Shown here: positions 1 through 64,000 of the stretch, in pieces
How the letters are laid out: each line of letters opens with the position of its first letter
How positions within the stretch are numbered: the first letter of the stretch is position 1
From: Kordiimonas sp. SCSIO 12603
Lineage (GTDB): Bacteria > Pseudomonadota > Alphaproteobacteria > Sphingomonadales > Kordiimonadaceae
Direction: 5' to 3'
Length of the DNA: 64,000 bases
Assembly (NCBI RefSeq): GCF_024398035.1
Contig: NZ_CP073748.1
Coordinates: forward strand, 3,153,001 to 3,217,000
Notes under the pieces: model-generated
The model's input: only the letters and a program-made list of their open reading frames with translations
What the model was told of the DNA's origin: nothing
Databases searched by the model: none
Translations under genes and position numbers: made by a program

Positions 1-49
1 AAAAGCCCTGATTTAGTAGGCAGTAGATTGACCCCCTAAGGATTGTGCG

Positions 50-1006
50 ATGGATGTTTTTAGCGACATTTTAGATTTAGTAAAATTTCAAGGTTGTCTC
101 TATTTCACTACCTGTTTCACCAATACTTGGGGTGTTGAAGTACCAACTTTTAAAAAGGTCGCTCGATTTCACTATATTGAAGAAGGCGAGTGCTGGGTAA
201 GCGTCGGTGGAGCTGAACCTGTACAGTTACTCCCGGGTGACTTTATTATCATTCCAAACGGCAGCATGCACCTCCTGAGGAATCATCCTTCTTCAAAGGT
301 TTACCCTCTCACAGAGGTCCTTGAAGACGGTAGTTTCGATGAAACAGGTAGGTTAACTTACAGTAACACCTCAAGTGCCAGCTCACCTCAACCTGCTACC
401 CGATTAATTTGTGGTCATCTTGAATTTGATGATGGGTATGACCATCCCCTTTTTGCGCAGCTGCCATCTTTCATTCTTATAAAAGGCAAGGAAGCCAAAA
501 ACTTTTCCTGGTTTGATCAGGCACTGAAAATGATGACGCTTGAGACAAATACAAAACGCCCCGGTCATGACGCTATTGAAAAAAGGCTTTCGGAGATCTT
601 ATTTCTTCATGCTATCAGAGTTTGGATTGAAACTTCTGGCGGGCCAAAGGGATTTGCAGCAGCTGTTCTCAACCCACAGATTGGACGCAGCCTAAGCGCC
701 GTTCATAACAACCCCGAACAGAAATGGACGGTTGAGAGCATGGCACATCAGGCAGGTATGTCACGCACTGTATTTTCATGCCGCTTTTCGGAGATTATGG
801 GCCTCACCCCTATGCAATATTTAACACAGTGGCGGGTCTTAAAAGCACAGAGATTACTCGCAGAAAACAACGTTTCAGTTGAATGGGTTGCTGCCAAAGT
901 CGGTTACGAGTCTGTAGCGGCCTTCAGCAGAGTGTTCAAACGCTATACAGGCAAAGGCCCAGGAGCTCATAGAAAAGCAGCCAAAGAAGTTGAAGCCGCA
1001 GCTTAA
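50..1006 (+). CDS. AraC-family transcriptional regulator, cupin-type sensor domain
   Basis: A 318-residue DNA-binding regulator. Residues about 10-190 read as an AraC cupin-type sensor domain, with beta-strand sequence around LLPGDFIIIPNGSMH. Residues about 215-310 form the paired AraC helix-turn-helix, with MAHQAGMSRTVFSCRF as the first helix pair and VAAKVGYESVAAFSRVFKR as the second. The ATG at 50 follows an AAGGA Shine-Dalgarno a few bases upstream. The stop overlaps the convergent SRPBCC gene by 4 bases. Effector and targets cannot be read from the sequence. Family members with this domain order often control neighbouring oxidoreductase or detoxification genes, but no such partner is adjacent. 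Confidence 0.9.
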   Translation: MDVFSDILDLVKFQGCLYFTTCFTNTWGVEVPTFKKVARFHYIEEGECWVSVGGAEPVQLLPGDFIIIPNGSMHLLRNHPSSKVYPLTEVLEDGSFDETGRLTYSNTSSASSPQPATRLICGHLEFDDGYDHPLFAQLPSFILIKGKEAKNFSWFDQALKMMTLETNTKRPGHDAIEKRLSEILFLHAIRVWIETSGGPKGFAAAVLNPQIGRSLSAVHNNPEQKWTVESMAHQAGMSRTVFSCRFSEIMGLTPMQYLTQWRVLKAQRLLAENNVSVEWVAAKVGYESVAAFSRVFKRYTGKGPGAHRKAAKEVEAAA

Positions 1007-1458
1007 TGAGATTGTGCTTCACAATACTGTTTAACGGCATCCATATCAGCACATACAGCTTTCCGAACCATACCCTTCATCAATGGGTTAAGAATTTTTG
1101 GGATTAATCGGTATGCCCGAGCTTCCATAACCATCACCAGCTTCGTGTGGTTACCCTCTTCCCGTTTTACCGTTTCAACAGTAAAAATCGTATCCCATAT
1201 TGTACCATGGCTATCAGCAACCGCACGAAAATGGTCATTTTCTGAATATTCACGCACTTCAATTTCGGTAGATGCTTCACCACCATTCATTTCGCGCGTT
1301 TCAATAAACCGGGTGCCGGTTCCCACTTTTTGTTCAGTTAAAAACTCTACATTTTTGATATGCGGAATCGCCTGCGAGAAATTCCTGATATCAGAAATAC
1401 AGGAAAACACAGTTTCTATTGGCGCATCAATATAGCGAACTATAGTGGTTTTTGTCAT
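1003..1458 (-). CDS. SRPBCC family protein (START/polyketide-cyclase-like)
   Basis: A 151-residue single-domain protein. The opening RYIDAPIETVFSCISDIRNF and the later strand pattern match the SRPBCC helix-grip fold, which encloses a hydrophobic ligand cavity. There is no signal peptide, so it is probably cytoplasmic. It is convergent with the AraC regulator and shares 4 bases with it. Ligand and function are unknown. The family includes lipid-binding, cyclase and co-chaperone members, and nothing here separates these. Confidence 0.8.
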   Translation of the reverse strand: MTKTTIVRYIDAPIETVFSCISDIRNFSQAIPHIKNVEFLTEQKVGTGTRFIETREMNGGEASTEIEVREYSENDHFRAVADSHGTIWDTIFTVETVKREEGNHTKLVMVMEARAYRLIPKILNPLMKGMVRKAVCADMDAVKQYCEAQSH

Positions 1459-1624
1459 ACCTTACCCCAGTCTACGGTAACAAAAACCATAATAAGGGCG
1501 TGCCCCATTGTAAAGCTTCAGAACTTCACAACAAAGACCTCTTGAAACATAAGCGACATTTCATACGTAAGTAACTCACAACAATAAACTATCTACATAT
1601 AATAAACGACAGAGAGGATATCTT

Positions 1625-2758
1625 ATGGGAAGAATTGGAAAGTTGGCTTTGCTAGCAGCAAGTAGCCTTGCATTAACTTTATCTCCCGTGGCAACTAAGG
1701 CATACTCAGCCGAAGAAGGAACGGCTATTCAGGCAACTAATCCCCCGCTCAACAAAATCATTCAAACCATCACGAATAACAACAACTTCCACGGCACAAT
1801 TCTAGTCGCAGACAACGGAAAAATCACCCATAAGGCTGGATACGGCTTTGCGAACATGGAATGGGAAATCCCCAATTCTAGTGACAGCAATTTCTATATT
1901 GCTTCCCTTTCCAAAAGTATTGTCGCAGCCCTAATGGTAAAAATGGCCGAGGCAGGAGAGCTAAAACTCGATGATACTATCACAGATCATTTGCCAGGTT
2001 TCCCAGCTGATTATGCGAAAGATGTAACACTGCAGCACCTATTAACGCATACATCAGGCATACCGAATTATATCGAATTCGAGGGTTGGTTTACAGGTAA
2101 ATTCAGAGGTGCAATAAGCAAAGAAGAATTCCATAAAACTATTGCCTCTTACCCACTGAAGTTTCCAATTGGTACCGATAAACACTATTCCAATTCCAAC
2201 TATTATATTCTTGGCTCTATCATTGAAGAGGTTACAGGCAAGTCTTTCTCAGCGGTTATGCAAGAACGTGTCTTTGAACCACTGGACATGGTAAATAGCG
2301 GCATACACACCCAAGGCAGAGTAATACCTCGACTGGCCCTACCATACGAATCCACTGGTGAAGGCTCTTATTGCTCCTATAAAGTAGATGACTACTGCGC
2401 TAGCGGTTACACGAATATGAACCTGTTCCGAGGTGGTGCCGCAATTCACACGACCGCCGAAGACTTGTTAAAATTTGACCAAGCTTTCTATGGCACTGAT
2501 TTCTTGTCTGACAGTGCTAAAGACACAATTCTTGGAGGCAAAATCCCGTTCGGCTGGAACATTCATCAAGTACCCTTTAAAGAAGGTGATGCCCCTACAA
2601 AAGTGATTAGTTATAATGGCGGTATAAACGGCTATACATCGCTGATGCTCCGCTTCCCTAATGAACACCGTACAATTATCATTCTGAACAATAGTGGCAA
2701 TGGTTACAGAGGTCTGGTTAACATCGGAATGGAAATCGCGAGCCAGCTTTACAAATAA
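1625..2758 (+). CDS. Secreted serine hydrolase, class C beta-lactamase/esterase family
   Basis: A 377-residue protein with an N-terminal signal peptide (basic start, hydrophobic residues 7-25, likely cut near ATKAYSAEE), so it should act in the periplasm or outside. The catalytic SxxK is Ser94-Leu-Ser-Lys97 and the second motif is Tyr188-Ser-Asn190. A C-terminal YNGGINGY stretch takes the place of the usual KTG/HxG triad box. Such proteins are penicillin-binding-like esterases, D-peptidases or beta-lactamases. No AmpC-type context (ampR) is present, so an esterase/peptidase role is at least as likely as antibiotic hydrolysis. The gene stands alone, has an AGAGAGGAT Shine-Dalgarno before the ATG, and ends at a hairpin shared with the tRNA gene. 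Confidence 0.88.
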   Translation: MGRIGKLALLAASSLALTLSPVATKAYSAEEGTAIQATNPPLNKIIQTITNNNNFHGTILVADNGKITHKAGYGFANMEWEIPNSSDSNFYIASLSKSIVAALMVKMAEAGELKLDDTITDHLPGFPADYAKDVTLQHLLTHTSGIPNYIEFEGWFTGKFRGAISKEEFHKTIASYPLKFPIGTDKHYSNSNYYILGSIIEEVTGKSFSAVMQERVFEPLDMVNSGIHTQGRVIPRLALPYESTGEGSYCSYKVDDYCASGYTNMNLFRGGAAIHTTAEDLLKFDQAFYGTDFLSDSAKDTILGGKIPFGWNIHQVPFKEGDAPTKVISYNGGINGYTSLMLRFPNEHRTIIILNNSGNGYRGLVNIGMEIASQLYK

Positions 2759-2780
2759 CGCTGTAAGCAGAAAATAATAA

Positions 2781-2806
2781 AGGCCTAGCTCTCAGGAGCT
2801 AAGCCT
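2781..2806. terminator. Bidirectional intrinsic terminator between serine hydrolase and tRNA-Met
   Basis: AGGCCTAGCTC and GAGCTAAGCCT form an 11-base stem with one C/A mismatch around a TCAG loop. On the minus strand the hairpin is followed by TTTATTATTTT, a good U-tract for ending the tRNA transcript. On the plus strand only TTT follows. Confidence 0.7.
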
Positions 2807-2814
2807 TTGGAATT

Positions 2815-2891
2815 TGGTAGCCGAGGAGGGACTCGAACCCCCGACACGCGGATTATGATTCCGCTGCTCTAACCAACTGAGCTACTCGGCC
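2815..2891 (-). tRNA. tRNA-Met (anticodon CAT)
   Basis: The minus strand folds as a 77-nt cloverleaf. The 7-bp acceptor stem pairs GGCCGAG with CTCGGCT, there is an A73 discriminator, and CCA is encoded. The D arm is AGCTCAGTTGGTTAGAGCA. The anticodon stem GCGGA/TCCGC encloses the loop ATCATAA (anticodon CAT), and the T arm contains GGTTCGAGTCC. The full Watson-Crick (plus one G-T) acceptor stem argues against initiator tRNA, which has an unpaired first position in bacteria. An elongator Met is the best reading. A lysidine-modified Ile2 (CAT) cannot be excluded by anticodon alone. Confidence 0.93.
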
Positions 2892-2950
2892 ATATTGTAG
2901 TGCTTCAACGCGTTTACGCCCAAGAGCATACGGCCGCTGAAAGCTGCGCT

Positions 2951-2979
2951 GGTATATCCCTCTGCTTCGCCCTCGTCAA
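2951..2979 (-). promoter_or_regulatory. Sigma-70-type promoter for tRNA-Met
   Basis: On the minus strand TTGACG is followed by a 17-base spacer and TATACC, a close match to the -35/-10 consensus with ideal spacing. It would start transcription about 50 bases before the mature tRNA 5' end. The rest of the 2892-3116 gap contains the OsmC leader. No other structure is evident there. Confidence 0.55.
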
Positions 2980-3116
2980 CCAGATTTTTTCATAAACTCG
3001 TAAAAATTTCCACCCGCAAACGGAAGTTCCGTTTTTCTCGCTTATTCGGCATATATAGCAATTTGTTTAAACCCGATTTCCGGCCTATATTGTAGAAACA
3101 CAATTGGGGAATAGAC

Positions 3117-3599
3117 ATGACCGAATGGCGCGAACATAATTATAAATCCAGTATCATATGGACGGGTGCTGGCACACAAGGCACGAAAAGTTACCTAAGT
3201 TATGAGCGCGATTATGAAATTCATATAGAAGGGAAACCTTCTATAAAAGGCTCTTCTGATCCCATGTTCAGGGGAAATCCCGATGTACACAACCCGGAAG
3301 ATATGTTTCTAGCATCCGTATCAGCCTGTCATATGCTTTGGTTTCTTCATATCTGTTCTACGAACCGAATTTTGGTGAGTGCTTATAACGACCATGCAGA
3401 AGGCACGATGCATGAAGGAGAAGATGGAGCGGGCCAATTCACCAGCGTCACCCTGCATCCACATGCAACAATCACACGTAAAGCTGACCTCCGCAAAGCA
3501 CACGATGCGCATATCGAAGCTAATAAAAAATGCTTTATTGCCAACTCACTGAATTTTCCAGTGCATCATCATGCAACATTTGATTGCCTCGGTGATTAA
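3117..3599 (+). CDS. OsmC family peroxiredoxin-like protein
   Basis: A 160-residue cytoplasmic protein of the OsmC/Ohr superfamily, which reduces organic peroxides with a two-cysteine mechanism. The peroxidatic cysteine lies in NPEDMFLASVSACHM and the second cysteine in NKKCFIANSLNFPV. Spacing and order fit the family, although the C-terminal motif is closer to general OsmC/YhfA members than to Ohr. The ATG follows GGGGAATAGAC. It ends 4 bases inside the convergent TetR gene. A role in handling lipid peroxides beside an alkane hydroxylase is plausible but inferred. Confidence 0.85.
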   Translation: MTEWREHNYKSSIIWTGAGTQGTKSYLSYERDYEIHIEGKPSIKGSSDPMFRGNPDVHNPEDMFLASVSACHMLWFLHICSTNRILVSAYNDHAEGTMHEGEDGAGQFTSVTLHPHATITRKADLRKAHDAHIEANKKCFIANSLNFPVHHHATFDCLGD

Positions 3600-4189
3600 G
3601 AACGCCCGTACGCTAACACCACTTGAATAGTATGATCGGTGAAACGTTCAATTTTCTCTTCCGGTTCACCGTCTAGTTTCATCAGTGCAAGTGTATGACT
3701 TGCCGAAAGCAAAATACGCGCATCATCTCGGTTTTCTTTGCTGATGCTATCCTCACAAGCCCACAAGATTTCACTTACCTTGCTTAGGATTTGTTCCTGC
3801 ACCGCCATAAACCGCGACCTAAGTTCGAGATCAAATCTTGTGCTCCAGCCTAACCAGACCTTCATATAGCTTGGTTTTTCATCCAGCACGAACAACGCCC
3901 TAGCGGATAGCGCTTTTAGAATAGCAGGCGCACCTACCGTATGTGGTTCCACATCGTTAAAAAAGGTCAGGAAATAGCGCCCTACTTCATCAACTACTTC
4001 CTCAAGAAGCGCTTCACGAGTTGGGAAATACACAAAGGTCGCGGCTGTCGAAATTCCCACACGTCGGGCAATATCAGCATGCTTTGCTTCCCCGATTCCC
4101 TTTTCCGCAAACAGATCAATAGCTGCTTCAAGAAGCTGCTGTTTTCTTTTTTCAGGGCTTAGGCGCTTACGAGTAGTTGATTGAGACAC
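3596..4189 (-). CDS. TetR/AcrR family transcriptional regulator, probably controls alkB
   Basis: A 197-residue repressor. Residues about 10-60 hold the TetR helix-turn-helix (LLEAAIDLFAEKGIGEAKHA then IARRVGISTAATFVYFPTR). The C-terminal part is the variable all-helical ligand domain. The gene is divergent from alkB with about 160 bases between the two starts, the usual arrangement for a local repressor. Palindromic AT-rich sequence in that gap is a candidate operator. The likely ligand would be an alkane, alcohol or fatty acyl compound, inferred only from context. Confidence 0.85.
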   Translation of the reverse strand: MSQSTTRKRLSPEKRKQQLLEAAIDLFAEKGIGEAKHADIARRVGISTAATFVYFPTREALLEEVVDEVGRYFLTFFNDVEPHTVGAPAILKALSARALFVLDEKPSYMKVWLGWSTRFDLELRSRFMAVQEQILSKVSEILWACEDSISKENRDDARILLSASHTLALMKLDGEPEEKIERFTDHTIQVVLAYGRS

Positions 4190-4276
4190 ATTCTATCCTA
4201 TTGGCTTCACAGCTATTTTTTAGCCCTATTCCGCCTCTTAACTCAAGCTATTCCCACCTTTACTCTAAAGAATATA

Positions 4277-4306
4277 TAGTTTTTCTTGTTATTGATAAAA
4301 CTATCA
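4277..4306. promoter_or_regulatory. Candidate TetR operator between the regulator and alkB
   Basis: Two overlapping inverted repeats are visible. TAGTTTT (4277-4283) pairs with AAAACTA (4297-4303), and TGATA (4293-4297) pairs with TATCA (4302-4306). TetR dimers bind palindromes of about this size, and the site lies in the divergent intergenic region. The region is AT-rich, so chance palindromes are possible. Confidence 0.4.
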
Positions 4307-4352
4307 TTAATAATCATAAAACGCCTTAATCAATACCTTTGGGGAGAGGAAC

Positions 4353-5528
4353 ATGGCAGATACTGCGGCGACAGATTATGTGGACGGCAAAAAATGGTTT
4401 TGGCCGCTCGCTACCATTCTTGGTTTTTTGCCCGTGGCCTCCATGTGGGTTTATTTGCAAACAGGGAGCGAGGCTTGGCTCTGGTCATCACCTCTATTCT
4501 TCTATGTTCTGGTACCAATTATTGAGACCTTCTTTGGTGAAGATGAAAACAACCCTCCGCGAGAAGCTATTCCTGCCCTAAGGGATGATCCATTTTACCG
4601 GTGGGCTGCTTTTTCAGCCCTTCCTGTATCTTATCTTAACTGGATTGTTGGAGCGTGGTTTATCGCTACACAGGACCTTAGCCTTAACGGTTATATTGCC
4701 ATTTTGGTTGCCAACGGTCTGATGGGTGCGGGAGCTCTCAATACAGCACACGAAGTTGGCCACCGCCGGGATAAAATGTCCCTTTTTGTAGCACGTTACC
4801 TTCTTTGCCTGTGTGGTATGGGGCACTTCAGGATTGAACATAACCTTGGCCACCATGTGCAAGTAGCAACACCCGAAGATAGCGCTACAGCCATGATGGG
4901 AGAAACATTCTATGCATTTGTTCTGCATGAACTACCAGGCGGTTACAAACGCGCATGGGGTATTGAAAAGAAACGCCTAGCTAAGAAAGGAAAATCAGCA
5001 TTCTCACTGGAAAACGAAGTTCTTCAGAATACCCTTATCACTATCTTTTTCTATACAGCACTCACAGCTTATTTTGGATGGGCCATTCTCCCCTACCTGC
5101 TTGGCGGCGCGTTACTCTCTAACCTGATGTTATCCAGTGCCAACTATGTAGAACATTATGGCCTGATGCGTGCGAAACGGGATGATGGCCGTTATGAGCG
5201 CGTTCAACCACATCATAGTTGGAATGCAAACCACATCGTTTCAAACATTATGATGTTCCACCTACAACGACATTCTGATCACCATGCCCATGCAGAACGC
5301 CCATATCAATGTTTGAGGCACTTTGACACGTCTCCTCAACTACCAGCAGGATACTTCACTATGTTTATGGCTGCGTGGAATCCACCAATCTGGTTCAAAA
5401 TCATGGACCCTCTGGTCGCAGAACAAATGGAAGGTGACATGACCAAGGCCTATATTAAACCTTCAAAGCGAGAGAAGATATTTGCCAAATATCACAAGCC
5501 TGAAAGTTCACTTCAGGCAGCCGAATAG
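4353..5528 (+). CDS. alkB: Alkane 1-monooxygenase (membrane diiron hydroxylase)
   Basis: A 391-residue integral-membrane non-haem diiron enzyme that oxidises the terminal methyl of medium-chain alkanes to a 1-alkanol, taking electrons from rubredoxin and rubredoxin reductase. The diagnostic histidine boxes are all present: HEVGH (133-137), EHNLGHH (162-168), and LQRHSDHHAHAERPYQ (about 304-319). The AlkB signature NYVEHYGL lies at 264-271. About six hydrophobic segments precede and separate the boxes. Length is typical of AlkB. The ATG follows GGGGAGAGGAAC. No rubredoxin, reductase or alcohol dehydrogenase gene is adjacent, so electron partners must be elsewhere. The divergent TetR gene is the probable regulator. 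Confidence 0.95.
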   Translation: MADTAATDYVDGKKWFWPLATILGFLPVASMWVYLQTGSEAWLWSSPLFFYVLVPIIETFFGEDENNPPREAIPALRDDPFYRWAAFSALPVSYLNWIVGAWFIATQDLSLNGYIAILVANGLMGAGALNTAHEVGHRRDKMSLFVARYLLCLCGMGHFRIEHNLGHHVQVATPEDSATAMMGETFYAFVLHELPGGYKRAWGIEKKRLAKKGKSAFSLENEVLQNTLITIFFYTALTAYFGWAILPYLLGGALLSNLMLSSANYVEHYGLMRAKRDDGRYERVQPHHSWNANHIVSNIMMFHLQRHSDHHAHAERPYQCLRHFDTSPQLPAGYFTMFMAAWNPPIWFKIMDPLVAEQMEGDMTKAYIKPSKREKIFAKYHKPESSLQAAE

Positions 5529-5539
5529 CTAAAGTAAAC

Positions 5540-5570
5540 GCTAAAGCATTATAGTATTTGGTGCTTTAGC
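5540..5570 (+). terminator. Hairpin after alkB
   Basis: GCTAAAGCA and TGCTTTAGC form a perfect 9-bp stem around a 13-base loop just after the alkB stop. It lacks a clear U-tract, so it may be a weak terminator or an mRNA-stabilising structure. Confidence 0.4.
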
Positions 5571-5636
5571 TATTCCCATCCCCTTCTATTCCCTTATAGT
5601 AGCATACGAGATAAAGCCTAAGGCGCAGGAGATCAT

Positions 5637-7388
5637 ATGCTTACAGGGACAGGCACCAGCGAGCAGCAAAAAAACACACAGGTACTAAACCTTATTAAAG
5701 AAAGCCGCACAGCATTAGCTGGCGGAGACTTAAAAGGTGGACTTGCAAATCTCTTAACCGCTTTTGAAATAAAGCCTGAAGATGAAATCGTACAAACGGT
5801 TCTGTTCGACCTTCTTTCCTGTACACAAGGCTATGTTTTACCGAGAACCACCACCGATAAACTGGCTTACATAGCCCTTCAGGATAATCAAAACATCCAA
5901 GCTTTAGCCATGGTACTACGTAATCAGCTTGCACAAGATATAGACGCTAAAAAATTGGTTTCACGATTAACCACGGAGCCGTCTATTGATTTCTTCACGG
6001 ACGAGACCTTAGACCTCATTGATACAGTTTTCTCAGATCATCTGCTGCAACTAGTTGCAGCAAAAACCACATGCATATCCGAAGTGCTAGAAGATATGAT
6101 CACAGGACTAAGGAAACATTCACTAGCTCTTTACTATAGTGAAAATCCACACAAGCAGGCCATTCTGGAAAGACTACAGGTTTACCTCTCAATAACAGCG
6201 TGCCAGTGTTTCAATACAGAGTATGTCTTTTCATTTGATGACAGTGAACTCACTCTGATTTCCAGACTTCTCGAAGACTGTTCAAGCGCTCACGAACAAG
6301 CTGGTAATTTTGAGATTATTCTTCTGGCAAACTATTCCCCTATCCTTAGTACGATTTTATCCTGGGACAGCTCTCATATTGAAACGCTGATAACAGAAGC
6401 TAAATCCATTTCAAATTGGACCTTGCTTCTTTGGCAAACCATATACTCTGAACCAGTAAAAGAGCAGGTTTCCATTCAATCTATTCCTGTATTGGATGAG
6501 ATATCAAATGAACATTCCGTAGGAATAGCAGATCAATATAACAGCTTTCCGTACCCCCGTTGGCAGACCACGAAAACTGTAACACCTGCAAGCCTTAAAG
6601 CGCTCATTACCGAGTTATATGGCAGTGATGCCCCCGCAGACTTTCCGGCAGCCAATCTTAGCACACTTTATGCAGGCTGCGGAACGGGTGAACAGGTTCT
6701 AAAAACAGAGAGTATGGTAACTTCTGAAAAAGCACTGGCTGTAGATTTAAGTAAGGCAAGCCTAGCATATGCTCAACGCGTCACCCAAGATCACAAACTT
6801 GAAAATGTACATTACGCCTGTGGTGATATTCTCAACGCCCCAAGCTGGGATGCTTCCTTTGATTTAATCGTCTGCACAGGAGTTCTTCACCATATGAAGG
6901 ACCCATTGGCTGGCCTTCAATCTCTTAAATCAGTTAGCAAACCACACTCACTGTTCCATCTGGCATTATACAGCACCAGAGCCCGAGAAAATGTAAGAGA
7001 AATCCGAGAATATATAAACGCTCACAATATTCCCGGGAACCATGCAGGCATTCGCGCCATCCGGGAAATGATCAAAGACCTTCCAACAGACCATAAATTG
7101 AAATCCCTACAAGAAACTCGTGAATTTTATTCAATCAGTGGCTTTCATGACTATATCTTCAACATTCACGAAATTACATATACGCCGCTGGAAGTAAAAG
7201 ATTTGCTAGCATCTGCCAACCTTAAACTGCTTGGTATTGATGGGGATAAATCTGGCGTAAAAAATAGATATTTAACTGCTTTCCCAGATGATCCATATAT
7301 GAAAAACTTGGATAACTGGGAAGAATTTGAAAAACAAAACCCTGATTGTTTTTCTGGCATGATGCACTTTTGGGCCTGTCACGCATGA
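5637..7388 (+). CDS. Class I SAM-dependent methyltransferase with long N-terminal helical region
   Basis: A 583-residue protein. The C-terminal half contains a Rossmann methyltransferase. Motif I is TLYAGCGTGEQVL (about residue 340), followed by the acidic strand end ALAVDLS and the post-I motif FDLIVCTGVLHHM. A YNSFPYPRW motif precedes it. The first ~290 residues are helical. The opening resembles a tetratricopeptide pair (ALAGGDLKGGLANLLTAFEI), and the rest is not recognised. There is no signal peptide. The substrate is unknown. The combination of a TPR-like N-terminus and a methyltransferase is seen in bacterial protein or glycan-modifying enzymes, but nothing here identifies the target. 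The ATG follows GCGCAGGAGATCAT. Confidence 0.75.
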   Translation: MLTGTGTSEQQKNTQVLNLIKESRTALAGGDLKGGLANLLTAFEIKPEDEIVQTVLFDLLSCTQGYVLPRTTTDKLAYIALQDNQNIQALAMVLRNQLAQDIDAKKLVSRLTTEPSIDFFTDETLDLIDTVFSDHLLQLVAAKTTCISEVLEDMITGLRKHSLALYYSENPHKQAILERLQVYLSITACQCFNTEYVFSFDDSELTLISRLLEDCSSAHEQAGNFEIILLANYSPILSTILSWDSSHIETLITEAKSISNWTLLLWQTIYSEPVKEQVSIQSIPVLDEISNEHSVGIADQYNSFPYPRWQTTKTVTPASLKALITELYGSDAPADFPAANLSTLYAGCGTGEQVLKTESMVTSEKALAVDLSKASLAYAQRVTQDHKLENVHYACGDILNAPSWDASFDLIVCTGVLHHMKDPLAGLQSLKSVSKPHSLFHLALYSTRARENVREIREYINAHNIPGNHAGIRAIREMIKDLPTDHKLKSLQETREFYSISGFHDYIFNIHEITYTPLEVKDLLASANLKLLGIDGDKSGVKNRYLTAFPDDPYMKNLDNWEEFEKQNPDCFSGMMHFWACHA

Positions 7389-7394
7389 CAGGCC
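7373..7394. terminator. Perfect hairpin spanning the methyltransferase stop codon
   Basis: GGCCTGTCA and TGACAGGCC pair perfectly around a CGCA loop. The TGA stop codon lies inside the right arm. It sits between the convergent methyltransferase and mnmA genes and has no U-tract on either side, so it may be a rho-assisted or mRNA 3'-end-protecting structure. Confidence 0.5.
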
Positions 7395-7405
7395 TAAGAA
7401 CTGGT

Positions 7406-8554
7406 TTATGCTGCCAAACGAGGATCAGCGCTTACAGTTTTTTCGATCCAACCACCACCTAGCACACGGTCACCATGGTAAAATACGGCGGCCTGCCCTG
7501 GAGAAACCCCTGCCTCGGTTTCATTGAGTTGAATACGGGCTTTACCATCCTGTTCAAGGAACAACCGCGCTGGAACACCAGGCCGGGTAGACCTGATCTT
7601 GGCGATCACGTCCAAGCCATCATCAGGAACATTTTCCCCAATCCAGCTAACTTCTTTAACACCAATTTCTCTGGTAAGAAGCGCTTCCTTCGGACCAACG
7701 ATTACCTGTTTATCTAGCGGGTTAAGTTTCACCACATAGAGAGGCTCACTTACACCACCAATACCAATACCTCGACGCTGCCCAATGGTATATTTAACAA
7801 TACCATCGTGCTGGCCAAGCACATTACCATCTAGATCCACAATATCACCTGGTTCCATAGCGCCCGGACGCAAACGTTCAATAACGCTTACGTATTTACC
7901 TTCAGGTACGAAGCAGATATCTTGGCTATCGGGTTTATCCGCAACAATAAGCCCAAAGCGTTCGGCCTGTTTCCGTGTTTCATCCTTGTCCATATGCCCA
8001 AGAGGAAAGCGAAGGAAATCAATCTGCTCCTGCGTCGTTGCAAACAAGAAGTAGCTTTGATCTTTGCCGCTATCCACACCACGCACAAGCTGTGCTTTTC
8101 CGTCTTCCCCCAGTAAACGCTGAACATAATGACCAGTTGCCATACAATCCGCTCCAAGATCACGAGCAGTATCCAACAAATCCTTGAACTTTACTGTCTG
8201 GTTACACTTCACACACGGGATTGGCGTTTCGCCTTTAATATAGCTATCAGCGAAATCTTCCATTACCTGTTCTTTAAAGCGGCTCTCGTAATCCAATACA
8301 TAATGTGGAATACCAAGCATCTCAGATACTCTTCTAGCATCATGAATATCTTGCCCAGCACAGCAGCTACCCTTTTTCTGCACTGCCACGCCATGATCAT
8401 AGAGCTGCAGTGTAATGCCAACCACATCATAGCCTTCTTCCTTAAGAAGCGCCGCTGTTACACTGCTATCCACGCCACCTGACATTGCCACCACTACCCG
8501 AGTGTCTGCCGGAGCTTTTGCAAAGCCCATACTATTAATCTGTGCGCTCGTCAT
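7406..8554 (-). CDS. mnmA: tRNA-specific 2-thiouridylase MnmA
   Basis: Catalyses 2-thiolation of uridine 34 in tRNA-Lys, tRNA-Glu and tRNA-Gln, using ATP to adenylate the base and a persulfide relay for sulfur. The PP-loop SGGVDSS is near the N-terminus. The catalytic cysteine of the IPCVKCN segment and the second cysteine of [11 protein letters not shown] are both present. GHYVQR and TIGQRRGIG are further family signatures. I place the start at the ATG at 8554 (MTSAQINS), which has an AAAGAG Shine-Dalgarno. An in-frame ATG at 8608 would add 18 residues of atypical sequence. Confidence 0.95.
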
Positions 8555-8773
8555 TGCGTTACTCTTTATCATTACCAGTTTGGTCAGCATTCCAATTAGC
8601 CGCTGCATATAGGAATTATAGCTGAAAGAGGCAAGGGATTCCGAGCATTTTTAAAGTTTCGCCTAATTTTGCCGGGTAAAAACAACAAAACAAGCCAAGA
8701 CTTTAATCCAATACAGCTAGATACAAATTGCGACTCATTGCAAAACCATCCTTTTTCGCATCCATTTAAAAAC

Positions 8774-8789
8774 TGGCCCGCCGTTTGCT
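8774..8789 (+). promoter_or_regulatory. Sigma-54 (-24/-12) promoter of the fliK-flgD-flgE operon
   Basis: TGGCCC, five bases, then TTGCT matches the RpoN consensus TGGCAC-N5-TTGCW with correct spacing. It lies about 40 bases before the fliK start, in the otherwise empty 8609-8830 gap. Late hook genes in alphaproteobacteria are commonly RpoN/FlbD-dependent, and flbD is encoded about 10 kb downstream. Confidence 0.75.
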
Positions 8790-8830
8790 TATATCAGGCC
8801 GAATATTAACCCGCATCCTATTAAGATTGG

Positions 8831-10612
8831 GTGCAAACTTTGGCAAATGATATGACTGCTATAGACCAGTTATTACAATCTTTCGGCGCATCGCCTGCTC
8901 AGGCATTAGGCGCATTGTTAGGTACTAATCCGGCAGAAGGCACTGAAGGTACTGGCGAATTTGCAGCAGCACTGCAAGCGATTAAACCCAGCAATCTGAC
9001 AGGACAAGTGTCAGACGTAGATTCAGAAAATAGCGCAATTTATTCCGTCACTGCGGCAGATGGTGTTAGTTCTGTAGAAGAGATTATTGCCCAGCATCAG
9101 GCAGAAGCTACCCCTTTAACTGGTGATGACCTTTCACAATCAGCTGCATCTGGCAAACCATCACTCATTGTTGCAGAGGGGCGATCAAAGGAATTTCTGG
9201 AAGGCATACCAGGCCTACAGCTAACAAAGCTCTCAACGGATCAGCTTACCAAAATCATCGAAAGTACTCAGATTGTTCAGGAAGCAACTGATGCACCAGT
9301 AGATGAACCTGAGCTTTTTGTCTTCACTGGCACACCGAACGATACCGGCGAAGAATCCTTCCATTTTCTATCGATTGCGGATCTAGAGAATCTACTGACT
9401 GACCAGCCAGTAACGGTAACACCTGAACAGGCCCAACAGGAAACAACTGCGCCCCCAAGTGAAAACAGTGCAGAAGCATTGGCTGAAGAAACAGCCACCG
9501 TAATTCAACAGAGCGTTATTGACGGTAGCGCTCAAACAGAAGCAGACACAGAAGAAGTAGCAGTTGCTATCAAACAAAGATCTGCAGCAACACCAGCCCC
9601 TTCAACACCAACTTCTCAGCCTAATCCTGAAAGCAAAACTCTAGAAGATGCGGCAATCATTGCTGCGGCTAAAGAAACTGCGCAAAAAACTGCTAAGGGA
9701 GAGGCTGTTCAAGTTAGAGCCGATGAAAAGGCTGCAGAGGGGCACGGTGTGCAATCCCAACAGGCACAGCAAACCGCTGGTGCTACAGCTCAGGCCGCCA
9801 CGAATAAACAAGCGAATACAAACGGTAAAGCTGCTAGTAATGGCGCGCAAAACAAGCCATCACTAGCAACCGATTCTGCTCAAACTAAAGCCACACCTGA
9901 AACTACTGATACAATTTCTCAAAAAACAACTGAGAACCCAACTACCAGATCAGCGCCTGTAGCACAGGCACAACCTACAAATACCCAACCAAACCAACCG
10001 CCGTTAACACCTGAACGAATAGCAGGTTTCAATGGAGCCACAGCAACTGAAACTTTTGCTTCTGGCCTAAGCGGTCTCAAGGGTGAAGGCAACTTCGCAT
10101 CTACATTCAGCCTGTTAGGCGGTAAACCATCGCCAGCTCTTGGAGCTCATGTTGCGAAACAAGTGAACCTTCAAGTATCGAGAGCTGTACGCTCTGGTCA
10201 AAACGAGTTCACTGTTCGCCTGGACCCTGCTGAATTGGGCCGCGTGCAAGTCAAGATGAGCTTTATAGATGGTAAAGTTACTACAAAGATCATAGCTGAA
10301 CGCCCCGAGACACTTGAGTTAATGCAACGCGAAGCACGAGGTCTTGAACGTGCGATGGAAACTGGTGGGCATAAAGCCTCAACTGATGGCATTAGCTTTA
10401 GCCTAGATACAGGTGACGGACAAAGCGCTGGCAAATCATTTGCGGAAGCTGTTCAAAAAGAACGTCTGGATGATCAAATCAAAAACGGCACGACAACCGC
10501 TGAAACTAACGCCCTGGAAAACGATGACTATCTTCCAGAAACGGATTTGGCAGCCCTCGAAGAAATTTTATCTCGGGTAACCCCTGAAACTGGCCTTGAT
10601 GTCAGAATTTAA
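8831..10612 (+). CDS. fliK: Flagellar hook-length control protein FliK
   Basis: A 593-residue export-substrate-switch protein. Residues about 1-430 are low-complexity and rich in Ala, Thr, Gln and Glu, as expected of the disordered ruler region. The C-terminal globular domain (about 445-530) carries the Flg_hook core FTVRLDPAELGRVQVKMSF and the following helix of ERPETLELMQREARGLERAM. I use GTG at 8831. An in-frame ATG at 8852 is an alternative, and neither has a strong Shine-Dalgarno. It is first in a fliK-flgD-flgE run behind a sigma-54 promoter. Confidence 0.88.
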   Translation: MQTLANDMTAIDQLLQSFGASPAQALGALLGTNPAEGTEGTGEFAAALQAIKPSNLTGQVSDVDSENSAIYSVTAADGVSSVEEIIAQHQAEATPLTGDDLSQSAASGKPSLIVAEGRSKEFLEGIPGLQLTKLSTDQLTKIIESTQIVQEATDAPVDEPELFVFTGTPNDTGEESFHFLSIADLENLLTDQPVTVTPEQAQQETTAPPSENSAEALAEETATVIQQSVIDGSAQTEADTEEVAVAIKQRSAATPAPSTPTSQPNPESKTLEDAAIIAAAKETAQKTAKGEAVQVRADEKAAEGHGVQSQQAQQTAGATAQAATNKQANTNGKAASNGAQNKPSLATDSAQTKATPETTDTISQKTTENPTTRSAPVAQAQPTNTQPNQPPLTPERIAGFNGATATETFASGLSGLKGEGNFASTFSLLGGKPSPALGAHVAKQVNLQVSRAVRSGQNEFTVRLDPAELGRVQVKMSFIDGKVTTKIIAERPETLELMQREARGLERAMETGGHKASTDGISFSLDTGDGQSAGKSFAEAVQKERLDDQIKNGTTTAETNALENDDYLPETDLAALEEILSRVTPETGLDVRI

Positions 10613-10635
10613 GAGCCAGAGAGAAGGATAATATT

Positions 10636-11310
10636 ATGGCATTTCTATCTAATACCGCTGGTGTAACTCAAACAGTTGCCTCTCAATTGGGAACAGCATC
10701 CCGTGACAGTGCGACCCTTGCGGGTGACTTCGATGATTTCCTGTCTCTACTAACAACACAGCTACAGAATCAGGACCCAACAGACCCTCTCGATAGCTCA
10801 GAATTTACTAATCAGTTGGTACAGTTCACTGGTGTAGAACAACAAATTCGTTTGAACCAGAATGTGGAAAGTCTTACTCAAGTTACACTACTTGGAAACA
10901 TTGGCAGCGTTGCTTCTTATTTGAATAATGAAGCCCTTATTGAGGCTCCATTCGGTGATCACAGCACCGATGGTATTCAGTGGCAATATAGCCACCGGGT
11001 TGGCGTTGAAACTGCTAACCTCACGGTCGAAGATGAAGACGGCAATGTGATTTTTGAGGCCCCTGCTGAAACAGGCCAAGGAGTTCATGACTTCCGCTGG
11101 GATGGCAGAGACAACGAAGGTAATCTGGTAGAGCCTGGCAATTACGGCCTCCGGGTTACAGCTGCAAATGATGATGGTAACGAAACCGTTGTTGGGATCG
11201 CTGTAAGAGACCAAATCACGGGGGTTGACACAACGGGCCTAGAGCCAGTCTTCCAAGTTGGTCCAAACTTTGTACCACAAACACAAATTCTAAGGCTTTT
11301 CGGAGCCTAA
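10636..11310 (+). CDS. flgD: Flagellar hook assembly (capping) protein FlgD
   Basis: A 224-residue scaffold that caps the growing hook and directs FlgE polymerisation. The N-terminal signature FLSLLTTQLQNQDPTDPLD is at about residues 35-53. The C-terminal half has the FlgD Ig/tudor-like region, including DFRWDGRDNEGNLVEPGNY. It starts 23 bases after fliK with a GAGAAGGA Shine-Dalgarno, so it is in the same operon. Confidence 0.95.
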   Translation: MAFLSNTAGVTQTVASQLGTASRDSATLAGDFDDFLSLLTTQLQNQDPTDPLDSSEFTNQLVQFTGVEQQIRLNQNVESLTQVTLLGNIGSVASYLNNEALIEAPFGDHSTDGIQWQYSHRVGVETANLTVEDEDGNVIFEAPAETGQGVHDFRWDGRDNEGNLVEPGNYGLRVTAANDDGNETVVGIAVRDQITGVDTTGLEPVFQVGPNFVPQTQILRLFGA

Positions 11311-11424
11311 TCTCCGAAAGGTAATCTGGCTTGATAAAAATCAGGTCAAGCTTTTGGCAACAAAAGCATTTTGAGCAGAAAGCCCAAGCAAAGTGAAAAG
11401 CAAAAGAGTTTAGGAGAAGTAACA

Positions 11425-12822
11425 ATGGCATTCACAGCTTTGGCCGCAGGCGTTTCCGGCCTGCAAGCCTTCACAGAAGGCGTTGGTGTTATTGCCGATA
11501 ACATCACAAACGTTAATACAATCGGCTACAAAGAAACACGTTCACGTTTTTCTACACTAGTAACTGAAACTGCGTCACTATCATCATATTCACCAGGTGG
11601 TGTACGCGCATTCTCTGAAACACTTGTTTCTCGTCAGGGTCTGCTACAGCCTTCAGCATCTGCAACTGATCTATCGGTGGACGGTGCGGGCTTTTTCGTG
11701 GTTCGTGATGGTACTGGCGCACAAGATACAGACGGCGAAGTTCTATACACGCGAGCTGGTGCGTTTACACAGGATTCCGAAGGTTTCCTTCAGAACACAG
11801 CGGGTCTTTATCTTCTTGGTTGGCCTGTAGATTCCCAAGGGAACATTACAAACAACCAGCAGGATCCTGCTGAACTTCGTCCGATTAACCTGAGCGCGCT
11901 AAACAGCTTTGGTGCTCCAACTCAGAATGTATCTTTCCGGGCTAACTTACAGAATACAACAGCACCGACACCAACCTCTACGTATGATCCTGCGACTTCA
12001 AGCGCAACGACAGGTGTAGGCTCACTAGCGGCAGGCAACGTTACAGCGTCGTTTGAAACAAATATTCAGATTTTTGATAGTCAGGGCCGAGAACACACAG
12101 TTGTGCTTGCAGCGGTGAAAGATGCAACTACGCCAAACCAGTGGAACTACGAGCTCTATTTTGATGATGCAGCACAATTGGACAGTGCAACTCATACCGA
12201 TGGTCTGATTGGTAGCGGTAGCTTACGCTTCAACCCCAATGGTTCTATCGATCTCGACAATACCACATTGAATAATGCGGGTGGTACGGCTGTAGATTTA
12301 TCAAACAACGAAGCTCTTACTTTTGAATATGCTGCAGGCGGTCCGGACAACGTGGAAGTTGCAGACGGCGCTATCCGCTTTGATTTTGGTACAAACGATG
12401 GCACAGACGGTTTCTCGCAATTTGATAACGAATCTACACTGATTAGTTCTGCTGTAGATGGCGCGAACTTCCAGAACGTTAATGGTGTATCAATCGGCCA
12501 GGATGGTACGGTAACTGCACTTTTCGATAACGGTCTTGAATTGACAATCTTCCAATTGCCTGTTGCAACATTCTCCAACGCGGATGGGCTTACCCGCCGC
12601 CAAGGTAATGCATTTGGTCTTTCTGATCTTTCAGGTATTGCGACATTCCAGCAGGCTGGACAAGGTGGCGCGGGTAAAATTGCTCCGAACTCCCTTGAGC
12701 AGTCAACCGTTGATCTGGCGAATGAATTTTCAGAGCTGATTAAAGTTCAACGAGCTTTCTCAGCCTCAACTCGGATTATCACTACGTCCGATGAAATCCT
12801 TGAAGAACTGACCCGAATCTAA
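11425..12822 (+). CDS. flgE: Flagellar hook protein FlgE
   Basis: A 465-residue hook subunit. The N-terminal rod/hook helix (ALAAGVSGLQAFTEGVGVI) with DNITNVNTIGYKETRSRF is diagnostic, and the C-terminal helix ELIKVQRAFSASTRIITTSD completes the axial coiled-coil pair. Strong AGGAGAAG precedes the ATG at 11425. An in-frame upstream ATG at 11371 would add an unlikely Lys-rich extension. It is the last gene of the fliK-flgD-flgE set. A hairpin lies 30 bases downstream. Confidence 0.95.
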   Translation: MAFTALAAGVSGLQAFTEGVGVIADNITNVNTIGYKETRSRFSTLVTETASLSSYSPGGVRAFSETLVSRQGLLQPSASATDLSVDGAGFFVVRDGTGAQDTDGEVLYTRAGAFTQDSEGFLQNTAGLYLLGWPVDSQGNITNNQQDPAELRPINLSALNSFGAPTQNVSFRANLQNTTAPTPTSTYDPATSSATTGVGSLAAGNVTASFETNIQIFDSQGREHTVVLAAVKDATTPNQWNYELYFDDAAQLDSATHTDGLIGSGSLRFNPNGSIDLDNTTLNNAGGTAVDLSNNEALTFEYAAGGPDNVEVADGAIRFDFGTNDGTDGFSQFDNESTLISSAVDGANFQNVNGVSIGQDGTVTALFDNGLELTIFQLPVATFSNADGLTRRQGNAFGLSDLSGIATFQQAGQGGAGKIAPNSLEQSTVDLANEFSELIKVQRAFSASTRIITTSDEILEELTRI

Positions 12823-12852
12823 CGTCGGTTTTTACTTCTCTCTTTTGCTTAT

Positions 12853-12878
12853 GCCGGGTAGCCAAATGGTTACCCGGC
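12853..12878 (+). terminator. Hairpin after flgE
   Basis: GCCGGGTA (12853-12860) pairs with TACCCGGC (12871-12878), with further inner pairing. It is GC-rich against an AT-rich background and ends the hook operon. There is no strong U-tract. Confidence 0.55.
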
Positions 12879-12907
12879 TGTCAGCGTTTAAACACCGACC
12901 AAATTAG

Positions 12908-12925
12908 TTAACAGCCTATTAACCC
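12908..12925 (+). promoter_or_regulatory. CtrA-binding box upstream of sciP
   Basis: TTAA (12908-12911), seven bases, then TTAACCC (12919-12925) is a full match to the alphaproteobacterial CtrA consensus TTAA-N7-TTAAC. It lies 71 bases before the sciP start. Confidence 0.65.
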
Positions 12926-12995
12926 TACCTGTTAGGCCTTTATTAAAATCAGATTGTTAGATTTCTACTTGCAAGTGGCAACGAGGTTTTCGGTA

Positions 12996-13289
12996 ATGCA
13001 ATCTGATAATCAGCAAAAGCAAAATCAGGTTATTGGACCACTGGGTCGCCCTTTGACTCTGGATGATTTGCCAAACACAAATACCAAAAGATGGGTTATC
13101 AGACGTAAGGCAGAAGTAGTTGCCGCTGTCCAAGGTGGTTTGCTCACGCTCGAAGACGCATGTAAACGTTATTCATTGTCTGTCGAAGAATTCTTATCCT
13201 GGCAACAGGCAATCAATCAAAATGGCCTCGCGGGCCTCAGAACTACCCGTATTCAGAAATACCGTAGTCAAGAAGTTGATAATCGTTAA
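12996..13289 (+). CDS. sciP: CtrA inhibitor SciP (DUF1153 family)
   Basis: A 97-residue helix-turn-helix protein. In Caulobacter, SciP binds CtrA and prevents RNA polymerase recruitment at CtrA-activated promoters in swarmer cells. The family core is plain: GPLGRPLTLDDLP, then RWVIRRKAEVVAAVQGGLL, then the helix pair LEDACKRYSLSVEEFLSWQ. Start ATG at 12996 follows ACGAGG. An upstream TTG would add 14 residues. It sits alone between hook and basal-body operons, with a CtrA box upstream, suggesting feedback control by CtrA. Confidence 0.92.
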   Translation: MQSDNQQKQNQVIGPLGRPLTLDDLPNTNTKRWVIRRKAEVVAAVQGGLLTLEDACKRYSLSVEEFLSWQQAINQNGLAGLRTTRIQKYRSQEVDNR

Positions 13290-13364
13290 GTCCTTACAAA
13301 GGTTGACATTTTGTAGCTTCAAAAACTTTTTTTTCCAGTTAACGAAGATTTTGCTTTACATTTA

Positions 13365-13381
13365 TAGGCAAAAATTGCCTA
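13365..13381. promoter_or_regulatory. Perfect 17-base palindrome upstream of fliF
   Basis: TAGGCAA-AAA-TTGCCTA is a perfect 7-3-7 inverted repeat 114 bases before the fliF start, in the 13290-13494 gap. No U-tract follows, so it is not an obvious terminator. Caulobacter FlbD represses fliF through palindromic ftr elements with a GGC...GCC core. From memory this site looks like one, but I cannot check the consensus here. A lone GTTAAC lies just upstream at about 13338. Confidence 0.5.
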
Positions 13382-13494
13382 GATTTAACTATCTGTTTAC
13401 TATCAGATCGTAATTTGGGGTAAGTTTTTATAAGTATATCCTCTGCTAAGAGGTATGGGTAAGGCAGCAATAGCAGCCGATAGTCGAGGTAGGC

Positions 13495-15240
13495 GTGGAC
13501 GGTTTAATTCAAACACTCAAAAACATGGGCATGACCAGATTGGCCATGATCGGTGTAGCAGGGACTTTAACAGTCGCCTTTTTTTGGGCAGTTATGAGTG
13601 GTGTATCCAGTTCACCAATGGTCATTTTATACGCTGATCTTGACCCAGCTTCTGCATCTTCTATCGCCGCACAGCTTGAAGCCGAAAACATTCCAATTTC
13701 TTCTGATCCAACTGGCCGCACAATTAAAGTACCAAGAGCTCATGTTGATAGACTACGCCTAAGGTTCGCAGGGGAAGGCTTGACTGGCGGCGTTGTTGGA
13801 AAAGAAATTTTCGATGCTGACAGCGGTTTTGGTCGCACTAGTTTTGAGCTCAACGTTAATTACGTTCGAGCCATTGAAGGCGAACTTGCCAGAACCATAA
13901 AGTATTTCCCGTCGGTTCGTGAAGCGCGTGTCCATGTTGTTATCCCAGAAAGACGCCCTTTCCAGCGTGAAGAGAGCCAGCCATCAGCATCTATTATGCT
14001 TAAAACAGCGGGTTCGGTTAGCCAATCGCAAGCACAAGCGATTCAGGCGCTCGTTGCTTCTGCAGTTCCAAGCCTTTCACCAGACTACGTAACAATTACC
14101 GACACAAGTGGTCGCCTTCTTGTTGATGGTGGTGGTTCTGATGATCTCGCAAGCTTTTCAAATCTGGATGAAAGCCGTAGAGCAAAAGAAAGAGAATATC
14201 GTAGTAAAATTGAAGAACTAATTGGTAGTGTTGTTGGCGTTGGCCGAGTAAGAGCCGAAGTGGCTATTCAAATGAACATGAGCCGCACAACAACCAGCGA
14301 AACCTCTTTTGACCCGGAAGGCCAGGTAGTCATTTCTTCTAACGTGCGAGAAGAAAGTTCTTCAGAGCCACTACCAGGTGGTCAGGTTACAGTAGGCAAT
14401 AACCAGCCCAACGCTGCCAACGGTTCCCAAAACAACAATAGCGCTGATACAAACAAAACCGAAGAAGCGACTAACTTTGAAAACTCTAAAACAGAAACAG
14501 TAACAGTTAGAGAACCGGGCGAAATAACAGGCATTCAGGTATCTGTTCTTGTTGATTATAATCGCCAATTGGACGAGCTCGGTAATACAGTTGGTGATCC
14601 AACACCACGTGATCAAACGGAAATTGATCAAATTCGCAATCTCGTTATTACAGCCATTCCTGCCATTCGAGATGCGGCCACTGGTGATATCATCCCACAT
14701 GATGACAACGTAACCGTGGCAGCAATGCGCTTTGTTGACCCAGAACCGTTTGAAGCAACGGCCCCATCCTTCAACTTGCTAGGCCTCAACAAATCTGACT
14801 TGCTCGAGCTTGTTACTTATGGTGGCACCATTCTGGTTGCTCTTGTTTTCCTTCTCTTGATTGTACGCCCTCTGGTTATCCGTATTATTGATTCCATTCC
14901 GGAACAACCAACTCCAGAAGAGCTAGCTCAACAGCAACAACTAGAGGATATGGCCTCAGAAACACCTGCCATTGCAGGCCCTGGAGGTATCACTGGGCCA
15001 ATTTCCGCTGATTTGGTAGCGGCAGCGGCGGCTGGTGATGAAAATGCCGCAGCTGCAGTCATGGCTGCACGGCAAACAGGCCAGCTAGCACTGGATGAAA
15101 TGCGAACGGATAGCCAGATTGACATGGCTCAAATTGAAAACCGTATTCAGGAGACAGCTATTCAAAAGGTTTCCGATATCATTAAAGCAAATCCAGCAGA
15201 GTCAGTCGCGATTATCCGTGGCTGGCTATATGCAGAGTAG
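13495..15240 (+). CDS. fliF: Flagellar M-ring (MS-ring) protein FliF
   Basis: A 581-residue inner-membrane protein that builds the MS ring. Transmembrane segments are near residues 18-38 (MIGVAGTLTVAFFWAVM) and 442-465 (GGTILVALVFLLLIVRPLV). The periplasmic ring-building region lies between, with the typical YADLDPASASSIAAQLE opening and EGELARTIKYFPSVREARVH. The C-terminal tail is the FliG-binding helix. I use GTG at 13495, preceded by TCGAGGTAG. It is the first gene of the long fliF-to-flhG run. Confidence 0.95.
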   Translation: MDGLIQTLKNMGMTRLAMIGVAGTLTVAFFWAVMSGVSSSPMVILYADLDPASASSIAAQLEAENIPISSDPTGRTIKVPRAHVDRLRLRFAGEGLTGGVVGKEIFDADSGFGRTSFELNVNYVRAIEGELARTIKYFPSVREARVHVVIPERRPFQREESQPSASIMLKTAGSVSQSQAQAIQALVASAVPSLSPDYVTITDTSGRLLVDGGGSDDLASFSNLDESRRAKEREYRSKIEELIGSVVGVGRVRAEVAIQMNMSRTTTSETSFDPEGQVVISSNVREESSSEPLPGGQVTVGNNQPNAANGSQNNNSADTNKTEEATNFENSKTETVTVREPGEITGIQVSVLVDYNRQLDELGNTVGDPTPRDQTEIDQIRNLVITAIPAIRDAATGDIIPHDDNVTVAAMRFVDPEPFEATAPSFNLLGLNKSDLLELVTYGGTILVALVFLLLIVRPLVIRIIDSIPEQPTPEELAQQQQLEDMASETPAIAGPGGITGPISADLVAAAAAGDENAAAAVMAARQTGQLALDEMRTDSQIDMAQIENRIQETAIQKVSDIIKANPAESVAIIRGWLYAE

Positions 15241-15254
15241 GATGAGTTAGTTTT

Positions 15255-16274
15255 ATGGACGAAAACGCTATTGCGCTTGAAAAAATGACTGGTTCCCAAA
15301 AAGCCGCTGCTTTTATGCTGGCTATTGGTGAGGAACACGGGAAAGACATTTGGAATCAACTCTCTGAAGATGAGGTAAAAGAGCTTTCACAGCACATGTC
15401 CTTGCTTGGGCAGGTTGAAGCTGCAGCCGTTGAAGCCCTGTTTGTCGAGTTTGCCTCAAAGGTATCAACGGTTGGCAGTTTGAATGGTTCCTTTGATAGT
15501 ACCGAACGTCTTCTCGGTAAAATGCTACCATCTGACCGTGTTCAACAAATTATGGATGAAATCCGCGGCCCTGCGGGACGTACTATGTGGGATAAACTGG
15601 GCAATGTGAACGAAATGGTTCTCGCCAGTTACCTCAAAAATGAATACCCACAAACAGTGGCAGTAGTGCTGCAGAAGATTAAAGCCGAACATGCTGCCCG
15701 CGTGCTTGCTGTGCTTCCTGAAGATTTTTCTATGGAAGTTATCATGCGGATGCTCCGCATGGAATCAGTGCAAAAAGATATTCTAGACAAGGTAGAACAA
15801 ACACTCCGCGTAGAGTTCATGAATAACCTTGCGCGTACAAGCCGCAAAGATAGTCACGAAACAATCGCTGAGATTTTCAACTATCTAGATCGTAGTGCCG
15901 AGGCGCGTTTCCTTGCTTCACTTGAAGATAGAAACCGCGATAGCGCAGAACGCATTAGAGCTTTGATGTTCACATTTGAGGACCTTTCAAATCTCGATCC
16001 AAGCGGTGTTCAAACTCTTCTGAGAAATGTCGACAAAGATAAGCTTGCGCTCGCTATGAAAGGTGCATCTGATACGCTGAGAGATCTCTTCTTCTCTAAC
16101 ATGTCCGAACGTGCTGCAAAGATCCTGCGGGAGGATATGGAAGCGATGGGCCCTGTACGCCTCAGGGATGTAGATGAAGCACAAATGGAAATGGTGAATA
16201 AAGCGAAAGAACTTGCTGAAGCTGGCGAAATTCTCCTGTCTGATAACAAAGGCGAGGATGAGCTGATCTACTAG
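15255..16274 (+). CDS. fliG: Flagellar motor switch protein FliG
   Basis: A 339-residue C-ring protein that contacts FliF, FliM and the stator. The N-terminal part ([20 protein letters not shown]) binds FliF. The middle domain carries [16 protein letters not shown], the EHPQ-type FliM-binding region. The C-terminal domain has the charged torque helix around [20 protein letters not shown]. It starts 14 bases after fliF, clearly co-transcribed. Confidence 0.95.
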
Positions 16275-16292
16275 ATCACGCGAGATAAAATC

Positions 16293-16967
16293 ATGGCAGA
16301 CCCTATTAAATTCACCTTTGACCAAGCTTTCGATGGCGGCGCTAAAAGTCGGTATGATCTTGAAATCGAAAGGTTAGAACAAGAAAATCAGGCAGCGCAA
16401 GCTTCGGCACTTACACAAGGGCAAGAGCAAGGTCGTCAACAAGCACTCACAGAGATTGAAGCTGCTACACAAGAAGCAATGTCACAAGTTGCTCAAGCGG
16501 CTCATGCACTTTTCTCGCAACAAGCTCAACTTGAAGCAAGCCTTAAACAACAAATGGTACAGCTTGCTTACGCTATTGCCTCCAAACTATCCCCTGCTCT
16601 TATCCGCAACCAACCATTGGCGGAAATTGAAGCATTGATAGAAGACTGTCTGGCAACTGCAAACAAAGAACCACGGCTAATCGTAAGGGTTTCTGAAACG
16701 CTATCTGAAGCCATTAGCGAACGTCTGGAAGATATGAAAACTAAAACTAACTTTCCTGGTGATATCGTTTTGATCGGTGAACAATCCTTCGGCCCTCAAG
16801 ATTGCCGCGTAGAGTGGCCTGATGGAGGGACAGAACGCCGATTTGTTGATATTCAAAGGGAAATTGAAGATGCCGTTCAACGTTTTGTGATGTCTGGTTC
16901 TGATCTCACTGAATCTGTTGCAACAAATACTGAAGAACAAACTGCGCCTCCAGCGCAGCCTGTATAG
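16293..16967 (+). CDS. fliH: FliH-like flagellar export ATPase regulator
   Basis: A 224-residue protein. Its position between fliG and fliN, a Gln/Ala-rich N-terminal coiled coil (about residues 20-90) with the GQEQGRQQ repeat typical of FliH, and a C-terminal V-ATPase-E-like domain (about 110-200) support FliH. FliH ties the FliI ATPase to the C-ring and export gate. fliI and fliJ are encoded about 12 kb downstream on the other strand. Sequence identity in this family is low, so the call rests partly on context. Confidence 0.8.
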   Translation: MADPIKFTFDQAFDGGAKSRYDLEIERLEQENQAAQASALTQGQEQGRQQALTEIEAATQEAMSQVAQAAHALFSQQAQLEASLKQQMVQLAYAIASKLSPALIRNQPLAEIEALIEDCLATANKEPRLIVRVSETLSEAISERLEDMKTKTNFPGDIVLIGEQSFGPQDCRVEWPDGGTERRFVDIQREIEDAVQRFVMSGSDLTESVATNTEEQTAPPAQPV

Positions 16968-16982
16968 GAATAAGGGAATCAC

Positions 16983-17339
16983 ATGGCTGGAGAAGACGAA
17001 AATAATGTTGGCCTTCAGGAACTGTCTTCTGGTGAAGGTAAAGCTCCTGATCTAGCTCAAAAAGAAGATGGGCAAGTTCGTTCTGCACAAGAACTTGAAC
17101 CAGTTTTTGATGTACCTGTTCAGGTACAGGCAGTACTGGGGCGTTCATCTCTTGAGGTAAATCAGCTGCTAAAACTGGGACCAGGAGCTGTTATTGAGCT
17201 AGACCGTAAAGTTGGCGAAGCCATTGATATTTATGTGAATAACAGGCTTGTTGCCCGTGGTGAGGTGGTACTTGTAGAAGACCATCTCGGTGTAACAATG
17301 ACTGAAATCATTAAGCTGGACGGTAACGCTACAGCTTAA
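16983..17339 (+). CDS. fliN: Flagellar motor switch protein FliN
   Basis: A 118-residue C-ring subunit. A variable acidic N-terminus is followed by the SpoA domain (about 40-115): VPVQVQAVLGRSSLEVNQLL, then LGPGAVIELDRKVGEAIDIY and VNNRLVARGEVVLVEDHLGV. It starts 15 bases after fliH with a Shine-Dalgarno of GGAATAAGGGAA. fliM is not in this window. Confidence 0.95.
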   Translation: MAGEDENNVGLQELSSGEGKAPDLAQKEDGQVRSAQELEPVFDVPVQVQAVLGRSSLEVNQLLKLGPGAVIELDRKVGEAIDIYVNNRLVARGEVVLVEDHLGVTMTEIIKLDGNATA

Positions 17340-17371
17340 AGAAACGCACACAGGCGGGGAGACAAACATTT

Positions 17372-18136
17372 ATGAGCACCCTTTTCGGAATGTTAACGGC
17401 ATTCTTGCTGGTCATTGGTGCCATATTGATAGGTGGTTCTGCGAATGCCTTCATTAACCTTCAGGGTATCCTGATCGTTGTGATTGGCACATTTGCAGTA
17501 ACAGCCATCAGTTTTCGCCTGAATGAAATGATGGCGTTGCCAAGAAATATTTGGGTTTTACTGAGGCATAGCCAGCGTGAGCCTAGCGAGGAAGCAATCA
17601 AAATTATGAAAATCGCTGTAGAAGCAAGAAAACACAATGATGTGCTTATGCTTGAGCGGTTAATTCCTCGGCTTAAAGACACACCTTTCCTTGCACAGGC
17701 TATACAGTTGGTTGTTGATGGCTCACAGCCAGATGAAATTGAACAAATGATGAGACGTGAGGCTAGTACTGCTTCTGCACGGCATATGCGTTCTGTAGAT
17801 TTTCTAAGACGAGCTGGCGACGTTGCCCCTGCTATGGGCCTTATTGGTACACTAATTGGCTTAGTGCGCATGCTTGGTAACCTAGAAGACCCATCATCAC
17901 TAGGCCCTGCAATGGCTGTAGCACTACTCACAACATTTTATGGTGCTGTTATGGCGCATCTGATTTTTATCCCACTTGCTGCCAAAACAGAACACTGCAC
18001 AGAAGAAGAAGCCCTTGTAAACAATTTGTATGCGATGGGAGCAACATCTATCCGGCGGAACGAAAATCCTCGACGGTTGGAAATGTTGCTCAACACCATT
18101 TTGCCGCCGGCACAACGCATCACTTATTACAAGTAA
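17372..18136 (+). CDS. motA: MotA/PomA-type flagellar stator subunit
   Basis: A 254-residue membrane protein of the MotA/TolQ/ExbB family. Four hydrophobic segments are seen: about 5-25, 28-48, 150-170 and 185-205. A cytoplasmic loop with charged residues lies between the second and third. The conserved block AGDVAPAMGLIGTLIGLVRM is in the third segment. The length and loop are closer to PomA/short MotA than to TolQ. Its place between fliN and flbD supports a stator role. No motB/pomB partner is adjacent. Confidence 0.85.
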   Translation: MSTLFGMLTAFLLVIGAILIGGSANAFINLQGILIVVIGTFAVTAISFRLNEMMALPRNIWVLLRHSQREPSEEAIKIMKIAVEARKHNDVLMLERLIPRLKDTPFLAQAIQLVVDGSQPDEIEQMMRREASTASARHMRSVDFLRRAGDVAPAMGLIGTLIGLVRMLGNLEDPSSLGPAMAVALLTTFYGAVMAHLIFIPLAAKTEHCTEEEALVNNLYAMGATSIRRNENPRRLEMLLNTILPPAQRITYYK

Positions 18137-18196
18137 CAAGGCACAGAATTAGAAACCAATCCGCAGGAGCGCGGAGAGGTAAAACGGAGACTAAAA

Positions 18197-19612
18197 ATGC
18201 GATTGCTGATTATTGGGACATTGGAAGGCCAGCTAGGAGCTGCCAGCAAAATTGCAATGGACCGAGGTGCACACGTAACACACGCACCTGATATTGAAAC
18301 AGCTATGGCTTTGTTGCGTAGTAAAGGCGCCGATCTTCTTATGGTGGAAGTAAGCCACGATATCCCTGGGCTTATCCCTCAGTTAAGAGCCGAGCATTTC
18401 TCAATTCCAGTGATTGCTTGTGGAATTGGAACGGACCCTAAAGTAGCAGCAGCTGCTATCCGTGGCGGGGCAAAGGAATATATTCCACTCCCCCCAGACG
18501 CTGAACTTATCGCTGCTGTCCTGCAAGCTGTGTCTGAAGACAGCCAATCTTTCATTTACCGCGATCCGGTTATGAAAAACGTTGCAAGCCTCGCGGAACA
18601 AGTAGCACCATCTGAAGCCAGTATTATGGTAACTGGCGAAAGTGGTACTGGTAAAGAAGTGATGGCGCGTTTCGTGCACGAAAAAAGCCGTCGTGCTAAC
18701 AAACCATTCGTTGCTGTAAACTGTGCCGCTATTCCTGAAAACCTTCTTGAGTCAGAATTGTTCGGGCACGAAAAAGGGGCTTTCACCGGCGCTGTCGCCC
18801 GCAGGATTGGTAAGTTTGAAGAAGCTGATGGCGGCACCTTACTTCTGGACGAGATTTCGGAGATGGACGTACGCCTGCAAGCCAAACTCTTACGTGCTAT
18901 TCAAGAACGTCAAATCGACCGCGTTGGTGGTGCGAAACCAGTGAATGTGGATATCCGTATTATCGCAACATCCAACCGCAACCTTCAAGATGAAGTGAAG
19001 GAAGGAAATTTCCGTGAGGATTTATTCTTCCGCCTAAATGTTGTGAACCTGCGCGTGCCGCCACTGCGTGAGCGGCCAGCAGATATTCAGGTGCTCGCGA
19101 AGCACTTTGCGCATAAATATGCCGAAGTAAATCACGTTGATGATCGTGAGCTATCTGATTCTGCAATTAAAGTTCTAACAGCGCACAACTGGCCAGGAAA
19201 CGTACGTGAACTGGAAAACACCATGCACCGTGCGATACTTCTTGCTACAGGCACTGAGATCGGCCCAGAAGCTATTATGCTACCCGATGCAAGCGGTAAC
19301 CTAACACTAGGAGGCAACGCAACAGACGGTGCTGTAGCATCTGCACCTGCCGCGGCCTCATCAACACCTATTGGCCAAACAGATACCGCTGATGAAAATG
19401 CAATGGTTGCAGGCCTTGTAGGCCGTACTGTTGCAGAGGTAGAGCGTGATCTAATTATTGATACCCTCAAGCACTGCTTAGGGAACCGTACACACGCGGC
19501 TAATATTCTGGGAATTTCTATTCGGACACTCAGAAATAAGCTTAACCAGTATAATTCAGAAGGCGTTTCGGTTCCTCAGCCTGGGGATTCTGGTGCCCGG
19601 TCACCAGTTTAA
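18197..19612 (+). CDS. flbD: Sigma-54-dependent flagellar activator FlbD, degenerate receiver
   Basis: A 471-residue enhancer-binding protein. The N-terminal receiver-like domain (1-115) lacks the acidic pair (Gly7-Thr8) and has Glu51 where the phosphorylated Asp should be. The AAA+ domain has Walker A GESGTGKE (147-154), the sigma-54-contacting GAFTGA (194-199) and Walker B GGTLLLDEI (212-220). The C-terminal Fis-type helix-turn-helix includes AANILGISIRTLRNKLNQY. In Caulobacter, FlbD has a similar non-canonical receiver, is gated by FliX, and activates late and represses early flagellar genes. It probably acts at the RpoN promoter upstream of fliK. No fliX gene was found here. Confidence 0.92.
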   Translation: MRLLIIGTLEGQLGAASKIAMDRGAHVTHAPDIETAMALLRSKGADLLMVEVSHDIPGLIPQLRAEHFSIPVIACGIGTDPKVAAAAIRGGAKEYIPLPPDAELIAAVLQAVSEDSQSFIYRDPVMKNVASLAEQVAPSEASIMVTGESGTGKEVMARFVHEKSRRANKPFVAVNCAAIPENLLESELFGHEKGAFTGAVARRIGKFEEADGGTLLLDEISEMDVRLQAKLLRAIQERQIDRVGGAKPVNVDIRIIATSNRNLQDEVKEGNFREDLFFRLNVVNLRVPPLRERPADIQVLAKHFAHKYAEVNHVDDRELSDSAIKVLTAHNWPGNVRELENTMHRAILLATGTEIGPEAIMLPDASGNLTLGGNATDGAVASAPAAASSTPIGQTDTADENAMVAGLVGRTVAEVERDLIIDTLKHCLGNRTHAANILGISIRTLRNKLNQYNSEGVSVPQPGDSGARSPV

Positions 19613-19650
19613 GCACTTGTATTGAGTAGATGAAAAGTTGGCAGATTTAA

Positions 19651-21765
19651 ATGAGTGATGCAGCTCCAAGTAATAGCCCAGAACCAAGCGGCGGTAATCC
19701 GCTTCTGGGCAGTCTACTGAATGGGATGAAAAGTTCCGACATCGCTTTCGCAGGCGGTGTAGTTGCTATTCTGCTCATGCTCATTATGCCAATGCCAAGT
19801 TGGCTTCTCGATATTGCCCTTGCGGCCTCCATGACTTTTTCCGTCATGGTTCTTATGACAGTATTGTTCCTTGAAAAACCGCTCCAGTTTAACAGTTTTC
19901 CAACTGTACTACTGGTAGCGACCATGCTCCGACTATCGCTGAATTTGGCTTCAACCAGACTTATTCTGTCTGAAGGTCATACCGGTACCGATGCAGCTGG
20001 TAGTGTTATTGAGGCCTTTGGCGAGTTCCTTATGGGCGGTCAAGTGGTCATCGGGATCATCGTTTTTGCCATTCTGGTCATTGTAAACTTTATTGTAATT
20101 ACCAAAGGTTCTGGCCGTATTGCCGAGGTTGCAGCCCGCTTCAGTTTGGATGCGATGCCCGGTAAACAAATGGCCATTGATGCCGATCTATCCTCTGGCC
20201 TTATTGATGAAAAAGAAGCCATAACCCGCCGTAAAGAACTGGAAATGGAGAGTACCTTTTTTGGCTCCATGGATGGTGCCGCGAAATTCGTGCGTGGCGA
20301 TGCCATTGCAGGCCTGTTGATCACGGTGATCAATATCGTAGGCGGGATTATCATTGGTGTAGTCATCAATGACCTCAGTTTTGCTGATGCCAGCAGCCGC
20401 TATACTATTTTGACGATCGGTGATGGCTTGGTTTCCCAAATTCCTGCGCTGATCGTATCAACAGCTGCTGGTATGCTTGTATCCAAAGCTGGTATGCAGG
20501 GCCAAACAGACAAAGCTTTATTTGGCCAGATGGCAGCAAGACCTCGCGCTCTTGGTGTTGCAAGTACTCTGCTTTTCGGTATGGGCATCATGCCAGGTAT
20601 CCCATTCCTGCCATTTGCGCTATTTGGCGGTACTTTAGCCTATTTGGCATATGCCCTTGGACAGCGAAATGAAAGAGTAGCTGAAGAGGAAGCTGCGGCT
20701 ATTCAAGAAGAACAGGCTGCACCACCTGCCGAAGAACCTATTTCGTCGGCGCTTGCAATTGATCAGCTTCGTCTTGAGCTTGGTTACGGTCTTCTTGCAC
20801 TTATTAACGATGACAGTGGCTTCCGCCTAACGGATCAGATCAAAGCCCTACGCCGCCAAATCGCGAGCGAAATGGGCTTTGTAATGCCTTCTGTACGTAT
20901 TCTTGATAACATGCAGTTACCTGCTAACAGTTATGTACTTCGTGTTAAAGAAACTGAAGTCGGCAGAGGTGATATTCGCCCGGGCATGCTTCTCGTCATG
21001 GACCCTGAAGGTCAGCCTGTTCAGATACCAGGTGAAGCTACAACCGAGCCAGCGTTTGGTCTGCCCGCAACATGGGTAGATATGTCAGCGCGAGAAGAGG
21101 CAAACTTCCGAGGCTATACTGTTGTTGATGCTGCCACCGTTATTACGACACACCTTACCGAGGTGATTAAAGATAACATGGCTGATCTTCTTTCTTACGC
21201 TGAAACACAGAAACTGATGGAAGACCTCTCAACAGAACATCAGAAACTGGTTACCGACATTGTTCCAAACCAGATCACCAACTCTGGTATTCAGCGCGTA
21301 TTACAAACTCTGCTTATCGAGCGTGTCTCTATTCGGGATCTATCGACTATTTTGGAAGGTATCGCCGAGGCAACAGGCTTCACTCAGAATATTGTATCGA
21401 TCACCGAACATGTTCGTACGCGACTTGGAAGGCAACTTTGCGCCGCCTACGCAACACCGGATGGCCTTGTGCCACTGATTACCCTATCGCCAGAATGGGA
21501 ACAGGCATTTGCTGAAAGCTTGGTAGGCCAAGGCGAAGAAAAACAGCTAGCAATGGCTCCTACCCGTCTACAAGAGTTTATCAACGCTGTTCGAATGGTA
21601 TATGATCAGCAGGCAGACCGGGGCGAGCAACCTGTACTATTGACGAGCCCGCTCGTTAGACCGTATGTACGCTCCATTATTGAGCGGTTCCGTCCGGCAA
21701 CTGTGGTAATGAGCCAGAATGAAATACATCCACAGGCAAAAATCCGTACACTCGGGCAGATTTAA
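19651..21765 (+). CDS. flhA: Flagellar biosynthesis protein FlhA (export gate)
   Basis: A 704-residue type III export-gate component. The N-terminal half has about eight transmembrane helices with the signature FNSFPTVLLVATMLRLSLNL. The FHIPEP-like cytoplasmic loop includes FVRGDAIAGLLITVINIVGG. The C-terminal ~330 residues form the cytoplasmic nonamer ring that binds chaperones and substrates. The start is the ATG at 19651, 38 bases after flbD, with a weak Shine-Dalgarno. Confidence 0.96.
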   Translation: MSDAAPSNSPEPSGGNPLLGSLLNGMKSSDIAFAGGVVAILLMLIMPMPSWLLDIALAASMTFSVMVLMTVLFLEKPLQFNSFPTVLLVATMLRLSLNLASTRLILSEGHTGTDAAGSVIEAFGEFLMGGQVVIGIIVFAILVIVNFIVITKGSGRIAEVAARFSLDAMPGKQMAIDADLSSGLIDEKEAITRRKELEMESTFFGSMDGAAKFVRGDAIAGLLITVINIVGGIIIGVVINDLSFADASSRYTILTIGDGLVSQIPALIVSTAAGMLVSKAGMQGQTDKALFGQMAARPRALGVASTLLFGMGIMPGIPFLPFALFGGTLAYLAYALGQRNERVAEEEAAAIQEEQAAPPAEEPISSALAIDQLRLELGYGLLALINDDSGFRLTDQIKALRRQIASEMGFVMPSVRILDNMQLPANSYVLRVKETEVGRGDIRPGMLLVMDPEGQPVQIPGEATTEPAFGLPATWVDMSAREEANFRGYTVVDAATVITTHLTEVIKDNMADLLSYAETQKLMEDLSTEHQKLVTDIVPNQITNSGIQRVLQTLLIERVSIRDLSTILEGIAEATGFTQNIVSITEHVRTRLGRQLCAAYATPDGLVPLITLSPEWEQAFAESLVGQGEEKQLAMAPTRLQEFINAVRMVYDQQADRGEQPVLLTSPLVRPYVRSIIERFRPATVVMSQNEIHPQAKIRTLGQI

Positions 21766-21812
21766 TAAGGGGCACCGGGCTGTTAAGGCCTGATTGGGGA
21801 ATAGACTAACCA

Positions 21813-22826
21813 ATGCGTTTAAAAACCTTTCACGCAAAATCCATGTTTGAAGCGATGGAGCAAGTGCGCAATAGCTTGGGCGCTGATGCGATCATCATCC
21901 AAACAGAAGAATCCGCTTCCGGTGTTCGTATCACTGCGGCCGTTGAGGCGGGTATGACACCTCCTGCTCCGCAGGAAGCGCCTGAGCCGGTTCAAACACC
22001 GCTGGCATTTGAAGCATCTCATCCGTTCCCATCAGAACCGGAATTTGATCAAGCCGATATTCGTGCTGTTCTTAATCACCACGGCCTACCGTTTGAAACA
22101 GCTGAAAACATTAACCAGGCAGCGCTTTCCTTCAATGCTATTTCTTTATCTGAAGCAATTGGTAACGCACTTGAAGCAACAATCCGTTTCAGCCCCCTCA
22201 CAGATTCGCACGCCCGCCCAATAATGCTAGTCGGCCCTCCGGGCGCTGGTAAAACCATCTGCACTGCCAAGCTGCTTGCGGATGCTTTATTACATGAACG
22301 TGCTGTTCACCTTATTTCTACAGATACAGTGAAGGCAGCGGGCATTCAGCAGCTTGATCATTTTGCTCAGCTTATGAAACAAACTGTTTCCACAGCAGAT
22401 ACGCCAGATGAGCTAGCTGCCGTTGTCAAACAAAAACCAAATTTCAATGGACTAACGCTCATTGACACGCCCGGCACCAACGCTTTTGATATGCAGGAAC
22501 TAGAAGCCCTGCTTAAATTCATCAAAGCAATCGACGCGGAACCAGTACTGGTAATGCCAGCTGGTCTTGACCCACTGGATGGGCAAGAGATTGCAGGTGT
22601 ATTCGCTCGAATGGGGTGCCAGCGTTTTATTGCAACAAGACTAGATGCAGCCCGACGCTACGCAAGTGTCGTGATGGCAGCTCGCCCAGGATACTTATCT
22701 CTTGCAGCAATCAGTAGAAGCCCTTTTGTTGCAGATGGTTTGGAAACTGCAAATCCTCGTGAATTTGCACGCGTTTTATCTGCACTACCAAAAACAAATA
22801 ATAATTCTTTCAGCACGGATCAGTAA
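21813..22826 (+). CDS. flhF: Flagellar placement GTPase FlhF
   Basis: A 337-residue SRP-type GTPase that fixes flagellar position and number, usually at a cell pole. The opening MRLKTFHAKSMFEAMEQVRN is the FlhF signature. The P-loop is GPPGAGKT, followed by ISTDTVKAAGIQQLDHF and LTLIDTPGTN in the G domain. It is adjacent to flhG by one base, its expected partner. Confidence 0.92.
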   Translation: MRLKTFHAKSMFEAMEQVRNSLGADAIIIQTEESASGVRITAAVEAGMTPPAPQEAPEPVQTPLAFEASHPFPSEPEFDQADIRAVLNHHGLPFETAENINQAALSFNAISLSEAIGNALEATIRFSPLTDSHARPIMLVGPPGAGKTICTAKLLADALLHERAVHLISTDTVKAAGIQQLDHFAQLMKQTVSTADTPDELAAVVKQKPNFNGLTLIDTPGTNAFDMQELEALLKFIKAIDAEPVLVMPAGLDPLDGQEIAGVFARMGCQRFIATRLDAARRYASVVMAARPGYLSLAAISRSPFVADGLETANPREFARVLSALPKTNNNSFSTDQ

Positions 22827-22827
22827 C

Positions 22828-23616
22828 ATGACCAACGAAACACAAACCCCAGATATCAAAGCACTCGAGAAACGCTTTATTACCGTTGCATCTGGTAAAG
22901 GTGGCGTTGGTAAAACATGGCTATCCGTTACCCTTGCCCACGCTCTTTCGCATCTCAATAAAAAGGTGGCTCTTTTTGATGGCGACCTTGGGCTAGCAAA
23001 TGTAGATATTCAGCTTGGTATCGTACCAGAGATGGACTTGGGCCATGTTATTTCGGGGCAGTCCAATTTTGCGGGGATTGCCCAGCCTTACCGTGATAAA
23101 GATGGCAGCAGCTTTGATGTGTTACCCGGCAAATCAGGCTCTGGTTCATTGGGTGCACTTTCTCAGCAGGCGCTGAATACTATCCGCATGGGGCTGACCA
23201 AACTTACAGTTAACTATGATCATATCCTGTTAGATCTAGCCGCAGGTATCGATCCTTCTGTAACGACTCTTTCAAACCATGCTGGTAAGATTATTGTTGT
23301 AATGACTGCCGATCCTACATCGCTCACAGATGCATACGCTTTTATTAAGGTTACAGCAATGCGCAACCCAAAAGCCGATATCGCTGTTGTTGTAAACAAC
23401 GTTGGATCAAAGAAAGAAGGCGAACGCGCCTTTGGAGCCATCAAAAAAGCCTGTGAAGGATTTTTGAAGATTTCCCCCCCACTTATCGGTATTATTAGAA
23501 AAGACGATAAAGTAGTGGACGCTATTCGCTCGCAGGTTCCTATCCTTGTCAGACACCCGCAATCAGATGCGGCATCTGATGTGAAGGCTCTGGCTGCGGC
23601 TCTTACCAGAAGCTGA
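22828..23616 (+). CDS. flhG: MinD-like ATPase FlhG/FleN, flagellar number regulator
   Basis: A 262-residue ParA/MinD-family ATPase. The deviant Walker A is SGKGGVGKT near residue 27. DGDLGLANVDIQLG and LLDLAAGI are the switch regions. FlhG antagonises FlhF and limits flagellar number. The ATG at 22828 starts one base after the flhF stop, so the two are translationally linked. An open frame extends 126 bases upstream inside flhF, but that sequence reads as flhF out of frame. Confidence 0.92.
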   Translation: MTNETQTPDIKALEKRFITVASGKGGVGKTWLSVTLAHALSHLNKKVALFDGDLGLANVDIQLGIVPEMDLGHVISGQSNFAGIAQPYRDKDGSSFDVLPGKSGSGSLGALSQQALNTIRMGLTKLTVNYDHILLDLAAGIDPSVTTLSNHAGKIIVVMTADPTSLTDAYAFIKVTAMRNPKADIAVVVNNVGSKKEGERAFGAIKKACEGFLKISPPLIGIIRKDDKVVDAIRSQVPILVRHPQSDAASDVKALAAALTRS

Positions 23617-23652
23617 TACTACCCGGTGCAATCTTAAGCGTGGGGGACGTTT

Positions 23653-25770
23653 ATGAGCGATATCAGCGGCCCTCCGGCCCCAAAGCCCATTCAATCCGTT
23701 ACACACGGAGCCGAGAAGGCTGCCGCTACTTCTAAAGACCCTAAACACACTGGCAACCCAACAGCAGATGAAAAAGGCGAACAACGAGCCCATCAAGATA
23801 ACCGCCATGCCTTAGAGGCCCGCGACCCAGCCGTTTCTATCGCGGCTACGGCAGCCCACATCAGAGTGGGTGATGAACTAAAAGCACCAGTACTTCAACA
23901 GGACCCTGAAGGTCGCCCTATCATCGAAACGCCTACGGCCACCTTTGCTCTCAAACCAAGTGCTGGTTTGAAACCCGGGGACGACGCAGTTCTAAAAATC
24001 ACCGAAACTGGAAAGCAAGTTACAGCGGGCTTGTTAGCCCGTAACAACATCCCAGTTAATCCGCCCATTAATGTGCAGCTAATTGTGATTTCCGTGCATA
24101 ATACGGGAGGCACTGAAGCAGTTGAAACACAGCAGCACCAAACTCAACAACTACCTGTTGATGTGAGAGTTAATAGCGTTCCATACAGACCTACGGCTGT
24201 TGTCAAAAACGCTCCCTTACCTGATACTACGAGCCTTCTTACTCAGGGACAAACCCAAAACCAAATTCGGCCAGAGATAACCGACCATACATCTTTCAAA
24301 CCACCTGCTGATAATCCGGATCAAGCTATTATCAGAGCAAGCAGCCAAGATTTAGCGACGCTCCTCTCTGCGCAGCAGGAAAAAACCATAGCAGACACGC
24401 AGAAATTATCTGACCAAATAGCAGCACAAACCCAGAAGGCTACGTCGCCTGTTTCTGCGTCACCAGATGGTTTAGGGCCTATTATTACAGCAACAACGTT
24501 CTCAGGGGCTTCTGTAAATCTGCAGATACTTGACCCTGCCATTAGTCAAGTATCGCCAAAGGAAGTAGCACAGGTATTGTCCCAAACCCCCGTTACCGCA
24601 AATGATGTAAAGTCTCTACCGGTTTCGCTGTTAACCGCGTCCGCAACAAGCGAACTTGTGAAACTGGAAACTGATAAAGGTGATTTTATTGTCCCTGCGA
24701 AAGAAACAGCGAACTTCAAAGGTGAGCTCGTCAGAGTTTCCGAAGCTGCGCGAACTCAGCAAGCTCAAACACTCCAAAATAACCTTCCAACCTATGAAGC
24801 AAAACTAACAGCACCAGAAAGTGCCCATACCCGAACGGTTACCGTGCAGTTCCCGGAAGCAGGCTCCAACAATGTTTCTCAGTTAACTACTGAGGTACAG
24901 GCCGTGCACACATTACGGGCTTTTCTTGCCCCATCAGGCCCCAGAAGCGACATTAGATTAGAAACCCCTCTAGGCGATGTAAAAATCACGCTGGATAATA
25001 CTATCAGGCCAAACGCAGGCGATCCCATAACCATTATTCCACAGCAACCAGCAACTGCGACCATACCAACCGAGGTAACGCAGCAACTTGCACCGCTTGT
25101 TGCCAGCACGACAGGCACATGGCCTAGTTTACAGGAAGCTTTTTCCGTACTTGCTCAATCTAATCCCGATGCGGCAAATGCACTCGCTGCAAAGACAGCA
25201 TCAACAGGCGGCAAGGTAACCAATAGCCTACTTTTCCTCATGTCAGCATTAAAGGGGGGAGGACCAGATACATGGCTTGGTAACAAAGTGGAAAATGCTC
25301 TACATCAGGCAAACACAAACCTACTTGAAGCACTAAAATCAGATGTAGCTCGCCTACTCAACAGTGCCGGTGAAACTATTGGCGATTGGCGAACATTTGT
25401 AATCCCTACCGATCCGCGGGGAGATATGCCACTTATCGCACTGTTATTTGGACAACCAGTACATGTTAACCCCGACGACCATCGAGATAATTCAGGATCA
25501 GACGAACAAGACGGTAACAACGCAGAACGCTTCATTCTGGAGATATTATTTTCGGTATTAGGTACTGTCCAACTGGATGGCTATATTCGCGAACGAAAAT
25601 TTGACCTTACTGTCCGTACGGAAAGAGCGCTACCTCTGACGCTTGAACACGATACCCGAACGATCTTTTCTGATGCTTTGCTTGCCAATAACTTCAGCGG
25701 TAGCCTGAGCTTCATTGCGGGTGAAGAATTTCCCGTTAGTGCGGCTGCACTACTGGCAAATAAATCATAA
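23653..25770 (+). CDS. Large FliK-like protein of unknown function, end of the flagellar operon
   Basis: A 705-residue protein not firmly recognised. Residues 1-500 are low-complexity and rich in Pro, Gln, Thr and Ala, much like a FliK ruler region. The C-terminal ~90 residues are globular: LFSVLGTVQLDGYIRERKFD, then LTVRTERALPLTLEH and an alternating hydrophobic end. That design (disordered N-terminus, compact beta-rich C-terminus) resembles hook-length control proteins. The true fliK is at 8.8 kb, so this would be a second, diverged member or an unrelated export substrate. There is no signal peptide. A GGGGGACGTTT Shine-Dalgarno precedes the ATG. It follows flhG by 36 bases. Confidence 0.6.
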   Translation: MSDISGPPAPKPIQSVTHGAEKAAATSKDPKHTGNPTADEKGEQRAHQDNRHALEARDPAVSIAATAAHIRVGDELKAPVLQQDPEGRPIIETPTATFALKPSAGLKPGDDAVLKITETGKQVTAGLLARNNIPVNPPINVQLIVISVHNTGGTEAVETQQHQTQQLPVDVRVNSVPYRPTAVVKNAPLPDTTSLLTQGQTQNQIRPEITDHTSFKPPADNPDQAIIRASSQDLATLLSAQQEKTIADTQKLSDQIAAQTQKATSPVSASPDGLGPIITATTFSGASVNLQILDPAISQVSPKEVAQVLSQTPVTANDVKSLPVSLLTASATSELVKLETDKGDFIVPAKETANFKGELVRVSEAARTQQAQTLQNNLPTYEAKLTAPESAHTRTVTVQFPEAGSNNVSQLTTEVQAVHTLRAFLAPSGPRSDIRLETPLGDVKITLDNTIRPNAGDPITIIPQQPATATIPTEVTQQLAPLVASTTGTWPSLQEAFSVLAQSNPDAANALAAKTASTGGKVTNSLLFLMSALKGGGPDTWLGNKVENALHQANTNLLEALKSDVARLLNSAGETIGDWRTFVIPTDPRGDMPLIALLFGQPVHVNPDDHRDNSGSDEQDGNNAERFILEILFSVLGTVQLDGYIRERKFDLTVRTERALPLTLEHDTRTIFSDALLANNFSGSLSFIAGEEFPVSAAALLANKS

Positions 25771-25857
25771 AGATTGCCTTGTCCGAAAGCTCAATCCTCT
25801 TTTCTTGACAGTTCTTCATAGCGTGATACCCCTCTCCTCTTAGAAGGGAAGAAGTGT

Positions 25858-26745
25858 ATGCGTGTTGTTCTAGCTTTTGCAGCCTGTGTTCTTATTTGGG
25901 GCTCCACTTGGTATGGTATTGAGTGGCAACTCGGCTATGTGGCCAAAGAGTGGTCGCTTACCTACCGTTTTGGCTTGGCTTCAGCATTATTATTTGCTTG
26001 GTGCTACTATAAAAAACTACCGCTTTCTTTCTCGAAATCAGCACATCTTTATATGCTGGGAACGGGTTTTTTCTTATTCTCCGCTAACTATAACATGATG
26101 TACCTTGGTACTATTCATCTTACGTCAGGACTGGTAGCCGTTGCTTTCTCACTGCTATCCTTTTTGAATATAGTGAATGGGAAGTTATTCCTTAAAACTG
26201 ATGTACAATTTTCAACTTTTGCGGCCGCAATGCTGGGTGTTTTTGGGTTGGTTTTAATCTTTAAACCAGAAATACAGAGCTTTGACCTAGGGGATATGAC
26301 CACCTACGGACTTGCAGCTTGTGTTTTTGGGACGCTACTAGCTTCATTCGGCAACACCATTGTTGGTACAAAAAAGGTAAAATCCTTACCACTTCTCCCT
26401 TTCAATGCCTGGGGCATGGCGTATGGCACCGCCTTTAATCTGCTAGCCGCACTCATTACTGCTGGCGCTCCTACTCTTGACCCAAGGCCTGAATATTATG
26501 GCGCTCTACTTTATCTCTCCGTGATGGGGACTGTAGTTGCCTTCTCTCTATATCTCTGGCTTATCGATGAAATTGGCGTAGCTAAGGCAGCCTATATGTC
26601 GGTAATGATGCCGCTTGTCGCGCTCTTTATCTCTACCTTCCTTGAAGGCTTTACTTGGACATTATATGCGGCAGCGGGGCTTTCTCTGGTTGTCCTCGGC
26701 AATATCCTTATGATCAAAAGCAAAACGCCAGCAAAACCTGAATAG
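25858..26745 (+). CDS. EamA/DMT-family transporter
   Basis: A 295-residue membrane protein with about ten hydrophobic helices in two EamA repeats. The opening VLIWGSTWYGIEWQLG is typical of RhaT/YdcZ-like drug/metabolite exporters, and the second repeat contains VMGTVVAFSLYLWLIDEIG. The substrate is unknown. It is likely to export amino acids or metabolites. It separates the flagellar block from the fliJ-fliI pair. Its stop codon lies within a perfect hairpin. Confidence 0.88.
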   Translation: MRVVLAFAACVLIWGSTWYGIEWQLGYVAKEWSLTYRFGLASALLFAWCYYKKLPLSFSKSAHLYMLGTGFFLFSANYNMMYLGTIHLTSGLVAVAFSLLSFLNIVNGKLFLKTDVQFSTFAAAMLGVFGLVLIFKPEIQSFDLGDMTTYGLAACVFGTLLASFGNTIVGTKKVKSLPLLPFNAWGMAYGTAFNLLAALITAGAPTLDPRPEYYGALLYLSVMGTVVAFSLYLWLIDEIGVAKAAYMSVMMPLVALFISTFLEGFTWTLYAAAGLSLVVLGNILMIKSKTPAKPE

Positions 26746-26755
26746 TTTGCTGGCG
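26726..26755. terminator. Bidirectional hairpin spanning the DMT transporter stop codon
   Basis: CGCCAGCAAA (26726-26735) pairs perfectly with TTTGCTGGCG (26746-26755), and the TAG stop is in the loop. On the minus strand the stem is followed by TTTTGCTTTT, a usable U-tract for ending the convergent aminotransferase gene. Confidence 0.6.
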
Positions 26756-26783
26756 CTTCAAATATTAGTTTTATTACGGTCTA

Positions 26784-28166
26784 TTACATTGCCTGTAGCT
26801 TGCCATAAATTTCAGTAAGAGCTTCCTGAAGAATTGCTATAGCAAAATCAATTTCCTGATGGTTAATGACAAGTGGCGGACACATCACCAACACATTACC
26901 TGTTGGCCGGAGAACGACCCCGCGCATCAAACATGCCTGAGAAACCGCATCACATACATTTCCTTCAAGGGGGTATTGTTCTCTTGTTTCTTTATTCTTG
27001 GTAAGCTCAATCCCCGCCATCAAGCCGCTACAACGCACTTCCCCTACAAGCGGATGAGCTTCAAGTTCTTTCAAGCGTTTGGCGAAATAAGGCCCGGTAT
27101 CGCTATGGGTTCTTTCAATCAAGCCTTCTTCTTTTAGAATATCAATATTACGAAGAGCAACTGCACACATCACCGGGTGCGATGATGTCGTGAAACCGTG
27201 TTGGAAGATATCATCACCGCTTTCTAGAACTTCAGAAATGCTGTCATGAATAACAGCGGCAGAAATTGGTACGTAAGAAGAAGCCATACCTTTCGCAAGT
27301 GTCATGATATCTGCTTTGAAACCAAAGGTTTCCTGTGCAAACCAATTACCGGTACGGCCAAACCCAGTCACAACTTCATCAGCTACCAGAAGGATATCAT
27401 TTTTCCTGCATACTGCTTCTACTGCTGGCATGTATCCTTCCGGGGGCACGACAGCGCCCATAGTTCCCTGAATTGGTTCAACAAACATGGCGGCTATGTT
27501 TTCAGCACCTTTTTCCTGAATGGCAGCTTCAAGAGCTTCGATCATTTCCTGACCATGTTCTTCTGGTGTTTTATCGCCACCTTTACGGTACCAATATGGC
27601 GCTGGCACCTTACAGACATTCTCACCCGGCTCCAGCCCAAACACTTCATGCATGGCTTCATTGCCATTGAGGGCCGTTGTCGCCATTGTGCTACCGTGAT
27701 AGGCATAATCACGAGTAATGATAATCTTCTTCTGTGGCTGGTTTTTCTTACGCCAATACATGGCAATAATCTTAAGAATAGTCTCATTCGCTTCCGAACC
27801 AGAGTTCGCGAAGAAAACCTTGTTCATACCTGCTGGTGTGATCTCTGCAATTCTACCTGCCAGAGCAGCTGCAGTTGGATTAGAGACTGCTGAAAAGCTA
27901 TGATAGTAGCTAAGTTGATCCATGGCTTTAGCACATGTTTCAGAGAGCTCCTTGCGGCCGTACCCCACATTTACTCCGCCGAGACCAGCCATCATATCCA
28001 GAAGCTGAATTCCCTGGCCACCAATCAGGCAACCTTTAGCGTTTTCAATTAGAAACGGTGGTGCTTGTTTTAAAGATGCGGGCGCTGTGAAAGGATGCAT
28101 ATGGTGCGCCCGATCATATTCCTGAAGTGTTTCTCTAGTCGCACCAGCTTTCGTATCAATGCTCAT
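26784..28166 (-). CDS. Class III PLP-dependent aminotransferase
   Basis: A 460-residue omega-aminotransferase. The PLP Schiff-base lysine is Lys292 in TLAKGMASSYVP. The ring-stacking region VFFANSGSEANET and the aspartate in VADEVVTGFGRTG (Asp263) are in place. Length and motifs fit the group that moves amino groups from beta-alanine, GABA, putrescine or taurine-like donors to pyruvate or 2-oxoglutarate. The exact substrate cannot be told. It converges on a DMT exporter. Confidence 0.9.
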   Translation of the reverse strand: MSIDTKAGATRETLQEYDRAHHMHPFTAPASLKQAPPFLIENAKGCLIGGQGIQLLDMMAGLGGVNVGYGRKELSETCAKAMDQLSYYHSFSAVSNPTAAALAGRIAEITPAGMNKVFFANSGSEANETILKIIAMYWRKKNQPQKKIIITRDYAYHGSTMATTALNGNEAMHEVFGLEPGENVCKVPAPYWYRKGGDKTPEEHGQEMIEALEAAIQEKGAENIAAMFVEPIQGTMGAVVPPEGYMPAVEAVCRKNDILLVADEVVTGFGRTGNWFAQETFGFKADIMTLAKGMASSYVPISAAVIHDSISEVLESGDDIFQHGFTTSSHPVMCAVALRNIDILKEEGLIERTHSDTGPYFAKRLKELEAHPLVGEVRCSGLMAGIELTKNKETREQYPLEGNVCDAVSQACLMRGVVLRPTGNVLVMCPPLVINHQEIDFAIAILQEALTEIYGKLQAM

Positions 28167-28243
28167 TCAGCTAACTCCCTGCCCTATATACTCTTTCTGT
28201 AGCAGAAACTAAGGGAGAGGTGAATTAACTTCTGTCAAACGCC

Positions 28244-28678
28244 TTACTGAGCGCTATCAAACATATCATCTTTCTGGAAATATCGCTGTAACCCTTGCTC
28301 ATCGAGCATATCCTGCTCAAACTTAGCAAGTTTTTGTGCTTTCTTCTTTTGTTGTTGCTCCAGAGCAATCTCATACGTTTTTAATTCTCGAAAGCTTTCA
28401 GCAACCTTATCCTGCTGCTCTTCTATAACAGTATCTTTCTGCACAATCTGGTCATAGATGATTTTTTGCTGTTTCCGAGAACCTTCCATATATGCCCCCA
28501 AGGATGTCGCAAATACTTCCAATTCAGAGTTTTTAGATTGGTCTGCCATCTCGGCATCAATCGCTTCAATACGACGCACCATCTCATCGCGTTCCTCAAG
28601 CATTTCAGCGAGAACACGCCGGGCTTCATCAAGCTCCCACTTCCTTAAACGTATAAGATTTTGAAGGCTTTCAATCAT
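28244..28678 (-). CDS. fliJ: Flagellar export chaperone FliJ
   Basis: A 144-residue, almost entirely coiled-coil protein with heptads from the start (LQNLIRLRKWELDEARRVL) to about residue 125. Position right after fliI (15 bases) and length match FliJ, the stalk-like protein that couples the FliI ATPase to FlhA. Sequence conservation in this family is low, so context carries weight. Confidence 0.82.
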   Translation of the reverse strand: MIESLQNLIRLRKWELDEARRVLAEMLEERDEMVRRIEAIDAEMADQSKNSELEVFATSLGAYMEGSRKQQKIIYDQIVQKDTVIEEQQDKVAESFRELKTYEIALEQQQKKKAQKLAKFEQDMLDEQGLQRYFQKDDMFDSAQ

Positions 28679-28693
28679 CTATGAAAATATACC

Positions 28694-30040
28694 CTATTGT
28701 TGTCCGGAAAGCACTGCAGCAGCAGGCCCCATTTCCATAATCTGGCGTAATCTCGCATATCCATCCAACAGCGATGTTTGATCATCTTTCCACTGTCCAA
28801 GGAACTCTTCAATATGAGGATTATATCCAATGGCTGCATCTACATCTGGGTTACTACCCTGCCGGTAAGCACCAAGCCTTATCATCTCTTCCATATCCGT
28901 GTAGGTGGACATATAACGTTTGGCCTCCCGCACCAGAATATTTTCATCATCCGTATTACAGCGCGGCATGGTTCTAGATACTGACTTCAACACGTTGATG
29001 GCAGGGTATCTGCCTCGCTCGGCAATAGCTCGTTCCATCACAATATGGCCATCCAAAATACCGCGCACTGCATCTGCCACAGGCTCGTTATGGTCATCAC
29101 CCTCTACAAGAACGGTGAAAAGGCCCGTTATGTTACCAGCACCACGTGGCCCAGGCCCAGCACGCTCCAACAACCTTGGTAACTCAGTAAATACAGTCGG
29201 CGTATAGCCTTTGCTGGTTGGCGGTTCACCGCCTGCAAGCCCGATTTCGCGCTGTGCCATAGCAAAACGTGTTACGCTATCCATCAAACACATTACATCA
29301 GCACCTTCGTCGCGGAAATGTTCTGCAAGCGTAAGGGTCATGTATGCTGCTTGTCGGCGCATCAGAGCGCTTTCATCAGAAGTCGCAACAACTACGACAG
29401 ATTTAGCAAGCCCATCAGGTCCGAGATCATCTTCAATAAACTCCTGAACCTCTCTGCCCCGCTCACCAATCAGACCAATAACACTGATATTGGCATCAGA
29501 ATGACGTGCAATCATGGAAAGGAGAACCGACTTACCAACACCTGAACCGGCAAAAATACCCATCCGCTGTCCCTGACAGCAGCTCACAAATGTGTTAAGT
29601 GCCCGGACACCAAGATCAATTTTTTGTCCTACTCTCTGGCGGTTATGAGCTGGTGGCGGCCCTGCACGCAAAAGGCGAGGTTTCGTACCGTGCACTATCG
29701 GGCCCTTACCATCAACAGGTTCTCCAAAGGCATTAACCACCCGCCCGAGCCAACCGTTGGAAGGAAAAACGACAGGGTCTGATTGAGTAAGAACGGCCTT
29801 ACAGCCGACCCCAACACCTTCAAGCTGAGCATAAGGCATAGCAAGCGCGGTATCGTGGCGAAAGCCAATAATCTCAATAGGTACACGGCGAAAATCACGT
29901 GTTTCCACCTCGAGACGAGACCCAATAGAAACATGCTGGCCAATGCCAGACACTTCAACAAGCAAACCACGAACACCGGCTACACGACCGTAGCGACGTT
30001 CAGTTCTTATTCGCTCAACTTCCTGAATAAGACTGTGCAA
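28694..30040 (-). CDS. fliI: Flagellum-specific export ATPase FliI
   Basis: A 448-residue F1-beta-like hexameric ATPase that energises flagellar protein export. Walker A is FAGSGVGKS, Walker B is [20 protein letters not shown], and [18 protein letters not shown] is the FliI/YscN signature. The first codon is TTG at 30040 behind GGGGTGTGG. No in-frame ATG is available near the start of the conserved domain. It diverges from ctrA across a 277-base gap, which may place it under CtrA control. Confidence 0.94.
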
Positions 30041-30185
30041 TTACCACACCCCAAAAAACGCAAGACAACGTAAAATTATTGATACCCAGAGCTCATATAA
30101 TCTTACAAACGGTTTAAATAATAGTAAAAACAGTAAGGTTAATAATCAAATCAATCTCAGCAATTTAATTTTTATTGGACATATC

Positions 30186-30201
30186 GTTAACCTTCGTTAA
30201 C
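30186..30201. promoter_or_regulatory. Spaced GTTAAC repeats (probable CtrA site) before ctrA
   Basis: GTTAAC occurs at 30186-30191 and again at 30196-30201, exactly 10 bases apart (one helical turn), giving TTAACC and TTAAC half-sites. CtrA half-sites have the core TTAACC, though the standard spacing is TTAA-N7-TTAA and here it is N6. The site lies about 120 bases before the ctrA ATG and about 150 before fliI in the 30041-30317 gap, which is otherwise AT-rich with no further structure seen. Confidence 0.5.
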
Positions 30202-30317
30202 AATAATAAAGCAAGCACGCGTTACTGCTGGCCAAATAAAAGCATAGGGAAGATAAAGAATAGACAACTTGAGGAACGTTTTGTCTATCTTTGTCGCAAA
30301 CCTTTAGGGGAAATAAT

Positions 30318-31019
30318 ATGCGTGTTCTATTGATTGAAGACGATCCTACGATGACCCGCAGCATTGAATTGATGCTGAACTCAGAAGGTTTTAACGTATA
30401 TAGCACTGATCTCGGAGAAGAAGGCCTCGATCTGGGCAAGTTATACGATTACGATATTATTTTACTGGATTTAAACCTTCCAGATATGCACGGGTATGAT
30501 GTTCTTAAGAAGCTTCGCACAGCGAAGGTGAATACTCCTATTCTCATTTTGTCAGGCCTGACAGAAATGGAAAATAAGGTGAAAGGTCTTGGCTTCGGTG
30601 CCGATGACTATATGACTAAACCTTTCCATAAAGAGGAATTAGTTGCACGTATCCATGCGATTGTACGCCGCTCTAAAGGTCATTCACAGTCTATTATCAA
30701 GACAGGCAAGTTAGCTGTTAACCTTGATACTAAGACGGTGGAAATTGGCTCCCAGCGCGTCCATCTTACTGGTAAAGAATACGCGATGCTTGAGCTCCTC
30801 TCCTTGAGAAAGGGCAGCACGTTAACCAAAGAGATGTTCTTAAACCATCTTTATGGCGGCATTGACGAGCCTGAGCTGAAAATTATTGATGTATTCATCT
30901 GTAAGCTCCGTAAAAAGCTAGCGGCAGCTTCTGAAGGCGACAACTATATTGAAACCGTTTGGGGGCGTGGATATGTTCTTCGTAATCCTGAAAATGAAGT
31001 AGATGCAGCCGCTGGATAA
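30318..31019 (+). CDS. ctrA: Cell-cycle response regulator CtrA
   Basis: A 233-residue OmpR-type regulator, the master cell-cycle and flagellar regulator of alphaproteobacteria. The opening [20 protein letters not shown] is diagnostic. Acidic pocket Asp8-Asp9, phosphorylated Asp51 in [16 protein letters not shown], and Lys in [10 protein letters not shown] are intact. The winged-helix DNA-binding domain (about 128-225) ends with [14 protein letters not shown]. The start at 30318 follows AGGGGAAATA. The C-terminus is DAAAG, not a bare AA. A strong terminator follows. Confidence 0.96.
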
Positions 31020-31041
31020 GGCCTGCAAATACAGGTAAAAG

Positions 31042-31069
31042 AAAAGCGGCCTTCAAGCCGCTTTTTTTT
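31042..31069 (+). terminator. Intrinsic terminator of ctrA
   Basis: AAAAGCGGC pairs with GCCGCTTTT around a CTTCAA loop, followed by a run of T to 31069. Its A-rich left flank also gives a short U-tract on the minus strand, so it may help end cheR transcription, although cheR stops at 31098. Confidence 0.85.
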
Positions 31070-31097
31070 GTATCTATTCCTAAAAAGGTTGGATTTT

Positions 31098-31940
31098 CTA
31101 ACCCAACCCCATCAACTGTTCCGCAGTACCATCTGACGGAACATACATTCCTCGCTGGCCTTTAACAGGTTTGAAAGAATCTGTAATACCCAGAACGGTT
31201 TCTGCAGCACCAAGGAACAAGGTTCCATCACTCGCCAAAACTTTACGCATACGGTCAAGCACTTGGCCTTTAGTTTTCTGATCAAAATAAATCAATACGT
31301 TACGACAATAAATCACATCAAACGTACCCAGTGCCGCAAAGTTATCAAGCAAGTTAAATGGGCGGAATTTTACCATATTGCGAATATCATCGCTTAACTG
31401 CCAAACATCGCCTTCCTGCGTGAAATATTTGATAAGTAGCTGAATTGGCAGACCACGCTGTACTTCGAACTGGCTATATTTGCCGGCCTTAGCCTTTTCA
31501 AGAACCTGCGTACAAATATCTGTGCCAACAATTTCAATATTCCAATTGCTATACTTAATACCTGCCTCTTTCAACAAAATCGCAAGCGAATACGGCTCCT
31601 GCCCTGTTGAAGCAGCTGCACACCAAATGCGTAAACGTTTCTGTGTACCACGTGCCTTTTCCATTGCTGGCAACACATGATTTTTGAAAAGATCAAACGG
31701 TGTGTTGTCACGGAAGAAGAACGACTCATTTGTAGTCATCGCTTCCGTCACATCTTTCAACAACGTCTGATCTGTCTTCATCCGTAATTTCTGGACCAGT
31801 GCATCAAGTGTATCCAGGCCTCGTTTCCGTGCAAGTGGCGTCAGCCTACTTTCAAGGAGATACACCTTGTCCGGTGTCAGCATCAGGCCTGACCGCTCTT
31901 TCAGAGTCCCTGCGAGAAAGTCAAAATCAGCTGTATTCAC
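31098..31940 (-). CDS. cheR: Chemotaxis protein methyltransferase CheR
   Basis: A 280-residue SAM-dependent enzyme that methylates glutamates of chemoreceptors. The N-terminal helical domain (1-75) has TNESFFFRDNTPFDLF. Motif I is RIWCAAASTGQEPYSLAILL, and VIYCRNVLIYFDQKTK lies near the C-terminus. It overlaps cheB by one base and is the last gene of the che operon. Confidence 0.95.
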   Translation of the reverse strand: MNTADFDFLAGTLKERSGLMLTPDKVYLLESRLTPLARKRGLDTLDALVQKLRMKTDQTLLKDVTEAMTTNESFFFRDNTPFDLFKNHVLPAMEKARGTQKRLRIWCAAASTGQEPYSLAILLKEAGIKYSNWNIEIVGTDICTQVLEKAKAGKYSQFEVQRGLPIQLLIKYFTQEGDVWQLSDDIRNMVKFRPFNLLDNFAALGTFDVIYCRNVLIYFDQKTKGQVLDRMRKVLASDGTLFLGAAETVLGITDSFKPVKGQRGMYVPSDGTAEQLMGLG

Positions 31941-33214
31941 TAGTGTCCTCCTTGCAACCGCTTCACAGTCGCGTCGCCCAAATCATCAATAGACAGCACC
32001 TCAGTACAAAGCCCTGCTGTCGCTACGGCGCCTGGCATACCCCACACCACGCTGGACGCTTCATCTTGTGCCAAGAGCGTACCCCCCGCTCTCACCAAAT
32101 CTCTGGCCCCTTTTAGACCATCGTGCCCCATGCCGGTTAAAATAACGGCAAGTGTAGCACCACCATATAGTTTACTCGCACTTCTAAAGAGTGGATCAAC
32201 CGCTGGCTTGCAGAAATTTTCTGGTGGATCATCCGTTAACCGAACAATTTTTTTACCATTTTCTTCTGCCACTTCCATGTGCTTACCGCCCGGAGCAACA
32301 TAAATATTACCGCCTATCAGCTCTAAACCATCAACCGCTTCCTGCGAAGGCCATCCAGTTGTCTGCCCGAGGTGATCTGCAAGAATGGCCGTAAAAGTTG
32401 CTGGCATATGCTGGGTAATCAGGATAGGTACCTTTGGTTGCTTATCTTTAAATTGCCCAAAAAACTTCATCAGCGCCTGTGGTCCACCCGTTGAAGATCC
32501 AACAAGAAGAGCTTGTGGTTTCTTCGGAATACCCATCTGCTTACGCAGTGTAAACGCTGTGCCACCAGTTTGCGGCGCAACGGCTGCTTCAGGCTTTACA
32601 GCGCGTGTCACCACAGGAGTAGGCTTTGGTCTAGTTGGCGCTGCTACAAAGCCAGCAGGTTTTGCTTTTGCTTCAGGTTTCGCGAAAGCTACGCTTTCAC
32701 GAGCTGTTGCAGGCCCTGTCGCTGCTTTTGCAGACACAGGCAATGCCTCACCACGCTTGGAACGCCTACGCCCCGCCCATGCTTTAACTTTATCCACCAA
32801 TTCACGGCGAAAATCGATATTAGCATTCACTGAACGTGCTGTTTCCGGCTTTGGAACATAATCCACCGCGCCCATCTGTAAAGCACGCAAACTAATCTCA
32901 GCATTCTTACGCGTAAGCGTAGATGCCATAACAACTTTAATGTCCGGCACCTTCTCAATTAATTTTGGAAGCGCCGTCATCCCATCCATCTCAGGCATTT
33001 CAATATCAAGCACAACCGCTTCGAGATCGTGCTTTTCAATCTGCCGTAGTGCAACAGCGCCATTATTAGCTGTTGTTACCACTTCGATATCTGGGTCTTC
33101 TGATAAATACCTACAAAGAAATCCACGAATAATGGCACTATCGTCCACCACCATAACACGGTATGGACCCGGCTCTTTTAAGCTTTCAGATGCCTTGCTC
33201 ACAATAGAGTGCAC
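31940..33214 (-). CDS. cheB: Chemotaxis response regulator protein-glutamate methylesterase CheB
   Basis: A 424-residue CheB, longer than the usual ~350. Receiver domain (about 15-135) has Asp24-Asp25 and phosphoacceptor Asp70 in VVLDIEMPEMDG. The C-terminal methylesterase/deamidase domain (about 232-420) has catalytic Ser241 (GSSTGGPQAL), His269 (ITQHMPATFTA) and the Asp of GMGHDGLKGA. The extra length is a Lys/Ala/Pro-rich linker at about 150-230. It removes methyl groups from receptors, opposing CheR. Confidence 0.95.
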   Translation of the reverse strand: MHSIVSKASESLKEPGPYRVMVVDDSAIIRGFLCRYLSEDPDIEVVTTANNGAVALRQIEKHDLEAVVLDIEMPEMDGMTALPKLIEKVPDIKVVMASTLTRKNAEISLRALQMGAVDYVPKPETARSVNANIDFRRELVDKVKAWAGRRRSKRGEALPVSAKAATGPATARESVAFAKPEAKAKPAGFVAAPTRPKPTPVVTRAVKPEAAVAPQTGGTAFTLRKQMGIPKKPQALLVGSSTGGPQALMKFFGQFKDKQPKVPILITQHMPATFTAILADHLGQTTGWPSQEAVDGLELIGGNIYVAPGGKHMEVAEENGKKIVRLTDDPPENFCKPAVDPLFRSASKLYGGATLAVILTGMGHDGLKGARDLVRAGGTLLAQDEASSVVWGMPGAVATAGLCTEVLSIDDLGDATVKRLQGGH

Positions 33215-33227
33215 TCAATTATCCTGA

Positions 33228-33593
33228 TTAAATCAAACCAACTTGCGAGAATTTAGCCTCGATGATTTCACGATCAAACGGCTTCATAATATACTCGTTG
33301 GCACCCGCCTCAATTGCTGTGCGAATGTGTGACATATCGTTCTCTGTTGTACAGAAAACAACAACTGGCTGTTCAATACCATCTTTGGCACGCAGCGTTT
33401 TTAAAAACTGCAAACCGTCCATAACCGGCATATTCCAATCAAGAAGAACCACATCAGGCAGGTTACGATCACACGCATCGAGCGCGTCCTGTCCATCAAC
33501 AGCTTCTTCAATCTCGAAGTTCAGTTCTTCCAGAATGCGCCTTGCGACTTTTCTAATCACTCTGGAATCATCGACAACAAGACAGAGTTTCAT
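33228..33593 (-). CDS. cheY: CheY-type single-domain response regulator
   Basis: A 121-residue receiver with intact Asp8-Asp9, phosphorylated Asp52 (VVLLDWNMPVMDG), Thr82/83 and Lys104 (YIMKPF). There is no output domain, so it acts by binding, either to the motor switch (FliM) or as a phosphate sink. Gene order between cheW and cheB fits CheY. It is 13 bases upstream of cheB. Confidence 0.9.
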   Translation of the reverse strand: MKLCLVVDDSRVIRKVARRILEELNFEIEEAVDGQDALDACDRNLPDVVLLDWNMPVMDGLQFLKTLRAKDGIEQPVVVFCTTENDMSHIRTAIEAGANEYIMKPFDREIIEAKFSQVGLI

Positions 33594-33646
33594 ATTCAGT
33601 ATCTCCCAAAATATCCTTTGAAAAGGGGAAACCGCTTCACCTTAGT

Positions 33647-34138
33647 TTAAGCAGCTTTTCCTTGAGTTTCAAAGGCAAGAAGTTTGTCTACATCCAGAAT
33701 CGGTAACAATTCCCCCTCCAAACGGTAAATACCACGGCTCACTTCTCTCCAACGAGGGTCAAGCGTCACCGGATTACGTTCGAAAAGCTGATCATCGAGA
33801 GATAATACTTCTCCCACAGAATCAATCTGCAAACTATATGGTTCTTCGTTATGCTCTACTACAACTGACATGCTTTGCTTATCGCCTTCAAGCGGATCAA
33901 GCCCCAAGCGGTTACGCAGGTCAATGGCGGTTACAATTCTACCACGCAGGTTCAACACACCAGAAACCCATTTAGGGGCCAGCGGGATCTTGGTAATTTT
34001 CTGGGCATTTAGCACATCATGCACAGCAAGAACCGGGATACCCAATGTCTGGCCAGCAAGTTTGATGGTTACAAAATCCTGACTACCAGTGCCGACAGCT
34101 ACAACACTTAAATCATCACGCACTACGAGATCATTCAT
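33647..34138 (-). CDS. cheW: Chemotaxis coupling protein CheW
   Basis: A 163-residue single CheW domain that links receptors to CheA. Family blocks include FVTIKLAGQTLGIPVLAVHD, VSGVLNLRGRIVTAIDLRNR and LQIDSVGEVLSL. It overlaps the end of cheA by 4 bases, indicating translational coupling and matched stoichiometry. Confidence 0.94.
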   Translation of the reverse strand: MNDLVVRDDLSVVAVGTGSQDFVTIKLAGQTLGIPVLAVHDVLNAQKITKIPLAPKWVSGVLNLRGRIVTAIDLRNRLGLDPLEGDKQSMSVVVEHNEEPYSLQIDSVGEVLSLDDQLFERNPVTLDPRWREVSRGIYRLEGELLPILDVDKLLAFETQGKAA

Positions 34139-37100
34139 GCTGCATCTCCTTTGATTTTAAGTTGCTGTGCCAGACTTCTCAGCAGCGTATCCTTATCGAA
34201 TTTCGCTACATAATCATCAAAGCCAGCCTCATACCCTCTGTTGATATCTTTCTCTTTCGCAAGAGACGACAAAGCAACGATTGGAGTACTCGCCCAGCGA
34301 TCATCAGCCTTAGCTGCCGCAACGAATTCATATCCATTCATATCCGGCATTTCGATGTCAGAGATAATCAAATCAAACATCTGACCGTCTTCCATCATCT
34401 GAAGTGCACCAGCAGCGCTCGAAACAGTAGCAACACTATAACCCGCTACTGTTAGAACCGGTTTCACCATATTACGGAAGAAATCACTATCATCGACAAG
34501 AAGCAGTTGCAGGCCACGATTATCCAAACCTTCTTCAACCATCTCACCAGAACGCATCCAATCTGAGAATGCCAGGTTCAAATAATAAGATACATCAATA
34601 ACTTCGGAAGCTTTTCCTGCAATTACCGCAGAACCAACAACACCAGCCTGATTAGAAGCCAGTTTTACATCAAGCTTCTCTTCTACAATATCTTTAATCT
34701 CATCAACCGCGAGGCCCATTGTGTATTCACGGTCAGTGAACACAAGAACTGGCTGCCTGCCTTCTTCCAACAACTCCATATCCGGGTTTGCTTTAATGAG
34801 AGGCATGAGGTTACCACGATATTGAACCATATGGCGACCGTCTGAAATCTCAACATCAGCAGTATCGATTTCCTCTAGTCGAGCAATAAGAGCTAACGGT
34901 ACAGCTTTAGGATTACCACCACCAGCGGTGAACACAAGCATGCTCTCTGTTTCGTCGTATCTAGCTCGTTGCACGGCTTCTTGCTCACCATCAGCATCTT
35001 GCTGTTGATCCTGAACACCATTATTCGCAAGAGATGCAATACCGTTTGGATCAAGGATCATAATTACACTACCATCACCGAGGATAGTATTACCTGAGTA
35101 AATATCCAAATCCTTCAGGATAGGTGCAACAGGTTTCACAACGATCTCTTCGGTATCGAACACCTGATCCACAACGATACCAAAAGTGAATGGACCTACC
35201 TGTGTTACAACAATGAAATCATCAGCTTCTTCACGTGCATCAATTTCTTCGCGTGTCATAAAGCCAAGCACTTCATTTAGATACACAAGCGGCAACAAAC
35301 GGTTCCTCAAACGAAGAACAGGCGCGTTGTTAATGGTCTCAATCTTATGTTCTGAATTATTGCTTGAATTCGCTGAAGCACGCACCAGCTCAAGTACGCT
35401 GATTTGAGGAATTGCATAACGCTCTTCCTGTGCCTTAACGATAAGGCCAGCAACAATTGCTAGTGTCAGTGGGATCTTGATATCAAACGTTGTGCCCTTG
35501 CCCTCAACCGAGGTCATGTCGATGGTGCCACCGATTTTCTCGATATTTGAACGCACAACGTCCATCCCTACACCACGGCCGGAAACACTTGTTACCTGCT
35601 CCGCTGTAGAGAAACCTGGGTGGAAAATGAATTTCTGGATTTGATTATCTGACATTTCAGCAAGTTCTGCTTCCGTCGCCAGACCTTTTTCCAAAATTTT
35701 CTTCGCAAGCTTAGCAACCGGAATACCTGCACCATCATCTTTAATTTCAATGATGATGTGACCGCCTTCATGGAAAGCATTCAAAGTAATCGTACCTTGC
35801 TCAGGCTTACCATTTGCCATCCGCACTGCAGGTGTCTCAATACCGTGATCGGCAGAGTTACGAACCATGTGAGTAAGCGGGTCTTTGATAAGCTCAAGAA
35901 CCTGACGATCCAGTTCTGTGTCAGCACCGATCATCTCAAGTTCAATTTTCTTATCAAGTTCGACTGTCAAGTCACGTACAATACGCGGCAGTTTTGCCCA
36001 AGCGTTACCGATTGGCTGCATCCGCGTTTTCATCACGTTTTCCTGCAACTCAGTAGTACACTGGCTAAGGCGCTGAAGCGGTACTGCAAGCTCTGTATTA
36101 TCCAGATTACGTGTAATCTGCAGAAGCTGGTTACGGGTCAGAACAAGTTCTGAAACCATATTCATCAAATCTTCAAGCAGTTCCACGTTCACACGAATAG
36201 ACTGCGATACCTTCTTCGTCTCTTTTGCAGGACCTGAAGCACCAGCGGCCGGGCCTGCTTTCTGCTCGGTACCTGCTTTATTTGGGGTGGATTTTGCAAC
36301 TTCCTTCGAAGCATTCACAACAGCTTCGCGAATAAGTTCAAATGTCATCACCGCTTCATCGGCATCATCACTTGATACCTGACATTCAACGAGAGCTTCT
36401 TTGACAAGTTTAAGCATCTTATCAAAGTGCCCATCACCAAAGCCTGTAACCGTTACCAGTTGACGACCAATGGTGTCCGCCGCATCAATATCATCCTTAA
36501 AGAGAGCCATCATCAGGCCAAGGAACTTCGATTTACGAAGATCAATCGCGACAGCTTCAAAAAACTTCTTAAGCTGATCATCATTTGCGATACGTGTCGC
36601 AATCAAATGCGCGGCCACCGCCACACTATCTTCACCACCAACACGGTCGTAAAGAGAACCACCAGATGAAGCCGGGGCTGCTGCTTCAGGTTCAGGTACC
36701 GTGTCATCCGCCGTATCTTCAGGGCCCGGTGCATTTGCAAATGCAGCTTCAAGCTCTTCCAGAGATACTTCACCAGGCTTCAGTGCACGCCCAAGTGTTG
36801 TATCAACAATCTCGCCATCAACGGTGTCAGGCTCATCTTCAACAGGCGCCGCGTCTGCACCCTCAGCAATCGCGTCCAGACGATTGATCAGATCACTATC
36901 ATCACCATCAGGCTCTTCTTCCGTTGCCTCAAGGCCAGCGAGAATTTCTTTAATACGGTCCAAACTCTCGAGAATCACCGTTACCGAATGCTCGGAAACT
37001 TCAAGTTCACCATCTCGGAATTTGCCAAGTACGTTTTCAGATGCATGCGCTACTGATTCAAGCCTTGGTAGCCCAAGGAAGCCACATGTACCTTTAATTG

Positions 37101-37233
37101 TGTGCACTAGGCGGAAGATATTATCCAATACTTCCTTGTTGTTAGGATCTTGTTCGAGCTTCACAAGCTCAATATCAACAACATCAATGCTTTCCGCTGT
37201 TTCGGTTAGGAATTCATTTAACAGATCATCCAT
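34135..37233 (-). CDS. cheA: Hybrid chemotaxis histidine kinase CheA with inserted globin-like domain and C-terminal receiver
   Basis: A 1032-residue kinase. Order: Hpt domain (1-105, phosphorylated His44 in RLVHTIKGTCGFLG); acidic linker; an unusual globin-like domain (about 193-309); linker; dimerisation (about 343-405); HATPase (N-box HMVRNSADHGIE around 455-466, DDGAGIP 499-505, GRGVGMDVV 552-560); CheW regulatory domain (about 590-730); a second CheW-like domain (about 760-890); and receiver (908-1028, Asp914/Asp915, phosphoacceptor Asp959, Lys1011). The normal P2 response-regulator-docking domain is not evident, and the globin-like module takes its place. The receiver may act as a phosphate sink or feedback element. 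It is upstream of cheW-cheY-cheB-cheR in the same operon. Confidence 0.95.
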   Translation of the reverse strand: MDDLLNEFLTETAESIDVVDIELVKLEQDPNNKEVLDNIFRLVHTIKGTCGFLGLPRLESVAHASENVLGKFRDGELEVSEHSVTVILESLDRIKEILAGLEATEEEPDGDDSDLINRLDAIAEGADAAPVEDEPDTVDGEIVDTTLGRALKPGEVSLEELEAAFANAPGPEDTADDTVPEPEAAAPASSGGSLYDRVGGEDSVAVAAHLIATRIANDDQLKKFFEAVAIDLRKSKFLGLMMALFKDDIDAADTIGRQLVTVTGFGDGHFDKMLKLVKEALVECQVSSDDADEAVMTFELIREAVVNASKEVAKSTPNKAGTEQKAGPAAGASGPAKETKKVSQSIRVNVELLEDLMNMVSELVLTRNQLLQITRNLDNTELAVPLQRLSQCTTELQENVMKTRMQPIGNAWAKLPRIVRDLTVELDKKIELEMIGADTELDRQVLELIKDPLTHMVRNSADHGIETPAVRMANGKPEQGTITLNAFHEGGHIIIEIKDDGAGIPVAKLAKKILEKGLATEAELAEMSDNQIQKFIFHPGFSTAEQVTSVSGRGVGMDVVRSNIEKIGGTIDMTSVEGKGTTFDIKIPLTLAIVAGLIVKAQEERYAIPQISVLELVRASANSSNNSEHKIETINNAPVLRLRNRLLPLVYLNEVLGFMTREEIDAREEADDFIVVTQVGPFTFGIVVDQVFDTEEIVVKPVAPILKDLDIYSGNTILGDGSVIMILDPNGIASLANNGVQDQQQDADGEQEAVQRARYDETESMLVFTAGGGNPKAVPLALIARLEEIDTADVEISDGRHMVQYRGNLMPLIKANPDMELLEEGRQPVLVFTDREYTMGLAVDEIKDIVEEKLDVKLASNQAGVVGSAVIAGKASEVIDVSYYLNLAFSDWMRSGEMVEEGLDNRGLQLLLVDDSDFFRNMVKPVLTVAGYSVATVSSAAGALQMMEDGQMFDLIISDIEMPDMNGYEFVAAAKADDRWASTPIVALSSLAKEKDINRGYEAGFDDYVAKFDKDTLLRSLAQQLKIKGDAA
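36307..36657 (-). other. Truncated-haemoglobin-like domain inside CheA (residues about 193-309)
   Basis: The segment opens SLYDRVGGEDSV and continues with RIANDDQLKKFF, a hydrophobic helix around FLGLMMALF, then GHFDKMLKLVKEAL and a final helix. This follows group-1 truncated haemoglobins helix by helix (compare, from memory, the cyanobacterial GlbN opening TLYDNIGGQPAI and its later PHFDAI). The proximal F8 histidine expected about nine residues before the HFD motif is missing; only His209 and His269 occur in the segment, neither at that position. It is therefore likely to keep the fold but not bind haem in the usual way. Confidence 0.65.
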
Positions 37234-37324
37234 CTCGGTCGCCCCTGCATGGAAAAATACTAAAGTCAGGAATTATGAGGCTGGTTACCAAACAATTCAC
37301 CATTGCCCCAAATTTGACGAAAAA

Positions 37325-37350
37325 GGTTAAGAACGTGTAAAATATTACAC
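37325..37350 (-). promoter_or_regulatory. CtrA-like box and palindrome upstream of cheA
   Basis: On the minus strand TTTA, seven bases, TTAACC (37325-37341) differs from the CtrA consensus TTAA-N7-TTAACC by one base. Overlapping it is the perfect palindrome GTGTAA-AATA-TTACAC (37335-37350). Both lie in the gap between chpT and cheA, about 95 bases before the cheA start. Confidence 0.4.
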
Positions 37351-37362
37351 ATTATTTCAGAA

Positions 37363-38001
37363 TTAATTATCTGAAATTATTACGGCTTTCACTTCTAACG
37401 TCTCGCCATCAATATCATTGATTGTAATTTGCCCATCACATTCCCCTATTATTGTTGCCGCCAGAAAAGCCGGAGCTGTTCTAGGTTCTACTTCTTCTTC
37501 AGAAACTTCCCCTAATAAAGCTGCCTTAACACCTTCCTGTAGAATGATCCGGTTCCCCACCCCAGTCATCTTCAGCGTGTATTGATTACTATCCTCGGAT
37601 ACTTCAACACGCAAGCTTCCGCCGCGGATTAATGTTTCAAACGTAGTAAGGCCTAAATTTAACAGCAACTTTACGACGTTTTTCGACAAGCTACGCACAG
37701 AAGACTGCCATTCCAATTCTACACGGCTACCGCTGAGCAACGCACGCATAGCTTTTTCAGCCTCAGATACATCCAAGTGCTCAGAAAAACCGCCCGCAGC
37801 TCCAAAAGCGAGTCTAAAAAACTGCAGTTTATTTGCTGTTTGTTGAGTGGATTTGGAAATCAAATCAAGAACAGCATCCCGCATACTTGCATCCTGCTCT
37901 TCCTCAAGAATTTCAAGCCCATTATTAATTGCCCCCACTGGACTTACCAGATCATGGCAAAGCCGCGAGCACAATAAGGCTGCGAAATCCATTTTAGGCA
38001 T
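37363..38001 (-). CDS. chpT: Histidine phosphotransferase ChpT
   Basis: A 212-residue protein with the ChpT signature LLCSRLCHDLVSPVGAINNG near its N-terminus. His16 is the phosphoacceptor in a four-helix-bundle-forming helix pair. The C-terminal half is a degenerate HATPase-like fold with no nucleotide-binding glycines. In Caulobacter, ChpT passes phosphate from CckA to CtrA and CpdR. It lies just upstream of cheA in the same direction, 129 bases apart. Confidence 0.92.
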   Translation of the reverse strand: MPKMDFAALLCSRLCHDLVSPVGAINNGLEILEEEQDASMRDAVLDLISKSTQQTANKLQFFRLAFGAAGGFSEHLDVSEAEKAMRALLSGSRVELEWQSSVRSLSKNVVKLLLNLGLTTFETLIRGGSLRVEVSEDSNQYTLKMTGVGNRIILQEGVKAALLGEVSEEEVEPRTAPAFLAATIIGECDGQITINDIDGETLEVKAVIISDN

Positions 38002-38157
38002 AAATTATCTCCTGCAGTCGAATAGTATGCATTACTTGTGGCGTTTTAAAAATTGTGCCACTAAATCCACAAATGGCCTTATCTAATAACTCTATAGAAG
38101 GATTATTACAGGGCCAAGGGAATATGTCACATAAGAAATATTTGAAGGTCATCCTAC

Positions 38158-38964
38158 ATGGAAATGAACGCCTTAATTGAACCTATTCTAACCACTATTC
38201 TTCAAGCTGGCGATGTGGTGATGGATGTATATCACTCGGACTTCAAGGTTTACGGAAAGGCCGATCAATCTCCCGTTACTGAGGCAGACCGCAAAGGCGA
38301 AGAAATAATAACCGCGGCTCTGCAGACGATGGCTCCTGACATTCCTATTGTTGGTGAGGAAGCAAAATCTGAAGGGCAATGCCCTGACATTTCGGGCGGC
38401 ACCTTCTGGTTGGTAGACCCGTTGGACGGTACAAAAGAGTTCATTAAAAAGGGATCAGATTTTACTGTTAACATCGGATTGATTAAAGACGGCACTCCCA
38501 TCATGGGCTTTGTATTGGCACCTGCTATGAACAAATGTTACTGGGGCCTTGTAGGTGAAGGTGCGTGGATCGCCGATGTCGCAGATGGCAAACTTGTGAA
38601 TAAACAAGTAATTTCGACCCGCGCCGCAGATAAAGACAACCTCGTTATTGTTGCCAGTAAATCCCATAGATCTCCAGAATTAGAAGCATATCTGAAACAT
38701 TTCCCCGGTGCAGAAAATGTTTCCATTGGATCGAGCTTGAAATTATGCCTCCTGGCGACAGGTGAAGCGGATTTATATCCACGCCTTGGGCCAACATGCG
38801 AATGGGATACGGCGGCTGCTCATGCTGTACTTTTGGCAGCAGGCGGACATGTTGAAATTTCAGACGGATCACCCCTTACCTACGCGAAAGACCTCAAAAC
38901 CTTCCTTAATCCTTGGTTTTTATGTCGTGGCGATATTAAATTTCCAGTTCCCAAACTCAAATAA
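38158..38964 (+). CDS. cysQ: 3'(2'),5'-bisphosphate nucleotidase CysQ
   Basis: A 268-residue metal-dependent phosphatase of the inositol monophosphatase superfamily. It hydrolyses 3'-phosphoadenosine 5'-phosphate from sulfate assimilation. Metal-binding motifs are VGEEAKSEG, WLVDPLDGTKEF and CEWDTAAAHAVL. Length is normal for CysQ. It diverges from chpT. A plain inositol monophosphatase is less likely because of the KEFIKK continuation. Confidence 0.9.
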   Translation: MEMNALIEPILTTILQAGDVVMDVYHSDFKVYGKADQSPVTEADRKGEEIITAALQTMAPDIPIVGEEAKSEGQCPDISGGTFWLVDPLDGTKEFIKKGSDFTVNIGLIKDGTPIMGFVLAPAMNKCYWGLVGEGAWIADVADGKLVNKQVISTRAADKDNLVIVASKSHRSPELEAYLKHFPGAENVSIGSSLKLCLLATGEADLYPRLGPTCEWDTAAAHAVLLAAGGHVEISDGSPLTYAKDLKTFLNPWFLCRGDIKFPVPKLK

Positions 38965-39045
38965 CGATAGCTAAAAGAAACAGGAAACTTTGTTAACCAT
39001 TCTATAGAATAATATTTATGAATATTTTCACGTTTGGGTTTGAAG

Positions 39046-39744
39046 ATGAGTTTCCTGTTATCACTCGCCAGTGCCGCTCTTTTGCAAGCGACACCTATAT
39101 CGATAGATGAGCAACTTCATTTAATTACTGAAGAAAATTATCCCTTCACACATACGGATCAAACAACAGGCAAAGTAACAGGGACTGTTTCTGAAATCAT
39201 TTTCTCTCTTATGAGGAAGGCTGATATCCAATACACCCTCGCTGTGATGCCCCATAAACGAGGTAAAAGAGAAGCCTTAAAGAAAAACCACTGCATCTTT
39301 GCCTTTAACGAAACGCCAGAACGGTTACCGCGTTACACATGGGTTGGCCCAATTCTTATCGGTGGCTGGGCTTTTTATAAAAGATCAGAAAGCTTGATCA
39401 CGGCAAAGTCTCTTGACGATCTTCGCCAATATAAAATCGCTGCCACAGATGGTACCGCCAATACATCTAAACTAAAGGAACTGGGTGGCTTCGATATGGT
39501 ACTCACACCCACCGACGATGTAGCGCTTAACATGCTGATTAAAGGACGTGTTGATATCATGTCTGGCGGCGTGATTGATGTAACCAGTACAGTGAGAAAA
39601 CAGGAACTCCCTGAGCCTAAAATGATTTACTACTGGCGCAAAGCTATACTTAGCATGGGCTGCGGCAAAGAAACCGATCCCGCAATCATTAAACGGCTGA
39701 ATACACTTAACTCTCAAAGAATAGATTATCAACCGAGAGACTAG
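39046..39744 (+). CDS. Periplasmic substrate-binding protein, SBP_bac_3 type (copy 1)
   Basis: About 232 residues with a short signal peptide (MSFLLSLASAALLQATPIS). The mature part opens HLITEENYPFTHTDQTTGKV, typical of the extracellular solute-binding family 3, which bind amino acids or similar polar solutes. I use ATG at 39046; a TTG at 39034 is possible. A TTAACCAT sequence lies about 50 bases upstream. No ABC permease or ATPase is adjacent. The next gene is a paralogue. Confidence 0.8.
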   Translation: MSFLLSLASAALLQATPISIDEQLHLITEENYPFTHTDQTTGKVTGTVSEIIFSLMRKADIQYTLAVMPHKRGKREALKKNHCIFAFNETPERLPRYTWVGPILIGGWAFYKRSESLITAKSLDDLRQYKIAATDGTANTSKLKELGGFDMVLTPTDDVALNMLIKGRVDIMSGGVIDVTSTVRKQELPEPKMIYYWRKAILSMGCGKETDPAIIKRLNTLNSQRIDYQPRD

Positions 39745-39810
39745 TTTCCTGTTGACCAAATACACATCTAACGTCACTCTTTACCAAAGGCTTATTATAT
39801 AGGGGTGAGT

Positions 39811-40524
39811 ATGTCTTTTGTTTCCTTAATCTCAGCTGGACTAATGTTATTAACTGACAACATTCACCCTACTCTTCAGCTAGTAACAGAAGAAAATCAT
39901 CCGTACAGTTATACAGATAAAGAAACAGGTGAGTTAGTTGGTGCGTCTGTCGAGATGATTCAGCTTCTCATGAAAAACGCAAATGTTAGTTACAGCCTGA
40001 TGGTTCTTCCAAGAAAACGCGGCTTAAGGCTCGCGGAAGAAAACCCGAATGTTTGCATGTTTTCGGTAAATAAAACACCAGCCCGATTAAACCGTTTTGA
40101 ATGGGTAGGCCCACTCGTTGAAGGTGGTTGGGGCTTCTTTTCAAAACCCGGAACCACATACAATATTAAATCCCTTCAAGATTTAAAGAATTATACAGTA
40201 ACGGGGACAGACGGCACCGCCAGTATAGAAATGCTCCGCAACAATAGTGATGCCAAGATCATCACTTCGAATTCAGATGAAGGCGCCATCGCCATGCTTT
40301 ACCACGGCAGAGCTGATTTTCTGCTAACGGGTGTTATTGAAATCAAACCCACCACTAAGTCTCTGGGCTATGAAGAGCCTCAATTAAGCTACCTTTGGCG
40401 TAAATCACATCTGGCTCTTGCGTGTGCCAAAGGAACAGATAAAACAATCATCAAACGGTTAAATGATGAAAACACCAAAATAGCAAAAGAGCGCTTCAAT
40501 ATTCTTCAAAAACATTTGCAATAA
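39811..40524 (+). CDS. Periplasmic substrate-binding protein, SBP_bac_3 type (copy 2)
   Basis: About 237 residues, a tandem paralogue of the preceding gene. The same framework appears (QLVTEENHPYSYTDKETGEL, then FEWVGPLVEGGWGFFSKP versus TWVGPILIGGWAFYKR in copy 1), but the sequences have diverged well. A hydrophobic N-terminus suggests export. The ATG at 39811 follows AGGGGTGAGT; a GTG at 39805 is an alternative. It ends at a shared bidirectional terminator with tolB. Confidence 0.8.
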   Translation: MSFVSLISAGLMLLTDNIHPTLQLVTEENHPYSYTDKETGELVGASVEMIQLLMKNANVSYSLMVLPRKRGLRLAEENPNVCMFSVNKTPARLNRFEWVGPLVEGGWGFFSKPGTTYNIKSLQDLKNYTVTGTDGTASIEMLRNNSDAKIITSNSDEGAIAMLYHGRADFLLTGVIEIKPTTKSLGYEEPQLSYLWRKSHLALACAKGTDKTIIKRLNDENTKIAKERFNILQKHLQ

Positions 40525-40525
40525 A

Positions 40526-40548
40526 AAACGGCGCTCAAGGCGCCGTTT
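40526..40548. terminator. Bidirectional terminator between the substrate-binding gene and tolB
   Basis: AAACGGCGC (40526-40534) pairs perfectly with GCGCCGTTT (40540-40548) around TCAAG. On the minus strand TTTTTT-type sequence follows, ending the tol operon. On the plus strand TTTCCTTT follows. Confidence 0.85.
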
Positions 40549-40551
40549 CCT

Positions 40552-41919
40552 TTATCTACCACGCTGTGTTACTGGCAGTGGTGGAGACCATGCAGGGTCG
40601 CTAGAATCGTAAGGTGTGTTTACCCTGCGCTCATTATGCCCGGTAAGGTCTACCGACCACAAGCTCGGTTTACCGCCTTCTGGAGTACCGTCAAACGGTG
40701 TTGTACGGAAGAACATCAACACACGGCCATTTGGCGACCAAGTCGGTCCTTCATCCTGGTATGCATCTGTCAACAACCGCTCAGCATTACCGTCCGGGCG
40801 CATCACGCCAATACGAAACTTACGCTGGCCAATTTTTGTGAACGCGATCAAATCACCACGCGGCGACCACACAGGTGTAGAATAACGACCGTTACCGAAC
40901 GAGATACGGTGCACATTAGAACCATCAGCATCCATTACATAAAGCTGCTGGCTACCACCACGGTCAGAGTTAAATACGATTTTGCGACCATCCGGCGAAT
41001 ACGAAGGCGATGTATCAATGCCAGGATTATCTGTAAGACGTGTTACTTTACGGGTACGTAAATCCATCACATAAATGTCTGAATTACCGTTCCGCGCAAG
41101 GGTCATAATCACCTTATTGCCATCCGGTGAAAAGCGAGGTGCAAATGTCATTCCAGGAAAATCACCCAGCACCTCGAACCGATTTGAGAGAATGTTAAAC
41201 AGATAAACCCGTGGGTTATCATTATAGTAACTCAGGAACGTAATTTCCTGACGGTTCGGGCTAAAACGCGGTGTAAGAACCAGATAACTACCATCAGTAA
41301 GAAGCTGTTGGTTTGCACCATCTTGGTCCATGATAGCCAAACGCTTTTTACGCTCAGTAGCACCACCTTGTTCAGCGATATAAACAATACGCGTATCAAA
41401 ATAACCGTCTTCTCCAGTAAGGCGCGTATATATACGGTCAGAAATCACATGTGCAATCCGGCGCCAATTAGAGACAGGTGTATTATAACCAACACCCTCC
41501 ATTTGAAGTTCGGCCACAACATCCCAAAGACGGAATTCGACACGAAGATTACCATTTGGAAGGATTTCGATACGCCCAGTTACCAAACCTTGAACTGCAA
41601 GCGGGCGCCAAGATGCAAAACTGGGAAGCTCTCGCGCCGCAGTAATTCTTTCAATGAAAGCACTTTCAGGTACAGCCCTGAATAGGCCAGTAGATACAAG
41701 ATTGTTCGTAATAACCTCGCTAATACTTGCACCAATTTCTGATAAACGACCAGCTGGCGTTTCAACATCAGTTACCGGAGCGAAGTCGGGTACTGCAATC
41801 GGCACAGGATCGCGAGTGGCGCCGGTTACATCAACTTGCAACTGGGCATGTGCCGCGACAGTACCGAGCACGGCAATCACGAATAAACCGATAATCTTAC
41901 GAACGGCAGCAAGTGGCAT
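40552..41919 (-). CDS. tolB: Tol-Pal system protein TolB
   Basis: A 455-residue periplasmic protein with an N-terminal signal peptide ([19 protein letters not shown]). The N-terminal domain (about 25-175) is followed by a six-bladed beta propeller with repeated [17 protein letters not shown] blades. It bridges TolA and Pal for outer-membrane constriction during division. It is the last gene of the tolQ-R-A-B set; no pal follows. Confidence 0.96.
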
Positions 41920-41927
41920 GATACTTG

Positions 41928-42803
41928 TTATCCCCCGGCGAACTCAGCGCCATCAAAATTAAAATCAATTGTGTTTTCGCCCAAATCGAACAGTGACTTG
42001 GCAACATCCGAATATGGTGCACAGTTAAGCACAGCACGGCGAGCGCTTTCAACAAACACGCGGTAAAAACCTTGGCTCATATCGCCCGATTGAACAATCT
42101 CGGGTTGACGACGCAGATTTCCATCTTCACGAAGTGAAATACGCACCTTCACCTGAAATGTTTCAGCATTTTTAGCACCTGTTGGAAAGTTCCAGCAACC
42201 CGCCAACTTTTGGCTAAGCGCATCACGGATAGAAGCTGTTGCAAGACGCCCTGCAAGGCCCGCTAAAGCACTAGGCTTTTTCTTAGGCTCATCCGCCTTT
42301 TTCTTCTCTTCCTTCGGCTTATCAGATTTCTTCGTTACTTCATTCTGCTCTTTGGCGGCTTTATCAAGTAGCGCGCGCTGAAGTTGAGAAACCTTAAGCC
42401 TTGACGGTGGCTTAGGCTTAGACCTCGGGCGAATAGCACTGGCAAGTTTTCTGGCTTCAGAAAGCTGAGGTTTTGGTTTCGGCTTAGGCTTTGGAACAAC
42501 TTTAGGGGTTTGCTTTTCTGGCAGTGGCACAGCATCTGCCAAATCTGCTTCCTGCACTGCAGACGCAGCAAACTTGCTACGTTCCTGCTCTTGTTCTTGT
42601 TCCTGCTGCTTTTCCTGTTCAGGGATTACCTGCTGCGTTTTGGCAGCAATTTTAACAAATTCGATAGCAACAGGTGGTGGAGGCGCGGGTGTAGGCCGGG
42701 TAAGATACGGCAAACCCACAAAGGCAAAAGCCACAACACCTACATGCAGCAGAACTGAGACAACCCAGCCAAAAGCCAATCCTGTTGAAGTGTTTGATTT
42801 CAC
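41928..42803 (-). CDS. tolA: Tol-Pal system protein TolA
   Basis: A 291-residue inner-membrane-anchored protein. One transmembrane helix (about 8-30) is followed by a Pro/Gln/Glu/Lys-rich spacer (about 50-190) and a C-terminal TonB/TolA-like domain (about 200-290). It transmits proton-motive force from TolQ/R to the outer membrane. The spacer is shorter than in enteric TolA. It is 8 bases upstream of tolB. Confidence 0.88.
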
Positions 42804-42821
42804 GCTTTCTGCCTCGAAACC

Positions 42822-43259
42822 CTAGTTCTGTTCTGCCACCAATGCCACTCGGGTAAAGCCGCCAGCATTAATAGCACCGATAACCTGCATTACCTGCCCG
42901 TAATCAAGCTTGGTATCTCCACGCACATAAATGCGCGTTTCCTTGTTATTACCAGCAATCGCAGTAAGACGAGGAACCAGCTCATTCAGGCCGATTTCAG
43001 TCTCGACAAGAAATATGGCACCTTCATGATTAATGGTAATTTCAAGAGGTTTATTATCTTGTGGCAGCGGCTTGGCTTGCGCCTTCGGCAGGTCGACTTG
43101 AACACCAGCAGTAAGGAGCGGTGCCGCCACCATGAAAACAATCAGCAGAACAAGCATAACATCCACAAACGGTGTTACGTTAATCTCAGCAAGGGGCCGA
43201 TAACGCCCTCTCCTGCCTCCACCATTGCGGCCTCCGCCGCCTGTAACAGTCGCGCCCAT
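42822..43259 (-). CDS. tolR: Tol-Pal system protein TolR
   Basis: A 145-residue ExbD/TolR protein. The single transmembrane helix contains NVTPFVDVMLVLLIVFMVAA with the proton-relay aspartate. The C-terminal periplasmic domain ends with INAGGFTRVALVAEQ. A glycine/arginine-rich N-terminus precedes the helix. It starts one base after tolQ. Confidence 0.94.
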   Translation of the reverse strand: MGATVTGGGGRNGGGRRGRYRPLAEINVTPFVDVMLVLLIVFMVAAPLLTAGVQVDLPKAQAKPLPQDNKPLEITINHEGAIFLVETEIGLNELVPRLTAIAGNNKETRIYVRGDTKLDYGQVMQVIGAINAGGFTRVALVAEQN

Positions 43260-43260
43260 T

Positions 43261-43986
43261 CTAGTGCCCTCTTTCGTCTAGCTGACGCGAGAGGATTGCA
43301 GCAAACTCATCCGAGAAACCTTCAACACGGCTTGCATAACGGCCAAGGTCTGTAGAGAGCTTATTGTATGCAATAACAGAAGGGATCGCAGCCACAAGAC
43401 CAAGAGCAGTCGCCAAAAGCGCTTCAGCAATACCGGGGGCCACCGTTGCGAGCGAGGTATCGGAAGCCTGCGCAATCGCTGTAAAGCTGTTCATAATACC
43501 CCAAACCGTACCAAAAAGGCCTACGAATGGTGCAGCAGAGCCAATGGTTGCCAGGTAACCAACCTGGCCTTCAAGGCGGTCCATCTCACGACCAGTAGTA
43601 ACATGCATTACCTTTGAAATTCGGTCCTGCACCGTAATTTTATCCACACCACTGTGAGGCGCGCTTAAGCTGCGCTGCCATTCGCGCATCGCTGCTACAA
43701 ACACCGCTGCAAGCGGATGTGTTGGTGCAGCTTTCATGCGTGCATATAGCTCATCAAGGCTACTGCCCGACCAGAAAGTTTCTTCAAAACTATCTGCTTT
43801 CGCACGAGCTTCTTTTACACGCTTCCAGGTATTGAAAATGATCGACCATCCCCAAATACTTGATGTAACAAGCAAGATCATCACAGTCTGAACGATAAAA
43901 TCGGCCTGAAGAAACATACCGATAATGGAAAAATCTGGTGCATTACCACCCAGTTGAACCGCTTCGACGGCTTCATTCTGCATCAT
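43261..43986 (-). CDS. tolQ: Tol-Pal system protein TolQ
   Basis: A 241-residue inner-membrane proton-channel subunit of the MotA/TolQ/ExbB family. Three transmembrane helices: one near 25-45, then GYLATIGSAAPFVGLFGTVW and GIAEALLATALGLVAAIPSV near the C-terminus. It forms the stator complex with TolR that drives TolA. Confidence 0.95.
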   Translation of the reverse strand: MMQNEAVEAVQLGGNAPDFSIIGMFLQADFIVQTVMILLVTSSIWGWSIIFNTWKRVKEARAKADSFEETFWSGSSLDELYARMKAAPTHPLAAVFVAAMREWQRSLSAPHSGVDKITVQDRISKVMHVTTGREMDRLEGQVGYLATIGSAAPFVGLFGTVWGIMNSFTAIAQASDTSLATVAPGIAEALLATALGLVAAIPSVIAYNKLSTDLGRYASRVEGFSDEFAAILSRQLDERGH

Positions 43987-44022
43987 ACTCTCCCTACACC
44001 AGGTTGGTGCAAACTAATCTCT

Positions 44023-44508
44023 TTAAACATGTCCAGCAGCTTTTGCTGCATCATACCAATCTTTCCAGCAAGCACGTGCTTCCGGGTGCCAGCGTTTGGG
44101 GCGCCCATCTTCTCCAATAACAGCAACAAGTACTTCTGCTTCCGCAATCACTTCGTCACCACGTTTGATCCACTGCTTCACTTCAATAGCAGCAGCGCGT
44201 ACTTTTGTGACCATACTATGACCAATAAGCAGATCATTTAATTTTGATTGAGATTTGTAGCTTATATTGAGGTTGCTCACCACATACGTAAGAGGACCAC
44301 CTTCTTCATCAGGAATACCAAAAAGGAAATCAACATCAGCCTTCGTACCGCGAATACTTTCTGAACGCACTCGCTCAAAAAAACTCACGTAACGACCATG
44401 ATAAGCCATGCCGCCAACATCAGTATCTTCGTAGTAAACTCTGATTGGGAAGTGAAAAACACCTTCTTTCCACATGCCTTCTGCTGGCACTACCGCATCA
44501 CTCATCAC
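44023..44508 (-). CDS. ybgC: Tol-Pal-associated acyl-CoA thioesterase YbgC
   Basis: A 161-residue hot-dog-fold thioesterase. The signature [16 protein letters not shown] holds the catalytic aspartate region. In E. coli it hydrolyses short-chain acyl-CoA and associates with phospholipid synthesis. It overlaps ruvB by 4 bases and precedes tolQ, the usual order. Confidence 0.94.
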
Positions 44509-45551
44509 TTTCCTCCAAGCAGATCAAACTGGCTGCCGCCTTCTTTTGTCGGAGGCGGTGTTAACCCCATATGACGCCAGCCATCAGGCGAGAGCATACG
44601 GCCACGCGGTGTACGCTGCACGAGGCCAATCTGCATCAAATAAGGTTCAATAATATCTTCAATTGCATCTCGAGGTTCCGAGAGCGCTGCAGCCAGTGTT
44701 TCAACACCAACCGGTCCGCCCATATATGTCTCGCCGATACAAGAAAGATATCTTCGGTCCATTGTATCAAGGCCGATATTGTCCACTTGAAGGCGGGTAA
44801 GAGCCGCATCTGCAGCAACAGCATCCACCTCTTCTCTTTCCGCAACAAGGGCGAAGTCGCGCACTCGACGTAATAAACGCCCGGCAATACGCGGCGTACC
44901 ACGAGAACGTGCGGCTACCTCACGCGCACCGTCTTTTGTCATCTTCAAATCAAGAAGCCTTGCACCGCGTGTTACCACTTCAGTCAGCTCTTCAACTTTA
45001 TAGAATTCAAGCCGTGTTGGAATGCCGAAACGGTCCCGGAGCGGTTTGGTTATAAGACCAGAACGCGTTGTAGCACCCACAAGAGTGAAACGCGGCAGAT
45101 CGATTTTCACGGAACGAGCAGCAGGGCCCTCACCAATAATCAGGTCAAGCTGGAAATCCTCCATCGCGGGATAGAGCACCTCTTCAACAGCAGGGTTTAA
45201 TCGGTGGATCTCATCAATAAATAGAACGTCACGTTCCTGCATATTAGTAAGAAGTGCCGCCAAGTCACCTGCTTTTGAAATCACAGGTCCTGACGTGGCA
45301 CGGAAATTTACACCGAGTTCGCGAGCAACAATTTGAGCCAGTGTGGTTTTACCAAGACCAGGAGGGCCAAAGAACAGCACATGATCCATGGCTTCACCAC
45401 GTGCACGGGCCGCCTCAATAAATACAGAAAGGTTTTCTCGCGCTTCTTTCTGACCAATAAAATCATCAAGTGCTTGTGGGCGAAGACCAGCATCAATAAC
45501 ATCTCCGCCGCTCTCTGCACCGCTTACTATTCTATCCTGTTCGTCGGTCAT
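44505..45551 (-). CDS. ruvB: Holliday junction branch migration helicase RuvB
   Basis: A 348-residue AAA+ motor. Walker A is [15 protein letters not shown], Walker B is [10 protein letters not shown], and the C-terminal winged-helix domain includes [18 protein letters not shown]. With RuvA it drives branch migration of Holliday junctions. It overlaps ruvA and ybgC by 4 bases each. Confidence 0.97.
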
Positions 45552-46174
45552 AGAATGCTACTCAATTCTTTAAGGGCCGCAGGCACAAGCGTTCCAACAT
45601 CAGCATCTTCGCCAAGTTCATTTATAACACGTGCAACGGCACCGTGAGCATCCGTTGGTTTGTAGCCAAGATTAACAAGCGCTGACACAGCATCTTCAAG
45701 CGCACCAGCATTTGCGGGGGCTGCTGGCGTACTGCCTGCAGGCATTTGAACGCCCGGTTTCTGGAACACGAGACCTGTAACTTTATCTTTCAGCTCTGTC
45801 ACGATACGCGTTGCTACCTTGGGGCCAACACCTTTGGCACGTGCAACAGCAGTTTTATCCTGTGCGGCAATCGCATTCTGAAGCTCATTTGGTTGAAGAG
45901 CAGAAAGAATAGCGAGGCCTACCTTAGCGCCAACCCCTTGCACGCTTGTGAGAAGTCGGAACATATCGCGCTCGGCAACATCAACGAAGCCAAAGAGCGT
46001 AATGGCATCTTCCCGTACCACTGTTTCAATATGCAGGCCGCAAGCTTCGCCAGCGCGCGGCATTTCATTCAGGGTACGCGTACTTGCGTGCACCAAATAG
46101 CCAACGCCGTTTACATCAATGATGGCCCAATCTTCACCAGCGCTATCAACAAAGCCTTTTAATTTCGCGATCAC
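45548..46174 (-). CDS. ruvA: Holliday junction branch migration complex subunit RuvA
   Basis: A 208-residue junction-binding protein. OB-fold N-terminus [20 protein letters not shown]; helix-hairpin-helix regions [17 protein letters not shown] and [17 protein letters not shown]; and a C-terminal RuvB-binding domain ([18 protein letters not shown]). It overlaps ruvC by 4 bases. Confidence 0.97.
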
Positions 46175-46668
46175 CGACCCAATACTCCCATATTCTGCAT
46201 ACTTACCATATGATGCGCATGGCAGATTGCAACTGCCAAAGCATCGGCCGCATCAGGGCCATTAATGGTTATCCCGGGCAAAAGAACCTGTACCATGGCA
46301 TCCACCTGCTCTTTAGCGGCATGCCCAACACCCACAACAGATTTTTTTACGTGGTTTGGTGTATATTCGGCCACGCTAATACCAGCCATGGAAGGCACGA
46401 GAAGTGCGATACCACGAGCTTGGCCCAGCTTCAGCGTACTGGTCGGGTTTTTATTAACAAAGGTTTCTTCCACCGCGCAGCTTGCTGGTTGCCACTCAGT
46501 AATCACTTCTGTGATACCGTCATGAAGTTCCACAAGTCGTTCTGCGAGGGATTTTTTTGGAGAAGATTTCACCACACCGTTCGCGATGTGCGTGAGGCGG
46601 GTACCGCGGCTTTCCACAATACCCCACCCTGTTTTTTGCAAGCCTGGATCAAGCCCTAAAAGACGCAT
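46171..46668 (-). CDS. ruvC: Crossover junction endodeoxyribonuclease RuvC
   Basis: A 165-residue resolvase of the RNase H fold. The first catalytic aspartate is in [13 protein letters not shown], the glutamate in [19 protein letters not shown], and the C-terminal acidic pair in [19 protein letters not shown]. It cuts Holliday junctions bound by RuvAB. First of the ruvC-ruvA-ruvB overlapping set. Confidence 0.97.
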
Positions 46669-46705
46669 GAATTTAGCGCTCCTCCCCAGAGCTTATTTCA
46701 AGTGA

Positions 46706-47455
46706 TTAACCTGCGAGTTCTTCAAGAACCTCAGCTGGAATATCATAGTTACCGAACACAACCTGAACATCATCATTATCTTCTAGGTTATCAATCAGGC
46801 GCATTAGCTTCTCTGCACCGTCCTTATCCAGTGTCATTGGCTCTTTTGGTTTCCAGATAAGCTTCGCGCCTTCTGGCTCTTTGCCAAGAGCTTCGGTAAG
46901 AGCGGCTACTACTGCATGAAGATCTGATGCTTCTGTATAGATCGCGTGACCATCATCATCTGATTCGACTTCATCCGCGCCAGCTTCAAGCGCGGCTTCA
47001 AACATGTCATCCGCTTCAGCGGCATCTGCCGGGAAGTTAATTTCCCCAACACGATCAAACATAAAACCAACAGAACCACTTTCACCAAGATTACCACCAG
47101 CTTTACCAAAGATTGTACGAACATCTGATGCTGTACGGTTACGGTTATCTGTTAGTGTTTCAACGATAACACCAACACCGCCTGGTCCGTAACCTTCATA
47201 ACGCATTTCTTCGTAGTTCTCAGCATCGCCACCAGCAGCTTTTTGAATAGCGCGCTCAATGTTATCTTTTGGCATAGACTGTCCGCGTGCTGTTGCAACA
47301 GCAAGACGAAGACGGGGATTACTATCCATTTCAGGGCCACCCATTTTGGCAGCCACTGTGATTTCACGGCTCAGCTTGGAGAAAACTTTTGAACGCTTTT
47401 TATCCTGAGCGCCCTTGCGGTGCATGATGTTTTTAAATTTGGAATGGCCAGCCAT
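46706..47455 (-). CDS. yebC: YebC/PmpR family protein
   Basis: A 249-residue protein with the family opening [20 protein letters not shown]. Members were described as DNA-binding regulators, and recent work links some to easing ribosome stalling on proline-rich stretches. It lies 37 bases upstream of ruvC, the common order, and probably heads the operon. Confidence 0.95.
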
Positions 47456-47631
47456 GGTTATCCTCTGTACCTAAATTCTGTAGAATTTCTTGCGCCGCAC
47501 AGCAGAAGGCGGCGGCAGTTGGCCCTTTATTACCATTTTTTCCGCGCTTGAACAGGGCAAATATTAGCCTTGAGCATTCATGAAAGCCTGATTAAGCTGA
47601 TTTCCATAAAAAACAGGTTAGGAAGTACCTT

Positions 47632-48072
47632 ATGGCAACGATGATTGGTGGCTGTTACTGCGGTAACATTACCGTAAAGCTGGAAACAGAAACACCAGCA
47701 TCTGAAATGATCCCACGCGCATGTGATTGTGATTTTTGCACAATCCACGGTGCTGAATGGATTTCAACACCAGAAGCTAACCTTGAAATTGAAGTACAAA
47801 ACGAAGCGGCTATTAACCTGTTCTCCCAAGGTAGTGAAAGTGCACGCTTCTGGCTATGCCAGCGTTGTGGCGTTGTGCCGGCTGTTACCTGCGATATGGG
47901 TGACCACAGAATTGGTGCGCTCAACAAACGCACTATGCTGGACCTTAAAAAATTCCCGGCCACTGAACCCGCTAGCCCCAAAAACCTGCCACCAGAGGAA
48001 AAGAAAGCCCGCTGGGAAGGCCGGTGGATACAGAATGTGACTGTGAAAGATTGCTGGGATGTCGGTCTTTAA
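47632..48072 (+). CDS. GFA family protein (zinc-binding, CENP-V-like fold)
   Basis: A 146-residue protein with cysteines arranged for two zinc sites: GGCYCGNITV, then CDCDFCTIHG and LCQRCGVV. The family takes its name from glutathione-dependent formaldehyde activation, but most members have unknown substrates. It is divergent from yebC. A second GFA gene is at 60.4 kb, more distantly related. Confidence 0.82.
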   Translation: MATMIGGCYCGNITVKLETETPASEMIPRACDCDFCTIHGAEWISTPEANLEIEVQNEAAINLFSQGSESARFWLCQRCGVVPAVTCDMGDHRIGALNKRTMLDLKKFPATEPASPKNLPPEEKKARWEGRWIQNVTVKDCWDVGL

Positions 48073-48157
48073 TCCCACCTAAAATTGAGATAAGTCAAAG
48101 AAACCTCACCTATACTCCATTACCCAGATATTGGGAGTCGAGCTAGCATAGTGAGGT

Positions 48158-48919
48158 ATGCCAGTGAAATCACGTTGGGTAGCGTTTATCATAACACTTA
48201 GCCTGTTATCCGGCGCGGTGAATAGTTCCGATAAAGCTGAAAAACTATACAGACACTGCCTGAACTGTCATGAATCAAATGATCCTCGACAATATGCAAC
48301 CGCCCCTTCTCTGGAAGGTATAATCGGCCGAGATATCGCAAGTATTAAGGGGTTTGACTATAGCGAGCGTCTGTTATCCGAAGAAGGTGTATGGACAGCG
48401 GAGAAACTGAATGTATTCCTCACTCGCCCTAGTAAAGCACAGCCAGGTACGAAAATGCATTTTCGTGGTTTCAGAAACCCTCGTGACCGGGAGGTTCTTA
48501 TCGCATGGCTCGCAGGAGAAGAGATTTCTGATCTGGAAAACCCAGAAGCTTTATCTGAGGTAGAACTCTTCAGGCCATGTAAAGTTTGCCATAGCTATCA
48601 ACCTAACGTACCCGCCAAGATTGCGCCCAATCTATATGGCATATACGGGAGGAAAATCGCCTCCTTCCCGAACTTCCAATATAGCGAACAACTTCTAGCT
48701 TGGGATGATATTTGGAACGACAACACTCTCAACGCTTTCTTCGTAGAGTTTAAAGGGCTGCGCCAAGGTAGTCACGCAGCCTTCAGGGCTTTAACCAAAG
48801 AAGAAGACCGATTAAGACTTATCGGCTTCCTTAAAAGTATTTCGCCTCAGGTATTGGAGCAAAATCAGGAAGATTACTTACAGCCTGACATCATGGAAAC
48901 TGCACCAGAAACACGCTGA
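48158..48919 (+). CDS. Diheme cytochrome c, second domain lacking the Met ligand
   Basis: A 253-residue exported protein (hydrophobic residues 8-22) with two tandem class I cytochrome c domains. Haem sites are CLNCH (34-38) and CKVCH (141-145). The first domain has the distal methionine in GTKMHF (Met100). In the second the same position reads GSHAAF, so Met is replaced by Ala207, with His206 beside it. Each domain keeps the IGR(K/D)IAS and FxYSExLL segments, showing internal duplication. Its 3' end overlaps the convergent kelch gene by 46 bases. Confidence 0.85.
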   Translation: MPVKSRWVAFIITLSLLSGAVNSSDKAEKLYRHCLNCHESNDPRQYATAPSLEGIIGRDIASIKGFDYSERLLSEEGVWTAEKLNVFLTRPSKAQPGTKMHFRGFRNPRDREVLIAWLAGEEISDLENPEALSEVELFRPCKVCHSYQPNVPAKIAPNLYGIYGRKIASFPNFQYSEQLLAWDDIWNDNTLNAFFVEFKGLRQGSHAAFRALTKEEDRLRLIGFLKSISPQVLEQNQEDYLQPDIMETAPETR

Positions 48920-49926
48920 CCTTTATAAAGACCGCCAATGGTAAGCCAGTCATCTTGCCAGCGAACTAGACCACGGTGATCCATAGTTGGTGTAACTTTA
49001 TCTTCAAGCGCCACCCAATTACCCTCGTTAAAATCCCAAGCAAATACATGTGCTTTCGGAGTAGCAGGCGTGCCGTCATATCCAATACCTGAATAATTAT
49101 AGGCTGTGGGTGTACCACCAGCGAACAAGATACGGTTACCTTCTACATCGCCTTCTCCAGCCATGCGGTAATGCCCTCGGCCTGGAAGTTGCGGCAGGCG
49201 CCTATATGTAATTTTTGCTGGATTAGCAGGATCAATGGTTCCCATCCAACCTTCATTCACAGTATCAAATTTGCGACGCCCGTTTTCATCCTTGCCAACA
49301 ACGGCGACACCATCCGCAATCACGAACTGATTTCCAACAATACCGCCCGCATGCCCGAACACTGGCGTACCCGGATAATCCGTTGCTTTGAACCAGCGCT
49401 TATCCAGTGTGTCATACACTTGCACATCACGGATATTGCCCACGTCGTGCCAACCAGAAACTAAGTATATATAACGGTTCTGATAAACGAAGCTTACCGC
49501 ATCATCTGTTGGCACCGGCATATCTGGAATACGGGTATATGTACGGTCATAGGGATTATATTCAAAATTCTCAGGCGTGGACTTTTCACTACCATCTTCG
49601 GCGACCGTATAACCGCCAAAATAGTAGATACGCTCATTCACGAGCTCAGCAGTAGCAGCGAGACGCCCCTCTTCAACAGGTAAATCCGGCAAGCGCTCCC
49701 AGCCCTTGCGGCCTTCTACAAACATATATGCTTCTGTAGAGGTATCTTGCCAAGTTTTGCCAGATTTTAGCCCAGCAAAAGAGAACAAATGGATTTTACT
49801 GTGCATCACTCCAGCTGCTACCGCATTATTAGCGTGCGGTACCGGCATCGGTGGTAAACACTTTTGCTCTGCCTGATCTATTTCGGCAGCAGTTAACATC
49901 GCCATTCCTGTAATCAATGCAAGCAT
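48874..49926 (-). CDS. Secreted kelch-repeat beta-propeller protein
   Basis: About 350 residues with a signal peptide (MLALITGMAMLTAAEI). Kelch-like blades recur, for example RIYYFGGYTVAEDG, NRYIYLVSGWHDVGN and NRILFAGGTPTAYN. The ATG at 49926 has a strong AGGAGG Shine-Dalgarno; an ATG nine codons upstream would overlap the GNAT gene. Function is unknown. Related bacterial proteins include sialic acid mutarotase, but no sialic acid genes are nearby. Confidence 0.8.
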   Translation of the reverse strand: MLALITGMAMLTAAEIDQAEQKCLPPMPVPHANNAVAAGVMHSKIHLFSFAGLKSGKTWQDTSTEAYMFVEGRKGWERLPDLPVEEGRLAATAELVNERIYYFGGYTVAEDGSEKSTPENFEYNPYDRTYTRIPDMPVPTDDAVSFVYQNRYIYLVSGWHDVGNIRDVQVYDTLDKRWFKATDYPGTPVFGHAGGIVGNQFVIADGVAVVGKDENGRRKFDTVNEGWMGTIDPANPAKITYRRLPQLPGRGHYRMAGEGDVEGNRILFAGGTPTAYNYSGIGYDGTPATPKAHVFAWDFNEGNWVALEDKVTPTMDHRGLVRWQDDWLTIGGLYKGQRVSGAVSMMSGCK

Positions 49927-49936
49927 TACTGCCCTC

Positions 49937-50425
49937 CTACAAATCCATACCAAAAACGATCATATCTCTGCACTCAATCCCGTTTTCTATAATAATATCC
50001 GGGTAATTCAGTGTGAAGAAATTCTTGGCTATGCGCTGCATACGGAAACCAGCTTTCTGGTAAAAAGCAATTTGATCAATGCTTGAATTCCCGGTTCCCA
50101 CCTCAAGATATGTACCGCCTTCGGATTTCACGGCTTCGATGGCACCTTCAATCAGTGCTTTCCCTACACCTTTGCCCTGCCATTCTTCTGAAACAGCAAT
50201 GTTTTTAAGTTCCCAGTCATTCTCACCGAGCGGTACAATAACAAAGACGCCTACTACAGTTTCCTCCCATGCCGCAGCGAAGAGTTTCCCGTCTGCTAAA
50301 TACTCTTCAATCATAGAACGTGATGGATCTGCGAGCAGAAGCAAATCCCAGTATGGCTCAGGGCTATTTACCGCACGAATATCAAGATCAATAATGGGAA
50401 CTATCCTTCCAAAAATTAAGATCAC
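49937..50425 (-). CDS. GNAT family N-acetyltransferase
   Basis: About 162 residues. The acetyl-CoA-binding motif is NIAVSEEWQGKGVGKALIEG, with the later strand GTYLEVGTGNSSIDQIAFYQ. The substrate is unknown. The start is unclear: GTG at 50425 has a poor Shine-Dalgarno, while a good GGAAGG lies just downstream with no standard start codon after it. It is followed by the kelch gene 10 bases later. Confidence 0.82.
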   Translation of the reverse strand: MILIFGRIVPIIDLDIRAVNSPEPYWDLLLLADPSRSMIEEYLADGKLFAAAWEETVVGVFVIVPLGENDWELKNIAVSEEWQGKGVGKALIEGAIEAVKSEGGTYLEVGTGNSSIDQIAFYQKAGFRMQRIAKNFFTLNYPDIIIENGIECRDMIVFGMDL

Positions 50426-50478
50426 CTTTTGGAAAGCAACCTTAATTTCAAAGCTTTGATCTTTCCAGAAAAGAATAG

Positions 50479-51333
50479 CTAAGCGAGCTGTTCTGATGGC
50501 TGATGTCGGTCAAGGGCTTCAATAAAGTTAGTCCAAAACTCTTTATCTCGCTGATATTGGCCCTCTGGTAACTGTCCCTTAATATGCTCGTTCCATTCAA
50601 GCCGACCAAGCGCATGCTCTCGGTAATCGTAAGCTGGGTTGCTGTAAGGATTATTCCACCCTTCATCACCTGGCCAATTGACCTGAGTTTTCCCGCTATC
50701 AATATTTACAGAAAGAACACTGATGAGAAAACGCCCTTCAGCGAGCATCTTTTCCCCATTTGACATATCTTTTGTCAAATCTTCCCAGGCATCCTTTACA
50801 TGCTGAGGCGTGTGGTTACTCGGAAATCTAAAAGTATCAGCTCGACCAATTTGATATAGGCCATCACCATCCCAATCTCCTTGCACACCGGGGGGAAGAA
50901 AGAAATTTAGGGCAGCTTCTTCTGTAAACGCTTCAAGGGCTTTATCACTTACAGGATCAGCGTGCCCTTGAACGATACGCAGAAAATCCCTGTCTTCAGA
51001 TGAGAGCGACTTCAGAAATGTTTTAGGGTCAGAGAACCCTCCTTCTGCTTCCGCACGTTCAATGATATTGGCGAATTTTGCCTTCATCTCGTCCACACTT
51101 AAGCCAAGCTTTTTTGCTGAATATTCAGTTCCCGTTTCAAATCTCTCCGGCCACCAATTAACCGAAAGGTTTGGCGAACCTGTGGTTCCACCTTTTCCTT
51201 TCGCATAACCTTGCAGGTTTTCGGCATTAAACTGGCGTAACATGGAAAGAAACCCTTCTTTACCTGAAGTTTCCTTCCTCTCGCCACTTACCAACAAATA
51301 GGATGAAGTAGGTGATATCTGTTCAATAGGCAT
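50479..51333 (-). CDS. Hypothetical protein with a DWDGDG acidic motif
   Basis: About 284 residues, not recognised. It is soluble, without signal peptide or membrane segment. Tryptophan-rich patches (NWWPERFE, GWNNPYSNPAYDYREH, LGRLEWNEHI) and GDWDGDGLYQIG at about 152-163, which resembles a calcium-binding loop of the dockerin/EF-hand type, are the main marks. ATG at 51333 follows TTGGGGACG. It lies between the GNAT gene and a divergent cupin gene. Confidence 0.6.
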   Translation of the reverse strand: MPIEQISPTSSYLLVSGERKETSGKEGFLSMLRQFNAENLQGYAKGKGGTTGSPNLSVNWWPERFETGTEYSAKKLGLSVDEMKAKFANIIERAEAEGGFSDPKTFLKSLSSEDRDFLRIVQGHADPVSDKALEAFTEEAALNFFLPPGVQGDWDGDGLYQIGRADTFRFPSNHTPQHVKDAWEDLTKDMSNGEKMLAEGRFLISVLSVNIDSGKTQVNWPGDEGWNNPYSNPAYDYREHALGRLEWNEHIKGQLPEGQYQRDKEFWTNFIEALDRHQPSEQLA

Positions 51334-51477
51334 ATTCGTCCCCAATCAATTGCCCGGCATCAAATACCAAGCAACAGAGAGGCCAAAAATAAATAAGTAC
51401 ATCTAAATTAGGTTAAACTTGCGACAGGATGTTATGGTTTCACTTCAGCAAGTAAATTATTCGAGCGGAACATTGTT

Positions 51478-51870
51478 ATGAGAAAAATTTTACTCACCTC
51501 ACTCGCGCTGTGCGCAAGTATTCACTCTTTCGCAGAAGAAAAAAAGCCAGCAATTTCTGCCGAACCTCTCTTAAAGTCAGCGATCACTGGGATTGATAAC
51601 CATGAAGTTTTAATGGCGAGAGTAACAGTTGCTGCAAACTCAGAAGCAGCACGTCATTACCATCCTACCGAGGAATATCTCTATGTGCTTTCTGGCAGCA
51701 CAATTCTGAGGATTGATGATCAAGAGGATGTTTTACTGAAAGCAGGCATGCACGCTCGCATACCTGCAAAAATGATTCATACCGCCATTACAAAAGAAGA
51801 ACCCACTGAGCTTATTGTTTTTCGAGTTCACCCAAAAGGCCAGCCGATCAGAAAGCTGGCACCAAATTAA
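51478..51870 (+). CDS. Exported cupin-domain protein
   Basis: A 130-residue protein with a signal peptide (MRKILLTSLALCASIHSFAEE) and a single conserved cupin barrel. Motif 1 is HYHPTEEYLYVLSG, and motif 2 is around GMHARIPAKMIHTAI, so the metal-binding histidines and glutamate appear intact. Substrate unknown. The stop overlaps the convergent membrane protein gene by 4 bases. Confidence 0.82.
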   Translation: MRKILLTSLALCASIHSFAEEKKPAISAEPLLKSAITGIDNHEVLMARVTVAANSEAARHYHPTEEYLYVLSGSTILRIDDQEDVLLKAGMHARIPAKMIHTAITKEEPTELIVFRVHPKGQPIRKLAPN

Positions 51871-52346
51871 TCGCTGGCAACTTCCGATTTTCGAATAATT
51901 TCTATCAGTTCATTAGGCACATCAAGCTCTACCGTACTGTTAGCCAGCCAGTAAGCTGCAACTAGAGGCACAAACATGATTGATACATAATAGATGGAAT
52001 ACCCCTCAACGAGGAAATACCCACCAACAGCAAGTGCTATCACATTCAGAAAAACAACAAGGTGCAGCTTTGGGTGGCGAATTTTATGCCGCTTTACCAG
52101 CTCATCTTTCTTGCTGTGTTTATCAACACCAGGAAGGCTGCCTGTAAGGTTCACAGCATGATACATTGGAAAAACCAGGCACATCAGAAATGCGATAACA
52201 CTCACTGGGATCAACACGTATAGCAGAATGCCAAAATCAAGCATGATCGAAGCACCAATCAAGGCTGCCAGCGCGAGAACCATAATTCCAAAACTCGCAA
52301 ATAACTCAACAATAACATTTTGCTCAAACGTATATTTTTCAGTCAT
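51867..52346 (-). CDS. Hypothetical membrane protein, four predicted helices
   Basis: A 159-residue protein with hydrophobic segments near 12-32, 36-60, 97-115 and 118-136, so both ends are likely cytoplasmic. The loop between the middle pair is basic (KHSKKDELVKRHKIRHPKL). No family recognised. It may be co-transcribed with the upstream DUF817 gene, 36 bases away. Confidence 0.65.
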   Translation of the reverse strand: MTEKYTFEQNVIVELFASFGIMVLALAALIGASIMLDFGILLYVLIPVSVIAFLMCLVFPMYHAVNLTGSLPGVDKHSKKDELVKRHKIRHPKLHLVVFLNVIALAVGGYFLVEGYSIYYVSIMFVPLVAAYWLANSTVELDVPNELIEIIRKSEVASD

Positions 52347-52382
52347 AATTCCCCCTTAAGACCGAATTAAACATACTCAAAA

Positions 52383-53162
52383 CTAACCGTTACAATTTTC
52401 TTCCATAGGCTTTTGAATAGTAGTTAGCAAGACGCCACTGATAATCATCAATAAAAACCAGGAACCAAATTTGCTAACTGGCACCAGTTGCCACCCATCT
52501 ATCTGGTTTGGGTAAAGCCATATATTGCTATAGGTTGCAATATTTTCAGCAAACCAGATAAAAAATGCCCCAAGGAAAATAGCGAGCAGTACTGGCATCC
52601 GATACCGTGTTGCCCGTACAGAAAAATAAATCCACGTACTGCGAAACATCAGCACTACTGACAGCATCAATATATGCCTAAAGTCCCAGACATAATGATG
52701 ACTGAAAAAATTGACATATATCCCCATGCCCACCACCAGCGTCTGCCAGAAAGGAGGGTAATTCTTATAGCGAAAATCGAACTCGCGCCAGACGCGGGCC
52801 AAAAAACTTCCCACCGCTGAATACATAAAGCCTGAAAAAAGCGGCACACCATAGAGCCGGATATAATTTTCTTCCGGATAGCTCCATGAACCCACATGGG
52901 TTTTAAACAGTTCCATCACCGTACCAACGATGTGAAAAATAAGGATAACCTTGGCTTCTTCCCATGTTTCCAACTTCAAGAGCAGAAAACTGGCCTGAAT
53001 AACGACTGCATAAATAAAGAGAAAATCATAGCGTGGAAGCAAAGCATCATCTGGCCAGAAAAAATGGCTCAGCAATATGCCAAACAACAAGAGCCCACCA
53101 AACATACATGCCCATGCCTGCTTGAGACCAAACCACCATAAATCAACAAACAGCTTCGCCAT
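52383..53162 (-). CDS. DUF817 family membrane protein
   Basis: A 259-residue polytopic membrane protein with about eight helices. Features of DUF817 (YoaT-like) proteins include ELFKTHVGSWSYPEENYIRL, FFSHHYVWDFRHILM and GAFFIWFAENIATYSNIWLY, with conserved His, Trp and Glu in membrane segments. Function unknown. It follows uup by 12 bases on the same strand. Confidence 0.82.
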   Translation of the reverse strand: MAKLFVDLWWFGLKQAWACMFGGLLLFGILLSHFFWPDDALLPRYDFLFIYAVVIQASFLLLKLETWEEAKVILIFHIVGTVMELFKTHVGSWSYPEENYIRLYGVPLFSGFMYSAVGSFLARVWREFDFRYKNYPPFWQTLVVGMGIYVNFFSHHYVWDFRHILMLSVVLMFRSTWIYFSVRATRYRMPVLLAIFLGAFFIWFAENIATYSNIWLYPNQIDGWQLVPVSKFGSWFLLMIISGVLLTTIQKPMEENCNG

Positions 53163-53174
53163 ATAATCCTGTCT

Positions 53175-54983
53175 TTAATTATTCAGGCTATCCTTCAGTT
53201 CTTCAAGCTCAAGCCAGCGCATTTCTTTTTCATCAAGCAGTTCTCGTTTCGCTTCTAGTTCCTTGCTGATCTGGCTGAATTTTGCCGGGTCTTTCGCATA
53301 GAGATTGGGGTCCGCGAGCTGTGCTTCCATTTCGGCAATTTGGAAAGACATGCTTTCCACTTCCGCAGGTAAGTTATCCAATTCTCTTTGATCTTTATAC
53401 GACAGTTTTGTGGCCTTTTTCTTTGGCGCTGCCTTGATAGAAACCACATTTGACTTCAGTTTTTGAGGTTCTTCCTTTGGCTTCTCAGTTAGCGCCTTCT
53501 GGGCTTTATAATCAGTATATCCACCTGCATATTCTGTGATGCTTCCATCACCCTCAAGCACAATGGAGCTAGTTACCACGCGGTCAAGAAAATCTCGGTC
53601 GTGCGATACAAGGATAATGGTTCCTTTATAATCCGCCAACACTTCCTGTAGCAGATCAAGGGTATCCATATCCAAATCATTTGTTGGCTCATCAAGCACC
53701 AACAGGTTTGATTGCTTCGCGAAATTGAGCGCAATTAACAGTCGGTTTCGTTCTCCGCCAGAAAGAGCAGATACCGGCATTTTGGCAACACTCGGATCAA
53801 ACAGAAACTCTTTCAAGTAGGTCATTACATGACGATCTTCCTCGCCAATTTTGATCCACTCACCACGGCCACCTGTGAGCACATCCATAATGGTCATATC
53901 TTCTTTAAGGTCAGCACGTTTCTGGTCGATAATTCTAGTTTCCAGATTAGTCCCCAGTTTAACCGTTCCAGTATCAGGCTCTAACTCGCCCATCAAAATT
54001 TTTAGTAGCGTGGATTTACCAACCCCGTTCGGCCCAATAATGCCCACCCGGTCACCACGATTAATACGTACGGTAAAATCTTCAAACAGGGAACGGTCAC
54101 CAAACTTTTTGGAGATGTCTTTGGCTTCGATCACACGCTTGCCAGACTGCTCACCACCAGCCATGGTAATGGTAACACTGCCTTCTGCCTTAATCATATT
54201 CTTGCGCTGATCACGGAGATCATAAAGGCGTCGAAGACGCCCTTGGTTACGAGTACGACGTGCACTGATCCCTTCTACAGACCAGCGTGTTTCCTCTTTG
54301 ATAAGCTTATTCAGTTTCTTAAGGTTTTCCGCTTCTTCTTCGAAAACTTTTTCCTGCCAGCCTTCAAACTTTTCAAACTTATCATCCATCCGCCGGACTT
54401 TACCGCGATCAAGCCATAGAGTTGCGCTCGTCAGGTTATTCAGGAATGCTCGGTCGTGGCTAATAAGCATAATCGCCCCACGCCATGCCTTAAGGTATCC
54501 TTCAAGCCACTCGATAGTACCGACATCCATATGGTTGGTGGGCTCATCAAGCAGTAGCAGATCAGGTTCACTTACTAGCGTACGAGCAAGTGCAGCACGG
54601 CGCAGTTCACCACCAGAAGCGCTTGATGGGCTTGCATCGGCCTTGATATTGAGATCCTCCACCAGTACATCCACACGGTATGTTTCATGATCCTGCTCAG
54701 GATCAAGCCCACCAGCGATATAGGCATAAAGGTTATCATAACCACTGGCATCAGGTTCCTGCGGCAGATAAGCGATACGGCTACCTGGTTGTACCCAACG
54801 CTCACCATCGTCCGCCTGAATAATGCCTGCGATCAACTTCATCAGCGTTGATTTACCCGCACCATTTCGACCAACAAGGCACAGCCTGTCAGTTTCACCG
54901 ATATGCATTTCTAGCTTATCCAGCACAGGATCAGCCCCCCAATGGAGATCAATATTACGCAAACTCAAAATCGGTGGTGCCAT
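53175..54983 (-). CDS. uup: ABC-F family ATPase, Uup-like
   Basis: About 602 residues with two ABC cassettes and no membrane domain. Walker A: VGRNGAGKSTLMKLIAG and IGPNGVGKSTLLKILMG. Signatures: SASGGELRRAALAR and LSGGERNRLLIALN. Walker B: LLLLDEPTNHMDVG and LLVLDEPTNDLDMD. The C-terminal ~90 residues form the coiled-coil DNA-binding extension of Uup. ABC-F proteins act on ribosomes, and Uup also affects transposon excision and ribosome assembly. I use the ATG at 54983 (MAPPILSLRNI) after AAGGAAG; an upstream ATG would add 16 residues. Confidence 0.9.
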   Translation of the reverse strand: MAPPILSLRNIDLHWGADPVLDKLEMHIGETDRLCLVGRNGAGKSTLMKLIAGIIQADDGERWVQPGSRIAYLPQEPDASGYDNLYAYIAGGLDPEQDHETYRVDVLVEDLNIKADASPSSASGGELRRAALARTLVSEPDLLLLDEPTNHMDVGTIEWLEGYLKAWRGAIMLISHDRAFLNNLTSATLWLDRGKVRRMDDKFEKFEGWQEKVFEEEAENLKKLNKLIKEETRWSVEGISARRTRNQGRLRRLYDLRDQRKNMIKAEGSVTITMAGGEQSGKRVIEAKDISKKFGDRSLFEDFTVRINRGDRVGIIGPNGVGKSTLLKILMGELEPDTGTVKLGTNLETRIIDQKRADLKEDMTIMDVLTGGRGEWIKIGEEDRHVMTYLKEFLFDPSVAKMPVSALSGGERNRLLIALNFAKQSNLLVLDEPTNDLDMDTLDLLQEVLADYKGTIILVSHDRDFLDRVVTSSIVLEGDGSITEYAGGYTDYKAQKALTEKPKEEPQKLKSNVVSIKAAPKKKATKLSYKDQRELDNLPAEVESMSFQIAEMEAQLADPNLYAKDPAKFSQISKELEAKRELLDEKEMRWLELEELKDSLNN

Positions 54984-55128
54984 GAGGCATACTTCCTTCA
55001 CATACTTGTATAACTCGAGCCTTATACCCATTTAACATTACTTGAGACAAGCGAGGAAAATATGGTTAGAAAATTAACCGCGCAGCCAACAGGCGCGTTC
55101 TAGCCAACCATATGTAGGGGGAATACAT

Positions 55129-55674
55129 ATGTCAGATACTGTTTTTGAAAATAATGTGGTACTTGAAAACACCGTACCGCCCGTAGAAGAACTTGATTTT
55201 GCACCACTGGCATCAACCTATGCCCGCACGTTAATTATTGAATCTTCTATCTTCTTCACCATTCTGGCGATTATACCAGCAGTGATAAATTGGTTCGTCG
55301 CCGATGGCTGGTTGCTCACTCAGTGGTGGTTCTATGTGCTCTGGTTATTGCTGACATTATCACCATTTATTTGGGCACCAATGGTGGCTAAATCTCGGGG
55401 CTTCAGCATGCGGGAAAAAGATATTCATTATCGTTCGGGTTTGATCTGGAAAAAAACCGTATCTCTCCCTTATAACCGCATCCAACATGTGGAAATTGAA
55501 AGTGGTCCACTCGAACGTATATTCAAATTAACCACACTGAAGTTTTTCACTGCTGGCGGTGCCATGTCCGACATGAAAATCCCTGCACTTGAATTTGAAC
55601 GGTCGAGTAAGTTACGTGCCTTTGTAATGGAAAAAGCTGGTGTAAGCGAGGCAGAGGCTAAAGATGCCAACTGA
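55129..55674 (+). CDS. PH domain-containing membrane protein (YdbS-like)
   Basis: A 181-residue protein. Two transmembrane helices (about 36-58 and 65-88) precede a bacterial PH-like domain (about 95-175), with SLPYNRIQHVEIESGPLER as the core. Its last 11 bases overlap the next gene, so the two are translationally coupled, as with ydbS-ydbT pairs. Exact function is not known. Confidence 0.85.
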   Translation: MSDTVFENNVVLENTVPPVEELDFAPLASTYARTLIIESSIFFTILAIIPAVINWFVADGWLLTQWWFYVLWLLLTLSPFIWAPMVAKSRGFSMREKDIHYRSGLIWKKTVSLPYNRIQHVEIESGPLERIFKLTTLKFFTAGGAMSDMKIPALEFERSSKLRAFVMEKAGVSEAEAKDAN

Positions 55675-57223
55675 TACTGTGGTAACCACAAAGCTTGATG
55701 CCGGCAAATGGCAGCGCCTGTCGCCGTACGCCGTTATTTATTATATTGTAAAGTTCATTTCTGCTTTTGTGAAGCAAGGGGTGCAAAGTTTAGCGCCTTT
55801 AGCTGCCGTTATTTTTACCGCCGGTGAAAATCGCTGGCTAATTATTGGCTTTATCGCTGCAGGCGCCGTTGTCTTTCTGTTAGCAGGCGCCGTACTCAGC
55901 TATTTGAAGTTCCGTTTTCGTATTGCAAATGACACCTTCCTTATTCAGCGGGGGGTGTTTAAACGTAAACGACTAACTCTCACATTTGACCGTATTCAAA
56001 ATGTGGCATTCAAAGAACCCATCTATTTTAGGCCTTTTGGTTTAGTGGTGCTTTCCATTGAAAGCGCAGGATCATCTTCCGAAGAGGTAGGATTAGGTGG
56101 CATCCCTCGTTCATTGGCCGAGGAAATACGCAAAAACGTTTTAAAGGTAAAAAGCAAAGTTCATTCGGAAACAGGTACCGTAGCTGAAGATACTTTAACT
56201 GCGGCACCAGACTCTGATGATGCACAGACCATTATTAAACAACCAGCTTCGGAGCTGGTGCGTTATGGCCTTTCCAACAATAATATTTGGGTATTCGCGG
56301 GTATCATTGGTGGTTCATTGGCACAGGTAGATTGGGACGAATATACTTTCGCACAAGAAACCGAAAATTTAATTGTCTCTCTTATCGGCACGAGCGGCGC
56401 TGCTCTCACCGCTTTTTTCATCAGCGTTCTATTTTTCATTGCTTTTATCTTATTGATGCTCTCAGCAATTGGCGCTGTGGTTTCAAACTATAACTATCAC
56501 CTTACTCGCCATCATGGGCGCTTTCACCGCACGAAAGGTTTATTCGAACGACAAGAGAAAAGCCTGCTGGAAAGCAAAATTCAATGCCTGCAAATTGATC
56601 AACCGTGGGCAGCTCGGCTTTTATCTCGCTTTCACCTTTACCCAAAACAGGTTGGCTTCGCCAAACTGGGTCAGGAAGGCGGCGAGAATGACATGACGGG
56701 AGCCCCACGTTTTCTGATTCCTAGTGTTACGAAAAGCTTTGCGGTAGATTTTTCCAAGCTTCTTTATCCCGACTTCCACTGGGAAAAGGCTACGCTGAAA
56801 CCGATTGACCGAATGTATACCAGAAAGATGCTGGCGTGGGTTTTTGCTCCTATTACCGTCCTACCTGCTACAAGCCTTTCTATAGTCTTTAGCCCTTGGT
56901 TCATGCTTATCTTGCTGTTTCCGGTGTTGGCAATGCCCTTCGTGATGTTAAGGCGTTCCAAGTTTGGTTACGCCTCGGACGGCATCCACGGCATTATACG
57001 CTCCGGATTCTTTGGGCAAAAGCTGACGGTATTCCCTTTCTTCAAGGTACAAACGGTACAGCTTACTCAATCCCCTGCACAGCGGAAAAAAGGGTTAGCT
57101 AATCTGGTCATTAAAATGGCTGGTACATCGCTTCAAATACCTTTCATGCCCCTGCAGGATGCCAAGTCATGGCGAGATCGCATTTTGTACGAAGTGGAAA
57201 GCAATAACTCCTCTTGGATGTAA
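55664..57223 (+). CDS. PH domain-containing membrane protein (YdbT-like, repeated)
   Basis: A 519-residue protein with several helix pairs and three PH-like domains, near 90-165 (LTFDRIQNVAFKEPIYFRPF), 275-365 (SLLESKIQCLQIDQPWAARL) and 430-510 (FPFFKVQTVQLTQSPAQRKK). The repeats match the preceding gene's PH core. It ends at 57223. A 146-base gap with a strong hairpin follows. Confidence 0.85.
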   Translation: MPTDTVVTTKLDAGKWQRLSPYAVIYYIVKFISAFVKQGVQSLAPLAAVIFTAGENRWLIIGFIAAGAVVFLLAGAVLSYLKFRFRIANDTFLIQRGVFKRKRLTLTFDRIQNVAFKEPIYFRPFGLVVLSIESAGSSSEEVGLGGIPRSLAEEIRKNVLKVKSKVHSETGTVAEDTLTAAPDSDDAQTIIKQPASELVRYGLSNNNIWVFAGIIGGSLAQVDWDEYTFAQETENLIVSLIGTSGAALTAFFISVLFFIAFILLMLSAIGAVVSNYNYHLTRHHGRFHRTKGLFERQEKSLLESKIQCLQIDQPWAARLLSRFHLYPKQVGFAKLGQEGGENDMTGAPRFLIPSVTKSFAVDFSKLLYPDFHWEKATLKPIDRMYTRKMLAWVFAPITVLPATSLSIVFSPWFMLILLFPVLAMPFVMLRRSKFGYASDGIHGIIRSGFFGQKLTVFPFFKVQTVQLTQSPAQRKKGLANLVIKMAGTSLQIPFMPLQDAKSWRDRILYEVESNNSSWM

Positions 57224-57290
57224 GTACATTAAAACAGCATGCTATGCGCTGACTGCAACCCAGCTTAACACCATCCATTTTTGTTTCATA

Positions 57291-57322
57291 AAGGTGTGAT
57301 CATTTCGCAACGATCACACCTT
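57291..57322 (+). terminator. 11-bp perfect hairpin between the PH operon and TonB-C gene
   Basis: AAGGTGTGATC pairs perfectly with GATCACACCTT around a 10-base loop. No U-tract follows, and it lies about 70 bases downstream of the PH gene and 50 upstream of the next start, so it may be a terminator or a 5' leader structure. Confidence 0.5.
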
Positions 57323-57369
57323 ATAAAAGTTTCCAGACAACAACCCCACAGCACAGTCTGGAGCCCACC

Positions 57370-57783
57370 ATGTCTATTTTGAAAAACACTGTATTCGCCA
57401 CAGTAATTACAATGTCTGCCGCTCTTCCTGCAATCTCATCTGAAACAACAAAGAATTGGCAAGATGCGTTTCGCAGCAAACTTGCCAATGCCAATCAATA
57501 TCCAAACAATGCGTTAAACCGCAATATTGAAGGCACTGTTAAAATCCGAGTTAAGTTTGACAAAGATGGCTCAGTAAAAGGAGCCGAAGTCTTTCAATCT
57601 TCAGGTCATAAAGTACTTGATAAAGAAGCACTTCAGTCTGTGATTGCTGTAAAATCTCTTCCTTCTCTTCCTGACAATCACAAAGAAATGTCCGTGATCG
57701 TACCTGTAGTATTCCAAATTCAGGATCGTGCAATTGCTCGGTCTACATCCAGTGTGCGCGTGTTCGCATCTGCACATCAATAG
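57370..57783 (+). CDS. Secreted TonB C-terminal domain protein
   Basis: A 137-residue protein. A signal peptide (about 1-24, ending ALPAISSET) leads directly into a TonB-C domain (about 30-120): LNRNIEGTVKIRVKFDKDGS, then VFQSSGHKVLDKEALQSV. There is no membrane anchor or proline-rich spacer, so it cannot act as a standard energy transducer by itself. Function unknown. Confidence 0.78.
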   Translation: MSILKNTVFATVITMSAALPAISSETTKNWQDAFRSKLANANQYPNNALNRNIEGTVKIRVKFDKDGSVKGAEVFQSSGHKVLDKEALQSVIAVKSLPSLPDNHKEMSVIVPVVFQIQDRAIARSTSSVRVFASAHQ

Positions 57784-57796
57784 GTAAAAAGACTGT

Positions 57797-57829
57797 GCCT
57801 GGAACTATAGTTTATTAATAGTTCCAGGC
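57797..57829 (+). terminator. 12-bp perfect hairpin after the TonB-C gene
   Basis: GCCTGGAACTAT (57797-57808) pairs perfectly with ATAGTTCCAGGC (57818-57829) around AGTTTATTA. It is the likely transcript end. The rest of the 57830-58067 gap is AT-rich, with a CACAA-TTC-TTGTG palindrome at 57993-58005 and no gene. Confidence 0.65.
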
Positions 57830-58067
57830 TATCCATATTTAAGAATATCATGAAATACTTTTCTCTTTACATCGCGTTTCATAAACCTAGTTTTTAACCT
57901 TTTCTAAATAGTCACAATTAGGCCACATTTTAACTGTTGCTCATATACAACATTTATATTTTCGTTACCTCAACACCCTAAAATATGCTCAGCACAATTC
58001 TTGTGATTTACCAGGTCAATCCATACATACCGGCTCCTATTTAAAACTTTGTGTTAGGAGTTAAATT

Positions 58068-58541
58068 ATGAAAAATACAATTATTGCAATCGCTTCTGCA
58101 GCATTTCTTTCTTCAGTAGCTGTTGCTGACGATACGAAGAAATTCGATGGTGCATTCGCTGGTGTTGAAGCTGGTTATGCAGACTTCGGCGCAGCAGATG
58201 CATTCATTTATGGTGCAGAAGCCGGTTACCGCAAGCAATTCAACAACAACGTTGTAGTTGGTATTGAAGGTACATTCACGGGCGTTGATCTAAATGGCGT
58301 TGACTTCCTTTGGTCAACAACACTGACAGCTGGTCGCACATTTGGCACAAACAATGACCATCTTCTTTTCCTTGGTGCTGGCCTTGCTCAAATCAACACG
58401 GATTTTGGTTCAAGCGAAGCGTTCAAAACAGATCTCGGTTATGAATACGCGTTAGAAAACGGTTTTAGCGTTCGCGTTAAAGCAACTACATACGATTTCG
58501 ACGATTTCCAAACAACTGCGGGTATTTCTTACCGCTTCTAA
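58068..58541 (+). CDS. Small outer-membrane beta-barrel protein
   Basis: A 157-residue protein with a signal peptide (MKNTIIAIASAAFLSSVAVA). The mature part has alternating hydrophobic beta strands and ends in ISYRF, the C-terminal aromatic signal for BAM insertion. The size suggests an eight-stranded barrel like the OmpA/porin-family N-domain. A TTAGGAGTT Shine-Dalgarno is strong. Role unknown. Confidence 0.8.
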   Translation: MKNTIIAIASAAFLSSVAVADDTKKFDGAFAGVEAGYADFGAADAFIYGAEAGYRKQFNNNVVVGIEGTFTGVDLNGVDFLWSTTLTAGRTFGTNNDHLLFLGAGLAQINTDFGSSEAFKTDLGYEYALENGFSVRVKATTYDFDDFQTTAGISYRF

Positions 58542-58564
58542 CGTGCCAGTTACCCACATATAAA

Positions 58565-58589
58565 AAAGGCGGGGTAAAACCCCGCCTTT
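58565..58589. terminator. Bidirectional terminator between the beta-barrel gene and ettA
   Basis: AAAGGCGGGG (58565-58574) pairs perfectly with CCCCGCCTTT (58580-58589) around TAAAA. On the minus strand six T residues follow, so it terminates ettA strongly. It lies 24 bases after the barrel gene. Confidence 0.85.
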
Positions 58590-58609
58590 CACTAAATCTA
58601 AAATAGTTA

Positions 58610-60280
58610 TTACCGTTCAAACTTGCGGTATTTAATACGGTGTGGCTGTGTTGCCTCTGCACCCAAGCGGCGCTTCTTATCTTCTTCATACGCTTCGAAG
58701 TTACCTTCAAACCATTCAACATGGCTGTTACCTTCAAAAGCAAGAATATGTGTTGCGATACGGTCAAGGAAGAAGCGGTCGTGACTGATAACCACAGCAC
58801 AACCAGCGAAGTTTTCAATCGCTTCCTCAAGCGCAGCTAGTGTTTCTGTATCAAGGTCATTTGTCGGTTCATCGAACAGTAGCACGTTGCCGCCTTCTTT
58901 CAGCATCTTCGCCATATGAACACGGTTACGTTCACCACCAGAAAGCAGACCTAGTTTCTTCTGCTGATCACCACCCTTAAAGTTAAAGGCACCACAGTAA
59001 GCACGGGTGCTGATCTCTGTTTTACCGAAGTAGAAGATGTCATGACCGTCAGAAATTTCTTCCCAAACGTTCTTATTGTCATCTAGTGAATCTCGGCTCT
59101 GATCCACATAACCAAGCTCAACGGTATCACCAATCTCAATTGAGCCAGCATCTGGCTGTTCCTGACCAGTAATAAGTTTAAAGAGAGTTGATTTACCAGC
59201 ACCGTTTGCACCAATCACACCAACGATGCCACCCGGTGGCAGGCTGAAGGATAGATTTTCAAATAGTAGCTTATCACCAAATGCCTTTGTAAGACCTTCA
59301 GCTTCAATTACCTTACCACCGAGGCGTGCTGGTGGCTGAATTTTAATCTGTGCTGGGCCGGATACACGCTCTTGCTGCTGCTGAAGCATTTCATCATATG
59401 CCTTGATACGGGCTTTTGATTTTGCCTGGCGTGCTTTCGGGCTCTGTCTGATCCACTCAAGCTCGGCATTCATTGCTTTTTCGCGTGATTTATCAGCGCG
59501 TTCTTCCTGCGCCATACGCTTGGTCTTCATTTCAAGCCAAGCGCTATAGTTACCTTCGAACGGGATACCACGCCCACGGTCAAGCTCAAGAACCCACTCA
59601 ACAACATTATCAAGGAAGTAACGGTCGTGCGTCACGAGAATTACACAGCCTTTATACTGCTGTAGATACTGCTCAAGCCACGCTACAGATTCAGCGTCAA
59701 GGTGGTTTGTTGGCTCATCGAGAAGCAGGATATTTGGCTTTTCTAGAAGCAGCTTACAAAGAGCTACACGGCGTTTCTCACCACCAGAAAGCTTATCAAC
59801 AGACCAATCATTTGGTGGGCAGCAAAGTGCGTCCATCGCCACTTCCGCCTGAGACTGAAGGTCCCACGCATCAGCTGCATCAATTTGCTCCTGAAGTTCA
59901 CCCATACGGTTCAGAAGATCCATATTCTCAGGATCCATACCGTAATCACCAGCAACTTGGTTAAACTCGTCTACGAGGGACTGAGTTTCAGCTAGGCCAA
60001 GCATTACGTTACCTAGAACATCAAGGTTTTCATCAAGCTGTGGTTCCTGCGGAAGGTAACCAACCTTGATACCGTCAGCCGCCCAGGCTTCACCCTGGAA
60101 TTCTGTATCCATACCAGCCATGATTTTCATGAGCGTGGATTTACCGGCACCGTTCTGACCAATGATGGAAATCTTTGCATCAGGCAGGAAGTTAAGAGAG
60201 ATATTGTTCAGAACCTGCTTACCACCTGGATATGTTTTCGACAGGCGGTGCATCTGATACACGTATTGATAAGAAGCCAT
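58610..60280 (-). CDS. ettA: Energy-dependent translational throttle protein EttA (ABC-F)
   Basis: A 556-residue ABC-F ATPase. Walker A: IGQNGAGKSTLMKIMAG and IGANGAGKSTLFKLITG. Signatures: LSGGEKRRVALCK and LSGGERNRVHMAK. Walker B: ILLLDEPTNHLDAE and VLLFDEPTNDLDTE. The first domain has the toothpick/arm insertion between Walker A and signature typical of EttA. It binds the ribosomal E site and gates early elongation according to ATP/ADP. The start ATG at 60280 reads MASYQYVYQMHRLSKTYPGG, the family opening. Confidence 0.96.
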   Translation of the reverse strand: MASYQYVYQMHRLSKTYPGGKQVLNNISLNFLPDAKISIIGQNGAGKSTLMKIMAGMDTEFQGEAWAADGIKVGYLPQEPQLDENLDVLGNVMLGLAETQSLVDEFNQVAGDYGMDPENMDLLNRMGELQEQIDAADAWDLQSQAEVAMDALCCPPNDWSVDKLSGGEKRRVALCKLLLEKPNILLLDEPTNHLDAESVAWLEQYLQQYKGCVILVTHDRYFLDNVVEWVLELDRGRGIPFEGNYSAWLEMKTKRMAQEERADKSREKAMNAELEWIRQSPKARQAKSKARIKAYDEMLQQQQERVSGPAQIKIQPPARLGGKVIEAEGLTKAFGDKLLFENLSFSLPPGGIVGVIGANGAGKSTLFKLITGQEQPDAGSIEIGDTVELGYVDQSRDSLDDNKNVWEEISDGHDIFYFGKTEISTRAYCGAFNFKGGDQQKKLGLLSGGERNRVHMAKMLKEGGNVLLFDEPTNDLDTETLAALEEAIENFAGCAVVISHDRFFLDRIATHILAFEGNSHVEWFEGNFEAYEEDKKRRLGAEATQPHRIKYRKFER

Positions 60281-60365
60281 TCTTTACTGGTCCTTGAAGT
60301 CTGAAAAATTAAATTAGTCTGCTGTTACCTTAGTTAGCACCAAAGAACAAGCGCGAACGCACGCT

Positions 60366-60782
60366 TTAACGTGCATTCCGAGGGAAAGTTTCAAACGTGA
60401 TCAAGCCATCATCCAGATGCACCCACGGCATACGAGTACGTACATAAGCATGCCCCTCAGGCTTGAATTCCGAGGCGTTTTCAAAAAGTGCTACATGCAG
60501 ATGAATTTCATCCGGCCACGCTTCACCTTCAAAAGCAATACTACTGCCGCAGGTACCACAGAAACTCCGCTTCACACTCGCACTGGATTTAAAGATTTTT
60601 GGAGTATCTCCGCTGAAACGCACATGCTCTGCCGCAAACCCCGCATATGTTGCAAAACCTGCGCTCGTCGCTTTTTGGCAACTCGGGCAATGGCAATGCC
60701 CCACCCAGCGTTCCTTACCGTACACCTCAACATGCACAGCCCCGCAAAGACATTTACCAGTATAGAGTGGTTCACACGTCAT
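60366..60782 (-). CDS. GFA family protein (zinc-binding)
   Basis: About 138 residues. Zinc cysteines are in GKCLCGAVHVEV, VGHCHCPSCQKATSAGF and FCGTCGSSIAFEG. This matches the main GFA/CENP-V type better than the copy at 47.6 kb. The ATG at 60782 follows TGGGGATTATT. An in-frame ATG at 60824 would add 14 residues. Substrate unknown. Confidence 0.85.
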   Translation of the reverse strand: MTCEPLYTGKCLCGAVHVEVYGKERWVGHCHCPSCQKATSAGFATYAGFAAEHVRFSGDTPKIFKSSASVKRSFCGTCGSSIAFEGEAWPDEIHLHVALFENASEFKPEGHAYVRTRMPWVHLDDGLITFETFPRNAR

Positions 60783-60851
60783 AATAATCCCCATATCTTG
60801 ATAGAAAATATGGGGAAAAGGCAAAGTTATTTCAACAGCATAATAAAACGA

Positions 60852-61493
60852 TCAGGAAAGCTGATGTTGAATAAGGGTAGCGCACACTGCCAACATGATA
60901 ATGGCAATAAGGGAATCTAGAATACGCCACGTTATTTTCTTTCGGAACAAAGGAGCAGCCTTCTTTGCGCCATATGCCAAACCATAAAACCAGATGGCTG
61001 ACGCCGTCCAGGCACCAATCATAAAGGCATTCCGAAGCGCATCAGTTTCATATTTAATGCTTACGCCACCGATTAGCACCATCGTGTCTACATAAACCCA
61101 TGGATTCAAAAATGTGAAAGCAAGTGTGTGCAGGATAGCGATTTTCACACCCTGTCCGGCCGCATCACCAGCAGATGCATCAATATCATCCTGAGTAATA
61201 GCTTCTGGCTTTAAGGCAGACTTAGCGCTTTTTAAAGCAAACCAAAGCAGGAAAACAGCTCCTCCCCACCCCATCCAAGTGGAAAGCGCTTCATTTTCTG
61301 CGATGATTTTTCCCGTCCCGAAAACACCCAGACCAATTAGCAAGATATCAGACAAAAAGCATACGGTGGCCACAGGTAGTACATGGCGCTGCCTCAAACC
61401 TTGCCTAAGCAAATATGCATTCTGCGGGCCGATAGCGACAATCAACCCAAATGAAATCATAAAGCCTTCTATAAATATCGGCATTGTCGTCAC
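60852..61493 (-). CDS. LysE/ArgO-type amino acid exporter
   Basis: A 213-residue membrane protein with six helices. The family opening GFMISFGLIVAIGPQNAYLLRQGLRQ and the fourth-helix region TLAFTFLNPWVYVDTMVLIGG are those of LysE/ArgO, which export lysine or arginine. The start is GTG at 61493 or ATG at 61484. No LysG/ArgP regulator is adjacent. Confidence 0.9.
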   Translation of the reverse strand: MTTMPIFIEGFMISFGLIVAIGPQNAYLLRQGLRQRHVLPVATVCFLSDILLIGLGVFGTGKIIAENEALSTWMGWGGAVFLLWFALKSAKSALKPEAITQDDIDASAGDAAGQGVKIAILHTLAFTFLNPWVYVDTMVLIGGVSIKYETDALRNAFMIGAWTASAIWFYGLAYGAKKAAPLFRKKITWRILDSLIAIIMLAVCATLIQHQLS

Positions 61494-61708
61494 CGCAGAA
61501 TCCCTATTTCAGAACTTTCATCTGCAATATCACACTGTGCTCATATTCAATAGATCAAGCTCCTGATGCAAAGATGAAAAGAACTTAAGTACCTTACTGA
61601 AAAACTTAATCGCATATTTTCTGCTATAGTCGGGTTCTTACTCAAGTGATTGGAGGTCTATAGCCCTTAGGAACGTTAATAGGAAAAATGGCCAACAGGA
61701 GAGAAAAT

Positions 61709-62266
61709 ATGAAAGATACTTTTGAGAAATTTAGTGGCATGACCGTGGCACTACACTGGCTTGTCGGCTTGTCTATTATTGGGCTAATTGCTGTTGGTAT
61801 CTATATGGAAGAAAACGAAGTTTATGCACTTTATGATATTCACAAGGCGTTTGGGGTGTCGATCTTTGCCTTCATTCTCTACAGGGTTTTCTGGCGTATT
61901 AAAAACGGCTGGCCAACACCAGTTGGTGACTACAGTAAAATCGAACATCTATCAGCAAAAGTGATCCATTATGTGCTCATAATTGGCACTCTGCTTTTCC
62001 CTATTTCCGGGATGATCTATTCCGGTTTCGGTGGTTACGGCATTGATGTGTTTGGCCTTCAGCTTGTCGCAGAAAATCTAGACCCAAATAATGCTGAGGA
62101 ATTCATTGCGCACAACGAAACCATAGCAAGCCTTGGAAAAGAAATTCATGGCATACTCGGTGATGTCATGATCATTGCGATCCTGCTTCATATTGCGGGC
62201 GCCCTGAAACACCACGTGATGGATAAAGACGGTACTTTGAAACGGATGCTGGGCAAAAGTATTTAA
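61709..62266 (+). CDS. Cytochrome b561-type dihaem membrane protein
   Basis: A 185-residue protein with four transmembrane helices. Four histidines suited to two b haems are in TVALHWLVGL, YDIHKAFGV, KVIHYVLIIG and AILLHIAGALKHHV. Bacterial members carry electrons between quinone and periplasmic acceptors or act as superoxide:quinone oxidoreductases (CybB). The ATG at 61709 follows CAGGAGAGAAA. It is monocistronic, ending at a terminator. Confidence 0.88.
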   Translation: MKDTFEKFSGMTVALHWLVGLSIIGLIAVGIYMEENEVYALYDIHKAFGVSIFAFILYRVFWRIKNGWPTPVGDYSKIEHLSAKVIHYVLIIGTLLFPISGMIYSGFGGYGIDVFGLQLVAENLDPNNAEEFIAHNETIASLGKEIHGILGDVMIIAILLHIAGALKHHVMDKDGTLKRMLGKSI

Positions 62267-62289
62267 CGAACCAGCAAACAACAAACACC

Positions 62290-62321
62290 GCAAAGCCTCA
62301 TTCATTTGATGAGGCTTTTGC
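62290..62321. terminator. Bidirectional terminator after cytochrome b561
   Basis: GCAAAGCCTCAT pairs with ATGAGGCTTTTGC (one bulged T) around a short loop, followed by mixed A/T sequence. It lies between convergent genes. Confidence 0.75.
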
Positions 62322-62350
62322 ATATTTAAAACATAACGCTGTAGCTTGGT

Positions 62351-63343
62351 TTAGAAATATTCACGTATCCATCTATGAATAGCTGTATTTACTTCTTCTG
62401 AACGTTCCTGCTGGCTCCAATGTCCACATCCTTTCAGATCATGTCTGGTATAGGGCTTACAGAGGTCTTCCATACCATCCGCCAAATTAGGCGGGCACGC
62501 GCGGTCCATTTCCGCGGTGATCATCAGGCATGGCTTTTCCACCTTTGGAAGCTGTCCCCCCACAAGGAACTGTTTCTGCGCTTCCCAGTTCTCAGCCATA
62601 TTACGGTACCAGTGCAAAGGCCCAGTGAAACCACTTTCTGTATATGCCTCTACATAATATTCAAGCTCTTCCTCTGGCATCAAAAGCTCACCGCCCCAAG
62701 CATCTTCACCCGCTTGTAGAAGACTGATAAGATCAAGACTTTCCACCTCAAAAGCAAAACTGGTTTTGCCGCTGCTCTTACCGTTCCCCGGCTTACGAAG
62801 GAAAAACTTAAACGTTTCACGAAGGTCTTTTTCGAGGATCGGCTCACAAGCCCCCTCTTCCTGGAACCGAACAATATACATTTGCTCGCCAAGACGTTCT
62901 CTGAAGATAGTAATCGGATCGATAGGGAAATGGCGCAGAAGAGGCACATTTAACCCTGCACACCCCATAACACGTTCGCCGATATAAAAAGGCAATTGCC
63001 ATAAAACTATAGCGCCCCAGTCGTGGCCAACAAAGATAGCTTTTTCAATACCATAGTGATCCAGTAAACCAGCCAGATCACCACTCAAGTGTTTCATGGT
63101 GTAGTTTTCTTTGCCCTGCGGCTTTGATGATCTTCCGTAACCACGTTGATCAGGCGCGATAACAGGATACCCAGCTTCAGAAAAATACTCCAACTGTGCT
63201 CGCCAACTATATGCGATTTCTGGAAAACCGTGGAGAAACACGATAGCTGGTTTATCAGTTTCACTAAAATCAGGGCCAGCGCGGTACACTGGCAGTGTTA
63301 CACCATTTGTTTCCACAAACTCCGGATTAGTGAAATCAACCAC
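62351..63343 (-). CDS. Alpha/beta hydrolase, epoxide hydrolase-like
   Basis: A 330-residue enzyme. The oxyanion motif is HGFPEIAYSWRAQL (38-51), the nucleophile is Asp108 in VGHDWGAIV, and the catalytic His lies in GCGHWSQQE near residue 309. An Asp nucleophile and HGFPE fit soluble epoxide hydrolases, with haloalkane dehalogenase as a less likely option. The substrate is unknown. It starts 23 bases after the end of the SNF transporter, so it may be co-transcribed. Confidence 0.88.
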   Translation of the reverse strand: MVDFTNPEFVETNGVTLPVYRAGPDFSETDKPAIVFLHGFPEIAYSWRAQLEYFSEAGYPVIAPDQRGYGRSSKPQGKENYTMKHLSGDLAGLLDHYGIEKAIFVGHDWGAIVLWQLPFYIGERVMGCAGLNVPLLRHFPIDPITIFRERLGEQMYIVRFQEEGACEPILEKDLRETFKFFLRKPGNGKSSGKTSFAFEVESLDLISLLQAGEDAWGGELLMPEEELEYYVEAYTESGFTGPLHWYRNMAENWEAQKQFLVGGQLPKVEKPCLMITAEMDRACPPNLADGMEDLCKPYTRHDLKGCGHWSQQERSEEVNTAIHRWIREYF

Positions 63344-63365
63344 GTTAGCTTCCCCTCTTTACTCT

Positions 63366-64000
63366 TTAGTGCCCGCCTCCAAAGATCGCTGTCAGGAACA
63401 AGGCAATGATCGCAATCGGCACCAGATATTTAAGCGCCCCATACCAAATGCTAAATAGCGCGCCATTTTCCATGGGCAAGGCAGCGCGCACATCTTCGCG
63501 CTTCAAGCCCCATCCCACCATAAGAGCAAATGCGAGGCCGCCCAGCGGCAACACTACATTGTTTACACCTTCACGGATCAGGTCAAACGGTGTCATACCC
63601 TCAAATCCAAGGAATGCGAGAGGATAAAAATCTGCCCACGAACTGAAAGATAGCGTTGTTGCGAGGCTAAGAATAAAAGCACCTAATCCCATAACCCAGG
63701 CCGATTTAGCTCTACTCCAGCCAGCTTCCTCAAGCCGTGCTGTAGGAGGTGATAAGAGGCTAATTGCGGATGTAATAGCTGCAAATGTCAGCAACAGGAA
63801 AAATACAAACGCAAGAATGGCACCGCCCGGGATACCGGAGAAAGCAAGTGGCAGCGTGATAAACACAAGTCCCGGCCCTGCCGCAGGGTCAATATTCGCA
63901 GAGAAAAGAATTGGAAAAATTGCGAGACCCGCCAGCAGCGCAACCGAGAGGTCCATCAACACAATCCAGAGGGACGCCTTAGGCAAGTTTACATCATCCC
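63366..64000 (-). CDS. Sodium-dependent SNF-family transporter, C-terminal part (cut by window end)
   Basis: The visible 3' part encodes about 206 residues with roughly five hydrophobic helices. GLVFITLPLAFSGIPGGAIL and FLLLTFAAITSAISLLSPPT match the sixth-eighth helix region of LeuT-fold neurotransmitter:sodium symporters. The reading frame continues past base 64000, so the start is outside the window; the first visible ATG at 63986 is internal. Such proteins import amino acids with sodium. Confidence 0.85.
   Translation of the reverse strand, partial: DDVNLPKASLWIVLMDLSVALLAGLAIFPILFSANIDPAAGPGLVFITLPLAFSGIPGGAILAFVFFLLLTFAAITSAISLLSPPTARLEEAGWSRAKSAWVMGLGAFILSLATTLSFSSWADFYPLAFLGFEGMTPFDLIREGVNNVVLPLGGLAFALMVGWGLKREDVRAALPMENGALFSIWYGALKYLVPIAIIALFLTAIFGGGH

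Follow-up and report, generated by a model that had tools for sequence, protein, structure and literature searches.

The chemotaxis kinase CheA of Kordiimonas sp. SCSIO 12603 carries, between its P1 and P3 domains, a globin domain of the group-1 truncated haemoglobin (trHb1) type in which the haem ligands are absent, and orthologous kinases of several other alphaproteobacterial families have kept these ligands. We hold, with somewhat better than even confidence, that a gas-sensor globin built into CheA lost its haem in this bacterium and was retained as a regulatory module that works without haem. The ligands kept by the sister kinases suggest that this one formerly sensed gases directly. The window, that is, the whole stretch of 64,000 nucleotides that was analysed, includes the following genes and domains.

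34135..37233, minus strand: cheA (ORF and Pfam), 1032 aa, in the order Hpt, trHb1 domain, H-kinase_dim, HATPase_c, two CheW, REC
36946..37227, minus strand: Hpt (P1), CheA residues 3-96 (Pfam)
36721..36765, minus strand: motif SLEELEAAFANAPGP of the P1-globin linker, residues 157-171 (regular-expression count, coordinates by hand from the translation)
36304..36657, minus strand: haem-less trHb1 domain, residues 193-310 (Pfam PF01152, PDB profile, AF2 and VIA-align)
36025..36207, minus strand: H-kinase_dim (P3, dimerisation), CheA residues 343-403 (Pfam)
35464..35883, minus strand: HATPase_c (P4), CheA residues 451-590 (Pfam)
35032..35448, minus strand: CheW domain (P5), residues 596-734, the better of two CheW stretches (Pfam)
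34177..34503, minus strand: REC, CheA residues 911-1019 (Pfam)
33647..34138, minus strand: cheW (PF01584), downstream of cheA
33228..33593, minus strand: cheY-like gene with a single REC domain (PF00072), downstream of cheA
31940..33214, minus strand: cheB, named from the translation only, downstream of cheA
31098..31940, minus strand: cheR (PF01739), downstream of cheA
37363..38001, minus strand: chpT-like histidine phosphotransferase (PF10090), upstream of cheA

Hpt, H-kinase_dim, HATPase_c and CheW were all matched with Pfam, as expected of a CheA. The protein is F5-like, with two CheW domains and a C-terminal REC, a class assigned from the description in the accessible text of a CheA survey (PMC10782961) and not from a tree. 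The chpT-like neighbour of cheA seen in the window recurs at many of the other globin-CheA loci compared, a hint that the che operon is linked to the CckA-ChpT-CtrA relay.

An earlier note on this DNA had proposed that a group-1 truncated haemoglobin module sits between the Hpt and dimerisation domains, and had named a profile search, a structure prediction and a survey of alphaproteobacterial CheAs as checks. The position was borne out by the Pfam domain map, and the module proved to be real; the coordinates given in the note, 36307-36657, correspond to CheA residues 193-309. On the whole CheA, Bac_globin (PF01152) matched residues 193-306 with 15.6 bits (E 0.019), under the cut-off of 21; on the excised domain the scores were 22.2, 22.9 and 23.4 bits, over this cut-off. 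Against PDB sequences the single window domain matched trHb1s (best E 7e-6), and a profile of 41 rows of the domain family matched the trHb1 of Tetrahymena (E 5.3e-15) and Chlamydomonas THB1 (E 6.5e-15). Because of these values, for the single domain and for the profile, the resemblance to globins exceeds chance and is not to another helical bundle. Comparison of the domain profile with seven free trHbs of the window's order by hhalign gave a probability of 99.3. The AlphaFold2 model (pLDDT 95.2, pTM 0.87) shows a predicted two-over-two globin fold and matches trHb1 crystal structures; with VIA-align it was superposed on the trHb of P. caudatum (1dlw) over 114 residues, with Z 14.6 and rmsd 2.4. 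The domain is 99% identical in Kordiimonas laminariae in a search of public genomes, and the domains of different CheAs form a continuum from the window type to full trHb1 sites. Judged by profile and predicted fold, residues 193-310 of CheA are a true trHb1-type globin domain.

TyrB10 and GlnE11, which we take to be the distal residues of trHb1s, were placed by alignment. The site columns of the window domain hold Ala212 (B10), Phe237 (E11), Leu240 (E14) and Arg257 (F8) in the MAFFT alignment, and none of the residues proximal F8 His, distal TyrB10 and GlnE11 is present. The lack of the proximal histidine, remarked in the earlier note, held in either alignment, the position being occupied by Arg257 (MAFFT) or, in our reading of the HMMER alignments, by Val260; likewise, the sole histidines within residues 185-320 are 209 and 269, with none between them, as it had stated. 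Three residues are missing in the stretch before F8 compared with the free trHbs. An F8 His was found in 0 of 62 distinct domain rows of the window's order versus 17 of 17 free trHbs, all 17 of which also have TyrB10. Throughout the window's family F8 is lost, B10 is Ala or Ser, and E11 is Phe. By sequence, haem binding is judged to have been lost in the window domain. No PF01152 match at E 0.001, and hence no free trHb1, was found in the window's genome.

Orthologues with an apparently complete site, unmentioned in the earlier note, were found outside the window's order, within a set of 85 rows that was obtained from 111 CheA ORFs after removal of identical domains (L113 and L142 belong to the same genome). 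F8 His together with TyrB10 occurs in eight CheAs of seven families: L078 (= L181) of f108, L142 of f60, L144 and L160 of f117, L145 of f78, L146 of f88, L148 of f92 and L156 of f98. These contain nine such domains, two of them in L142, and GlnE11 is also present in six of the nine; L145 has a further domain with F8 His but Phe at B10. Pfam Bac_globin matched L144 at 7e-19 and matched L142 and L145 twice each. The model of the L144 domain (pLDDT 90.4) matches THB1 at Z 20.2. Because the proximal His and TyrB10 are kept, these CheAs look like direct haem gas sensors, and they most likely bind haem and sense gas (O2/NO) directly. Haem-less domains were also present outside the order, in f39 (with a shortened F helix), in f84, f100 and L157 (F8 Phe), and in L158 (F8 Leu).

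Other globin-bearing proteins and loci were recorded in the same material. In L142 (G347) and L145 (G365) a second trHb lies inside the CheW (P5) domain, and the CheW match is split around the insert. In both L151 and L152 (family f100) the cheA reading frame is broken into two ORFs. L143 encodes (2965-5829, plus strand) a chemoreceptor of 955 aa that combines a truncated globin at its N-terminus with PAS and MCPsignal. A trHb stands at the C-terminus of proteins of about 600 aa that are encoded in L159 (2977-4767, minus strand) and L191 (616-aa ORF); in L159 the approximately 480 residues before the trHb had no Pfam match at E 0.01.

To describe the distribution of the domain, genomes were surveyed with at most 11 candidates scored per genome, which makes every count from these surveys a minimum. 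The single domain was matched in at least 46 of 59 close relatives, and the profile in at least 71 of 296 genomes of the window's order. Within the order, CheA-sized frames with the domain belong to families f1, f2, f6, f7 and f8, and f5 gave short frames only; the CheAs fetched from f3, f4 and f5 had no globin match. Two surveys of the class, with 386 and 385 genomes, added CheA-sized frames with the domain in at least 11 further families. In the draw of 385 genomes, 134 had a CheA core match of at least 391 bits, and at least 19 of these, the window's included, carry the domain. The survey named in the earlier note thus recovered the same domain in orthologous CheAs of many alphaproteobacteria. 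Additional to those 19, a degenerate globin (E 6e-6) was seen in the linker of another CheA, L195 (G582). Outside Alphaproteobacteria, among 398 genomes of the phylum searched at E 1e-10, matches lay in short ORFs except in G896 (913 aa), G928 (616 aa) and G929 (486 aa); the G896 and G928 proteins are not CheA according to the core search. Globin-free F5-like CheAs are nested among the globin bearers, namely those of f4 together with individual CheAs from f6 and f8, and the globin domain is dispensable in CheA. A possible globin remnant in L129 (family f3) was not significant (E 0.02, one-sequence search).

The gene order chpT-cheA-cheW-cheY-cheB of the window is shared by the haem-type L142, L148 and L181 and by the haem-less L147, L149, L150, L152, L153, L157 and L182. 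In L145 chpT is present and the locus stops at the contig edge; in L144, L146, L156 and L158 cheW adjoins cheA and an upstream chpT is absent. Orthology based on synteny applies to some of the globin CheAs, not to all (L160 lay outside the neighbour comparison). A regular-expression count put the P1-linker motif SLEELEAAFxxAPGP in 54 of the 77 CheAs that have a globin and in 5 of 6 plus 3 of 11 that have none; every haem-type CheA within that count was without it, for which reason no conclusion was drawn on the motif as a globin-independent docking site.

A CheA core tree of 72 rows placed the window's order in a clade of 48 rows (100/99) with haem-less or globin-free members only, and at least five changes between haem and no haem were required. 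The reduced tree, from which the long f5 rows were taken out, comprised 65 rows (53 haem-less, 7 haem-type and 5 globin-free), with an order clade of 46 rows (100/99) and at least six changes; these changes were counted by parsimony and carry no direction. On this tree monophyly of the 53 haem-less rows was rejected (AU p 2.4e-5). We infer loss of haem, with haem as the ancestral state, because the free trHbs sampled retain the ligands. The globin tree itself is weak (125 columns) and did not reject a single acquisition, in which the 65 CheA globins group together (p 0.58; the tree constrained in this way was 3.3 log units better).

A different account would make the domain a substitute for P2, in which the globin fold docks CheY or CheB near P1 and speeds phosphotransfer with no ligand involved. 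The replacement of P2 considered in the earlier note stands as regards position, since the domain is placed between P1 and P3, but the ousting of a P2 found no support. The invariant residues of the globin that are specific to the family, K234, D247, C284, M296 and E299, could form an interaction face. Against this, the globin-free F5-like CheAs inspected have a P1-P3 stretch that is mostly a Pro/Ala/Glu-rich, low-complexity linker with no P2 seen, which leaves no P2 function needing replacement, and the haem-type orthologues retain pocket residues that docking alone would make unnecessary. According to the accessible part of the CheA survey, P2 is missing in over half of CheAs (PMC10782961); because of this and of the low-complexity linkers, there was perhaps no P2 to replace. 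The window CheA had no P2 or CheY-binding Pfam match at E 10, though many P2s escape HMMER according to the same part of that survey (PMC10782961). The second CheA of the genome (L121, 764 aa) likewise had no Pfam match at the place of P2, and its linker looks P2-like. We regard a role as P2 substitute as rather unlikely.

The domain could also be a passive spacer that sets the length of the P1 tether, a globin relic retained solely on account of its size and fold. Its loss without trace in some relatives is in line with this, as is a constraint below that of the CheA core in every computable pair: dN/dS of the globin exceeded that of the core in 11 of 11 finite pairs, with one further pair not computable. 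Within the window's family, however, the globin dN/dS was 0.035-0.119 in six pairs (dS saturated in one), and this haem-less globin is under purifying selection. Elsewhere the globin values were 0.040 (f39), 0.085 (haem-type), 0.171 (f8), 0.313 (f6) and 0.485 (f84), and because constraint is weak in f6 and f84 the globin of some lineages may amount to hardly more than a spacer. The domain is also nearly gap-free, with a mean pairwise identity of 0.637 (0.1% gaps) over 20 sequences, next to 0.677 for CheW2, 0.687 for REC and 0.349 (16% gaps) for linker 2, and 25 columns are invariant in the domain alignment of 24 rows. For the window domain we consider a purely passive spacer improbable.

Haem might still be bound by a different ligand residue, with the clade-specific His209 and the B10 His of family f8 as candidates. 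His209, in the B helix, is present in 59 of the 62 rows of the order (the remainder being two gaps and one Gln), in 0 of 23 other CheA rows and in 1 of 17 free trHbs; the f8 CheAs (e.g. L039 and L167) have B10 His with F8 Phe in all of their 22 rows. The pocket of the window's family, with F8, B10 and E11 all altered as described above, speaks against such binding, to which we give very little credence. The swap in f8 might serve another ligand.

That the domain is a helical bundle resembling a globin by chance has a negligible probability, for the whole-protein Pfam score under the cut-off and the 15 of 41 family members with no PF01152 match at E 1 (26 match) are outweighed by the PDB matches, the hhalign result, the AF2 fold and the unbroken series that links it to CheA domains having the whole trHb1 site, and the profile E of 5.3e-15 in effect refutes it. 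Other families tried gave a weak TetR match on the window domain (E 0.039), and, over the 41 members, P-II in three and single matches to 20 further families, all of them weak; Protoglobin (PF11563) matched one of the 41 (E 0.0025).

We return to the preferred reading, a globin gas sensor that became a haem-free regulatory module. An F5-like alphaproteobacterial CheA would have acquired a trHb1 within its P1-P3 linker. In several families the haem ligand and distal residues would have been kept, making CheA a direct haem-based O2/NO sensor. The Kordiimonas lineage and, independently, others would have lost haem and retained the folded domain. The P1-P3 linker governs the movement of P1 towards P4 and towards the response regulators, and a globin at this place could gate the reach of P1 upon a change of state. 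In the haem-less domains, a different small ligand or a protein partner, once bound, may alter the domain and thereby change the access of P1 to the P4 kinase or the response regulators; by analogy with RsbR, such a ligand or partner is most likely what they respond to. A more far-reaching version, to which we assign about an even chance, is that in several families CheA itself senses gas through haem, by a trHb1 with complete active site between P1 and P3 and, in two of them, a second trHb in P5 (L142 and L145), so that it could be gated by O2/NO with no receptor, and that after multiple haem losses the domain of Kordiimonas and its relatives was retuned, about an invariant His209 in the B helix, and now answers to some new ligand or partner. 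If this is true, a globin at the P1-P3 joint lets CheA take its own input. The series of haem-type, haem-less and globin-lost kinases at one syntenic locus allows the route from haem sensor to haem-free regulator to be tested, and also whether linker domains gate the movement of P1.

The arrangement, unfamiliar to the author of the earlier note, is apparently undescribed: no globin in CheA was met in the literature searched, which largely excludes subscription papers. The word 'globin' has no occurrence in the accessible text, supplements aside, of the CheA survey (PMC10782961). CheA is described there as lacking a sensor domain and depending on chemoreceptors. F5-class CheAs are like the window CheA in architecture (two CheW domains and REC) and in operon, the class following the accessible part of that survey, which lists P2, REC and CheC/CheX as auxiliary domains and leaves globin unmentioned (PMC10782961).

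With free trHb1s (GlbN/HbN; PF01152) the window domain shares sequence profile, helix order and predicted fold, and it differs from them in the missing proximal His, TyrB10 and GlnE11 and in its fusion within CheA. It is not a globin-coupled sensor of the protoglobin type, being truncated and internal instead of N-terminal. HemAT and other globin-coupled chemoreceptors likewise place a globin within the chemotaxis pathway, as far as the accessible text of the sources goes (PMC13401364, PMC6194562); in HemAT-type proteins the globin is in the receptor, whereas in the window it is in the kinase, downstream of the receptors. A PAS+Bac_globin MCP reported from Corallococcus in the accessible text of PMC6194562 is comparable to the chemoreceptor of L143. 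The stressosome protein RsbR is similar as a signalling protein whose sensor globin has remained a haem protein in certain lineages while others have lost the haem: in the available text, that of Vibrio (V. brasiliensis) binds haem and those of Bacillus are non-haem globins, a fatty acid being present in one crystal (PMC4976288). RsbR differs in that its globin, a relative of the sensor globins and globin-coupled sensors, is linked to STAS (PMC4976288, accessible part), whereas that of the window is of the truncated type and belongs to a histidine kinase.
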